From Agelaius tricolor (taxonomy: Eukaryota; Chordata; Aves; Passeriformes; Icteridae): a stretch of 64,000 nt of DNA. Positions 1-64,000 of the stretch are shown one piece after another. The notes beneath the pieces are model-generated. The model was not told the DNA's origin, did no database searches, and saw only the letters and a list, made by a program, of their open reading frames with translations. The position numbers and the translations under genes were made by a program. Every line of letters starts with the position of its first letter. Within the stretch, counting starts at the first letter, position 1. Where the stretch lies: NCBI GenBank assembly GCA_023055355.1, contig JALJCS010000038.1, positions 1,674,001 to 1,738,000 of the forward strand. The letters run 5' to 3'.

Positions 1-639
1 CCAGCTATTTGTTTTGTATTACTTTTATGTTTATTTTCCTCTTTCATTTCTCGTTTTCCCCTCCAACCCACTGCTCTAATCCCTGAAGCTCCCAGCTGAT
101 CTTTGCTACTGGAAATTAGGGAGGAAATTTGCTCGAAATTGCTACTGGAAATTTCCAGGCTTTTAGGTGAAATGCAGTCTGGCCCTTGGTGCTGGCATCC
201 ACCAGCCCGAAGTGTTGATGTGGGTTATTAGCACTGGATACCTCTCTGCAAATGTACCAGCCCCTGGAGAGGGGAGGTAGAGGGGAGGTGCCCAAGGAGG
301 GGAAGTGAGACAATGGGATTGTTAAAAATTGGTTGGAAACTGTACTGGGAGTGTGGTCCTGTTTTTAAGAGGATGGCCCCAAAGACAGGGAGAACCCCAA
401 GCCTGTGTTTGCCTTTCAAACCTTACCTGGCTGCTGTCAGGAGCAGCTCACCTGCACCCAGGCCAGCATGGAGAAGGATTCCAGCTGTGGGGATGTGACC
501 TGCAGCAGTGACAGCTCCTCTCTTCCTCTCCTCAGCCCTTGGCTCCTTGCTGCAGCTCCTCTGGCTCCAGGCTACTGCACACGGCGAGGGGATGCACTGA
601 GAGAGTCACTGAATTAAAGCAGATATTGCTTCTGCATCT
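1..639. other. Intergenic DNA, nothing recognised
   Basis: Ordinary GC-moderate sequence. Short open frames on both strands lack homology or splice context. Confidence 0.6.
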
Positions 640-817
640 CCCTTCCCTTCCCTTCCCTTCCCTTCCCTTCCCTTCCCTTCCCTTCCCTTCCCTTCCCTTC
701 CCTTCCCTTCCCTTCCCTTCCCTTCCCTTCCCTTCCCTTCCCTTCCCTTCCCTTCCCTTCCCTTCCCTTCCCTTCCCTTCCCTTCCCTTCCCTTCCCTTC
801 CCTTCCCTTCCCTTCCC
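640..817. repeat. (TTCCC)n microsatellite, about 36 copies
   Basis: A perfect run of CCCTT units, with GGGAA on the minus strand. It produces long proline/leucine/serine-rich and glycine-rich open frames on the two strands that are not genes. The complementary strand has a G3 run every five bases, a G-quadruplex-forming pattern. Confidence 0.98.
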
Positions 818-1045
818 TGGCAGCCCCCACCTCACAATCACGCCTGCTCTCCTAAGTTCAGCTCCAAATCCCCCAGCCCAGGTGAGCTGAGCCCAGGTGA
901 GCTGAGCCTTATCTGGGCTGGGACATCTCCCCCATCCTCTCTGGGAGCCCATGCTGAGGACAGTGGGTGTTTCCATGAGCAGCCTGCTGGGATAATAAAA
1001 CAAATAAACAGAAGAGTTACAGCCAAGGCACTTGGGGCACCATAA

Positions 1046-1140
1046 AACAGGCTAAAAGCAAATACAGCCTCGTTAATCCATCATAAAATAACAGCTCCTT
1101 ACGATCCTGAATGCATCAAAAATGAACGAGAGACCAGCGG
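1046..1140. promoter_or_regulatory. Candidate conserved noncoding stretch (weak)
   Basis: A repeat-free stretch, CTCGTTAATCCATCATAAAA then CTTACGATCCTGAATGCATC, with isolated CpGs in otherwise repeat-dense DNA. Weak evidence. Confidence 0.22.
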
Positions 1141-1756
1141 GGCCACAACTCACCCAGGGCTGTGTGGAATGTGAAGCAGGGCTGGGAACAAACCTCAGCC
1201 TGCTGGGCAGTGGCTGAATCGGGGCTCCAGGAACTCCCACCTCCCTGCCCAGGTGTGTTCAGAACCAGTGACAGCAGGAAGAGAGGTGTGCTGGTGAGAG
1301 AGGTGTGATGGTGAGAGAGGTGCCCACGCTCCTGCTGCTGGTGGGGCTGGGGGTGACACGGAGTCGGTGTCAGGAAGGGAGGAGATGAAACAGATCTGGA
1401 TGGAAACTTAACGGGGCTCTTTAGTGCTCCATCTTCCCACTAATGAGGGTTCTGCATGTGAGGGCAGGAGAAAAAAAGCCACCAGGCACTAATAAAGCCC
1501 TGTGACTCTGCTGACTGCAGGCACTGGTGCTAATGAAGTCACCAGAGAGATGGGATTCCTCTGGCAGCTCTGACATTGCTCTGTAGAACTGTTATTTTAA
1601 TTCAGTCTGAGGAAACAACAATAAAAATGGAAAAAAAAAAAAAAAAGGCACAGACTGGTGTGGCCTGCCCAGGCAGCAGCTGATGCTGGTTTGCCTGGTG
1701 GCTGGGGAGCCTGGGCGGGAGGTGGGGTGGCAATGGGGGTGTTAGGGACCCACCGA

Positions 1757-2023
1757 GGGCTGGGATGCTCAGGTCAGCCCTGGGGCTCAGCTCTCCTCAG
1801 AGCTGGGCTGTGAGCACCTCCTGGAGGATGTGCCAGGAGCCCTGGGGACACACAGGCATCTGAGGGCAGATCCTGGAGAGGGATGGGAACGGGGCTGGCA
1901 TGGACCCATGCAGGGCTGGGATGCTCAGCTCTCCTCAGATCTGGGCTGTGAGCACCTCCTGATGATCCAGGTCTGTGCCAGGAGCCCTGGGGACACACAG
2001 GCAGCTGAGGGCAGATCCTGGAG
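1757..2023 (+). repeat. Imperfect local duplication, about 110-125 bp x 2
   Basis: Two copies begin near 1757 and 1914 with GGGCTGGGATGCTCAG. They share CTGGGCTGTGAGCACCTCCT, CCAGGAGCCCTGGGGACACA and GGGCAGATCCTGGAGAGG. They differ by small indels around the ATGATCCAGGTC insertion in the second copy. The mirrored open frames over this stretch come from the repeat. Confidence 0.88.
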
Positions 2024-2183
2024 AGGAAGGCAGGACAGAGATGGACACTTCCCACACTGGATTTCAAAGGGTTCCATAAATGCCACGTGCACCCTCCAGA
2101 GCCATCCTTGGAGCAAACACCCAGCAAGGGCCAGTCCATAGCCCTGGAGGTGGAAGATTGTTTCCTGGAAGCAATGGCTTTAT

Positions 2184-2392
2184 ACATACAGACATATATT
2201 GAAATCCATTTTTACATATTAATATATGAATATTATTAATATATTAATATAATTTATACATAAAATATCAATATATTGATATGTTTTATATATATATGGT
2301 ATATATATGGTATATAGATATATATATATGGTATATATATGGTGTATATATATGGTATATTATTTATACCTAAAATATCAATATATTAAAAA
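2184..2392. repeat. AT-rich tract with TATATATGG repeats
   Basis: Low-complexity AT DNA with several ATATATATGGT units around 2290-2360 and two copies of TAAAATATCAATATATT. A cruciform-prone tract. No gene. Confidence 0.9.
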
Positions 2393-3093
2393 AAAATCCC
2401 TAAATGTTCCTCCTCATGTACATGTGTGTGTACATACACATATAAAAGCTCAGGGCCGTAGTTTGGCACTGACAGGCTTGAGCAGAGGCTGGTTTTGGAA
2501 GCCTCACAATGTCCCCTGACATCCCCCATCCCATCAGCTTTTGTTTGAGCCTCACTGAAGTTAAGGAGGAGCCGTTTCACCGTCCTGGGGCCCGGTGTCC
2601 TCATTGTCACCTGGTGGAGCAGGGAGGAGCAGACAGATCCCCCCGGGGTTCTCCAGTGCCTCTTTTTAATTAGAAACCTCGTCTCTGAGTCTTACGTGCC
2701 CTTCCACAGGGTGAGTTGCTCTCACCTGCTTAATCCTGGGAGATTATTTTCTGGTCTCTTTTAAAAAATAACCCAACCACCCCAAACTCTTTGGTCTCTT
2801 TCAATTCTTTTCATTTCACCTCATTTAATTCCTTGCCAGCTTAATGACTTGGTAGTAATGAATAAGATGAAAATTAGGGCTTAATAAGTGTTAGGAAAAG
2901 ACAGTTTTCTTGCTGATGAAGGGAGCCTGGTGGTGGGAAAGTGGAGCCTGGGGAGAGCACAGAGAAAACCCCAAAGCTCCTCCTGACCTTGAGAGGGGCG
3001 ATGCCAACTCTGGCTGCAGCTGGTGACAATGACAAGCTGCAGAGAGATCAGGGATGTGGGGCTGGAGCAGCCAGGGATGGCACAGGGCACAGC

Positions 3094-3858
3094 TGTGAAA
3101 AATTCGTATTTTTATGATTGGCTTTTCGCAAATATTCAAATGAATATTATGTGTTGCGTTAGAAAGTAATGCTGTATTCATTCTCTTAAGCAATGTGTTA
3201 AATACAGTTTTAGATGTGAACAATTCGTGTTTTATGATTGGCTTTTCGCAAATATTCAAATGAATATTATCTGTGTTGTGTTAGAAAGTAATGCTGTATT
3301 CATTCTCTTAAGCAGTGTGTTAAATATAGTTTTAGGTTGTAAGAAATGTTAAAATAGAAACTATGCTATGGAGGATATTTTTTTTAAGAAAGGACTGGCA
3401 ATGAGATAGCAGCCACAGGACACCTGAATCTTTCAGAGAAAGAGAATTTATTGCCCCATTATCAGGAGAAATGAACTTCTTCCTGCCTGGAAGGCGCTGT
3501 CAGGATTCAGAGGCAGAAGTTGAGGATGACCAGACAGAATCCTGTGTTTGAATGGAATTTATGCATCATGGATGAGATGTATGAATATGCAACAGGCTGT
3601 TGTTTTTAAGGGTTAATCCTCTGTTAATTTGAGTCCTTTTTCAGGCTCGTGCTGCCCACAAAAAGGTACTCAGACGTCCATAACTCTTTGTTTCTATTGT
3701 CTTATATTGTCCTAATTCAAACTGTCCAAATTATTATTACAAATTATTATTCAAACTGTCCAAATTATTATTACTCTAATTGTCTTACTTTTTTTAATAA
3801 CCATTTTATTACTATTAAATTTTTAAAATTTTAAAAACAAGTGATTGGCGTTTTTTCA
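3094..3858 (+). mobile_element. Solo LTR, 765 bp, with duplicated U3 segment
   Basis: Begins TGTGAAAAATTCG and ends GTTTTTTCA. The flanks CACAGC (3088-3093) and CCCAGC (3859-3864) form a 6-bp target duplication with one mismatch. The first ~121 bp are repeated in tandem (3094-3214 and 3215-3336, sharing GATTGGCTTTTCGCAAATAT). Such duplications are common in the enhancer part of U3. A second small repeat, CAAACTGTCCAAATTATTAT, lies near 3720-3770. This belongs to a different LTR family from the four shorter copies. No viral genes. Confidence 0.85.
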
Positions 3859-3864
3859 CCCAGC

Positions 3865-6717
3865 TCACAGCTCACACTGCATCAGCTGGCTCTGGACATG
3901 TCTTCTAATTACTGATAATATTGGAACTGACAGGTTGATCAGGGGAGAAAAGGTGCAGAATTAATTGACCTGTCAGCAGATGTGTCCAACAAGATTCAGA
4001 CACAAACCTGTCCCTGCCCCTCTGCCCCAGCCCCTGGTGCCCCACGCTGGCACTGTGGGCATTCCTCTGACTCCCAGGGCACCCTGAGAGCTGCCCCCAC
4101 CTCTGCCACCCTCCACGTTACTCCTCCATTCTTGCTTTGATTTTTTTAAGATTTTCTAAGCCTTCGGATGTTTATATTTTTGTAAGGAACTTTCTCACGC
4201 GCTTTCTGTAAGTAACCTTATTGTTTTGCATTCTTTTCCAGAAGAGGAGAAATTTGATGGGCTGTTGGTTTGTCCAGTGTCATTGGAGAGGTGGCACTGT
4301 CGGCCTCCAATCCACTGTCACTTTTAGAAAACTACAAATGTTAAAGTGAGAAAATAAAACTTGTGTGTGCAGGCTTTGCAGCGTCGCCTTCCCCAACACC
4401 TCCTCCTTTTCCAGGTGCACCAGGGGATTTTAATTCCCCTTTCCTTGTGCAAGGACTAGAGGTGGTTACATGGGTTTCCCCACATCATCTGAGCTGCTGA
4501 AATTCCTATTCGAGGGTGGGAAAAATCCTGAAGAGGAGAGTGAATGAGGAGCTCAGTGAGATGGGGCAAACAACACCAGGCTCAGGAAATCCCCTGAGCT
4601 AAAAATAGTTGACACTAAAATCTATTAGAGGGCTCAAACATATTACAGGGATCCAAAATCCTGTTCCTGCTCACTCCTGTGCATCTGCTTGTGGCTACTA
4701 CAGCAAACAGGAGACCAAAACCCCACTAAACCCCCACTATTTTGTAGCACCTGCAGCAAAACAGCTCTTGGATTCAAAAGGATGCTCCAATCCCCACACC
4801 TTCTTTTTGATTTTTTAAATAATTTTTAAATTATAAGTCTCCTCCAAGCCTGTTTCTGCTGTGACAAACAGCATGAAAGAGCCCCTCAATAATAAAATCA
4901 GCTGCTGCCCCTGCACAGCCCAAGATCAGATGCACCTGCAGTGGGGATCGATTGCCTGATTAGGGGGAATTGATTGCCCCAGCCTCATTAGCATCTCGTT
5001 AGCACTGACCCCATGGCTGGCCCCACTCAAGCAGGCCACGGCCTGGATGGATTAAAAAACGCAGTGCACTGGGGAGGGATGGGAAATCAGTGAGCAGGAG
5101 AGGGCAGGTGGAGATCCTGGTCGATAACATGCACAGCATGGCCCTGCTGAGGCCTCCAGGGCTCAGCACTCCTGGAGCATCCCAGGGGGATGCAGCCCCA
5201 GAGGAGCATCCCCCTGGGCACCATGGAGGGTTTCTTCAGGAGCTCCAGCCCTTTTGAACATTGACTAACAGGTTTTTTTTTTTAGTGCTGTGAGTCAGGA
5301 GCCCCAGATAGGATTTCCATCTGTGCCATGCCAGACTGTGCTTTGGGCCTCCATCCAAATAAAGCTGAAGAACTGGTTGGGTTTGATTTGGTTTTATGGT
5401 TGGGGTTTGATTTTTTTTCCTTTATCAGTTTTGCACACAAAAGAAGGGGAGAGGAGCCTGGGCTGCTCCAGTGGCCCTGTCCAGCCTGAACTTCCCCGTG
5501 TGAGTGGCTTTACCTGAGGTCAAGGGACAGCCTGGTGTCCCAGGGGATGGAGAGCCCCATCCCAGCTGTGCAGAGTGGCCTGGGTTTGTCCTGCACACCT
5601 GGGCTCTGGCACAGCACGTGGGGACACAGCTCTTCCCTGTTTTACCAAATGATCAAAGCAGCAAGGATGAGCCTCTGGGAGTGGGTGCAAGGAGCAGCTG
5701 CTCCCATTCAGCTGGGATAGGTCCTGCCCACTGCCCCAAGGTGGCATTCATCCCAAACCCAGCTCCTGTCCCATCCCTGGAGGCACCCAGGTCCCTTTCT
5801 CTGGACTGATTCACACAGGAGCCCCTGAGCATCCTCTGCCTTTGGGTGGAGAAGCAATTGCCAGGCCCAGGGGGGGCAGCAGCACTACAAATGCAGTCAG
5901 ACATGCAGCAGCAGCCCAGGGCTGGACTGTGAGCTGATGAGATCCTGGCTCCAGGCAGGAGCTGGGCTCCTGTCCAAGGCCTTGAGCCATCCAGGAGGAG
6001 GCAGAGCCAGCCCTGGTCCCAGCCCCAGAGAGGTCATGGCCAGGCATGCAAGGGCAGTTTGTCTGCTCCCAAACATCCTTTGAGCATCCAGGATCAGATC
6101 AGATATCTCCATCTCTCCTGGGTTTTGGTGGTTTTTTTTGTTTTTATTTTATTTTTTAAATTTTTTTTGTTTTAATTACCTGATGTGACAGCTGCGGGAT
6201 GCTCGAGGACCGCGGGTGCAGCACAGGTGACCTTACACAGCTCAGGTGACATTCAAACATGGACACCCTGTGCCCATCTCTGCTGACCACATCAGAAACA
6301 TAACATGGTGTCCAGCACGGCCTCCTGGACAACAGCAAGAGGACACAGGGTGCCCCACAGGCCCCTGCCCTTGGTGTGTGCTGGGATGTGGGGATGCCAC
6401 CTCCAGCATCATTCCCCCTCACCTGCAGGGTGGAGGTCTCCCTGTGCTGTGGGTGTTGTTCAGGTTTATAAGGCATTTTTAAAGTAAAAGGTGCTAACAG
6501 CAAATAAATTCTGGTTTCCCAGATAATCAGCACAGATTTGGCTAAAAAAAAAAAAAAAAACAAACAAAAAGGGATTTCCTTCCTCCCACACGGGTGTCTG
6601 GGCCAGTGGAGAGCCCCAGTGCTATTCCCACACGGGATGCAGTCCTGCCTGTTGAAGCTGTCCATCAGCTCCCGTTATGGTTCATTTTCTCTGCTGGGTG
6701 AATTATTGCCGGCAGCC
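3865..6717. other. Intergenic DNA, nothing recognised
   Basis: No gene, repeat family or strong element seen. Several short open frames on both strands near 5290-6665 have no recognisable product and look like chance frames in GC-rich sequence. Confidence 0.55.
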
Positions 6718-7140
6718 CTTGGCCAGCTCCTGTAGCACAGCGCATTAATTAACAGCGCTGTGCTAACGACCCGCGGATCTCATCACCGTAATTGCACCGC
6801 GCTCCGGCCGCCAGCATCTCATCTCCTATCGATGGACCGAGCCGGCTTCCCCTCCCACACCAGGCTTCCTTTCCCACTTTTTCCCCCCGCTCCTTTCCCA
6901 TTTTTTGGTGCCGTTTCAGAAGAGGAACAGTTTGTCCGGAGCCCGGGGATCGCGGCAGTAGCGGGAGAGAGGAGCACATGCAGGGGTGTGGGCATCCTGC
7001 AGCATCCCTCAGCTCCTGCAGGAGCCCTGGCAATGTGGGGCAGACCCTGCTCCCGCTGCGGTTTGGCTGCTGAGCCTCTCCGAGGCATCCCAGCCACAGC
7101 CAGCCCCGGGGTGATGCTGCACTCCCGCAAGGACACGGCT
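6718..7140. promoter_or_regulatory. CpG-bearing GC-rich stretch, candidate regulatory element
   Basis: This part of the intergenic flank has a locally raised CpG count (CCGCGGATC, CACCGTAATTGCACCGCGC, CCGGCCGCC) and no repeat match. It could be an enhancer or a distal promoter. No convincing first exon with a splice donor was found on either strand. Confidence 0.3.
6733..6765. promoter_or_regulatory. Perfect 11-bp inverted repeat around an ATTAATTAA core
   Basis: Left arm TAGCACAGCGC (6733-6743), loop ATTAATTAACA, right arm GCGCTGTGCTA (6755-6765). The arms are exact reverse complements and contain CpGs. The loop holds an AT core of the kind bound by homeodomain proteins. The surrounding 6718-6850 is CpG-bearing and repeat-free. 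Regulatory function is inferred only. Confidence 0.4.
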
Positions 7141-8744
7141 CCAAGTGCTCACTGCCTCCCTCTGCACGGGGACAGAGCTGCTCTTCAGCAGGAACCACGT
7201 TTCAGGCAGTGCTTTCCAACAAAAAACCCCTCCCGAGCCCCTTCCCTGTGTTTTTCCAACTGCAAGAGACGCGAGTGTCCCACTCCCCCTCTTCCACCAC
7301 CCAACATGGAAAATGAGAAAATCCCGTGAGAATGAGCAGGACCCACCCGAATGACAGCGACCCTGCCCTGCCCAGCTCTTCACAGGAGGATTGCACATTG
7401 TTCCATGAATGAGGAATGGCTCACTGCAGACTTCCACCTGTTCCCAGCGTCTCCCTGTGATCTCTGTGGCTTTCAGGGAACACAAACCTATTTTGCAGGC
7501 AGCAGAGATGTCTGAAGCCTCCTTCATCCCAGGTTTCAAGGGTTTATCTCCTCTGCTTGGCACAGCTGTGCCTCCTGGGGTGGCAATGGGCAGGTCAAGG
7601 TTTTGCTGCTGCAGGCCCATAGCCTTGTCCAAAGGAAAAGGTGTTGTGAGCATCATTAAGCCACCAAAGAGAAACAAAACCCAGTAGAAACTGTGTTGGC
7701 AGCTGGGTCCCAGAGACTGATTAATTAATTGGCTGATTAACCACCTATGTGTCCAACCCAAGGGGCTCCTCTGCTGCTTTCCTCACCAGTGAAGGGAGCT
7801 GGGCCTGCAGGAAGCTGCTGGGGTGGCAGATGTGCTCACTGAGGTGCAGAGAACAAGGAGCGCAGCCCCTGTGTGCCTGGCATGTTGGAGATAACTTACT
7901 GTTGCTGGAGTATCTTCCTCCTCCTCCTCTCTGTAACAGGCCAGAAATTAAATCACCAATATTGCTTTACTGTTCCCGAGCACCTCCACCCACCCAGCAA
8001 AAGGCAGGGATAGAAAAGCTGCTGTGGCCTTCAGGAAAAATAAAAAAACCTCAAACCAACCCCCCCCCCCAAGCTTCCTCTTTCATTCCCTTGTCAAAAT
8101 AAGCAAATGAAAAAAAATATGGAGAATGTTTTGCCACCAAACCTAATGCTTCACGCTGTGTAGGTGTTCTCCTTCTTTATGAAATTAGTGTTGGCCAAAT
8201 TTAGTTATTTTCACATCATTTCAAAACAAAGAGTCAAGATACTCCATCTTTTAAGGATTATGAAGAAACATTTTGACACAAAAACCCAACCCCCCCATTC
8301 ATCAAGACCTCATCTAATTCAGCACAAGTTCATGAATAATTTTCATCAGCCTGAAACTGCTCGTGACTGGTGAGACTCAGCCCAAAGTGCCCATCGGGGT
8401 GAGCTCCTCTGCCCTCCCAGGAGCTGCAGCACTGAGATGTCCATCAGCTCCTGGCAGCTGGGAATGGTGACCCCAAAGTCCCTGAAATTTCCTCCCAGGC
8501 CCAATGTTTGCTGCAGCAAACAAATGAAATCCTGGAGGAGTCAGGAGATGTGGTGAGAACCCTCCAACCCACCTTCCTCCCCTCCCTGGGGCATGGCCAC
8601 ATCCCCACCAACCTTCTGCACCACTTTTGCTGCTCTGGCCAACAAGAGCTGTTTGGAGGGAAAAAGAAAAGCCCATCCAAGAAAAGCCCATCCAAGAAAA
8701 GCCCATGCTGGAGTCAAAGCCATAAACCTGGGCCTGTGGGGCCA
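7141..8744. other. Intergenic DNA with minor repeats
   Basis: Holds a C10 run near 8062-8071 and three copies of AAAAGCCCATCCAAG-like 15-mers at about 8667-8706. No gene was recognised; the 250-codon minus frame here has no domain I can name. Confidence 0.55.
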
Positions 8745-8750
8745 CCGAGG

Positions 8751-9143
8751 TGTGTCATCATGATGTTTTATGAAAAGTCATTTTTGCTAGGATCTTTTCT
8801 CCTGAGAGGCTGAGAGGCCTCAGAAATGAAATGTGAACAATGGTAATCTGCTGCTGTGGAATGCAACAGGTGCATCTGGGATTGGTCTTATGTTGTTGTT
8901 TTTAATTAATGGCCAATCACAGTCCAGCTGTCTCGGACTCTGATCAGTCACAAGATTTTATTATCATTCCTTTCTTTGCTAGTCTTCTGATGAAATCCTT
9001 TTCTTCTATTCTTTTAATGTAGTTATAATATATCATTTTCTTTTAATATAATATATATAATAAAATAACAAATCAGCCTTCTGAAACATGGAGTCAAGAT
9101 TCTCCTCTCTTCCCTCGTCCTGGCACCCCTGCAAACACCACCA
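8751..9143 (+). mobile_element. Solo LTR (short family, copy 1)
   Basis: Runs from TGTGTCATCATG to ACACCACCA. It is flanked by CCGAGG (8745-8750) and CTGAGG (9144-9149), a 6-bp duplication with one mismatch. It shares the TTTTCTCCTGAGAGGCTGAG block, the CCAATCAC box and the ATGGAGTCAAGATTC 3' block with the other three copies. AT-rich U3/R-like core with TATATAATAAAATAA. No coding sequence. Confidence 0.84.
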
Positions 9144-9149
9144 CTGAGG

Positions 9150-11584
9150 TGGCCTTTCCCAGAGCAGGGTGAGGGTCTGTGCCCCTGGAGAAGATCTTGG
9201 CCATGCAGAACATGAGGGACGCGTGTCCAGTCTCAGTTTTTCTCTCCCCAGGGGCTCAGCTGCCAACCCAGCGACCCAGGAAGGGCATTCTGGGCTCAGG
9301 CAGCAGCACTTGGGGTGGTTTGGGGGGCAGGAAGGCCAGGAGCTCCTGCTTCGCCTCCCTCCGTGCCAGGCTGATGGCAGCAGCAGTGCCTGCTGCTCCC
9401 AGGGGCTCCCAGAGCTCTCAGCACTGCAGGGGCTGCCTCCTGTTCTTGTTTTCCTAAATAAACTTCTCCACAGCCAAGATTTTTCCACACTGGCTTGTGC
9501 TGCATGAGCAGATCCCCCCCAGATGTGGCTGCAGCTGCCTCCCTGCACTGCCTGCCTCTGCTGGGAACCCAGCTACAGAACTTCTGGCTGACTTGCAAGA
9601 GAATATTTTTATCATTAATTTTTGCCTCATGAAATCTTCTGAACCCCATTCTGCCTCCCTGGGATCTCTTGGAGCCAGCCCGTGGGTGTTCAGTGGAATC
9701 AGGGGGTTAAGCTGGAAATTCTCCTCCCAACATTCACCGCTTTGCACAGTTGGTTTTAAACTGATGGCAAAGATTTAGGAGGGTTCTCAGCTAACAAATG
9801 CTACCAGACAACCTGGGAAACATTAAATCCCATTTAAATACAGAGGACTGCCCCAGGGCTGGGGGCAGTTTTGGCAGCCCAGGCTGGGCTGATGCTGTTT
9901 TGCCAGCCAGCTTTTCAAGCCCTGAGCCCAAACAGCCCCAGGGAAAGCTCCCCAGCCCCTCTCCCCTCCAGGCTCTGCTCCACTCCCATTTTCCCTGATG
10001 GTGAGGCAGGACCCAAGGCATCATCCAGCCCCCTGAGCTGCAGGGCTGGCAGCAGCAGCACAGGCTCCAGAGGGGGATCTGGGTGCACCTGTGAGCAGGG
10101 AACGCCTTGGGGCAGCATCTCCCTGCAGGCAGAGGCTGCAGATCCACCCGGTGCCTTGGGCTGGTGGAGCCATCCCCTCACTGTGGGACACTGCCCCTGC
10201 CCAGAGCCTCAGGAACACGCCAGCCTTGCGTGTGGGGGAAGAAAATAATGAACAAAAAATGAAAAAAAATAAAAAAAAGAGGAAAAGAGAAAGGAGATTA
10301 AAAATTATAAATGGCAACAGACAACAAAACAACAAGAAGAATACACAGCTTTCTCCTCAAACTGTTCTTTTAGTCCCAACAGCGTCTGCTGTGCAGAGCT
10401 CACGTCTCAGAATTCACAGCTGCTCAAAAAACCCAAAAAAGCTCATGAATTATTTATCCCTGCTCAGATCAATCCTTCAGCGGGCTGTCAGCGAGGAATC
10501 AAAGCCCCAACAAGGCAGGCAGGTGAGGAAGCAGCTCCCCAGCTCCCTGAGTGACCAGCAGGTCCCTCTGCTCTCCTGCTGCCCCTCACCTGCCCCATCC
10601 CTGTCCCCCTGTGGCCCTGGTGCCCCTCACACGCAAATTATAAATTGAAATAATTTAAATTATAAACTGAAAAAAAATTAAATTTAAATTTATAAACTGA
10701 AAGAAAATTGATGGCAAAGGTTTATTCCAAGGAACACAGGGAAGTTTCTCCCCCTCACCCATGAATGCAGCCATTTCTCACAGCACAGCTCAAAGGGGCT
10801 TTTTCCACAGCTCTGCCTCCCCCAGGGGACTCCATCTCCTGCCTGCACCCTCTGAAACCCTGAAAATCCTGGGTCTGTCCCCCACAGCCTCTTCCCTCTC
10901 ATAAAACTGGCAGGGAAGTTAAAAGAAGAGGATTTGCAGCAGCTGAGGGAAGGAACCATCTGTGTCCCTGTCCCCACTGTCCTGTCCATCCAGCGTCTGT
11001 CTGTCTGTCTGTCAGGAGCTGCACATGCAGAGGAGAGCAAAGGACAGGGACACACAGGGGCTGGAAAAACTCCTCTTTGTCCACCCTGTCTGGTGTGGAA
11101 CAGCAGAGAGGGTGGGATGGAAACAGAGGGAACACTTCAGCTGCTGTTCCTCTTTGCTTTTCAGGTGAAAAATCCGCCCTGCAAAGAGAGGTGGCAATGT
11201 CCCAGCAGTGTCCCCAGGGCTGCTCCGGGCTCTGGGCTGGGACTGGGGGTGCTCCCAGGATCTTTCCCCATCACACCAGTGAGAGCAGCAGGGGTGACCC
11301 TGGATTGGGGCACCTGAAGGATGATCCTGGAATGGGGCACCTGAAACGCTGCCCCCTTCCAGGATCTCTCCGTGGGCTCTCACTGAGTTCAGTCTCTCTT
11401 TTTCCCCCATCCCGAGTTTCCTGCTCTCAGCTCCGGTTCCTGCATCACCACCGCTCCTCCTGGAGCATCTCCGTATCCCGGGGTGAAGGCAGCGCTGCTT
11501 AATTAGCGCCGGCTCCTCATTAACTCCGGTCCGGAGCTCCCTCCAGCTGCAGCTCCGCTCCTGCACAGCCCAGCCCGGCTCAGG
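9150..11584. other. Intergenic DNA, GC-rich, no gene recognised
   Basis: Overlapping open frames on all strands, typical of GC-rich sequence, none with recognisable domains. A CpG-bearing patch lies at about 11395-11570 but has no recognisable exon. Confidence 0.5.
10226..10712. repeat. A-rich and AT-rich low-complexity stretches
   Basis: An A-rich purine tract at about 10236-10330 and a short repeated AAATTATAAACTGAAA-type stretch at about 10636-10712 flank ~300 bp of ordinary sequence. Nothing coding is recognised. Confidence 0.6.
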
Positions 11585-11745
11585 GCAAGGCAGGAGCACA
11601 CCTGGGACACCAGATCCCCATCGCTGCCTGGCAAAGGGAAAGGCAGGAACACACCCGGGACACCAAATCCCCATCCCTGCCATGCAGAGGGAAAGGCAGG
11701 AGCACACGCGGGACACCAAATCCCCATCCCTGCCATGCCAGGCAA
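11585..11745. repeat. Minisatellite, about 56 bp x 3
   Basis: Three units carry AAGGCAGGAGCACAC, GGGACACCAAATCCCCATC and CTGCCATGC with few differences. They account for the repeated motif in overlapping minus-strand open frames of up to 302 codons here, which I do not regard as genes. Confidence 0.88.
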
Positions 11746-11929
11746 GGTGGGCACTCCCTGCCAAAAACCCAAGCTGCGATCCCCACTGCAGGACTGAGGG
11801 AGTGGGCACGGGGGGCTCAGCTCTGCTGCTCTCCCTGCTCCCATCCCGCCCCCCCGAGATGCTCCGGGAGAGCCTCCAGCATCCTGAATTCCCGCAGCAC
11901 CGCCCCTGGTGCACAGCCATTCATCAAGG

Positions 11930-12265
11930 CACACAAACAGCTCGGCTGCTAAAGGCCACGCCGTGACAAAATGCCAATAGCTGTATTTACATTCAATATG
12001 TGCCGCTAATCTCGCCTTCAGGAAGCGTCTGCTGAACCTGCCTGTTCCTTGCCGGGCATCACCTCTTTAATCAGTCTCTTGTTACTGATCGCAGATTGAT
12101 TGCAGTTCCAGTAGCCAATAGGTTTTCCTTTTAATTTTCGGCATCATGTTTAATTAAAGCAGGGTGGGTCCGACCCCATCAAATCATATCAAAGTCTGCC
12201 TAAGCCCCAGGTGAGTGAAAACACCGGCATAAATTATTGATCAATCTTTGCTCAGATTAATCTAT
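11930..12265. promoter_or_regulatory. Candidate conserved noncoding element
   Basis: Repeat-free complex sequence with several developmental transcription-factor-like cores: TAATTAA, CAGATTGATTGCAG, AGCCAATAGG (CCAAT box), TCAATCTTTG and repeated AATCA/GATTAA motifs. It also keeps CpGs (GCCGCTAATCTCGCC), unlike the surrounding decayed sequence. No open frame is supported. The call rests on composition and texture, not alignment. Confidence 0.4.
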
Positions 12266-13538
12266 CACTGCCTCTCCCCGGGCAGTGCAGGACAGAGCTC
12301 GTGAGGTGTTTTGTGGCAGCTCAGGACACTGTGCTGGCCCAGCCAGAGAGATCAAAACTTGCTCCTCAAAGGCATCACATCTCCTCACGCTTTCCTCCCA
12401 GAAAATCCCAGCCCAGGGGCACAGCAGGTGCTGGGAGATGCTGCTAAACTTCCAGAGCTCGTTATCCACTGGGAGGAGGATGCAAACCACAGCGAGAAGC
12501 CAAGATGAAAGAAATCCCCATTTCTGCACAAATGCCAGTCTAAAAGCCCTGGAAGAATGAGTGGTTTTGCCCAGTTTTGGAGGCCCTGGAGCTGCAGGCT
12601 CAGTGGGAGCAATGCTCAGGACAGGAAAACCTTTCTCCCCTGCCCTGCTGTGCAATTCCAAGTGATCCATGGAAAGGCAGCTGGCACCTGGAGGCAGCTC
12701 TGTGTCAGAGGAGATGAGGAGCACAGGAGGTGGCTGTGATGGGCACAGAAAACCAGGCAGACATGGCAGGAGGTGCTGCTGCCCCTCAGCCCGAGCATTT
12801 CCCCCTGTGAGCTCTCTGAGCCAGGAGGGGCTTCTGCTCCTCTGGGGCTGGGCAAGAGCCTGAGCTCAGAAATGATCCAGAAATGCTGAAAACCAACAGA
12901 GCCTTGGAGCACCTGAGAGGTCCTGCGGGGCTCAGGCGGAGCCGGCTGCTCCAGCACTGCAGCTGGAGAGCAAACACGCCTTTGGATGATGAATAAAGAT
13001 GGAGAAGAGGCATTCCTGCTGCTCCCAAGGCTCTCCTGCCTGAATACTAATTGCTGGTCTGAGCTGAGACTGCTTAAAAGCATGTTTGGGGCCAGGGTCT
13101 GGAAGAGACTGCAGTGCATTTGCATCATTCCAGGGAAAAACAGGTGGTTTTGCTGGATTCAGAAAACTTCTGTTCCTGGAGTAAACTTTGGATGCTGCCA
13201 AAGCCCGAGAGGGGTGAAGGGCTGCATAGAAATAGCTGGAGAGTGGGGAAGCAGTGCCAAGAGCATCAGCTCAGCTCGTGAGTCAGCAGCATTAGCTCTC
13301 ACCTCAACAAGCAATCTGCAAATTGTGCAAATCTGCTTTTCACAGTTCACCTAACCTGCGAAATGGCCTCAGATTTACAGCCCCGGTGTTCACGCTTAAA
13401 AACAACTGAGTTAATGAAGAACTGGGAGGGAGGGAGGGGAGGAATGGCACAGAGACAGAGTTTGGGTTTCACCTGGAGCCCTGGCTGGTGCCATCCCCCA
13501 TGAGGGTTTTTCTGTCCCATCCCCACAAACACCTGGGG
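12266..13538. other. Intergenic DNA, nothing recognised
   Basis: No repeat family or gene identified. Open frames up to 170 codons lack familiar motifs. Confidence 0.5.
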
Positions 13539-13544
13539 CTGGTT

Positions 13545-14006
13545 TGTCACCGTCACATTCTCTGAAAAATCCCTTTGCCAGGATTTCTTCTCCTGGGAAG
13601 CTGAGAAGCCTCAGAGAAAAATGAAAACAATAATTACTTGAGTTGCTTCTCCTGTGTCTTGCTGCTTTGGAATGTGGTTTGGACATTGTTTACAAACAGG
13701 TCATTGTTTGACTGGTTTCATGTGAATTGCTTTAACTTAATGTCCAATCACTGTGTCAGGCTCTGAGGAGAGAGTAATGAGTTTTTCATTAGTATCTTGT
13801 TAAGCCTTCTGTAATTGAAATAATTGAAATAATTGAAATAATTGAAATAATTGAAATAATTGAAATAATTGAATAATATCCTTTCTCTATTCTTTAGTAT
13901 AGTTAATATAATATAATATAATATAATATAATATAATAGCCTTCTATGAACATGGAGTCATATTCAATCACTCCTCCCAACAATGAGGGACTCAGAAAAT
14001 ACCACA
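13545..14006 (+). mobile_element. Solo LTR (short family, copy 2) with internal microsatellites
   Basis: Starts TGTCACCGTCACATTC and ends CCACA. The flanks CTGGTT (13539-13544) and CTGATT (14007-14012) are a 6-bp target duplication with one mismatch. It is longer than its relatives because of a ~7-copy AATTGAAAT array (about 13811-13873) and an (ATAAT)n run (about 13905-13937). No coding sequence. Confidence 0.85.
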
Positions 14007-14012
14007 CTGATT

Positions 14013-17000
14013 CCTGAACCAGGCATCTCCTCTGCTTCCCTCTTTTTCCACCTGCTTGCTGCAGCTACAGCCCCATCTGAGGCTGAGCTGGAGGATTCTT
14101 TGATAAGGCAAAGATTTCCAATCCTTTCGGATTAAAACCCTCCCATCATCAGACGCAGGGCGGACAGGGAGATCAGTCTGTGCAAGGAGAGGATGAAAGG
14201 GGCCGTGTTTGCCCTCCCTTTGTAAAGTGCTGAGATCAATACCACGTTTCCACTGGGATAAAAGGGCCAGCTCGGCTGTGGGGAAATTGCTGGGGAAGGA
14301 GGAGGCAGGAGCAGAGTGGAAGGAGCCACCCCAGGGTTTACCTTTAAAGTATTTTTAGCACCGAGCTCAGAAGCAAAAGCTGCAGCTGAAGAGTTCAGAG
14401 CAGGAGGAGTAGAGGACGTGGAGGAGTTACCTTTGTGCAGGGGTCCTGGAGCAGAGCTGGGAATGAGAGGGAGCAGAGGAGAGGGGGGAAAGCTGTGGCA
14501 ATTCCATCTGCTCCTGCACTGAGAACGCATGTGACAGGAGGGTGGTGGCTTTGAAACCCCGCTCAGGGCCTCACCCCTTGGATTTCAGATCTCTGAAAGA
14601 AAACCCATCAGTTCTTCATGCAGGGCTGTGTGTGAGAAGGCATCTGCCAGCCCCATGTGTGTGAAACCCTGGTGTTCAGTAACCCTTGGGTGATGCTCTG
14701 GATCATTTCCAGCTTTTTGTGGAGCTGCTGCATCCCCCGTTGCATTGCTGCACCCTGGGACCTGTCCAAGATCCATGGAAGCCAGTGGAAAACTCCCATT
14801 GGCATCAATCAATCCATGATTAAACAGAGGCTGTAAAGCCTGTGATACCTGAGGGATATAAATATAAATATAACTCCTTTTCAAAATTCACATTTTAAAG
14901 AAATGCAGTTTTCCACGATCAGTAAAAACCCAGCACTGCTTGTTGTGGTGAAGCTCAGGAGGTTGTTCTCCTCATTTCAGGAGACACTGAGCACAAGGAG
15001 GGGGAAAGCTGCTGAAATCTGAGTGCAGACCTGGAGGACAGAGAGGAGCACATGTGCCAAAAGCTCCTCAGAACTCAGGCTGAAGGATGCTTCAAGCCAG
15101 GAGACTCCAGCCCCAACGGCCTTGGAGTGCAATAAACCAAAGACAAGAAACTCTTATTCTTTGCAGCTTCCTTGAAACAACAGGGGAAGAGGACAAAATG
15201 CCAGGTATCCCAGAGTTATTTCTTTGAAATGGGAGCATTAAAAGGACCAGTTTTATCTAAAGGTGATAAAACAACAGAACTCAAATGGCATCCAAGGAGA
15301 CCAAAAGCACATTACTTGGTGCTAGGAGCCTTACAGGAGAAAAGTTCTGCTTGGCACCACAAATTTAAAGTGCAGCTTAAAAACCAGGGACTTCAAGGTG
15401 GGTTTTTTGTTTCTGTTCTGTTTCATTTTTTTAAAAAATAATTACTTTGCCTTTGGAATGCTCTTCAAAAGCTTTGCTTTCTCTACCCAGCAATTCTCAC
15501 ACCGTGCTCGTGCAGAGCCCTGGTGGCACCAGACTTGGGGAAAATAAAGTGAATCCACTTTTAATCTCAAGGGCTGAAGGTGTTAGGTTTTGTTTAAATC
15601 ACCACTATTTAATGTTGAATATTTGCAGCTCTTCTGATAACCAGGGTGAGGGTGTATTGATTTCTCCACCTCGTGCTAGAAGGTGGCTTGTATGAAAAAA
15701 GAGACAACTCAGCTCTTTTCTAGTTCAGAGCCTGCCCATGTTTGACTGTTTTTTAAGCAGCACCCTTTCTCCTCCAAGAAAATCCTTAAAAATATTCACA
15801 GATGAAAACTAAATACCAACCTTTCTGCTGAGTTTTGTAACAGTCCATTAACAGTAAAACAATCAAAAGGATTTTTAACAGAAGCAAATAAACCAGTTTA
15901 ACTGATTCAACAGGAAAGTGAGGGGTCAAATGTGGGATGATACCCAAAGACTTGTGAGGAAATGCACGGTTTTAAAGCTTCTTGAACAAGTTTGGGGATT
16001 TCTGCCTTGCAGAGAGCAGCAGCCCCTGCACATCTGCAAAAGCTCTGTGGGGAGCAGCTGTGCTGATATTGGAGGGCTCACCTGTATTTTCCCAGCACAA
16101 TCAACACGGCTGTCAGGTGAGTTTGGCAGGACTCCCTTCCCTTTCCCCCACTGCTGCTTTAAGGCTGGAAGAATGTCCTGTCACAGCAATTTAAATGTTT
16201 CCCAGCCCGGCCTTTCCACTCTCCTACCTCAGCAATTTGCAGTTTTAATTTCACGGATGTTTGTAATTACAGCAAGGGGCTCAGTGAAAACAAAAAGCAA
16301 ACCAGGAGAGCTTGGCAGCTTTGCTTCTTGGCTTGTTTTGTTGAATACTCTGGGATTAATTTCCTCATGTTTTTCTGTAGGAGAAAAGTACTTAGTACAA
16401 TGAATAATTTGGCTATAACCTTCCAGGGCCGCAGACCCAGGTGGCACCTGAGCTGAGGCCAGCAGCAATCCTGCAGCAGCATCAGTTGCTTCATCCACAG
16501 ATCCAGGGGGGAAAAATCACCCAAAAGCTCAGGGAACCACAGGGGCCCTGAGCAGAGCAGACCTTGATGTGAAGGAGCAGCGTGGTTTCTCTCCCTCCCC
16601 TTAGCTGGGAGCACATTTCTGTCAGAAAACCGAGGTTTGGGAAGCTCAGGATGAAGGGTTTTGGAAGCGTGAGCGTTTCATCAGAGTCACCTCCTGGCTC
16701 AGGAAGAATTCATCACGAGAGCAGGATTGATAGGAGAGCTGGGTAAAACCCCAGAGAAAGAAAACAAAATCTAATTAGGCCTCCTGTTAAGGCTGTGGTT
16801 TAGCAAATTCTGCTCAAATTCAGCATCTCAGGACATCACCTGGCTTTGGCTTGCCCTGCCTGGGCGGGATGCTCTGTCCCCTCCCCAGCCTTTATTCCCT
16901 CCCAGCTCCCATTCTCCTCTGACATTTCCCTTCCCCTCAGGTCCCCAGCAGGTTCCAGCCTCACCAGCTCCAGGAACTGGTGGCTGGCAGAGTTTTTCAT

Positions 17001-17339
17001 CCAGCAGAAAATGAGCAGTGCCCACGGGTCACCTCTGCTGCGGCTGCTCTCGGGATTGTTCCCAACCGAGGGGAGCCCACAGCCCATTGGCACCCCCGAG
17101 CCCCAGCTGGGGACACTGTCAAAAAGCACTCCTGCTTCCTTTTCAGCATTTTAAAGAGGGATTGTCAACAGCAAGGAAAGAAAAAGGGCTAAAAATACCG
17201 TAATGAACCCAAAATGCAGGGAGGAATTGCAGATGGTGAGAGACAAGGGCACGGCAGTGCTGCATGGGCACAGGCTGCTGCTCCCCTCCATCAGCTTTAT
17301 TTTTATACCAAGGCTACAACAAAATTTCCTGCTCATAAT
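14013..17339. other. Intergenic DNA, nothing recognised
   Basis: No known family or gene seen on either strand. Frames of 89-161 codons near 15172-16403 have no recognised similarity. Confidence 0.5.
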
Positions 17340-17540
17340 TCTTCACCTGCAGATGCCAAATGAGCAGCTTGTTGTGAGACTCAGTAGCTGAGACGTTGGT
17401 AGCAGGGGTTAATTGTAATTGGGTACATAAATCCCAGCCCGCATTACTGTCCCTTAGAATCACGTTCTCCACGCAAATATTTGTTCTCATGAATTCGAAA
17501 TGATCTCACCATTAATATTTTTCACATATTTGTTGTTTTC
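17340..17540. promoter_or_regulatory. Candidate conserved noncoding element
   Basis: Repeat-free stretch with GGTTAATTGTAATTGGGTAC, CACGTTCTCCACGC and an AT-rich arm containing CATTAATATT. Texture resembles conserved vertebrate enhancers. No coding potential. Confidence 0.35.
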
Positions 17541-18616
17541 TGGCAATACTCCTGAGCTGATTTGCAGGACTGCTGGAGATGTTGAAGACCAGAGTGGGGC
17601 ACCTTTAAACCCAAAATGCTCAATCTCAGCACCTGAATAACAAAACTTCTCTGTCCTTGATCCTGGTCCTCTGGTTTTCAGAGCAACTTTTTAATCAGCA
17701 CAATCCTGTCTATTACAAGGACTCCCATTTTAAATTAGCCTCCTCATTAACATAGAAAAGTAAATAAAATGAGAAATGCTCAGCTGTCCCTGGGTTCTCC
17801 CAACTCAAAAGACAATAAAAGCCCATTTACATTCCTATGCCATACTTCATTTTTTTTTTTAATCCCCCTTTCATTTTTATGACACAAACCCAGCAATCAG
17901 GTATTAGTGCTGCTGTTGAACTTTACAGAGGATAAAATGCCAGCTGATAAAAAATCCTGCTTGCTGCAGGGACACACCCCTGCCCTTCCAGAGGGTCACT
18001 GCTCTCCTTGTGTTAGCAAGGAGCAAGTCTGGAGACGTCTCTTGTTTTGATCCTTTTCCTTTAAAAGGGAAGAAGAAAGACAACCTCACAAATTCCAACA
18101 AGTTCATGACACACACACACGCCTTTATAGGAACTAATTATCTGATATTGCAGTCACTGTCCCTCAGAGGAAGAGAGGAGACACAAACCAACCAATTCCC
18201 TCCTTACCCCGCTGCTTCCACCCAGGGAATACCCATGGGAAAACCAGCTGCTGTCTGATGTGAAGAAACCCAGCTGAAGCCACCCCTTCCTGTGCTCACC
18301 TGCAGCAAATCTCCTGTTCTGAAGGACACCAGGTGAGTCTGGAACAGCAGCTCTGACTTTGAGTGCAGCATTTGTGGTGAACCAGGGCATTGGAGACTCA
18401 GCTCAGGCTGTGGGATTCAGCTTCCCTGGGACAGCTCCTGCTCAGGGCTGGGGGAGGAGGAGCAGGACATGGCCTGAAGGGCCAAACTCTCTGATGACAC
18501 CTGACTTCAGTCAGCTTGAGGCTGATCTGCCCCCCTCTCGCAGGGATGTGAACTAAACCCATGCAGGGATCTGTGCTGGGGTCACACCAGCAGAGGTGAG
18601 GGTGGCAGGAGGAACT

Positions 18617-18702
18617 TTTGACTGCTTTAACACCTGCAATTAAAGGGTTAATTAATACCTGCAATTAAAGGGTTTGACTGCTTTAACACCTGCAATTTTG
18701 GG
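18617..18702. repeat. Short tandem repeat with ACCTGCAATTAAAGGGTT unit
   Basis: Three units contain ACACCTGCAATT or ATACCTGCAATT, two of them preceded by GACTGCTTTAA. The 20-mer GACTGCTTTAATACCTGCAA recurs alone at 20416-20435, suggesting a small dispersed unit of unknown origin. Confidence 0.75.
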
Positions 18703-19714
18703 TGACAGCTGGGAGGGGACCCTGAGCCCCCTGCCTGACCCCCTCCCTGCCAGGCTCTGCCCCCTCCCGGGGCTCAGCTCTGGATGTGCTGGAGCAAGGG
18801 GCGATGGATCCCCAGGGAGATGCTGGTGGAGAGCCCAGGCACAGGGGTGGGAAGGGGCCCAGTCCTGCACTGCCCTCCATGACAGGGGACTTTTGGAAGG
18901 TTTTTCCACATCTTTGGAATTCACAGCTCTGGAGACACCAGAACAAGCTGTGGAGAGAACGCTCAGGATGGGGATCCTGCCGCACACCAGAACCCCCAGT
19001 CCTGCTCACCCCAAGCAGGGCTGCAGCACCACAGCACAACACAGAGGCTGCTACTGAGAGACAAATATCCTCATATTTAAGCTGCATTTCTACCTTGAAA
19101 AGCAATTTGCAAACCCACAGAGCGATTCTGACAAGCCTCACTGAAACCACGTTCTGAGTTTGCAAGAAAGATGCTTTTACCCACCTGCCAGCGCTGGGAT
19201 TCATCATCATCAGGCCTTCAAAGTGCTCTACAAGGCAACCCAGCTCTCACATTTGCAGAATTCCAGTGGCTTTTGGAGCATGGGGTGGATGAAGCCTTCA
19301 GGGAGTTTAGCCAAGGATGTAAATTTGGGATAGAAGAAGCTGCAGGAGCCCTGTCAGGTACCCAGAGCCCAGTTGGTGTGGCCAGAGCTGCTGCATTGCT
19401 ATGATGGGATTCCACTCACTCTTAAAATTTAAAGCTGTTTGGGAGAGGCCAAAGAGGAAAGGGAAACCTTTCCTACGTGTTCTTGAAGCCCTTCTCCAAA
19501 AGGTTTAGCTTTGAAATGGGACCACACCAACAGCATTCACTCTCTTGCTGCATTCCTGGGTAAAAAACTTCCCTGTGGATTCCTCTGGCTGCTGCACAGC
19601 ACCAGTTAACCCAGAGCCTAATGCAAAAAATGTATTTGTTTCTGGGCAGACGTTAAAAACTTTGGGAAAAGGCAACAAATATACAAGAAAGGAAAGAGAA
19701 CTAAAAGGCTTTGG

Positions 19715-20005
19715 TTAGAAAATTAAAGTTGTTTGCCATGGCTTGATGGCTTAATCAGTCGATCAATATTTTTCACAGGGCAGGCGGGGAGGGAGCCATG
19801 AGCTGTGATGAAAAATGCATGAGGGGACAAGGGAGACCTGGGAGTAGAAAATTAAAAAGTCAGCCTGTTACATTTGTCCAATATTGGCAGAGAAATTAAA
19901 GCAGTTTGGGGAGGGAAAGGGGAGCGGCTGCGGATCTGCTGCGGGTTCCCTTCACCAGAGAAACGTGGACATTAATTAAGTTGCTTTCTTAGCAAAAAGA
20001 TGGAT
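19715..20005. promoter_or_regulatory. Candidate conserved noncoding element
   Basis: Contains TTAATCAGTCGATCAATATT, TTGTCCAATATTGGCAGAG (with a CCAATATTGG palindrome) and GACATTAATTAAGTTGC, separated by a GGGGAGCGGCTGCGG segment. Repeat-free and non-coding. Assigned by texture only. Confidence 0.35.
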
Positions 20006-22399
20006 TTTGTAACCTTTAGCACTCGCCAGCACCACGAGCACAGCAGGAAGGGTTTGCAAAGGGAAAATAGAAGGGATTTCTTGCCAGAGGAGCAGGCTGG
20101 GCTCAGGGAGGTGACACCAAGGGACAGTGCCCAGGGCCAGGGGCTGCAGCAGGAGGGAGCTGGATGGACCCTGCACAGGAACAACCACACTGGGATGATT
20201 CAGCTCTGCCACAGCCAGAGCCACCACAGCAGCTCTTCTTTCTGCATCAGCATCACTTTCTTTTTCTTTCTCTGCTCAGTTTGGCCACTCCTGGTTCTGC
20301 TGGCCTTGCAGAAATGAGGATAAGGACAAGTGCAGGCCTGGAAGATGCTCTGGAAGAGGCGAGAGCCAACCACTCCTTATGGATCACAGCCCTTGGTGTT
20401 TGCCTTAGAGACTGGGACTGCTTTAATACCTGCAACAAACTCCAGTGGTAAAGAGAAAAGTCACTCATTCTTCAATTAAACTGGTTTTGGTCACCCATCC
20501 TTTCTAAGGGTGACAAAAATAATTATGATGTCCAGTATCCAAAACTGAGAAAAACCACAGAAATTCTGTGACTGTGAGAATGGCTCTGTGCTTAGGAATG
20601 ACCTCCCAGTTTCCAGCCCTCACACTGAGAGCAGCCTCTGCTTTCCTTGGGAATCCACATCCCAGGGATAACCAGGCACTGCCACCAGGCTCTGGACTGC
20701 ACAGACTGAATCCAAACTGCTGGAACTCCTGAGCTGAGTCTCACTCCCCCAAATATTGGAAAATATTCCAACCTGCTGCCCTTCAAGGCCTGCAGGGACA
20801 GAACTCCAAGATCCTGATCCCTCTGCTGTGGTTAAGGGAGAAGGGATGTGACAAAGGGGTTTGTGTTGCACTTCAGTAAAACAAATTATTTTTGTACTGA
20901 GGTATTTAAAAGTGAATTCTGTGACTCTCCATCACACTCCCCAGTTACAGGTTTAAAATTTCAGGCTCAATTAACAGACCTGGACAACGCTGTTTTCTGC
21001 AACTAATTATCTCCAAATGCCAAGACACGATTCCACACACGGTACTTTTGTGAACCTCAGGATTTGCTTTCTGCACCATTATTTAAGCATAAACAGAAGG
21101 GAGCAGCCAGCAGTGCCTAAAGCAGGTTGGATATCATATTATGACCTTTATAGTAACAAAAAAAAAAAAAATGCTTATGCTATCAGAAAGCCAGGCCTTC
21201 TAATTAGCACAGGAACAGGATGGAGAGTGGGGCTGATTATTTCCAAGGCTTGGGCTCATCCAAGATGCAAACGTTGTTCTGTCTTGGCTGATCTTTGGAC
21301 TGAGAAGGCTGCTTGGGTCAAATAACAGCACAAAAAGTTTTCATTAGGTAATCCAGCTGCAGCTGGGTTTGAAATGGCCATTATCCCACTGCTTTGGTAA
21401 TTCTTCTCTTTGGTGACTGGGAATGTTAATATGGAAAAAAAAATTAGATCTCATTATTAACATGCTCAAACACACGTTCTCATCCTTCACACACAATGCT
21501 GTGCCTCCACAGTCATAAACATGGAATTTCTTTCAATTTCTCTCTCCTTCATATGAGCCAGTCCTGCAACAGAAGCTTGTCCAAAGGCAGAAGGAACCTC
21601 AAAAATGACTCTGCAGCACTGTCCATTTATTTGACACCTAATAGAGTGACAAGGGTCCTCCAGAGCTCCCCTTCCCAGCTCCCAGCTCAGCTGATTACTG
21701 AAGCCTTTGTGGTTTGCAGCAGCAAAAGGTGGGAATGAGAGTGGAATTAATCAAATTGGCTGTCAGGGGGTGACACAGGAGAGCAAAACACCAGAGGAGA
21801 GACTTCACCCACGACACCCCCGGGCTGGGACAGGAGCAGGGACCCTTCCCTGTGTCTGGGGAAAGGAAAAGCAGCCAAGGCTCATAGAATGAACCCTCCC
21901 ATCCCTTCCAAGCTCAGGGATTGCTGGGAGGGATCCTGCTCTTCTCCAGTGTGTTCCATGTACATTTTAAATCATTTAGGAAACACGCTGGATATCTGTG
22001 CTGCAGAAACTCTGCTTTAGGGCTGAATTATTTCAGTTGTAGAACACGACTGTCACTGCTCATCACACGTTTTCTAACCACTTAATACATGCAGATTTTG
22101 TTAACATTTCTCATTACAATTTCAGTAAAGGGAAACATCTGTTTCCCCCCCCGCCTTAGAAAGTTACACTGCATCTTCCAAGCTGCCACATGCCTTTGAA
22201 ATTCTGTGTTTAATCAATGCCATAATCTCCTCTTCCATAAAAATACCCCAGCATTCAGATAAGCAGCCTTGCAACAATTCCCCCTCCCAACATTTCAGCA
22301 TGTTTAAATGTTTCCAGTTTTCCTGAAGAAAAGAGCAGCACTGAAAAATCCACACTAAACCCAAAGGTTTTGCTGACCAAACAGCGAAACAAACAGCAC
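20006..22399. other. Intergenic DNA downstream of MED27, nothing recognised
   Basis: The sequence becomes more AT-rich toward the MED27 end. Apart from the GACTGCTTTAATACCTGCAA copy at 20416, no element is recognised. Confidence 0.55.
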
Positions 22400-22418
22400 G
22401 AATTTTGAGAATACAAAA

Positions 22419-22424
22419 TTTATT
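22419..22424 (-). terminator. MED27: MED27 polyadenylation signal AATAAA
   Basis: Canonical hexamer on the minus strand, about 305 nt after the stop codon. A GT-rich downstream element follows at about 22400-22378. No earlier AATAAA lies between the stop and this site. Confidence 0.72.
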
Positions 22425-22552
22425 TCAAGCTTATAAAAGTCCTCAGCATTGCGAATTCTGTCACAAAACGTAAACTGTACAATGGATATTTTCACTAAAG
22501 TTTGGAGTAATGATAATTACTGCCAGATCTTCTCAGGCAGACCATTTCAGAT

Positions 22553-22570
22553 CACACACACACACACACA
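22553..22570. repeat. (CA)9 microsatellite in the MED27 3' UTR
   Basis: Reads (TG)9 in the mRNA sense, about 160-175 nt after the stop codon. Confidence 0.95.
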
Positions 22571-22728
22571 GAGAGCTTCTCCTGCAGGATGGATCAGTCT
22601 CACATGTGCCTCGCAGATGGCTGCTCCAGAGTCAAAGGTTTCAGTGCAGCCTCTCTGCTCAGGACAGGGAGGTTCAGAGTGGAGCCACCAGGGCTGTCCC
22701 AAGGCCCAGTGCTGGCTCCCCTGGGCCC

Positions 22729-22863
22729 CTACTGCCTGCAGGTGTCGTGGAAAGCCTCGAGGGTTCGGAAGTCCCTCCACGTGGGTGGGAGGCCATCCTG
22801 CAGGAACTTCCCACAGCGCTGGCACGGAGCCTGGAACAGCTTTATGTAACTCCTTAACCAGGT
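22729..22863 (-). CDS. MED27: MED27 terminal coding exon with stop codon
   Basis: A 135-nt coding portion: 44 codons plus TAG at 22731-22729. The acceptor is CCTTTTCCTTGCAG. The peptide starts TWLRSYIKLFQAPCQRCGKF and ends LEAFHDTCRQ, the conserved C-terminus of MED27 (about residues 268-311). It contains the CxxC pair (PCQRCGKF) and a later Cys near the end, which give the family its zinc-ribbon-like, Cys-rich tail. The length and the terminal residues match the vertebrate family, so the stop is authentic. The same exon continues into the 3' untranslated region. Confidence 0.98.
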   Translation of the reverse strand, partial: TWLRSYIKLFQAPCQRCGKFLQDGLPPTWRDFRTLEAFHDTCRQ

Positions 22864-25566
22864 CTGCAAGGAAAAGGGAGAGAAAGTAAAGAAAACTGGA
22901 TATGGATGTTCCCCTTTGTCATTACTCTTGCCAAACAGGAGCAGCAAGGACAGAGGATGTGCTTTGGCCAGGCCCCAGTGAGGTGCAGGGTGATTTTATA
23001 AACACATGAGGATGACAAGGTCACTGGAGAGCTGAATTCCCACTTATTAATCATCTCTTTTCTAGTCAGTTAAGCAAATTCATTAATAGAAATTCCTGCC
23101 CTGTGAGCAGGAGGCATTTGCAGCTCCAGAGCTGTGAGGGGAGGCGAGTGCTGCAACGCCTCACATTTTTACTGGGATGTAATTGTTCCTCCTGGTGGTG
23201 CCTTCTCCAGCTGAGTGTTGGTTTGTCTCTTGCCATGACCATCTATCACCCCCTGCTGCACTCCCACTGCAGGCTGGGCTCTCCAGAGCTGAAGACAGAA
23301 GGACTCCCACATCCAGCTAATGAACTTCCTCTCTAATGCGATTTCAGGATCAATACTCACTGCTCATAAAAATACTGAGCCATTTTAAACCTGATTACAC
23401 TGATGACTACATAGATATAAAATAAATAAAAGGCCAGTAGTTGTGCTGTTTGTGAGGTCTCCAGGACGAGGTGAGAGATGAGAATCTGATTCCATGTTCT
23501 CAGAAGGCTGATTTATTATTTTATGGTATTATATTATATTAAAAGAATGCTATACTAAAACTATATTAAAGAAAGAGAAGGATACAAAGAATGAATAATA
23601 AAAACTAGTGACTGACTCAGAGAGCCCAACACAGCTGGCTGTAATTGGCCATTGATTAAAAACAATTCACATGTTTGGATAAACAATCTCCAGACTTCAT
23701 TCCAGAGCAGCAAAACATGGAGAAGCTGAGGCTTCTCACCTTCCCAGGAGAAGAAATCCTGGCAAAGGGATTTTTCAGAAAATATGACAGTAACAAGTAG
23801 TGCTGAACAACACAGGGTAAGTTCAGATGTTCCTTCACAAAGTTCCTGCCTCTGAAATGGGTTGTTCCCATCATCACACGCAGCAATGAGCATTGCATAA
23901 CCCAATTCCCCACTCAAGGAGATACACAACTAAAAAAACCCCAGACCAGCAGATTTATACTGTGAAGGATGCACATGAATCTTGTCATTTAAAGTCCTAT
24001 TGAATTACATCGATAAGAGAAAATTGTTCTCTAAAGAAGAGGTCAGCTGCATTTATTGAAACAAATCCTTCCATCTTCATCAGAGTCTTCTCTATAGCAA
24101 CCAAACCTTGGGCTGTCAATAACTCTCCTCCAGAAGAACTAGATCTTGTCTGGCTTGAGCAGTAAATATGGGGACAAGGGCAGCACAACTCTACAAGTAA
24201 ATTGCTGTTATTTACTTCAGCTTGGATGGGCTTTGCTTGCACTATTGAGAAATCGAATTTTCTGAGCCATAATACAAAAATAGGTAAATGAAGTTAAATT
24301 GTGCACTTTAGACATGTGTTGACAGAAAAGAAAGGAATGGGTTCTTCATTCCCATCAGAAAATTAGGGCTCCAGAAGATCCTGTCATGAGGATTGCACAA
24401 GTGACAGCTGAAAGGCCCAACATATTGACACTTGTGCTGGTTTTGCTTTTTTGGAAGCTTTGGTGTTTTCTCTGATCAATACAGCAGGGCCTTGGCTCAC
24501 ACAAACCACTTGTTCTACTCAACACTCATGTTCAGGACCATGTTGAACATGGATCTGACCAGTAATGGTTGCTTTCACCTTTCAAAACTGATTATTTTAA
24601 GATGCACTTTGCAAATCTCTCATCTTAGTGGCCTTTTTATTAAACAACCAATCCAGCACAGCAGGGAGGAGAGCCTGACTGCTCTGAAATTACACACTGG
24701 AAATTAAGGATGTAAAAGAACTGGTGCTAAATACTCCTAAAGACAGTGAATGGCAAAATGAGATTTATGTTTCCCAAAGTCTCAGCTGCATTGCTCCAGG
24801 TGAAGGGGCAACATAAAGGAAGGAAGTGGAGGAAAAAGCCTGAATTGTAAAGAAAATCTCCCCAAATCCTCCTCTGACTGCCAAAATTCATCTTGGTAGA
24901 AGGAATCCTGAATCTTAATTCCTTGTATTCACCCTCTGATCAACACGGGTGCTTCTTATGCAAGTTTATTTCACAAATAGGATTCTAAATACAAAAAGAA
25001 TTAAAGGGGATAAACTTAAATCTGTACATCAAGGTAGAATTGTATTGGATTAATTTTATTCAGTGAGAGAAGATCTGAATACTCCAGTGTTTCCTTGCTT
25101 CTCCAAACACCAAAGTTTGGATACAAAATGGAACCTTCTGTAAATAATGCCCATCCCTTCCCATACTGGGCAAGCTCCTCAGCTGGATTACTAATTTGGG
25201 GAATTTCAATTTCTTCTTACCAGGGAAGCAGATTTTGTACATGCAGAACTTGCACAGCAGGAACTGTCCAAGGGCTGGCCCAAAGGACAGAGTTTGGTTG
25301 AGGGAGTTTTTTCCTCCTGTTCTGACCTTTGCAGACAGGAATCATCAGGCCAATAGTGAGACCTGGACAGAAGAGCCATTCCCAGCTCAGTTTTCCAACA
25401 CCAGTTCCCCCAGGGAAATGGGAATGGGCTCTTCACCCCTGTCCAGGTAGGAGACACAGAGAATCCCAGTCTCTGGGGGAATTCCAACTGCATCAGAACT
25501 GCCTGTGTCACTCACTGCCAACACACTCAAACTGGGCTGGAAAAAGGTGTTTTCCAACAGACTTAC
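22864..25566 (-). other. MED27: MED27 last intron (2703 bp)
   Basis: This intron lies between the penultimate and terminal coding exons. It has canonical GTAAGT and GCAG ends and carries one solo LTR (23442-23795). No other gene or clear element was recognised in the rest. Confidence 0.9.
23442..23795 (-). mobile_element. Solo LTR (short family, copy 3), 354 bp
   Basis: Reverse-oriented copy, in LTR sense starting TGTTACTGTC and ending in CA. It is flanked by a perfect 6-bp duplication, AGTAGT, at 23436-23441 and 23796-23801. It shares the AT-rich TATATTAAA core and the CCCAGGAGAAGAAATCCTGG block with the copies at 13545 and 38927. It lies in the last MED27 intron, in the same orientation as the gene, so any LTR promoter or polyadenylation signal would face the sense direction. 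No internal viral genes. Confidence 0.88.
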
Positions 25567-25644
25567 CATGAAAGACCTGACCACCACATCTGGCATCTGG
25601 GGCAGCTGGTAGTGCAGCAGGGCAGTGGTTGCATGATCTGTCAC
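25567..25644 (-). CDS. MED27: MED27 coding exon (penultimate)
   Basis: A 78-nt, 26-codon exon, VTDHATTALLHYQLPQMPDV then VVRSFM, flanked by acceptor TCTGATGCAG and donor GTAAGT, phase 0 at both ends. It corresponds to about residues 242-267 of vertebrate MED27, part of the C-terminal domain. It joins in frame to TWLRSYIKLF of the last exon. No substitutions that would disturb the fold are obvious. Confidence 0.97.
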
Positions 25645-27154
25645 CTGCATCAGACCAAAGGAGAAAGAAAATACCTTTGTTCACTCCCCATTTCACACAA
25701 AGCAGAGTCAGCCTGCAGGAAAACTATGAATTCCATGGGGAGGTAGCAAACCAGGGAGTACAAAGATTACTCAGTTTCATTTCCTCTGACATCAGGAATC
25801 AATTAATATGATTATGGTTTATAAATAACTTGCATTACTAAAAGATTTCTGATAAAAAGCTTTTTAATTTCCCAGACAGAGCCATAGCAAGATCACACAT
25901 CTGGGAATTGCACATGGGCACAATACATATAAAATGTGTATTTATAATAACAAGAATAATTACAAGAAAAATCAGGAAAACTAACCAATGCTGACAGACT
26001 TTTTTTTTTTTTTTTAATAAGCACAATTTTTCAAATTATTCTGGAAGGGGCAGTTTCTGACAGTTATGATACACTTTTCTAGCAGTATTCAGCCTGTCAA
26101 CTGTTACCAGCACACTCAACAGCTTACTGCTTCTTAGAAATTCCATGTTGAATGCAAGAAATTATTGGAAAAACTCTTTATGCTGGACAATAAAGAATTC
26201 AGAAGAACAACACAACCACAAGAACTCTTTCACAGATTTCAACTCATGAATCTCAATGGTCCTCATCAGTAATGTCAAAGCTTCCAACAAAACACATGAC
26301 TTTACAGAGAGTGATTTAATTGTATTTTCTAGTTCTGGCATGGGAGTGGAACTCTTCTCAGGGCCAGTCCACAGACTATGGCAAACTTTGAGTAAGAGGA
26401 AGTGAGAACTGAAATTCCCAGTGCTATTCCCAGCTAGCTCCAGTTGCTCCCCATTTGCAGTGAAGTCCAATCCAGCAATGGGAGTTGGAGCACTCCAAGT
26501 TTCACTGGAGACAAGAGAGGCTCGTGCTTGAAGCTATTCAGGGAGCTGGTTTTGCCCAAGATATATTCCTGAATAAATCCATGTATAGCCAGGCTCTCAT
26601 TCACACCATACAAACTTCCTCCACAGAGCTCTCCATCACATCAGGCTGTCTGAATCCAGTGCTGAGATTTCCTGCTAATTTCAGACCCAGGATCTGCTCC
26701 CCACCATTCTCACACACCCAGCTCCCTCACTCACATGTGATTCTGACATTTGGAAGGCAAAACTTTCAGGACTTTGCACATCCTGGTGAGTTTGCAAAAA
26801 ATATTCACAAAAAGGACCTCGGCCTGTTTTAGCCATTTCTGTGTTACCATGTAAAAATAAATATGAGAAATAATGTGATGAACTGTGCATTAATAGCACA
26901 GCATAACTCAAACCAGCCATTGCTTTTAAACACATCTCATGCAGTGCTCAGAAGCCCCCCCAGCTATCTGAATTTTTTTTTGAGATGGTGCTTTTATAGG
27001 ATAGTAGCAGACATGTCAAAGAATAGGAAGTTCTGAAGATATTTATGAGCAGCCGTTCTCCTTCTGCTGTATTTCTACTTCTAACAAACTGTGGTTTGTT
27101 TTTTTTCTCTCTTTTTTTCCTCCCGAACAACAAAGTTGTTTTCTCTTGGCACTG

Positions 27155-27315
27155 AAGGAAGTCGCTTAAAAAATACTGCTATTAACAAATTTAAATTGAC
27201 TGGCCACTTTGGCAAAGCTGCCCATATGCTGTTGCTATTGTAATGTAAAGATAATGAGATTCCTTGGGGAGATGAAAGCCATCCCAGCATTGCTGGAACA
27301 CTAATAATGCCTTCT
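27155..27315. promoter_or_regulatory. Candidate conserved intronic element
   Basis: Repeat-free block in a MED27 intron with AACAAATTTAAATTGACTGG, GCCCATATGCTGTTGCTATT and AGATAATGAGATTCC. Non-coding; conservation suspected from texture. Confidence 0.3.
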
Positions 27316-27555
27316 GCACGAAAAGAAGGCAATTTCTACCCTAAGCAAGAGCTGATAGCTAAAAAAGATCAAAGTGGGTGTCAAATTTGAGGAAGAAAAG
27401 TAAAGGAATGACTCCCCACCCCTTCCCAACCCAGCAAAAACCATGATGTCAAACAGAAAGGAGCTGGGCCGTGGATAAACTGCCCAGGGCATGGGAGTGA
27501 GGGAGAATTTAACCCCCCCAAGAGAACAGACAATGAGAGAAAACACAAACTGATC

Positions 27556-27610
27556 GAGATTAAAAAAGAAGAGGAAAAAGGAAAAAAAAGGGGAGGGGGA
27601 AAAGCAAAAA
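27556..27610. repeat. Purine-rich tract
   Basis: Almost uninterrupted A/G run with a GGGGAGGGGG core, in a MED27 intron; low complexity. A similar A/G tract lies at 34606-34650. Confidence 0.85.
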
Positions 27611-29180
27611 ATAATCCCAGAAGATCAATACCCAGCTCTCCTAATGGCAATACAATTTCACACCAAAGCAAAGCAAAACAAACTGTGGATGTGCCAGCTC
27701 ACTTAAGGGACATACTTTTTCTTCCAGCCAAGCTGGAATCAGAAACTAATTTATTCTGGGTGTAGGATGATATTTTGTACATCTCAGGGTTTTATTTTAT
27801 TAACTCCACTTTTATCGTTGTGCCTTACCTGCTGCTATCTAAGTTATCAGTCACTCTCTAATTTCTCTACTTTTTTTTTTTTTTATAGGGAAACATATTC
27901 AGGGGAGCACACATCGATTGGGATAGCTCTGCTCTGGACCTTGAAATGGATTTTCAAGAGATCTTACAGAAGAGCTCAATATTTCACAATTCATCTATTG
28001 AAAAGCACTTGTGTTTCTTGTCTAAAAAAAAAAGGAAAAACAAGGCAATCTCCTGCAGCAAAATTCTGCTGAATAAAATAGCCATTGTTGAACTAAGCAC
28101 TTGGAGACTGAGGAAAAGAGACTTCAGTGACATGGAAAAAACAAATTTGGCAAAAAGTCTCAATTTTTCCCAGGAAGAGTTGTAATGCATTGGATCAGTA
28201 CTGAGTTTTCCAAAGGTGACACATCCAAAAATGGCTTTATTGGGCTTTGATGACACTGGATAGTCATACAGCATTCCCAAAGCTGGAAAATCCATTAAAA
28301 ATTTTAAATTATCCAATTTACAGGTGGAGAAGGCTGAGCAAGTGCTTCCTGTAAGTGGGAAAAGCAGCACAAAAGCAAAGACCTAAGGCACAGCTTTGCT
28401 CCACCACAGACCAGGTGAATGCAGCTATACCTGGCCCAATAAAAACCATCACATGGCTGAATTATAAAAGCTCCCTCTCCCCATGTATTCCAACTCATTG
28501 CCAGGAAATATCCCTCTCAAAAGTAAGTGCAGAACTTCCTCTAAGAGCCACAACTTTCCTTGCCACTCACTGGTTTATTCCCTCAAGCATGGCACTGACA
28601 ACTCCATCTAATATAAAGGGATTCTTTAAATCCCCTGAAAGGTTTTTAATTTTTTTTTTCCAAACCCTTGTAAGTTCATGGCCTTAACAGTAGCCTGTAG
28701 CAATGAGCTGTGAAGGCTGATCACAGCACTGAGGGAAAGAAAAAAAAAAGGAAGTTATTTTATTAGTGTTTAGATCTTTTATAACGTGGAAAACTGCATG
28801 AATGCCTTTGTTCATTTCCAAGGATTCCCATTACTCAATCTTCTCTCCAGGAACAGATCTGAGGCTCTCTGGAGGGAATGTGGAGCACAGAATGTGGTGC
28901 CTGAGAGGTGCTGGGAAGGATGATGGATGGAACAGGCACTGAGAAACTCACACAAATCTCCACACACCCTTCCCCAGTTCAGGAAAGCACCACCAGACTC
29001 CTCTGAAAAACAGCATTTATCCGTTGTTTTCAGAGCTTGCAGTGTTTAGTTATTATTTTGCTTGTTCTGCTTATCAGGACTGAGTCCCAGAGGTTTTATT
29101 TCACTGCAGGAGGTCTCTGAGGAGAGGCAGGGGCTGATGCTGCCCAGGTGACCCTGGAGCAGCCCAGCTCCTCTCCTTGA

Positions 29181-29202
29181 GCAGCAGCAGCAGCAGCAGC
29201 AG
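29181..29202. repeat. (GCA)7 trinucleotide run
   Basis: Intronic CAG/CTG repeat of about seven units. It explains a poly-Cys/poly-Ser open frame and is not coding. Confidence 0.95.
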
Positions 29203-30974
29203 AGCCCACGCTCTGTCTCATGCATGCATTCATCCTGCATGTGATCTCACTCTCAGATTATTGACAAGAATACATCTTCATACATTACAATACTTATGTG
29301 CCCTTGTGCTGCTGAAAATGCCAGCACTTTGGGATCACAGGGCTCACAAACAGCTTCTCCAAGTTCTGGTGAAAATCTGCTTTGGGGAGAAGCAGATCAA
29401 GCAAAAACACAAGCAGTTTGTGGCATTGCTAGAACTGGTGAGACTGTTTAGGTGAAAATAAGGAGGGGACTCGGAGATCAGAATGAAATAAATGGGTTTA
29501 AAGCTTTTGTATATGATTTAAACAGCCAACTCCTTATAGTACCCAGCAACACCAGCTATGCTGCTCTTAACTGAGCAGCTGTTTGACACCATCTCCCAGT
29601 TTGATTCCCTCACAGCAGCTCCAAAATTCTATATTCTTCCTTCTTTTTTTGAATGCAAAGTTATGAACATGGCACCATTCTTTACAATTAGAATTTTGAA
29701 CTATCTGCACAATAACTAGAATTATTCAGCCTTCATGTATACCAGGATTTAAGCCTCAAAATCTTTCCTTATTTCCTGCTTTATTCCTCCTCTTGCTTTA
29801 GTGGATCAAGAGGCACAAGGTGTTAAAATTAGGAGGTTTAAGATGAAAACATTTGCTCTTCCTGTGGAGTTTAAATGTCACACCAACATGGAAGCCTGAA
29901 AAACCTTTTCTTTGCTCCTTGTGCTTCTGCCCTTTCAGCATTCCCCTCTCTTATTTCCCAGCTCCATTCTCTGGATCTAACCCTGCTGCTGCATTCAGTG
30001 CCTGTAAGGTTTGTTCACCCCAGGAGCAGATTTAGGAAGTCTCCAGGGAACTGGGAAAATGAGTGTACACTGGAACAGAAATGGCCCTCCAGGAGCTGGC
30101 CCCCATCAAATCACACACACACAGGTCCCCTGCCCACTAAGGAGGAGAGAGAAAAGCCTTGCTGACACAGCCAATGTTTGCAAACAAAAAGTCAGGACAA
30201 ATTTAGCTTGGTTTGACAGGGTTGGATTGAAGATCAGAGGTCTCTGGTCCTACAAAGTTGTGCTGCAACCCTGTGAGGATCTGACAGGACTGCAGCTCCC
30301 CCAGGCAGGGATCTGGGGAACTCCAGATGATTTATTTGTATTATCATTGAAGACAGATTTTGGGGACTTGGTTGGGGTTTTAAAGAGGAACAGCCCTGTC
30401 CTTCTGTACATTTACAGGCAGCAGAAAGGGCTGCTCAGCCTCCTCCATGGGGGCAGCAGTTACTCATCCCTATTTTTCCTTTTTCCACATTGCCATACTG
30501 GTGACTGCCATGAGAAACACATTTCAAGAACATTCAGATGTGCTCTGACACATTTACTCATGATTTTTTAGTGGCATGAAAACATTTGTTCAGAAAATCC
30601 TGCAGTACAGATCCTACCCTGGTAACAGAGTGTGATAGTTTCTGTAACACTATTTTATCTATTTCCTTCATTTTGCTACTCCTAAATCACCACTCCTGGG
30701 TATTACAAATAGACACAAGTGCAGCTTTAGAGAATAAAGAGGAAATCAAACCAAGCACTGCACCACAGAGAATTTACTATGCTGAACCACAGCACTTTCT
30801 GTCACCTGTTTGAAAACTTGACGTGGGTCTCAGCCTTAACTTCTTCAACTATCAGCTCAATCTACACCACCTATTGATTAGAAGCTGCCATCACCTTCCA
30901 TTTTTATCACATTTCTCAGGCAAGAATCTGGGAGCTCTATGCAACCAATTCAGTGAGAGCTCCTGTGAAGTCAG

Positions 30975-31062
30975 CAAATATTATCCCAGCCTGAGGGATG
31001 AGAAACTCAGCCGAAGAGAGGTGAAGCTGTCCAAGGTAACACAGTGACAGAGCCAGCAACAA
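30975..31062 (+). mobile_element. MIR-like SINE fossil
   Basis: Contains ATTATCCC, GATGAGAAACT, AGAGAGGTGAAG, CCAAGGTAACACAG and GAGCCAG in the order and spacing of the MIR consensus core and 3' part. The copy is diverged, as expected for an element amplified early in amniote history. Identification is by eye, so the exact ends are uncertain. Confidence 0.6.
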
Positions 31063-31550
31063 AATCTATAAAACTACTATAAAAACCCCCCACAGACACT
31101 TGTTCAGCTGGTTACAAAACACCCTTCCCCTGAAGTCTTTCTGGGTTGGTTTTTATTTTTTTGGTAAATATGAATAATTTGGTATTTATCAAGAGAAAAA
31201 TGGACAACAGGAACTTAGGAAGAGAACAAAGATTCTCATTTATCCATACTGCAGCCAGGGAGGCAGCAGGAAGAGGGGTATTTTATGTTTTCTCACTGAT
31301 CTCTTCTAGTTTCTGCTCTAAAGCATCACCTGGACATGAAGGGAAATTTATTCCACTTATTTATGCACCCTGAGTCCCTAACATGGACATCTAAGCAAAC
31401 TGGACATTACTGAACTCTGTTATCTTGCTATAGACAATTATATCATCAAAACCTGATTATTTATTATCATTTAACACAAATTTAAGCAAGTTATTCTAAA
31501 CAAAAACATCCAGGAGGACAATTTTATGCCCAAATGAGTGTACAACCAAA

Positions 31551-31570
31551 CACACACACACACACACACA
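31551..31570. repeat. (CA)10 microsatellite
   Basis: Short perfect dinucleotide run in a MED27 intron. Confidence 0.95.
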
Positions 31571-32723
31571 GGGAAATGGAGATGATGCAGGTCATCCCAG
31601 AACCTTACATTTATTCCACTGCAAAAATCACTTTAAAGCAGGCTGATAAACAAATGCTGCTTTACTTCCTGCTCTATTACCCTACTTGATGCAAAAATAG
31701 AAAGAATATTTCAACCACTAAATCTCCGGGGTGAAGAATCAACTGCAGCAAAAATTCGCTTTAATGCCAGGCAGAGAAGGGAGAGCAAGGCAGCTCCCCA
31801 AAAGCTGTGCTTTGATCTGCAGCAGGGCAATGTCCCAGGTCAGCATCCTCCCCTCCTGCCTGCCTCTGAAACCTTGGAAGGGAGCACAGCCAAGATGCCA
31901 GAGTTTTGACCCCTGTTTTTAAGCTCTTTCGAGTCCCTGACCCCCATTTGCTTCACAAACTCCAAAGGAGGATGAAAGGAGCCAGAGCAGCAGCTGGAGG
32001 CTCCAGCTCCTTGAACTGGGGCTTGAGGGAAGGGAAACTGGAATTTAAACTTGGATCAATGTGAACTTACAGCATTCTGACAAGAGGCCTTCAAAGAGAA
32101 ATCTTCCCTTCCTTGAAAATAGCAAGATATAGATCTTTCTAAAATACACTTTAACCTTCTTAGCAGTTTTATTTTTATTGCTGCCATTCTCTCATCAGGC
32201 TTCTCTTACTTTATGGCACAACATTTATTCCAGTAAGTCCCTCCTCTGGCTTACATCACCATGGGAAGAAGGGCAGGCAAAAATAATGCCATGGAAAATA
32301 TTTACAAACTCATTTTGGAAAGGGGGTGCCACTGATTTATTAAACTCAAGTTCTCAGGAATGTGAGGGAACAAACCCCAATGAAAACAACAAAGCAAAAT
32401 CCAAATGAACCTGAAACAGTCCTTTCCCCCCCAAAAGATTTAAACTGATTTCTCATGAAATTTTAAGACTAGTGTAGTATAATCTCTGATCTCCTATTCC
32501 AAACCATGGACTGGAACTGTGATGGGAAATAAATCCAAATTAAATAACACTTGAAGTGATCTTCTTTTCTACTCACAGTTTTCCATCATTACAGATTATT
32601 GTTTGCTATTTGCAAGTTGTGATGACAAAGAATAAATTCTGAATTATTTAACATAAGGGCCCAGATATTTAAAATCAATTCCACATATGTGCCTTAGGTA
32701 GAGAGAAATGATGTGAGACTTAC

Positions 32724-32765
32724 CTTCTGAAAAACTTGATAGTTGGATTTAGACCATATGTCAAG
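32724..32765 (-). CDS. MED27: MED27 short coding exon (42 nt)
   Basis: A 14-codon exon reading LDIWSKSNYQVFQK, between acceptor TTCCTACTGTAG and donor GTAAG. Phase is 0 at both ends. The peptide follows TEDGK from the upstream exon and precedes VTDHATTALL in the next, exactly as in vertebrate MED27 (about residues 228-241). The exon is too short to be found by ORF length and depends on splice sites and homology. Because 42 is a multiple of three, skipping it would keep the frame and remove 14 residues. Confidence 0.95.
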
Positions 32766-34904
32766 CTACAGTAGGAAAAAAAGAAAAAAGTTATATATTA
32801 CTACAGATAAAGAAGCAGCTTTGGAGAGAAAATAGATCAACAAAGATGCATCTCTGAGTTCATTCTTTTGACCCCTTGCCCTCACCTGTTGCAATCCAAG
32901 AAAGGGAATTAATAACACAAGATTTCCTTTGTATTGCAATGGAGAGTGAACACAGTTCAGCAGAGTTTCAATAAAAAATTATACATACAAGACCTGTTGA
33001 ATTAATGAGTTCTCTTTAAAAAAGCAAAATCTTCATTTGTATGGGGTTGTGGCTGATCTATGCAAATATTCATCAGCTTGAGTGTGTTTCTAAAATGAGG
33101 GCATTTTTATCAAGTTTATGCTTGTCTTGTGTTGAATAAGTGATTCAGTTACAAACGACACAAAGAGCATTTAGCTGAATTAAGCCAAAGCTTTGGGTCT
33201 ACTGGGGCTAAATAAAACATCCCTCAGGAAACTGCATTTACATTTGCAGACAAAAATCACACTAAGAGAGATTTAAGGTTGTAGATAACTGCACGCATCC
33301 ATGACTTAAACGTATGCTCAGCTACACACAAACTAAAAGAACAAAATTGAAATTTAAGATTTCTTAGCCCAGTGGCTCTGGTGTTTAACAATTCCTACTG
33401 ACACATCAATGCTCTCTTAGCTAGTCCTGTGGAACATCTCAGACTCTGCCAAGGAAAAGCAGCAGGGAAAAACAAGAGGAGCTTCCATCAATCCCAGACT
33501 TGCAAATCACTTTTTTCCAACAGATCCCAGTGTACTCAACAATTCTGTATGCACAGAACTTGTCACAGGAAAGGTGTTTGATAAAGCATTAATCTCAGGA
33601 ATCTCAGTCTAGACAGAAGAACTTCTGAGTGAATTTATGAAGCAGGGGTAGCTCCTCTAGTGCCTGATACCAGGGTTGGACACACGTGTTCTCACAAGGG
33701 GGGTTCTCTCTTTTTCTGGTACAACTGATTATTTCAGCTCTGCCTTAGGTGCCCATACATTCCAACTGACAGTACAAGACTCTCAAGGCACAAAAAGAGT
33801 CTGAAATGAAGGAAGTCATGTGAAGTGAGTAAAACACATTAGAGGGAGGTGAGTGAAGCGAGGGGGAAGGATGCTGAGTCCAAGTGATTAATTCACCATG
33901 CTAAAAATGGTCAGAATGCTAAAAGCTCTCACTCTTGTAGGAGCAGCAGTGTGAAGTGGCCCATGTCCAAATCCTGCCCAGCAGTGACTCCTGAGTCCCC
34001 AGAGCTCAGAGGGGACAGGATGATGCTAAAACTTCAGAAGCTGCTCCAGGATCGATGTTTCACGGCTCAGCACTGCTGACCTTGCCCTGAGACAAAAGCC
34101 AGCTGATGTCTCAATGTCCCAATGCCTTCTCCAGGCTGGATGGGGACAGGAGTACCCCGAGGCACCTCCCTTCAAACCTGGTAACATTTCCTGGCTCTTG
34201 GGGTGAGATCAAGAACCCCTCTGAACATCAGCATTCAGACCTTGACCCAAGCTTGATTTATTATCCCACCTGGGAAGGCAGCACTGCACTTCCAGATTAG
34301 AAAGGCCTACATTTGAAAATAAAAATTTAATGTATATTTTTTTAAAAAACCATCCTGTTTTAATGTAATTTACAGCTTTTCTTTGACTGCAGAGTTGCTG
34401 TAATTGGAATGTATAGATGGTTTGCTAATCTCCACTGATCAAACCAAGTATGTGATCCTCTCTAGTTAGGCTCAAAAAAAAAAGTCCACTTCAGATGCTG
34501 CTTTAAGATGAGTCCAACAGGTTCTGAATGTTCATTAGTTGGCATGGAGATGGGAAAGCTGAAAAAGTAATGAATGCCTGTCTTACAGATGTGATGTTAT
34601 CCATGTTAAAAAAGGAAGAAAGAAAAAAGAAAGAAAGAAAAAGCCACTAGCCCCTGCTCCTTGCATACATCTTAAATGAGTGCCCACCTTTCCCTCCTGA
34701 AACTGAGGATTAAGGCAGAGGCAGATTAAAGAATGCATCGTTATAGGTCTATTATTCTTCAACTTTTCACTTTCAATCAAGACACACATTTGTAACTAAA
34801 AAACTGCTGAAAGCACAATTTCAGGGCATCCTCTGCATGTGAATTAAACAGGGGCTTTCTCTCCCCAGTGCCCCTCTCCCCAGCCAGCCCCAGCAGCTGG
34901 AACA

Positions 34905-34995
34905 AGAGGCCGTTTGCTGAAGGTCGCGGAGCGATTTCAAAGGCGATAACAAACCAGAATGTTCCCTGCATCCCATATCAAACAGGTCCGGTGCC
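34905..34995. promoter_or_regulatory. Candidate conserved intronic element
   Basis: A short CpG-retaining patch (AAGGTCGCGGAGCGATTTC, AAAGGCGATAACAAACC, GGTCCGGTGCC) inside AT-rich intron. CpG retention suggests constraint or recent hypomethylation. Not coding. Confidence 0.3.
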
Positions 34996-36984
34996 AACAC
35001 TTATTAGAGAAATCAGATTCAACCCCCCCCTTCACCCAAACACACACACAGCCAGCTTTGAAGTGGTGAGAATGCAGGGATCAGAAATTACCCCAGAGAC
35101 AGCTCTGCCTGTCTTTGAAGCTTTCCTTTGATACTACTATTTCTTCTCCTCTCTTACGCTAGGAGGCTAAAAGCTGCCTTTTCTTATTGATATGGGGTAA
35201 TTAATGAAGCCATAGCATTAACATAACCCAAGTTCCTGAACATGAGAATTCAACAGAGACACTTATGTTTCTTTAGTTAAGTCTAAGGGATGCAAAACAG
35301 GAATTTGGCTAGTGCCCACGTGCCCTGCCAGGGTGGTTCTTGGTCTCTGCATCCAAAGAAAAGCATGGTATTATCATGCCAAAAAAAAATCCCAATATGA
35401 TTTTTTTGTTGGCAGACCGGTGACTCAGCTGCCCTGTGAAGATGAGCTGCATAGCTTCATTTAGTCAGGAATCAGGAAAACACTAGTAATTAATTACCAT
35501 CCATGGTTAAATTTCAATGCACAACAAGCATGTCACAGTCTGAAATTAAGGGTGGCACTGTGCCACCACTAAAATCATGAGGGTAATTAAAATGCATCAG
35601 TCTGTGGTGGACATGAAGGGTTAGGATGGTGAGCAACAGCAACTGTGAGCAGGTCCAGCACCCACGACATGTCAGAGCCTGCCAGATCTCACTTATTGTT
35701 TTTGCAAAGTGGCACCAAAAATGTCCAAGTTATGCAGCTGGCAGCTTGGCAAAGACATTCTGCAGGGTCTGTGAATAATTCACGAGAGAGGTACACGAGG
35801 CACTTAAGAAATGCAATGATTCTGTCTGTATAAGCAAAGCTTGGAAAAAAAAAAACCCCAGAATGGCTGGTTATTTTACTCACCGCAAGCTTAAAACTTC
35901 TGCTCTTTCACCTTAATTTTGAAAGTATTTAAATGTATGAGAGGGAGAACCCAATTTAGGGAGACTTCAGCAGAGACCACGTGAGGCTGTCATGTAGGCA
36001 CCTGTCAACCTGCACAGCTCAATGTGTGAGCACACAGCAAGATAAAGCAACCTGGAAAATGCCATGTCAGCTTTCCTGGGTAACTGCTGGTGTGTCACTG
36101 TGCAGCTCCACAACCAGGAGAAAAACCCAGATTTGGGGTTTTTTTTGCCAGACTTGCCTGACTGAAGGAACAGAGGAGTCTCAACAGCTCTGCTGTTTGC
36201 ACTTGTCTCTTCCTTTTCTATTCCCAGCAATGCAGAATTTGCTAAAAACCAGTGTATTTTCAGTAACAAATGATGACTGCTCTGATCAGAGGGGAAAACT
36301 TTGGCCTCTTCTGTGCACAGTCCATTTCTCAGTGTCTGTGTGACCAGTCTCCCAGTGATGGCCAGTTCTCCTTTTTTAAATACCACTGAATACATCTGGT
36401 TGCCCCAAACCCCTCTCTACTTGTGAAAAGTCTTCTTCCACTGAATTTCACTTTTTGTACTTAAAGCTCTTTCCAATGTGTGCAGTCTGGAGGGTGACTC
36501 AACAGACCCTCATCCAGTTATTTAAGTGCAAAGAAGATTTTTCCAGTGTCCCTTCTTCAGCGTGCCTTACAGAAAAGAGGCACTTCAGCATTGCCATATT
36601 GCATGTTAGCACCTAATTTCCCATCTCCCTGTTGTTTACAAATATTAAATGTTTCCTAGGAATACATAAGCTAAGTCCCAAATCAACAATGACTGTGTAA
36701 ACTGCTCCCTGGAAAAATTATCACCGCCTACTGTGTTCCTGAGGGTTCTCCATATTTCTGTTATTTAATAAGGATGATACTCACTGATCTTTTTCTTACT
36801 TTTTTTTGTGTGCTTCTCCTTAATGCTGGTGCATTTTTCATGCTATCAGGCTAGCAACTGAGAAGCCAGAATGGTGTAGAAGCCTCACTGAAGTACCTTC
36901 CCAACAGCATCTGTTGTGACAGGGAAGGAATTGCAATGGACTCTGTTCCTAACTGACTGCAATCGCTCATTCCCAGCAGGCACA

Positions 36985-37190
36985 ATAAGGAAAGCAAATC
37001 ATTGTGAGAGCACAATCTTAATTCTTATTCTCCAATTACCAGAGTAGTTAATTAGTGACAAAAAAAAAAGGAGCTCACTGTTTGTCAATATGTGCTCCAG
37101 TTGGCAAAACTAGCAAACTACGCATTTATTTAATCTTCCAAGCCAAATTTGCTCATGATTTAAGTGGCTCCAACTCCAATTCTACTTCAG
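36985..37190. promoter_or_regulatory. Candidate conserved intronic element
   Basis: Contains AGTAGTTAATTAGTGAC, CTACGCATTTATTTAATC and GCTCATGATTTAAGTGGC. Interrupted by an A-run near 37060. Homeobox-type AT cores; non-coding. Confidence 0.28.
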
Positions 37191-38926
37191 TCAAATGAAA
37201 TGTTCCTATTTATACCTAAAACAGAGACCTTCAAGTTTGCAAAATCTCTGGGATGCCCACTGGAATAGCAAAGTGCCACGTAAAGGTCACAGGTTGGTGC
37301 ATCCTTGCAGGAGCAGTGACAGAGCCCAGGGTTGGACACAAAGCTAAATGAGTAGAGAACAGACTCCCCTGCAGACTGGCTTAAAGCAAGAAATAAGCCA
37401 GGTGTTAACAGCAATGCTCTGGAGGAGCAGAACTGCTCCCTCCTGACAGCAGGCAAAGGTTAGTGCCCTGTGCCCAGAGCTGGCCTTGGCAAGCCCTGCT
37501 GTCCCCTGGCAGCAAACGATGGCAGAGGAACAATGTGCAGCTCCCAGGAGAGTTCACCTTGAGCTGAACAGAATCCCAGTGCCAGATGCTGAGTTTCAGA
37601 AAGGAACTCCTTACTTAGCTTTTCAGCATATATAGCATTATTGTATTTCAAGGGAGCTTCAAAGGAAACTGGATTCATCAGAGAAAACGAGCACACCCAA
37701 ATGAAGTGTGACATGGGAATCCATCACACACTCTCAGTGCTCTCTCAGCAGACCATCATTTCACTTCCATGCAGAACTTGGGGTGAAGAGGGGCTGCTGC
37801 TGGAGCTCTGTATTTATATGCAAATATACAGGGACTAGAGAGCAGCTGCTTCTGTGGCAAACTGGTATTTAAACCTGCCTATCTGAAAAAGGCAAATTAA
37901 AATTAAGCAATTTTTATTTTACTACTTCTTAGGCCAATCCTCCGCCCTTTGAGGAAGAATGTCTCACCTGGAAAATGGAGCTGCACTGTTTCCTTCAGCA
38001 GCTCAGCTCCTGGCCTTTCCCAGAGAACAGAGGTTCAGACTCAGAGCTGCTGAACTCTGGGTCAGCACACAACGTGCTTCTGTGTGCTGAAACACAGTTA
38101 TCACTTCTGAAAGGAAAAGAAGTCTCACCTCATTATAACATGGCCTATGGGTGCCAAATATTCATCTTGATATAATGAACTTCTTATTTTAATAGGCTTC
38201 ATAATCAGAAGAGAAAGCTCCAGAGACAATGTGAAACATGGAGGTATTCAGTGCTGTTACTGGAATGGAGAGTCCTGGTGGATGTCTCAGGAACAGAGAC
38301 CCTTCCACCCTGGAAAGAGACCTGAGCTGAGCTAAGGCCATCAGGTCCTGTTAACATCTCCTGATGTGCTGAGGAGAGCCAGATGGAGAGTGTGCAGGCA
38401 CAGGAAATCTCAGGGTTCAAGCAGGGTGAGCTGTTCACAAAATAAATCACTTGTGGAAACAGGTAACACTTGCTGTAGTAGCTGCTGTTCAAGATGTGCT
38501 GCTGCTGGCAAGCAAATTCTTGAGGAGCACCTACCAATGATCCTCTCTGTTGTGTTTATCAAGCCAAAAAAAACCAGCCCAAGATTTCTCAATGGCTCTC
38601 AGAAGAGTGAAAGCTGAACCTTGGGCTGTTGATGTGCTGGTACACTGCAAAAATGTTTTCTCAGCAGACGCTATGAACACAGCAACTGAGGTCTAAGGTG
38701 ATAAATCAGAAATTCAAGCAAAGGCTTCAGAGCTTAGAAAGAACTCAGAGATAGGGGGATGCAAAACCTAAGCAAAACAGGACAGATTTAAACTGGAACA
38801 CTGTGCAAACATTCTAAGTCTTTTTCCAGTTTTGCATTTCCAGTGTGCCTGCAGTGGGATCCCAGTTTTCTGCCATGAAAACAGATGGAAATGAAGTGCA
38901 GTGCTGCTGGAGAGGCTGTGACCTAT

Positions 38927-39965
38927 TGTACCTGCAGAGCCCCTCGTGGCAGGAAGGAATGATGAATCTGACTCCATGTTCTTGAAGGCTAATTTATTAT
39001 TTTATGATACTATATTATATTAAAGAATGCTATACTAAAACTATACTAAAGAATACAGAAAGGATACTTACACAATGCTAAAAAGATAATAATGAAAATT
39101 CATGACTCTCTCCAGAGTTCTGACACAGCTTGGCACTGATTGGCCAAAGAGTGAAAACAACCCACAGCAGAAACCAACAAAACAATCACCTGTGAGTAAA
39201 CAATCTCACATTCCTCATGTGAGCACAACACAGGAGAAGCAAATGAGGTAAGAATTTGTTTTCCTTTCTCTCTGAGGCTTCTCAGCTTCTCAGCTTCCCA
39301 GGAGAAAAATCCTGGGTGAAGGGTGTTGGGGAAGATGGAACAGGAAAGCCTTATAAATATGATTGCCTGGCACAAGATTTTGAGAATATGGAAACTATAA
39401 GCGAGATTGAAATGAAAGCAAGCTTTGAGATCCCTCAGTTACTGAACAAGTGGAAAACAATGGTGTGGCTGCTGAAGGTGATCCCCTTTTGATGGAACAA
39501 CACCCTCTGCTTGCAGACAGGCCCAAGGGTCAGAGCAGACCCTGCCAGCTTGGCAGAAGGGCCAAAAGAGGAGTTTGTAGGGTTTAAAATGTAACCCAGT
39601 ATGGTAATGTAGTGATTCTTATAGGCTGTATGGAAATGCTATAAGATTTGTATCTTGTACTAGATTGGTCAGTGAGAATTAGAATACTCAACACAGAAGA
39701 AGATTTATTGTATTGTAACGGGAACCTTGCTCTCTTATCCTCTTCTACTCTTTACCTCTTTTACTCTCTCATCCTTTTTACCACATTCTTGCCTTCTCTC
39801 TCTTTACTTCTCTGTGGCTGGCAGCTCCCAGCAGGGCCCTGCACCCAGGCCCTTTGCAATAAACCCCAAGTTCCACCACCTGGCTTTAGAGATCTCTTGT
39901 CTCCGTCCATCCCCACCATCCTACCCCTCGTCACCTCTACAGAAGGGAATTTTCAGAGGATGTGA
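38927..39965 (-). mobile_element. Solo LTR (short passerine-type family, copy 4), split by a younger LTR
   Basis: The segments 38927-39323 and 39942-39965 align, in reverse orientation, with the LTRs at 8751, 13545 and 23442. Shared blocks are GACTCCATGTTC, the AT-rich TATATTAAAGAATGCTATAC tract, a CAGCTTCCCAGGAG block and the terminal AAGGGAATTTTCAGAGGATG. The two parts are separated by the 618-bp LTR at 39324. The outer end of the second part merges into the minisatellite, so its terminal bases and target duplication cannot be fixed. Confidence 0.82.
39324..39941 (+). mobile_element. Solo LTR, 618 bp, nested in an older LTR, with perfect 6-bp target duplication
   Basis: Begins TGTTGGGG and ends CTCTACA, flanked by GAAGGG at 39318-39323 and 39942-39947. 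An AATAAA signal sits at 39858-39863, consistent with plus orientation. TG...CA ends with a 6-bp duplication are typical of class II (ERVK-like) endogenous retroviruses. No gag, pol or env reading frame is present. A 54-residue open stretch near its left side is part of the LTR and is not called as a gene. The family name is not assigned. Confidence 0.85.
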
Positions 39966-40460
39966 GTGCCCCAGTGCCCCACCTTGTGAATGGCACAGTG
40001 CTCCACCTTGTGAATGCCCCACCTTATGAGTGCCCCAGTGTCCCAACCTGTGAGTGCCCCATCCTGTGAGTGCCCCAGTGTCCCATCCTGTGAGTGCCCC
40101 AGTGTCCCATCCTGTGAGTGCCCCAGTGTCCCATCCTGTGAGTGTCCCATCCTGTGAGTGCCCCAGTGTCCCATCCTGTGAGTGCCCCATCCTGTGAGTG
40201 CCCCAGTGTCCCATCCTGTGAGTGCCCCATCCTGTGAGTGCCCCAGCGTCCCACCCTGTGAGTGCCCCATCCTGTGAGTGCCCCAGTGTCCCATCCTGTG
40301 AGTGCCCCAGTGTCCCATCCTGTGAGTGCCCCACCCTGTGAGTGCCCCATCCTGTGAGTGCCCCATCCTGTGAGTGTCCCACCCTGTGAGTGTCCCATCC
40401 TGTGAGTGCCCCATCCTGTGAGTGCCCCACCCTGTCAGTGTCCCATCCTGTGAGTGCCCC
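39961..40460. repeat. Minisatellite, 16/24-bp units, about 26 copies, at the MED27 splice donor
   Basis: Tandem array in which TGAGTGCCCC followed by ATCCTG makes a 16-bp unit, and an extra CAGTGTCC makes a 24-bp unit. I count about 26 TGAGTG/TGAATG starts. The leftmost units are the most diverged (GTGAATGGCACAG and similar). The right end touches the MED27 exon at 40463. Read on the minus strand, the 16-bp unit cycles through all three frames as a 16-residue period (QDGALTGWGTHRMGHS) with no stops. This explains three overlapping long open frames that are not genes. Confidence 0.97.
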
Positions 40461-40462
40461 AC

Positions 40463-40570
40463 CTTGCCATCCTCGGTGTAGACGTTCTCGCTGTAGCCCT
40501 TGACGATGGTGCGGTCGATGAAGAGGCTCCGCATCACCACGATCACCTTCAGCACCTTCCCCAAGGTCAC
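40463..40570 (-). CDS. MED27: MED27 coding exon, abutting a minisatellite
   Basis: A 108-nt, 36-codon exon with phase 0 at both ends. It begins VTLGKVLKVIVVMRSLFIDR and ends NVYTEDGK, matching about residues 192-227 of vertebrate MED27. The acceptor is CTGCTCTCCCCAG. The donor is AAG|GTGGGG, which lacks the A at +4 and differs from the GTAAG donors of the neighbouring exons. The donor lies directly in the first unit of a ~500-bp minisatellite that fills the start of the intron. Reading on past the donor in the same frame meets no stop until 39953, so a retained intron would add about 170 repetitive residues. Orthologue comparison would tell whether the donor was replaced by the repeat. Confidence 0.97.
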
Positions 40571-43500
40571 CTGGGGAGAGCAGGACAGGGACACAAACGA
40601 GCTGAGGGTGAGCTGATGGGGTCTGAATTCGTAAGACCAGCGAGTTAACAGCTTAAGTTGATGCAATTTTAGTTTTCAATATTTTATAGAGAGACCAAAA
40701 TAAAAGATCCAAAAGCAGTGTAGTGTTATGAGGAGGAGAGATAGCATAAAGTGCAGAACAAACAAACATTCATTTGCAACTGAAAATGTATGAGTTCACA
40801 GAATTCCCTTGTGCAGACATGACACTGCCAAGCAATTCTCTCCATTTTATTAACACCACAACTCAATAACTTGTCAAAAACAATGGGCAAATGTGATTAT
40901 TTTCGATGAATTTGATATTCTCCAATATAAGTCCACTTAGAGAAAAACAATTTGAAAGAGGAATCGGACTCTCCTAATGCTAGCTTGTAAAAGCATACCA
41001 TGAGTTTAATGGAAAACATTTTCTGTCCAATAAAAATGTAAAATTATTTCAAAGGAAACTACAGCTTAAAGTAAAAATGTTACATTTTCAAAGGTTTCAT
41101 TTCCTTCTGTGAAAGTGTTAAAGTGCAAAGAATAAAACTAGTATAATGGAAAATACAGAGGGTCAGTCAGAATATAACAACAGAAACAAGCCTAAATTAT
41201 ATTATTGACAAAAATGCAATAATGAAGGCATTTTAATCTAAAAATCAATTTACATTTCAAAGATGAAGTTGTACTTCAATACAGTTAAGATGTGTGTCTA
41301 ACAAGGATCTTGTCTTTGTATTTTGTTATGCAGAGATTATTAGAGAGTTTTTCCTCACCCACAAAAGCATAAAACTGAGATAAAAAAGAAACAATTAGCT
41401 CATTTTAATATTTCCCAACCAGCAGCAGCTCATTTTCTGCCAGTGTTCCAACATTTCATCCTGTATAGATTAACACCCACTAAAACAAATGTGTTTTTAC
41501 TGCTGACCTCAGCAGACAAATCCACACCTAAAGAAACCAGTCAATATGCACCTTTATTGATCTGTTGGATGTTATTCCTTTGTAACTTCTGTTAATGACT
41601 GCTGCCCATCACCTTGTTCCAACAGCAGCAGCCCCTGCCTGAGCTGATTTAATCAGTACAGAGCAGGACAGAGCCACAAACCCTGGACAGAACTGATACC
41701 AAACCTTTGGCACAGAACAGGGAGAACTCCAGCAGGAAAGAGTTTGAACAACAGGGCAGGACAAATTCACAGCAAGAGAAAAGGCAGGGGCACAGGAAGG
41801 GAAGACAATGACAGCCATCGAGCAGACAGGCTGCCAGGCATAATGCTGCAAGAACATAAAAAGTGGATCAGAAGAATGGGTGATTTGTGAAGGAAAAAAT
41901 GTGAAAGGCTGAAGGACAGGAAGCTGTATCAGGGCCTGAGCCATGCACACACCAGGAACCATGAACATGTATGGAAACACCACGTTGTGCTGTCAGGTGC
42001 TGGGAATTTTGGTTTAAATGCAGTATCTTGCCAGGGTACTCTTAAACAAGGTCTAGTTGGTCCTCATATACAAAAAACTGGCAGAGTTATTTCAGCACCT
42101 GGCACTCTATTAATTAAGTTAAAAATGCAAAGTCATTACCCAGAGGTGCCTAAGCTATGATGCTGATCACCCACTGGAATCACAGAGTTTTGTCATAATT
42201 GCTAAGAGGAGGAAATGAGTAAACTTTGAGAAAAGTTGCCAGCACATTAAGAGTTAACAGTTTTCAATTTATTTTTCTGCATTATTAAAACTGGCACTTC
42301 AGTGGGATATTGGTCTGCTGAGAGAACAGACTCTTATTTATAACTTCACACTAGGCATCAACCATACATAACAAAATGAAAAGGAGGAAAAGGAGACATT
42401 TTAAAGCAAAAGAAATCTTAATGGAAGAAGGATAAGGCTGCCCTACAAACACCCAGACCCAGCTTTCTGTATAATATTTCCTATCCCCATTGCCTTCACA
42501 CACTTTAGTTGATGCTCCCTTCTTTCCTCTTTCTCTTTCCATTGTGCATTCACAGCACCTCCCATTGCTGCCAGGTAGAAATAAATCTGAGGTTGATCTG
42601 AAGCTTGTGTGGGATGTTCCTGAAAATCCTCAGAGTGAACAGTGGAACATAATACAGTGAAAAATCCTGTGTGTGGCACTCCAGCTTGCTGGAATGAACT
42701 CACTGCTGGCCTCAAACCTCCTCCCCACCTGCACAGATGTTCCTGCATTAGCTCCCTGCCCTTTCCAGGTGATCTGACTTCACACCTTTCCAGTGGTTCA
42801 CTCCCCACTTCCAGAATCCATCACAGCACTGAAATGTCACATCCTGCACAATGTCCAGAACAGGACCTTGATCAGCCCCTTGCCTGACCACAGAAATTCA
42901 AAATTCCTGTCTCCCACATGTGTAAGGAGCTGTGGAAACCCAGCTGTAGCTGGGTACCTCAGTGAGCTCCCTGAGAAAGGTCCTACAGCTGCACTCCCCC
43001 TTTACAGGGGCACCCAGGAAATCCAAACTTGGGCTGGGTTGGTGCTGGGTTGTCTGAATTAGCTTTTACAGTGCTCTGGTACTGAAACAAAAAACTTCCC
43101 TCTTTTGTACCACTCTTGTTTTGACGAGAGATTCCTGCAGATTTTACTCTGGCTGGGAGAGAGATCGAGACATGGAGATGATTTCTGTAGGACTGTATCA
43201 TTAGTCAAGTCTGACAGAAGCAGGAATTTTGTAAAAGAGCAGCTCAGAGAAATTACAGTTCATCCTTTTGAGAGCACTGAAAGAATGAGGGTAGTAGTAC
43301 AAAGAATGAACAACAGCCTGTCACCAGACTGGAGGATGCTGTGAGACGTGGAAGCCACAACTCTGCTGCACAGCTATTTTCAGGGTGAAGCACATTCCAT
43401 ATTGTACACACAGCAAATGCAATAGCCTTTCTTTTTTTCCTCCAGTAATCAAGATTCATAACTATTTCCAGGGCTTAATGTTTTTGTTCAACTCTGCTGT

Positions 43501-45224
43501 ATTTTACAAATCATGTTTTTCAGCAGACCATTTTATTCCAATCCCTGCTCAACTCGGCTGCTTGGAGGCCGTGCTCAGAACAAATCCATGTATGGAACAT
43601 AATTTACACTTACAGTCATGCAGCTGTGTCCCTCCAGATCACCTGAAAGAATGTAATAGAACACTAATGCCTTTGGTAAACCAGTAATTTGATAGTTCTA
43701 CTCCAAGCTCCAAAAGTGCAGATCTCTCCTGGAGGTCCAGACTCACCCAGATGGTCCCTATTTAATGGGCACTGAAATGTCCCTGCATTTCCACAGGTAC
43801 CAACTGAGAGAAATTTCCTTCCTTGTTCAGAAAAAAATACCTTTCAATTGTAACAAAATGGCAACAATTTCCCTTCTAAGCCAAGTTTTCCTATTAAATT
43901 TCAACTTCTCCTGTCGATATCCTGTTAAGACAGCACTTGGCTTTTTAATATTTTGCCTGAAGGATATATGCCAACTCGTCCTTGATGTAGAAAATTTTAA
44001 TTCAAATCAATACATGTACAAGGTCACTTTAAAATTCAATTAATATGAATGAAAAAATATGCCCCACAGTTCTGTGAGCTGAAAATGGAACAGTTGCAAG
44101 TTAAATACTTCTGTAGCTTCTGTTTTGGGCTGTGTAATAACAACATACTTCTAACTTCCTTTTAACTAAAGTATACTAAATTCAGACAGTTAAGTTATTC
44201 ATAAATCCCCTGCTTCCTAAAATGGCAAACCCAAGAAGAAGGTAGGACAGGCAGCTGATTGAAATCTGCAATATTATGCAGCTTTTCTGACAAAGACATA
44301 TAAAATAAAAATCTTCTTGAAATATCCCAGTTTTAAAAATATTTTGTCTATCACCAAGATAAATCTCAAGGAGCATCTGACAGACACAGTATGCCAAGAA
44401 AGGGAGAGGGGGAAACAGAATAATCAGGGAGAATGACTTAGATAATTTCTTGTAAGACTGCTAAAAAAAGGTCCCATTTAACACCAGTTATAATTATAAA
44501 AGAAGAAAGTACCTTTCCAAGTAAGTCAAAATCAGGGTCCACATGAGTTTACAAAATGGAAAGGATCAAAATCAATTTACCATGCCAGAACTCTGCCTGG
44601 AGGAATCAGTTTGAATTCCCCCCCTTTAATTTTGCCTCCTCACTGAAACTAATATCAAGTGAAAAGCCCTTTTATCAACCATTTAAGCAACACATTAACA
44701 AATGTTCTTTCTTAAAATTTATTTAAGTTTGATATCAGGAAAATGTATGCTGACAACTCTGAGCTGCCATACTTTGTGAAATGAGAAATTCCCAAAGCTG
44801 CAGATTTCCCCTCAGCATTCCAGGGAATTTGCTGCTGATTTGAGCTGCAGATGCTCTGCAATGCAGAGCTAAAAGAAAGAAAACATTATTTTCAGTTAAC
44901 ATGGGCACCTCCCCACTTCTATAAAAAGGAGCACAAGTGTGTGTGTGGTTTTTATTCACCTCAGAAATAAGGCAACATCCAACCAGAGATGTAACCAAGC
45001 TACAGATTTCCAGCAAAAGGCCAGACACCTGCTCCTTGCCATGGAACCAGCCATAAGCTCAGCCTCCCACTCACAGATCCTTCTTACTAATCAGTACAAT
45101 GCATGGAAATCGTATTTATATATGCTGGAAAAAAAAGGTTTTGCATTAAAAATAAAGTTTAAAAAAAACCCCAACACACAGACTTTCAACTAGATTTTTT
45201 TCCTCTCATTTTTTATGTCTCATC

Positions 45225-45490
45225 TGCTGCTGGTATGGCTGCTTTTTCCCTCACATGCTCATTATTCTTTAATGATGCCTATTTGTAAATAGCAAGATAA
45301 GATGCAATTAAGCCATTAGAGTCTAAATAAACAAACATACTAATTAGGTTCTTTACAAGGATTTCTTTTTTTATGCAAGGGCTGGAATTTACCTTTCATT
45401 AGTCTAACCTAATTGCAATAGTGCCTGATAAAAAGTCAACATAAATGAAGGACTTTAAATGCTCCCACCATATGAAGGATGAGCTGGCTC
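45225..45490. promoter_or_regulatory. Candidate conserved intronic element
   Basis: A long repeat-free block with many POU/homeobox-like cores: CTCATTATTCTTTAATGATG, TGCAATTAAGCCATTAGAG, CATACTAATTAGG and CCTAATTGCAATAGTGCC. Of the intronic stretches it looks most like a vertebrate developmental enhancer. Function is inferred. Confidence 0.38.
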
Positions 45491-48048
45491 TTTTCCCTCA
45501 CCAACGTTCCCATTTCTCTTAATAAGGCAAAAAAACTGGCACAGGAATATTGTTCAAAGGTTCAAGGACAGATTTTGCCAGTGGCCAGTCACACTTAGGG
45601 AACGCTCACTCCAGTCCAGCGTTGCTACAGAAGATGAAATGGATTTTGACTTTTTTTTCCTTTCTAAATTAACGCACACCAGGAATTTTACAAGGATGAA
45701 AATGATGTGTGATCTTCCACAATATAAATCTATGGGAATATCAATACACACCTGAGAGCTCTGGGCACAGTAACCCTGTGGAGGGAGCAAAGCTGAGGAC
45801 ATTTCTCACAAGTCTTTATCTACTTTTTTCTATTTTTGTTCCCTTTTCCCAAAGGAATCTTCCTCATCTTCCTCATTCTTCATTAGACAAGCAGAGAACA
45901 CTTCCCAGTTTACTTCCCAACTCTTGTTCATGTACTTTGCTAATTCAAGACATCCTTCCCTGCCCATGTCACCTCAAACACTGACTTAGTGCCCCTTAAA
46001 TGCTGATTTTAATGCTTTTTAAATGCTGGTTCTCCATCTTAAGGCACAAAGTGTGCAGTCACTTTGAGCTCAGGAGTGATTCCTTAAACACCATCCCAGG
46101 TGTTCACTTCAACACCAAAACCAAGCTACTGCCTCCAAGGCAGTAAATCCCCAAATAATTCATCCTACAGCCCTAAAAATCAGGTGTCCAAGCCACCAAA
46201 GGTGACCAGCAGAGCTACATCCCTCCCATGAACCCACCTGCATTTATCCCTGAGCACTGCTCTCCTGATAAACCACCCAACAGGGAAGAAGGAAGGAAGG
46301 TTTACACTGCAAAGCACTTTGGAAATATGAAATTGTTTTGGAAATAACAGCACTGAATTGTTTCCAATCAATACAGCATCGATACTGATTTCAAAGCACT
46401 TTGCAAATTCCTCCCCACTCCTCCCAGGTCTCCAACATCAGGGTCTCATGCACAGAAATCAGTCTGGTTCCTTTCTTAATGGGCAAATAATAAAATTCAG
46501 AATCCGTTTTCCTTATAAAAATAATAATGGTTTTATGTAAAACACTAATAAACAACAATGAGACACAAGGAATTATTCAGTTTCAAGGAACAGATGTCTG
46601 GCCTATTTGCAATTAATACAACCCACTGCCACACAATCAGCCTGCTGCAAATGCTGGGAACAAGATCTGAAAGTTCAAATGCAAATGTGTCTGGTTTTAA
46701 GGAGAATGAATAAAAACTCTGTAAAAACCTGCTTCGTATTTTTATATGACAGATCTATTAAAAATCTAGGCAGCAGTATAAATTTATAAAAAAAAAATTA
46801 AAAGCAAAAATTTGTAAGATAACCTGGAAAGAAAAAAATCATGATTTCTGACCAGAGTTTGGCAGAAACAATTCAGTTTTTTGGGTTGGAAGTTACTTAT
46901 ACATATCATTATGCTTTAGAAACACAAATTACAGAAAACAGCTCCATTATCTGCAAAAATATTTACCAGTGCTTGCAATTTCTGTAGTAGTTCTTTACAA
47001 ATATTTGGGATAAAAAGAATTTAAAGAAAAAGTAGTTCCCAGATGTAGATAAGAAAATAATCTGCTTCTCCAAGTAGGACTGGCTGGGTACATGGTGCTA
47101 AGGAACTCAGATTTCTTAGCTGGAAAAGTAGGGCTGAAGTTTACTGCCTTCTAAAATCTTTCTGTTATTAATGAATAAATTGTACACAGGATTTGTTTCA
47201 CACAAAAAATATTCTGAATTTTGATAATGGAAACAAGGTATGTGAAACAATCACTAATTTGATTATTACAGTAGGAAAAATAATATATCTAGGAATATGA
47301 CTAATCATTCAAGAAAAAAAAATCTAGCTATTTTCATTAATGAAAAATTAGTTAATGTTTTCTTAATACACAAGATAAGGTTTATCTATTTACAATTCCT
47401 GGCATTTCACCAATAAAATCTCACAAAAAACCTTAAGGAGTCCACATTTCCCTGTGCTGCTGCTGGAAATTAATTTTGCATTACAGAGTTATTAGAGCTG
47501 ATATAATTCTATGTTTAGTCTATTTTCTACATAGTGCTATTAAAAGATTAATTGAAAAATCACTGGTGAAGACTGGGATTAAACAGCACCTTGAAATGCC
47601 ACAATAAACTGCTTTTAAAATCAGCTGAGGATCTAACACAGCTCTGAAAGGTTTCAATTATTTATGTGTTTGGCCTGTGTAGCATAAATCCAGACTAATG
47701 AGGTACAATTGCTGTGTATAAATCTGAAGCATAAAAACCCTCCTCATTGTCTGGAGGCAGCAGTTCATTTTTCTCACAGGAATTTGCAGATTCTGGTCAG
47801 GGAGAGCCCAGCTGAGCACGAGGGTTATTTGCCAGCAGAGCTTGACCAACAGGCTCACACAGCCCCTATTTATTCCACAATTACTGGGGTTGGAAGGGAC
47901 TTCTGGAGATCATCTCATGCCACCCCCTGCCCAAGGGAGGCCCAGCTGGAGCACAGGGACACACCCAGAGGGGCTTGGAATGTCTCCAGAGAGGGAGGCT
48001 CCACGTCCTCCCTGGGTGGTTCTGCCACCCTCCATGGAAAGAATTTCT

Positions 48049-48155
48049 CACAGAATATTCTGAGTTGGAAGGAACCCCCAAGGATCAATGGGAATGGCCC
48101 ATAAGGAGATCAAACCTGGCACCATGCCCCAACCAAGGGAGCTCATCTCAGGGTT
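48049..48155 (-). mobile_element. CR1 LINE fragment nested in the outer CR1
   Basis: CACAGAATATTCTGAGTTGG then AAGGAACCCCCAAGGATCAA is the 3' tip of another CR1 in the same orientation. It sits exactly where the outer CR1 sequence ...AAAGAATTTCT should continue into TCCTCATGCTGAAG. The continuation is found after about 105 bp. The fragment is short and 5'-truncated, and its borders are good to a few bases. Confidence 0.75.
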
Positions 48156-48362
48156 CTTCCTCATGCTGAAGTGAAACTTTCTGTGGTTTCTTTTAGGTTA
48201 CGGCTGTAACTCCTTCTCCTGTCACTGGGCACCACTCAAGAGAGTCTGGCACTGACTTTACACCTCTTGGAGTTACTGCCATGGATTGCTGAGATCCCCT
48301 CTCATCCTTCCCTTCTCCAGACCGACCCGGCCCAGCTCCGCAGCGTTTCCTCATCAGAGCTG

Positions 48363-48487
48363 CTCCAGCCCCAAATCCTCTGGGTGCCCCCACAGGACCC
48401 TCTCCAGCCCCAGATCCTCTGGGTGCCCCTCACAGGACCCTCTCCAGCCCCAAATCCTCTGGGTGCCCCCACAGGACCCTCTCCAGC
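48363..48487. repeat. Tandem repeat, 39-40 bp x 3, inside CR1
   Basis: Units at 48363-48401, 48402-48441 and 48442-48480 each begin CTCCAGCCCCAAATCCTCTG (or CAGATCC) and end ACAGGACCCT, with a partial fourth. The unit derives from the CR1 segment in which it lies, so this is a local amplification after insertion. Confidence 0.92.
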
Positions 48488-50755
48488 AGCTCCTTGTTCT
48501 TCTTGAAGAGAAAGACATCTCCTTGAACCACCAGATGAATCTTGGTGGTGCAAGTCCCACCTCTACAGCTAAGGACATCAACAGATCTCCATGTGCACAT
48601 GAAGTTGTGGAGTCTGGGGCTGAAACTTTCTCTCTTGGGTCTTTTTCCTAAAGATAATTTGTTTGGCAAAGGCCCCGATGTTTCTTGAGTTTCAAAGAGT
48701 CACTCAGACCTCCCTTCCCCTTCTTCCCCATCTCCCTCCAATAATTCACACATTTTTAAGATATGTGTAGTGCTTATCAGTGCCTTTGAAGATGAATGCA
48801 GGGGTTTTCTCTGGTAGATGGAGCAATTGTATTTAAAGATGCCATAAAAACCAGACCTTTGCATCAAGGACCTTCCTAAGACACCAGGTGTGCTATGAAC
48901 AGCCCAAGGATGAGCATGGTTGAGATTATAGAGTTAGTTAATTAACTCTGGGCAAACAGTTTGGCTGTGAAATATTTTGATAAAATGAGCATTATCTGGA
49001 GCCTTTGGCACTGAGGTAAACCACACTTGCAGCAGGGGAGCAGCTCCAGATGTAGCTTGGGCTAAGTTCAGAGTGAGAAATCACAAGTGCTGAAGAAACC
49101 TCCCTCCTTCTGGGGGAGGTGCTCTTCACACTGCCCATCCCTCAGCACCTTTTTCACTGAAGGATCTGTGGCTGAAAACAGCAAAAGCTTTTGTAGCAGT
49201 CAGGGCCAGATGGAAAGTGCCATATTGGCAACATCAACTGAGACAGATGGGGAAGAGGGAAAACCTGGCTAAAAGCAAAAATGATAAACCCATCACACAA
49301 TCACACACAAAAATACTTTAAAAACAATCTTTTTGATCTCTGATCCAAGGAAAATATGCACACCACTGGTTCAACATGGGGCTGGGATCTTGTAGGAACA
49401 AAAATGTCCTTGATTTAGAAAGCAACTGCCACATGGAAGTCACTCTGTTACTGCTGCTGGTGAAAGGCACTTCCTTTAGTTACCACCCAACCTTGTTCCT
49501 TGGCACTCACATCCAAGATAATTTACCTTATTTCCTAATTGTGTCTGAGTCTTGAAAAACATAATCTATTTCCTGACCACCTCAAAAAGCCACCAAAAGT
49601 GGAAGGTACTTCAGTATCCAAAGAAGGGCTCCAGGAAAATGGAAAGCATTTCAAAGTAAAGAAGCAAAACCAGACATTTTTTTACAGCAAAACAGATAAA
49701 ACACAAAGTCAGCTTAAGAGGAAATGCAAAAACTTCTAAGACTTTTAACTTCTTAAGACTGCACTGATGAATTCCATTCTTTTCTGGAATATATTTTTCC
49801 ACTTGATGAATCCAACAATTGCAGATTAAATGTTTTAATGCCAGCTGTTTATTTTAACCTCTGACTCAGTTAATCTCTTGTGAATTTGTGGCTGTTCAAA
49901 GAAAGTTAATAATGACATGTTAGACAGTTGATTAATTAAAACTAAATACAATTAAAATACTTAAAAATTAAAAATAATCACAGCAATAGGGAAATTTCCA
50001 TGAGAAATGTGAGATGGAAAAGACTGAACTGGCCTCAGTTCTTTATCTGTGCATGTGGTGTATTTTCTAGTTTTATTTAAAATTTGGCAAAATATGTGAC
50101 TTCTGCCTTTCCCTAGAAGGAAATCAGCATCCAGCTGCCACACCATGGATTCCTCTTCCACCTAAAGTCTTAAGAGCCTTGAAAACTTCTGTTGCTGTAA
50201 GCACAACAGCTGCCTGTAAAAATGGATGTGAACAATAGGTTCCTCTGCAATGAAATCCTGCCTGGTCAGGCAGAAATAAGTCGAATGTATTGGACTTGTT
50301 TATCTCAAATCCAGCCTTTACTGCTCATTTACTTCAAAGGCAAATTCTTAACTTCATCATATAACAGAAATCCACTGACCCAAGAGCAATGTGAACAAAT
50401 TTAAATCATATTGGTTTCCTTCTTCTTTTCTTCTTGACAACATTCTCTTCCTTCTTAATTATCATGATTAGGATTCACTCATTGCCAAGTCTGCCAAAAA
50501 CCACAGTGAATATTTGAGTTTTGTGCTCATATTTCTACAGTCACATTTAACAATAAAGCAATAGATCTTCTGTTTAAAGGGGAAATTATTGTTATCACTT
50601 ATTTGCCTAAGAGCAAGAAAGATGCTGCATTGCTGTGGCAAATGAAGAATGATATGTTTCTGGGGAAAAAAAAAAATCTTTACTACCCTGCATTTTTGGG
50701 ACAGCAATTCAACCTGTGAAGAAAATTAACTCAAGGATTAAATGTTTCAGCTTAC

Positions 50756-50849
50756 CAGAAGCATTGCAGAGGTTCCATTTGGCCGGGAGAGCTGGATGGA
50801 CATTTCAGGGAACATCCTGTCAATGCGACTGATCACATCATCAACGTAC
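50756..50849 (-). CDS. MED27: MED27 coding exon (first one in window)
   Basis: A 94-nt exon. The acceptor reads TTTGGTTGTAG before it and the donor is GTAAG after it. The first base completes a codon split by the upstream intron (expected Gln), then 31 codons follow, beginning YVDDVISRIDRMFPEM and ending NGTSAMLL. This is the start of the conserved C-terminal half of vertebrate MED27 and corresponds to about residues 161-191 of the human protein. The downstream junction is phase 0 and joins in frame to the exon at 40570. The next upstream exon was not found. Identification is by direct recognition of the peptide, not a database search. Confidence 0.97.
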
Positions 50850-53800
50850 CTACAACCAAAGCACACAGCAGCATCAACACAGGGCTCTCTCACACACTCA
50901 CATTGTCCAAACTGTGCTTTTAAAAAACATTTATCCTTTTTAGGAATTATCCTTTAAAAATTATCCTTTTAAACCGTGTTTATGGGACTTTCCTGGACCA
51001 ATTTCTCTCTGATACCTGTGTATTTTTCAAAACCGCATGCAAGAAATAATTCAAAAAGTTGTTGATAAGAGGAAACAAACCAAAGCCCTCTGCAAGTTGT
51101 TTTGAAAATCAATTACTCTGCCCTTAAAAACATGCACTCTTAAATTTCAGTCCAAATCTGTCAGCTTCAAACTCCTGCCATGGTATTTCCATACTTTCTC
51201 CTCAGGAGGGTTGAAGGACACATGATTACAATTACTCCTCCAGTGCAGGAATTCACAGGCTGTCATGTCCTTACTCTCTCTTTGATAAACTTAACAGATA
51301 AAGGTTTTATCAAAGTCTTTGGATGATTCTTAGGGGTGGTTTTTTTTCCCCTGAATCTTTCCAATTTATTTCATGCACTGGTGACTCTGAAATTGGCTGG
51401 TAAATTCCAGATGTTTCTCTGGAGCAATCAAACACGAAGGTAAAACAACATCCTTTCTGTTGGGTGTAATCCCTGTTTCTGCAGGCCAAGGTGAGCTGGC
51501 ACACAGTTGTCCTATTCCCTGGGATCAAATTAAGAACTGACCTCCATTAACAGTGAAAAGAACCTTACAGAGACCTTGTTTGCCAGGACACATCACCCCA
51601 AGCCATGGACATGCCACTCCAGCCACCCCTCTGAACACATTAAAATCCAAATATTTGCTTTAGCAGAGTTCCCAGGACAGTCTGTATCATCTGTGCACTG
51701 ACCTGTCCCCATTTACAAACTCTGCAACTTGATCAGATCCATGAATGAATTTGTAAATAAAACTGTTTTCATGCTAATCCACATACGTGCTCTGAAAAAA
51801 GAGACTTCTTTGGGAAAATTGCTTGCCTGAGTTAGATTAACAGTAAAACTCAAAAAAAAAAAAAAAGCTAATTATTTCCCTTTAATCTGCCTAAACAAAG
51901 GCAAAAAAAAATGTTGAATTCTTGCTCTTCAAAGTAATTAATTTCTAATGTTAGTGCTAAAACCTCCTGAACTAAAAGTAACCAAAGAATGAAATGAGTT
52001 ATGACAATTTTGGACAAAAACCTTAATCCACACTTGTCATTGTGCAGAAGAAAGTTCCCCCATTCACTGTAATGACTCATTAACACTTGCTGCTGATAAG
52101 AAAAGCCAAAAACATCCAAAAGCCAAGAACTTCCTCAGCACTGGGAAAGAGGAGGCACATCAGCCACTGCTCCAGGAGGACTCAACCACACATGGAGGGC
52201 ACAAACCCAGCTCATTTCAGACACTGCTGAATCCCAGGCTGATTTCATCCAGCAGGAGAGTTTATACTGCTTGATAAATGCCATTACTCCAGGCTCTGCA
52301 AATAAATTAATCTCTTGCTTGTGGGGGACCAGGGATGACTGGCTGTGGTGCAAGCAAGGAGAGATTCTGTGGTTCTGAACACGTCGTGATGTAGATTTGT
52401 GCATAGCTTCAATTTTGCAATTTGCCAAGCTTTAGGCAATGAGAAGTTAAAACAAACAAAATAAAAAGTTGCAGAAATTAAGACATTGGCATAGTCAATG
52501 CATTAAGGAAGGAAAATTCAAGTAATTTTAAATCATGTGAACAACAGTTGGACGTGGGCACTTAATCTGCTTACGTCCTTCTGAAAATCCCAGTGGACAT
52601 GTACACTCATCCTTGGAAAATGGGATCCAGGCTGGCTGGAGGTAATCAATTCTTCAAAGTCTTTCTTAGATAAGATTATTTTTAAATGTAAAACTTGTTT
52701 TGACCACAAGGCTTAAAATCTGACTCAAACCCAACTTGTACTACGTGAGCAGTGTAAGGCACAACAGGGCATTCACAGGGTTGTGGAATCTTCCCTTTAA
52801 ATGAAATCACACATACAGCAAAGCAGAAATCTCCTAATTTCCTTCTGAAAGCACTTAAAGGTGACTTACTGTGACTTTTTGGGCTTAGATGCTGGTTAAT
52901 TTTGTACCATTTTTCATAGATCAGTTGACAGAAGAAGGAAAATGAAAACCACGTGCTCCAGGACATGTGATGTTTTACTCTGGCAGCTCTGACAGGACCA
53001 TCACACAGGGAACCTTTTCCTTCTCTTCTCCATCAATGGGATGTCAGAGAAGATCCCAGACTAACAGGAGAAAATGCATTGATGTGTGCAGCATTGCTTT
53101 GTGCCCCCATGCCTTTTTTCAAGTAGTGATCAGGCTTTCCTGAGCATTCATCAGAACAAAGATTCTTCCAAACATACATATATAATTACTCAATTAGCCT
53201 GACTGGATTGTGTATCAAACACAAACTGACAAACAGCCTTTTCTAAGGCAAAATTCTGTAGATTTACCCTTCTGAGAGGACATTTGGTAAAATATCCTGT
53301 GAAGGGATGGACACCAGAAATCAGATGCAGTGAAGTAATGTAAAAGTGTAACTGGTGATAACTTCAGAGAAAACTGAGGAACACATGTTAAAGAAGAGAT
53401 AAAGTGCACTCCCAAGGCTGTTTGGAAAGAGGGTCAGAGAAAAAGCCTCTGTCTGGAACTTATTTTGTAGAACTGAAATACAGACATTTACTGCCAAAAT
53501 ATGCACTTACAAAATTTACACATCTCTGTCCAGTTTTAGCTCAAAAATATGATAGTTCCTATTTATGTTACAGAACCTCTTGCCCAGTCTCAGAGAAGCA
53601 AAGCACTTGAGGATGGAGAAAAGTCTAATTTTACTTTGCCAAAAAGCACTTCTGACGTCCTCTGCACATCTCAGTTTTCTCCTACATACAAAAGATGATG
53701 GTTGGAAGGAGCATTTACAAACCCAGAAGAAATAACACAAAGTGGGGAAAAGCAAATGTCAATAAATTTGTTCAGACATTTGGCTTATTTTAATCTTGAG

Positions 53801-55207
53801 AAATTAATGGAATTCTCAGAATTAAATACAAGCTGGAATTTCATGTCCTAGAACAGGCATTGTTCCACCTACAAAGGGCTGAAGAGTGTGTCTAGACAAA
53901 TTCCCTGTTGCTTCTCTGGGATGCAAAGGTTGTTCAAAAAGGTCTGAAGCCAGACTGCAAAAGATTGTACCCAATAACCCCCATTTTACAGCACAGAATT
54001 TTAACTCTTTATAGACAGAATTTCATATTATGAACTATCCTAGGCCTCAAAAACATTTAACAACTTCTCAATGCAACATCCAGAGTTAGTCCCATGCTAT
54101 TTAAAAATACTTAAAGTAACTTCAACACCTGCAGCCTAATCCAGAACCCTGATCATCCTACTCAGGAAAGAACAACAGGCTCAACCAACAGGTCTTCACC
54201 TCATTACACCTTATCAAGTACTAAAACAATTTCCCCAATGTAATTTTACTGCTCTGGGGGAAGATTTTTAAAACATCTTCAACAGAAGGTTTGTACCAAC
54301 TTCCCCATCTCATTTTTTCTTCTTCTTTCCCTCATGACACAGGTTCACGATTTTTCAGGATGTATTAAAATTGTATTTTAGATACAAAATCTTTACTTAA
54401 AAAAAAAGGTAATATTGTCATTCAGGGGTTTGCATCTGAATGTGCAGAGCCAGCCAGTCCCATCAGATGCTCTCAAAGGCTGTCAACACTATAAATCAGT
54501 ATTTTTATTTTAATGTAGAAGAGTTATTTTTTTCGCAAACATGCCAGATTAATACTACAAAAGTCAAAACAAATCTACTTCATGAACATCAGCAATGACT
54601 AAAATTAATTCAAAATATTACACTTCAAATGAAGCCTTGTTATGAACATGCAGGAAAAAAACTAGAATAAAGGAATAGAGATATTAGCTGAAAAATCTCT
54701 GCTATTTTGCCAGTAAATGTACACATAAATCCTTTAGTCCGTATTAGAGAAACAATGCCTGGGACATGCAGAAGACACCTTTGAAGCCAGTTAGAAAATA
54801 CTGTTTAGAAAGGCCTAATTATCTATGCAAAACACTCACTGAGAAGTTTCATGCTAAAACATCAGGTTGACAATGTAGAAATAATTCAGGAACCATTTTT
54901 GTAGATAAATGGTCTTGTACCATCTCTTTGATTCACATAAAGGCCCCCCAAAAGACAGCAATATAGGAATGTAATTCATTATAAATGCCTTTCAATTCCA
55001 CACTGGACAGATGGCTTCACTCTCTAATGTGACCCCTCTTTTTGATTTTTTTTTATTTTTACTGGATTAGATCCAGCAATCCAGTGTTAGTGTGATGTTT
55101 AACAGCTTAGACAAGACTTAAATAGCATTTTTCCCACACAGTGTTTCACTTGCATGCTGTTCTTTTTTTCCACCCAATACAACAATTTAAAAATTAGAAA
55201 TATAGGC

Positions 55208-55263
<56 letters not shown>
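55208..55263. repeat. (AAT)n microsatellite, about 18 copies
   Basis: A perfect uninterrupted AAT run in the MED27 intron. Likely polymorphic. Confidence 0.98.
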
Positions 55264-55264
<1 letters not shown>

Positions 55265-58200
55265 TTTCTTTTGGAATAAAGAAAATTTTGCTAAGTGATC
55301 TTGGGAAGATGGAGATAAAGAGAAAAGGGGTTAAAATACACATTTGTAACATGAAAGAAGTTAATCTTTCCTATACACTTAGCAGAAAACACCACACATA
55401 AGACAAAAATAAACTCTACAATTCTGTCAAATCTGGATTCATGATATTTTGGAGAGCAACAGGGGAAACTCTCCACACATCCTCTCACTAGCACAGTATT
55501 TACTTGCTCACAGATTTTTTTTTTTTGGCTTTCAGTTAATATTTTCAACCCAGTTAATAATTTCTTTTCACATGTGTGATATTTCAGAAGCATGAGCTGG
55601 CCCTGCTGCACATGTTGGGTTGGTTGATGGAGGCATCAGGGGACAGTGTTTGCCTGCACTCATTCCAAGACCTATGGAACAGCTATTTTTGGCAGAACCA
55701 AGACTCAATATACAACTTAAACATTTTAGCAGCAGCAGAATTTAAAATATTATAAACTTACAAAGAAATTCAATAGTTTTCAGGCAGGCTGTCTGGAAAA
55801 ATAGTATATTTTAACACATAGAGAGTAATCACAGTTCTAGTGTGATTTATCCATCATGGAATTTAAGTTTTAATTTGATTCAGCTACCTGCTAGGCAAGT
55901 CTCTGCAGGTAGCAAATTCAAGTTGATAGAAAGCTTTTCAGAAGCATCAATTAACAACAGTTATTAAAACAGTGACCTCTGCCAGCTCTGGTGAGATGAC
56001 ACTTCCTGCTTGGATAGGCAATGAAGAGTGTGAAAAGAAATCCAACACCACTCACGCTGAGAGAGCGACTTCACGTCTCAGGACTAAATCAGACAGCTGG
56101 CACCATCCCTGACATCTGTACAACAATCCTGGAAGTCTCTGCCTCCTCTCCCAGATTCTACAGGTTCTGTTGGCTTTTTTTTTTTATTGTTAACACAGGC
56201 TCTTGCTTTTCATTTCTGCAGAACCTCTATAAAATGCTCACGGTTTCCTGGCTCCAGTACTAAATTCTCTTGTTTTGAGCAACTTCTCCAGCTATGAGTT
56301 TCCTTGCCAGGCTGTTTTCTCATACAGTTGTTAACACTGTCCTCTTGTCCTTTCTAACAAACTGCTTCAGCAGTTTCCTCTCTCTTCTCACCCAATTTCC
56401 AAGTTTCTCGTGGTGGAAGATTCCAGCCAGGATCCTCTTGGCTCATCTTTCTCTTCCCTTCTCGTCTGCACATTGACTTGGTCTCTGCTACTCCTGCAAT
56501 GCCTCTGTTCCTGCTGTAAAATCTTTATTCATGACACATCAGAAAGGAAAAATGGTCTTTCAAATAACTAACTGACTTCTAACTACCAGGAGGTGTGGTG
56601 AGAGCAAAAGGAGCAAATCTGAGTTGGGCACATTTCTTCAGTCTTGGGGCTAAACCACAGAATGAGCAGAGTTTCAGCACTGGAGAGTAGGAATCCACAG
56701 GTGTGGGAAGAAGCCAGGATGTGTGGGCTGTAAGGAACTGATTTGCTGATATACCTTGAACAAAGATCCTAAGGAACAAATTTGCTAAAATTTTTGCCCA
56801 ACCCCACTCTACTTCACCTTCAGAGGGGTGGAAGCACTGAAAGATCCAAACCTGAGATAAGGCAGACTTCCACTGATTCTTAAAAATCCTCCTGTTTTCA
56901 ACTTTGCTATGGATGTTATTTTGGTCATAGAGGAATTATGCTTTATTACTGAATGGATGCAAAAGATTAAGTTAAGTGCTTAAATAGTCTAGCAGTGTTT
57001 ACACATAAACACAGGGTGGTCTGCTGCAAAAGCATATGCACACAGAGCTGTATCAAACACTCACCATCTGCACTTCTCACTCACAAAAGGCCAAACCTGG
57101 TACAGCACTTAAGGACACATGTGGAATCGTTTGGACAGCTCTCCAGAAGCCAAGACAGAGTGTTTAAGGGTTGGATTTACAAAGACATTTAGAAACCTGA
57201 GGCTGTGATTCAACAATTTTCAGGCTTCGGCAGCAATAGTGACATAAGGCACTGACACATCCCCTCCTGCACAGCATTCAGCCCCCTCAGCTGTGCTGTG
57301 CTGGAGGAGCTGGAGCTCACAACTGAAAAAAAAAGCATTGGTTTAAATCTAAACCAGTTTCATGATCCAACTCCCTGTGTGGCTGCACACACAAATCCTG
57401 GGACTACACATCATGGGCTAGGGCTGCTGCACACTGGGGTCGTTCTATTACAACAATAAAATATTGGTTTATGGTAAAATGTTGTTACTTAGGAGGCATT
57501 GTTTATACAGCAAACACAATTCAGAATTCCTCAGTGCCACCGTGAGCCCACTGCTAAGAGATGTGGTGCAGACCTGCCTGGAATGTCCTCAAAGGTCTGA
57601 GCTGACAGTGATGGCACAAATGAACACAGGTTCTCCTGCTGAAAGCCTCTGGAATGCAAACCTGCTGCTGAATCAGTCTCTGGGCATCTGCACATTTACA
57701 TTAAATATGAACAAACAGCTCTGTAACACACTCTGTAACACACTTTATCAGTGAATACTTTGTTTTTTAATACAGAGCAAAACAACATCTCTTCACAATG
57801 CTGAATTCCAGTGCATCAGCTTAAAAAGCATAACTTTAATAAGGAAAACTTTAAGTTACAAATAGAGACCTTGCAGTCCAATTCCCAGGGCTATTTTATT
57901 ATAGTATTGAAATAGCTTTCTTTGTACTTATGTGGAATGCTCTTCAAAATGCCTTTAATTCACAGCAGTAATCATGAGAGGAATATGGATATTAGAATGT
58001 GTGAAAACTGGTTAACAAAACAAGCATGCATCTACTTTACAGTCATCACCAGGATCCTGCCTGAGCCTGCACTGGTCTGTGCTTTATGAAAAAGAAAAGC
58101 ATTAACTCCTTTATACACACCTTGAGAAGAAAACCAGCCCTCCCATAACCATTCAGCATCAGTGGTAAAATCATTTCAGAGCCAAAATCCCACAGCACAA

Positions 58201-60004
58201 ATGCACTGTTTATATTTGCACTTCATGAGACATGACATTGCACCACAACAATAATAATACTGTTATTATTAACAAGAAATGCTAAAAGGAGTAATTTTCA
58301 GGGTAATAATCAGAATTATTACATTAGATGGTTCTTCAATTATTCCTAACTTTTCAAGCAATTTGTGCCCCACACATCAGCCTAAATTTGCACGTGGCAC
58401 AAACATTTCCATACAGCACAGCTGTGCTAGAACTCCTCAGGAGAAACTCAACCCAGAGTCCTTTGAAAAGGAAAAACAACATTTGCACACACACAGACCT
58501 GTCTCATGGTGTTCCAAAGCTGGATAATGCCCCCACCCTCTCAGGGCTCACCTGGGGTTGCAGGGTCAGTGCTGGGAGGTGAAATCTCCTCTCCTGCACT
58601 CCCAGTCCTGCAAGGGAGGGACAGGGGTTCAGCTGATGCTGACTCCAGTAAACACCAGACCCTGCTTTGACAAGGGCCTCAAAGGAAGGCACAGAGTTCA
58701 GTCCTGCCTCGAGGAAATGCGAGGAGGGGCTGGGATGGTTTCTTGCTCAGCCAGATTCCCAGGGGAAGTGAGTGGGGCTGTTTCCCATCTGGGAAAGGCC
58801 CCACTGTGTGCACTGACCCCCTGTGGGACCCTGACACCATGCACCACTCCCCACTGTCACTGAACTTGAGTTCAGCCTTCTCAAGCCAGAATTCATTATT
58901 TTATAACATGTTATTTTCAGCTCTGCTATTGAAGATTTACTGCAACAGCAAAGCCTTCTCACTCTCTTTCTTTGTGCTTTATTTCTCCCTCAACAGAGCA
59001 GAAATTACAGTACTTACCTCCTTTTATGAACAGCAACAGATGATGCATGATACCTATTATTTATTCTATACTTATGGGAAGCAGAGAGATTTTACCTTTG
59101 GGTGCAGTGAGTGATGAACAGGAAACACAGGATGTTGTGCCCAGTCAGACCTTTTCACACCCTGGGCTTGACCATGACAGGCACTGCTGGCAGGAAGAGA
59201 TCTCACTGATCACTTCTCTTAGGCACTCCCTGAACTTATTGAAGGCATCACAAATTCCAGAGGCTGGGAGGAAGGGAAGATTAGGGATCCAACTCTCTGG
59301 AGAGCAGAACAGACCGTTTCATACACAGGACTAAAAATACACAGAATTAGCATGGGAAGACTCAAATTTTAGGACTCATCAATAGAGTTCAAACAGCCAC
59401 TCCAAAAAAATTATCCACTTCAAGGTCTAGAGCTTTTGTTAAAATTATAAATTGTGGTAGAAACAGGCAAGTCTTAATATCACTAGTTCTAAGGGTACTT
59501 CAGATACTTAATATCAGCCTTTAAGGATCCTTAAGATCAATTTGTTCCGTAATTAAGAGGGAAGCAAAGGTGAAGAAAAAAGCAGAAAAGATGAGGTATA
59601 AAAGTTGCACAGCCTACTGCAATTTATTACACAAGCTTCTACCCATTTCAACTTTTGTGATCACTTAGTTTAAGTTTTCTTGAGGGAATTTCATAATTAG
59701 TCCTGGTTTTTAGCTCTTCAGAATGATGATCTGACCAAGTACTTCGATCTGCCTGTGATACTACAGAGATAAAAATCTATCTTACAACTCAGAGTTTTAT
59801 CAAAAGACTCCTTCAAGGTCATCTTCACACTTCAGTAGAAAAACTGGAGATAACAAGAACAATTAGGCATTTATAAACTCAAGACTCTCCCAGTACAAAC
59901 ATTTAGGGGAGAGAAGCCCTTCAAAACACTATTTTATAAAAAAAATGCTTTCATCACTTCTTCCTCCAGCATGACAAGCTGTTCCTTAGGTTGAGATTTT
60001 TTAT

Positions 60005-60130
60005 AGGGCTTATGGAAATTAATTGCGTGGCTTCCGCTGAAAGTCAGCATGGGGGAGGAGGGCGAACTCCCCGGAGGAAACTCTCTGAGAAAAACTCTCC
60101 TTGAACAAGAAAGTTGGTTAAAGAAAAGGG
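60005..60130. promoter_or_regulatory. Candidate conserved intronic element
   Basis: An isolated stretch with AATTAATTGCGTGGCTTCCG and GGCGAACTCCCCGGAGG in otherwise AT-rich intron. Several CpGs are retained. No repeat match recognised and no coding frame. Confidence 0.28.
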
Positions 60131-60845
60131 CTCCTCATGGCTGTAACTGCTGGGCTTGGTGAGCACAGTGCTCAGACATGGCAGCAAAGTGACAGCAGAA
60201 ATTCACTGCTCATTTCCCCACTCCTGTAATCAGATTCCCTCTCATTTGTTATTTCCACTCACACAAGGATCACGTGCAGCCCCAGCAGAGATCACACAGG
60301 TTTTAAGTTCACTGTGGCTTTTGAAATGTTGGAGCCTCTGAGCTGGAGTTTAAAGTCTTTCATGGGGCTGAGAGCTGGACTAAAGCCAAGTAAGTACCAG
60401 AGTAAGAAATAAGAAATTCAGAAGTGTAGTCCTGTAGCTGCATTGCTTGATTTCAACTGCAGAGCTTCACTAAAAAATAAAACCTAAGCTAGCATTAATG
60501 CCAAATATATCTAAAGTAGAATAAGCCCTGCAAAATTACCATGTCTGGTGCAATCTAGGAGAAAAGCTCAGCCTACTAAAAATAATATGATTCTGTTTAT
60601 GTAGGCAGACTAAGAGAGGAAAGTGCCCAAGTGAAATCCAAGGAATGAAGATCTCCCAAGGTAAGCACAAATATTATCATTAACACTGCCTAGCTTAGCT
60701 TCAAATACATTTCCCAATCCTCTTCATGAATATCGAGCTCAAAACTTGTGAAGAGCAAATTCCTTTAAGGCACATCAAGTTGGTTATTCAAAGTAAAGAA
60801 ATTCCAAGTTGTCAGATAATTTCTAATAGTAAATAGATACAGATT

Positions 60846-60867
60846 AAAAAAAAAAAAAAAAAAAAAA
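60846..60867. repeat. A22 homopolymer
   Basis: Pure A run in the MED27 intron. No recognisable SINE or processed-transcript body precedes it. Confidence 0.95.
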
Positions 60868-63800
60868 GGACAGTCTATGCATCCACAGTCCCTTATTTAA
60901 AAAAAAGGAAAACTAAATCCTGTCCACTGTAATGTGACTGAGTGGTACAAAATAATCCACCTGTCCCAGGGTCTGTACTTGGCCAAAAGCCAGGGTTTGT
61001 ACTCTGCCAAACATCTCCAAAGTGCTGCTAGAGAAGGGCCAATAAAACATTTCTTGCAGACCCTGCAGACAACATGAGCCTGCTGAACCCTTTCTGATCA
61101 GCAGCCCCAGTGTCTGGCCTGTCTGTCAATGCCAGTGGCTCTCAGCAGGGAGTGGTTTATTATTCTAATAAGATGCTCCAGTGAAGAGAGGGTCAGCTCT
61201 GAATCACTGCCATGAGAAGATTTAATTAGATTTTTACACTGACTAAAGACATTCCCTGCACACACACTAAATTTTAAATATGGAGATAAATGACAGTGTC
61301 TTTTAAAGCAAGGTTACTTTTGTTTTCTTTCTGTTTCAAACTCCCTATTTTTCCTTTTCTTGAGATAGCTGTTTACATTACACATTTATAGTGTCCAAGC
61401 TGAAAGGTTTTTGTGAAAGACTTCAATAATTTTCTGATTAAAACTCTCTGGGCAAACCTGAACTATTCCACCCAACACAGAGCTCTAAAATTTCCTGGGG
61501 AAAGGTCTGAAAACCCATACCCAATTAAAAATTAGAAAAACCCAACAAAACGACTCAAATTTCTTCACCAGGAAGTAAAACCTGCAGAACAGATTGATAT
61601 TGAATACATGCACATTATATACCAATGCATTATTGTTATTAATATGCTGTTTTAATTAAAAATATACTGGATAAAGAGGAGAAAGAGGCTCAGCTGTATC
61701 TGATCCACACAGCAGCAAACTACCTGTATGAGGAGCCAGAATGTTCATTAAGGGTAACCTCACATCAAAGATTTTTCTAAAAGCCACCAGAGGAAGGCTG
61801 AAGTCAAGCACGAGGGCCAGAGCTATTAGGGCAGTTTCAATCATTAGGAAACCATTATCTCCAATCCATGCTGCTACCAGGATCCAGGTTCACCCAGTAA
61901 CATGACAGCAAATTATATGATTAATTAGCTCCCACATAGCTACTGTGAGTCAACCAGTTGAAACTGATGCCCTACAGAAAGAGATAAAATATCACCCAAT
62001 GGTAGCTGCTGGCTGCACAGACCTTCCTGCAGTTACAGCCCAAACATCAGTCAGTTTGCAGATGTTTAAGGGAGCTCCCCAGCCATGCTCACTTTGTATT
62101 CACTACCCAGTGCACAACATGCATTTCTGTATTTGATTTCTCTTTCAGCATTTAATTATTTTCACTTTTTTGCCTAATTGCCATCATCAAGTTTCCTGTA
62201 GATTCAAAACATGAACTACACTGGCATTCTTCTAATGGCACCTATTCTTAAGAGCACTTCATAGGCATTTTTAAAAAGAAGACAAAATATTTGCCTCCTT
62301 TGGCAATTTGGTAAAAGAAACAATGAGACAAACACAACACTACAACTCTGAAAAGGATGATGGGAAAGCTGGAAGAGAATGCTTAACTGAGAACAAAACA
62401 AATGAAATTACATCCACCACTGAGAACTTCCCTGCTCTGACTGGTGTCCTGCACCCCATCCTACCAGCTCAGTCGAGTGGTGAGAAGTCAGCAACAGCAA
62501 AAATAAAAACCAAACCCAGGAAACAAAACAAATCTCTCATTTTGTTCTTTTCAAGGGTTTAAAAAAACCCCAAAGGACATGTGTGTACAAACATCACCCA
62601 GTATTTCAGCAGTTAGTGCTCCCTGACACCTGGAGAGGCTCTGCTCACTCAGAGCTGAACTTTCCTCAGTACATCCTCTCCTTCACGCTCAGGAGAAGGA
62701 ATGAACTATTTTTTTAGGAACTGAAAACACCAGGAGTCAACAGTGGAGACCTTATGTGAGAGAAAACAACTTCATCCTTGAAACTCTCCAAAATAAACTA
62801 GAGCAGGTTGAGAGATAAAGAAATGTTTGAAACAACCTGAAAATCTAAGGACCATCAATAACCAGGTTCTCTGTGTACTTTCCTCCCACCAGCATTTTAA
62901 GATATCTTGAGAATTTCAGCAGAATGTATTTGAGAGATTTGCAAAATGCAGACCTTTAAGATCCAGTATTTATTTACTGACACTTTAACAAAGCAAGTAA
63001 TACAAAAGCAAACTGTTCACTGGAATGAAGAGTTTTGTGGTGGAGGGTAATGCCTAAGACACCAAAAATTAACTGGCTTTAATACATACCAGCACAGAAA
63101 GAGATGATTCAATCATGGCACTGCTGAGAGATGCAAAAGAGCAGGACAGAAAGAAGGACATTACAACACTCAGGCTTCAGTATCAGAATCTTTATCCCTA
63201 TTGATGACTTAATAAAAAACTGAAGGAAGACAGCAATTGTAGAACAACAAAAAGAAATTAGTAGCAGCAGATAATATTTTAGTTGTACTAGCAAAAATTA
63301 TAATTGATTTTCTGTCTGTGGTGTTAAAGTTGCTATCTTTGCTCTGAAAATAAATTTTAATTTTAAAAGCAGAATCACATGTTAAAATAGTTCTACCTGG
63401 CATTTTCTGTCCACAGGCTCATTTTACAAGAGGGATACAGGAGCCACCATTGCTCTGTCATGTCAAGAAATCCATTTCACTTCCCTAGGAATACCTAAGA
63501 TTAGAAAGCATTAAATTTGCCTATCATCTGTTACACTGTAAAATCAGCTTGCTGAAGAAGAAACCTTTTGTTTAAATGAAGAGCAACTTTCAAACTAGAA
63601 AAGATCGTGGAAGCATCAACATAGAAACTGTTTTTAAGCCAAATTTCAGATTTAAAAAAAATCATGCAACTATTACTTTAAATGCCAAGCACTCCTCCTT
63701 GTAGCACTCCCTTCAATTAACTCAGCTTCTCACTGTGGGATTTTTAAGCAGGCTACAATAATCTACATTATTACTTAATGTAATTTCTTCAAAAATGTGT

Positions 63801-64000
63801 TTTCTCCTTCCATCAGCACTGCCCTCAAACTGTCCTTCCCAAGGGTTCACAAGAAGTGGGCTCAGCTCTTTTCAAGACCTGTCTACATGGCACACACAGA
63901 TCTGTCATGAGCAAAGGCATCATCTTTGCTGAGCAACTGTCAAAATGCAAAAGCCAAAATGAAAGAAGGTTCTGCATGTAAAATAGGGAAGTAGAAAAGC

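What the first reader, a model, noticed from the sequence alone, without database searches (positions are those of the whole stretch)
40445..40475. MED27 splice donor embedded in the first unit of a minisatellite
The donor of the VTLGK exon is AAG|GTGGGG. The three other internal MED27 donors seen here (50755, 32723, 25566) are GTAAG. The bases after the donor (GTGGGGCACTCACAGG on the minus strand) are simply a repeat unit, so the array has expanded up to the exon edge and probably replaced the ancestral intron start. Several array units carry the same GTGGGG (for example AAGGTGGGG near 40013-40024), giving decoy donors in cis.
Basis: partly seen in the sequence, partly recalled or inferred. 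Interest (0 to 1): 0.78.

Follow-up and report, generated by a model that had tools for sequence, protein, structure and literature searches.

The report
Repeat array built from splice junction
In this bird's MED27 gene a retroviral LTR appears to have landed about nine bases into an intron, and the junction it made (end of exon, splice signal, end of LTR) was then copied in tandem into an array that still begins with the gene's own, naturally unusual splice signal.

Summary
Observation confirmed: the MED27 exon 40570-40463 (minus) ends AAG|GTGGGG, its intron begins inside a 16/24-bp array, and the three other donors named are GTAAG. Interpretation half right. The array touches the exon but did not replace the ancestral donor: seven bird-type ORFs that read through this donor (two named, Egretta and Bubo) show EDGK|VG, i.e. 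GTNGGN, without array. The old intron start survives 1.5 kb away (38923-38741; E 4e-16 to a bird ORF). Between lie an LTR (38924-39973, split by a 618-bp element with a GAAGGG duplication) and the array. Other genomic copies of the LTR fix its ends and a 6-bp target duplication; here it sits after intron base +9. The two LTR-proximal 24-bp units read LTR end, target duplication, donor, exon CAAG: 21/24 to an independently predicted junction, 0 of 1000 shuffles as good. So the array was copied from the native junction, and the exact AAG|GTGGGG decoys (40022, 39982) are copies of it. Donor-embedding VNTRs are known (human ABCA7, CBS); the readable LTR-junction founder is new to me. No RNA evidence was available.

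The parts
40463..40570 (-). MED27 exon VTLGK..TEDGK (108 nt)
   Evidence: 1 match in the own genome
40457..40462 (-). 5' splice site, intron bases +1..+6, GTGGGG (exon end AAG)
40454..40462 (-). native intron bases +1..+9 left on the exon side, GTGGGGCAC (or a unit that cannot be told from them)
39974..40462 (-). minisatellite of 16-nt and 8+16 = 24-nt units; 39 sense-strand runs of three or more G between the donor and 39942
39963..39986 (+). LTR-proximal 24-bp founder-type unit: LTR end TGAGTGCCCCA, target duplication GTGCCC, donor copy CAC, exon copy CTTG
   Evidence: 21 of 24 to the predicted junction
39987..40010 (+). second 24-bp unit TGAATGGCACA GTGCTC CAC CTTG
   Evidence: 21 of 24
40017..40025 (-). 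decoy donor AAG|GTGGGG (GT at 40022), +440
39977..39985 (-). decoy donor AAG|GTGGGG (GT at 39982), +480, in frame with the exon; that frame is open to 39953
38924..39323 (+). LTR, first piece (TATTGTACC...); direction of transcription not determined
39324..39941 (+). nested 618-bp insert with TG...CA ends, flanked by GAAGGG at 39318-39323 and 39942-39947
   Evidence: its family could not be searched
39942..39973 (+). LTR, last piece (GAAGGGAATTTTCAGAGGATGTGAGTGCCCCA)
38918..38923 (+). target-site duplication, displaced copy GTGACC (sense GGTCAC = ancestral intron +4..+9)
39974..39979 (+). target-site duplication as kept in the LTR-proximal unit, GTGCCC (5 of 6)
38741..38923 (-). displaced ancestral start of the intron, from +4 on
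   Evidence: tblastn of the intron part of bird-type ORF P0070, E 3.9e-16
32724..32765 (-). next MED27 exon, 42 nt (LDIWSKSNYQVFQK), absent from 23 listed proteins of other vertebrates

Best explanation
The donor is the gene's own old donor, of an unusual bird form (GTNGG). An LTR with a 6-bp target duplication integrated after intron base +9, leaving the donor next to the exon and pushing the rest of the intron away. A 24-bp segment spanning LTR end (11 nt), intron +9..+1 (9 nt) and the last 4 exon bases was duplicated in tandem; loss of an 8-bp direct repeat (TGGGGCAC) inside it gave the 16-bp unit, and both forms grew to about 490 bp. At some time another element split the LTR. Shown: displaced intron, LTR ends and family duplication, composition and order of the LTR-proximal units, decoys. 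Inferred: order of the steps, the 24-to-16 contraction, and that the first GT is still the donor used (it is the one that keeps the MED27 protein unchanged; G-runs behind it may help a weak site).
For: Displaced intron: the intron part of bird-type ORF P0070 matches window minus 38926-38741 from its first residue, E 3.9e-16, next best 0.09; P0069 E 1.5e-11; P0068 E 3.8e-4. Exon, +1..+9 and 38917 onward read as one frame collinear with 7 of 7 bird-type ORFs across the junction (P0070 131 bits); the sequence as it stands stops aligning at the donor (P0070 76 bits). P0070's upstream intron matches too (E 1.5e-16 and 5e-16). LTR: 42 other genome matches (lower bound), 9 starting at 38927 and 36 ending at 39323, the nested insert's edge; of 20 copies fetched 18 had both ends, 14 a perfect 6-bp duplication, against 2 of 306 mismatched flank pairs, shifts of 3 allowed in both. 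Units 39963-39986 and 39987-40010 each match at 21 of 24 the junction predicted from other LTR copies, displaced duplication and exon; best of 1000 shuffles of the array 19; look-alike array L037 15.
Against: The MED27 duplication matches at 5 of 6, and 61 of 306 mismatched pairs do that well with free shifts. With each of the 18 LTR copies' own end the unit score is 18 to 21, not always 21. An array elsewhere (L046) carries the word TGTGAATGCCACA with no LTR match beside it, so that word alone is no proof. P0067 and P0058 alone do not find the displaced site significantly (ranks 4 and 8). Five of seven bird assignments rest on intron similarity. The exon-adjacent unit is a plain 16-mer, so native +1..+9 cannot be told from a unit slid up to the exon. 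No transcript data.
Confidence: 0.84

Rival explanations
1. One reading: an array expanded up to the exon and overwrote a canonical donor, which was re-supplied by the repeat.
For: The intron begins with a repeat unit, and this donor scores lowest of the four read here (4.6 against 5.4, 6.5 and 8.5, recalled human frequencies).
Against: Bird-type ORFs without array already have GTNGGN; the old intron is displaced intact from +4; units carry exon and LTR bases.
Confidence: 0.06
2. The array existed at the donor first (tandem copies of exon end plus intron start) and the LTR inserted into its far end.
For: Arrays with no match to this LTR lie next to exon-like ORFs elsewhere in the genome (L037, L046).
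Against: No array copy on the displaced side; unit 39987-40010 carries TGAATGGCACA, 10 of 11 to the end of other LTR copies.
Confidence: 0.08
3. The array regulates splicing: G-runs strengthen the donor, and decoys or array length change skipping of the next 42-nt exon.
For: 39 sense-strand G-runs and two exact decoys, one in an open frame; the next exon is absent from 23 listed proteins of other vertebrates; ABCA7 precedent.
Against: No RNA evidence; whether any species with such isoforms has the array is unknown; the insertion may be neutral.
Confidence: 0.25
4. Assembly artefact at the intron start.
For: Arrays are prone to misassembly; copy number may be off.
Against: Both array edges, the LTR and the displaced intron fit one history; exon has 1 match; 214 contigs for 1.16 Gb.
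Confidence: 0.03

Closest known systems
ABCA7 intron 18 VNTR (human; PMC5954066, passages seen)
   Same: Array immediately flanks an exon and its first two bases are the GT of the donor; the paper reports use of a cryptic donor one unit on and skipping of the next exon, with splicing affected by VNTR length.
   Different: 25-bp unit, no LTR origin in the passages seen; splicing measured there, untested here.
CBS VNTR c.1444_1467+7(16_21) (human; PMC2630376, passages seen)
   Same: By its name the unit spans the exon/intron border (24 exon + 7 intron bases).
   Different: 31-bp unit, mostly exonic; the founder-type unit here has 4 exon, 9 intron and 11 LTR bases.
TE-derived minisatellites (PMC3389668, passages; PMC9659126, passages)
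   Same: Tandem array grown from transposon sequence.
   Different: Here the unit spans element end, target duplication and host exon, and the host part is a splice site.
Introners (PMC9860276, passages)
   Same: Transposon insertion whose target duplication lies at a splice site.
   Different: Introners create introns; here an existing intron was entered.

Membership tests
Donor-embedding VNTR (ABCA7/CBS kind) | First unit contains the exon's 5' splice site | tested here: met
Donor-embedding VNTR (ABCA7/CBS kind) | Further units carry donor-like copies | tested here: met
   2 exact 9-mers and 4 weaker GT units; most units have no GT
Donor-embedding VNTR (ABCA7/CBS kind) | Copy number varies between individuals | not testable with these tools
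   one assembly only
Donor-embedding VNTR (ABCA7/CBS kind) | Array changes splicing | not testable with these tools
   no RNA data held
LTR insertion with 6-bp target duplication | Ends shared with other genomic copies | tested here: met
LTR insertion with 6-bp target duplication | 6-bp duplication at this locus | tested here: inconclusive
   GTGACC/GTGCCC, 5 of 6; family 14 of 18 perfect, controls 61 of 306 with at most one mismatch
Introner | Creates a new intron inside coding sequence | tested here: not met
   in many other vertebrate ORFs non-coding sequence also starts right after EDGK (59 VS, 14 VG rows of 189), so the intron position is shared

The most novel reading that the evidence does not exclude
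LTR insertion close behind a donor, followed by tandem copying of the exon-donor-LTR junction, is a route by which vertebrate genes acquire donor-bearing minisatellites; here the array, by its length, tunes inclusion of the next 42-nt MED27 exon.
Probability: 0.15. Interest if true: 0.65.

Novelty: new variant of a known kind. Interest (0 to 1): 0.48.

Why it matters
Donor-embedding VNTRs matter in human disease (ABCA7), but how they start is mostly unknown: PMC3389668 (passages) says that postulated mechanisms explain only 6% of TE-derived arrays. Here the founder-type unit can be split base by base into exon, splice site, target duplication and LTR, so the origin of such an array becomes directly testable in related birds.

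Tried and rejected
Rejected: replacement of a canonical donor. My own first idea, that the LTR began at 38927 and the target duplication was the donor hexamer itself (note): the genomic copies show that the LTR begins three bases earlier, so the duplication is +4..+9. Recurrence of LTR-end arrays: the one scan answered gave 8 matches, all at one locus (L046 region), where no LTR match was found; a wider scan never ran. Viral-contig scan for the unit: 0 matches. A tblastn with an invalid option returned nothing and was redone. In one search two of the four 'other donor' entries were shifted by one base; scores quoted come from the 9-mers listed at the end of that call. Papers: ten searches ran; listings were seen for all, passages for five papers, none read whole. 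In one search none of the 8 papers listed (of 5,722 holding two terms) held MED27. Of 189 proteins read after the exon, 65 continue LD and 23 VTDH and say nothing about the intron. The second and third protein searches listed only the best 120 of 204 and of 281.

Full report
What is there. On the minus strand the exon 40570-40463 encodes VTLGKVLKVIVVMRSLFIDRTIVKGYSENVYTEDGK and matches human MED27 192-227. Its neighbours follow along the MED27 protein. The intron starts GTGGGGCACTCACAGG, the first 16-nt unit of an array; three other donors in the window are GTAAG. The exon has one match in the 1.16-Gb own genome.

What other genomes show. A protein search with the exon plus its read-through frame returned ORFs from assembled public contigs that run from this exon into the intron (searches list only the best 120). 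After the exon end 189 proteins were read: 65 continue LD (spliced), 23 VTDH (spliced, next exon absent), 59 VS, 14 VG, 28 others. Seven of the VG rows are birds or bird-like: Egretta garzetta (P0075), Bubo bubo (P0076) and five unnamed contigs (P0058, P0067-P0070) assigned by their intron peptides, so that for those five the assignment is not independent of the intron. All seven read GTNGGN and none has the array. The bird donor was therefore unusual at +4 without any array; bases +3 and +6 are not fixed by protein. Contigs that I could not assign may hide birds with another donor.

Where the old intron went. The intron peptide of P0070 matches window minus 38926-38741 from its first residue (E 3.9e-16; next best 0.09), P0069 the same place (E 1.5e-11), P0068 (E 3.8e-4); P0067 and P0058 alone are not significant. 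P0070's upstream intron matches 40765-40571 and 40850-40737 (E 1.5e-16 and 5e-16). Exon, +1..+9, then 38917 onward reads as one frame collinear with all seven bird-type ORFs across the junction, with one stop further down; the sequence as it stands stops aligning at the donor. So about 1.5 kb came in nine bases into the intron.

What was inserted. The insert holds an LTR with three related copies in the window (72-77% in the pieces aligned) and many in the genome (42 others scored, a lower bound; 9 start at 38927, 36 end at 39323). Twenty copies with flanks show that it starts TATTGTATTTG-like and ends TGTGAATGCCACA-like with a 6-bp duplication: 18 had both ends recognised, 14 a perfect duplication, 15 at most one mismatch; mismatched pairs of flanks gave 2 and 61 of 306. 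At MED27 the ends are 38924 and 39973 and the flanks GTGACC and GTGCCC (5 of 6). The LTR is split at 39323/39942 by a 618-bp insert with TG...CA ends and a perfect GAAGGG duplication; its family could not be searched.

What the array is made of. From the LTR outward (plus strand) the first two units read TGAGTGCCCCA-GTGCCC-CAC-CTTG and TGAATGGCACA-GTGCTC-CAC-CTTG: LTR end, target duplication, donor, exon end. A 24-mer predicted only from outside sources (LTR end as read in six other copies, displaced duplication, exon) matches both at 21 of 24; with each of 18 copies' own end the scores are 18 to 21; the best of 1000 dinucleotide shuffles of the array reached 19 (once), and the look-alike array L037 15. 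Toward the exon, units are 16 nt or 24 nt (8+16). The founder-type unit holds the direct repeat TGGGGCAC TGGGGCAC; its contraction would turn 24 into 16, which is inference. Against over-reading the LTR word: an array at L046 carries TGTGAATGCCACA with no LTR match beside it.

How it works. The donor beside the exon scores below the other three with recalled human frequencies (4.6 against 5.4, 6.5, 8.5), yet at the 98.9th percentile of 3355 GT sites on this strand of the window. Exact copies AAG|GTGGGG lie at +440 and +480; the +480 one is in frame and the exon frame is open to 39953. Elsewhere in the insert CAG|GTGATT at 39189 scores nearly as high (4.4). Thirty-nine G-runs follow the donor; that such runs can help weak donors is recalled, not tested. 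The next exon is only 42 nt and is absent from 23 listed proteins of other vertebrates, so it is the natural read-out if the array acts as the ABCA7 VNTR does. None of this is shown at RNA level.

Comparison. The human ABCA7 VNTR begins with the donor GT and affects splicing (PMC5954066, passages); the CBS VNTR spans an exon/intron border (PMC2630376, passages). This locus belongs to that kind by structure; variability and splicing effect are untested. New, as far as ten paper searches and passages of five papers show, is a founder-type unit in which exon, donor, target duplication and LTR end can be read.

Noticed in passing
L037 2293-3561 (G000:C37:3131792-3133060): A 16-bp array of about 80 copies, GGTCACTCACAGGAAG, close to the window's unit, lies just before an exon-like ORF resembling a voltage-gated calcium channel (name recalled, not searched); no match to the LTR body there.
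   Followed up: partly
L046 685-1344 (G000:C29:7047384-7048043): A 28-bp array whose units often contain TGTGAATGCCACA starts within about 10 nt of a donor-like CTGCAG|GTACCC (exon-like ORF SLETQYLKHRLQ); no LTR match. Exon-hugging arrays may be frequent in this genome; no rate was measured.
   Followed up: partly
window 23442-23795, 14006-13545, 9145-8753: Three further related LTR copies with 6-bp duplications AGTAGT/AGTAGT, AATCAG/AACCAG, CACCTC/CACCTC, ends read by eye.
   Followed up: partly
window 32765-32724 (minus): 42-nt MED27 exon LDIWSKSNYQVFQK is missing in frame from 23 listed proteins (birds, bats, a seal, reptiles, amphibians).
   Followed up: no
window 39953-40675 (minus): The exon frame stays open through the whole array (240 codons stop to stop).
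   Followed up: partly
window 639-818: Perfect 36-copy TCCCT pentamer array.
   Followed up: no
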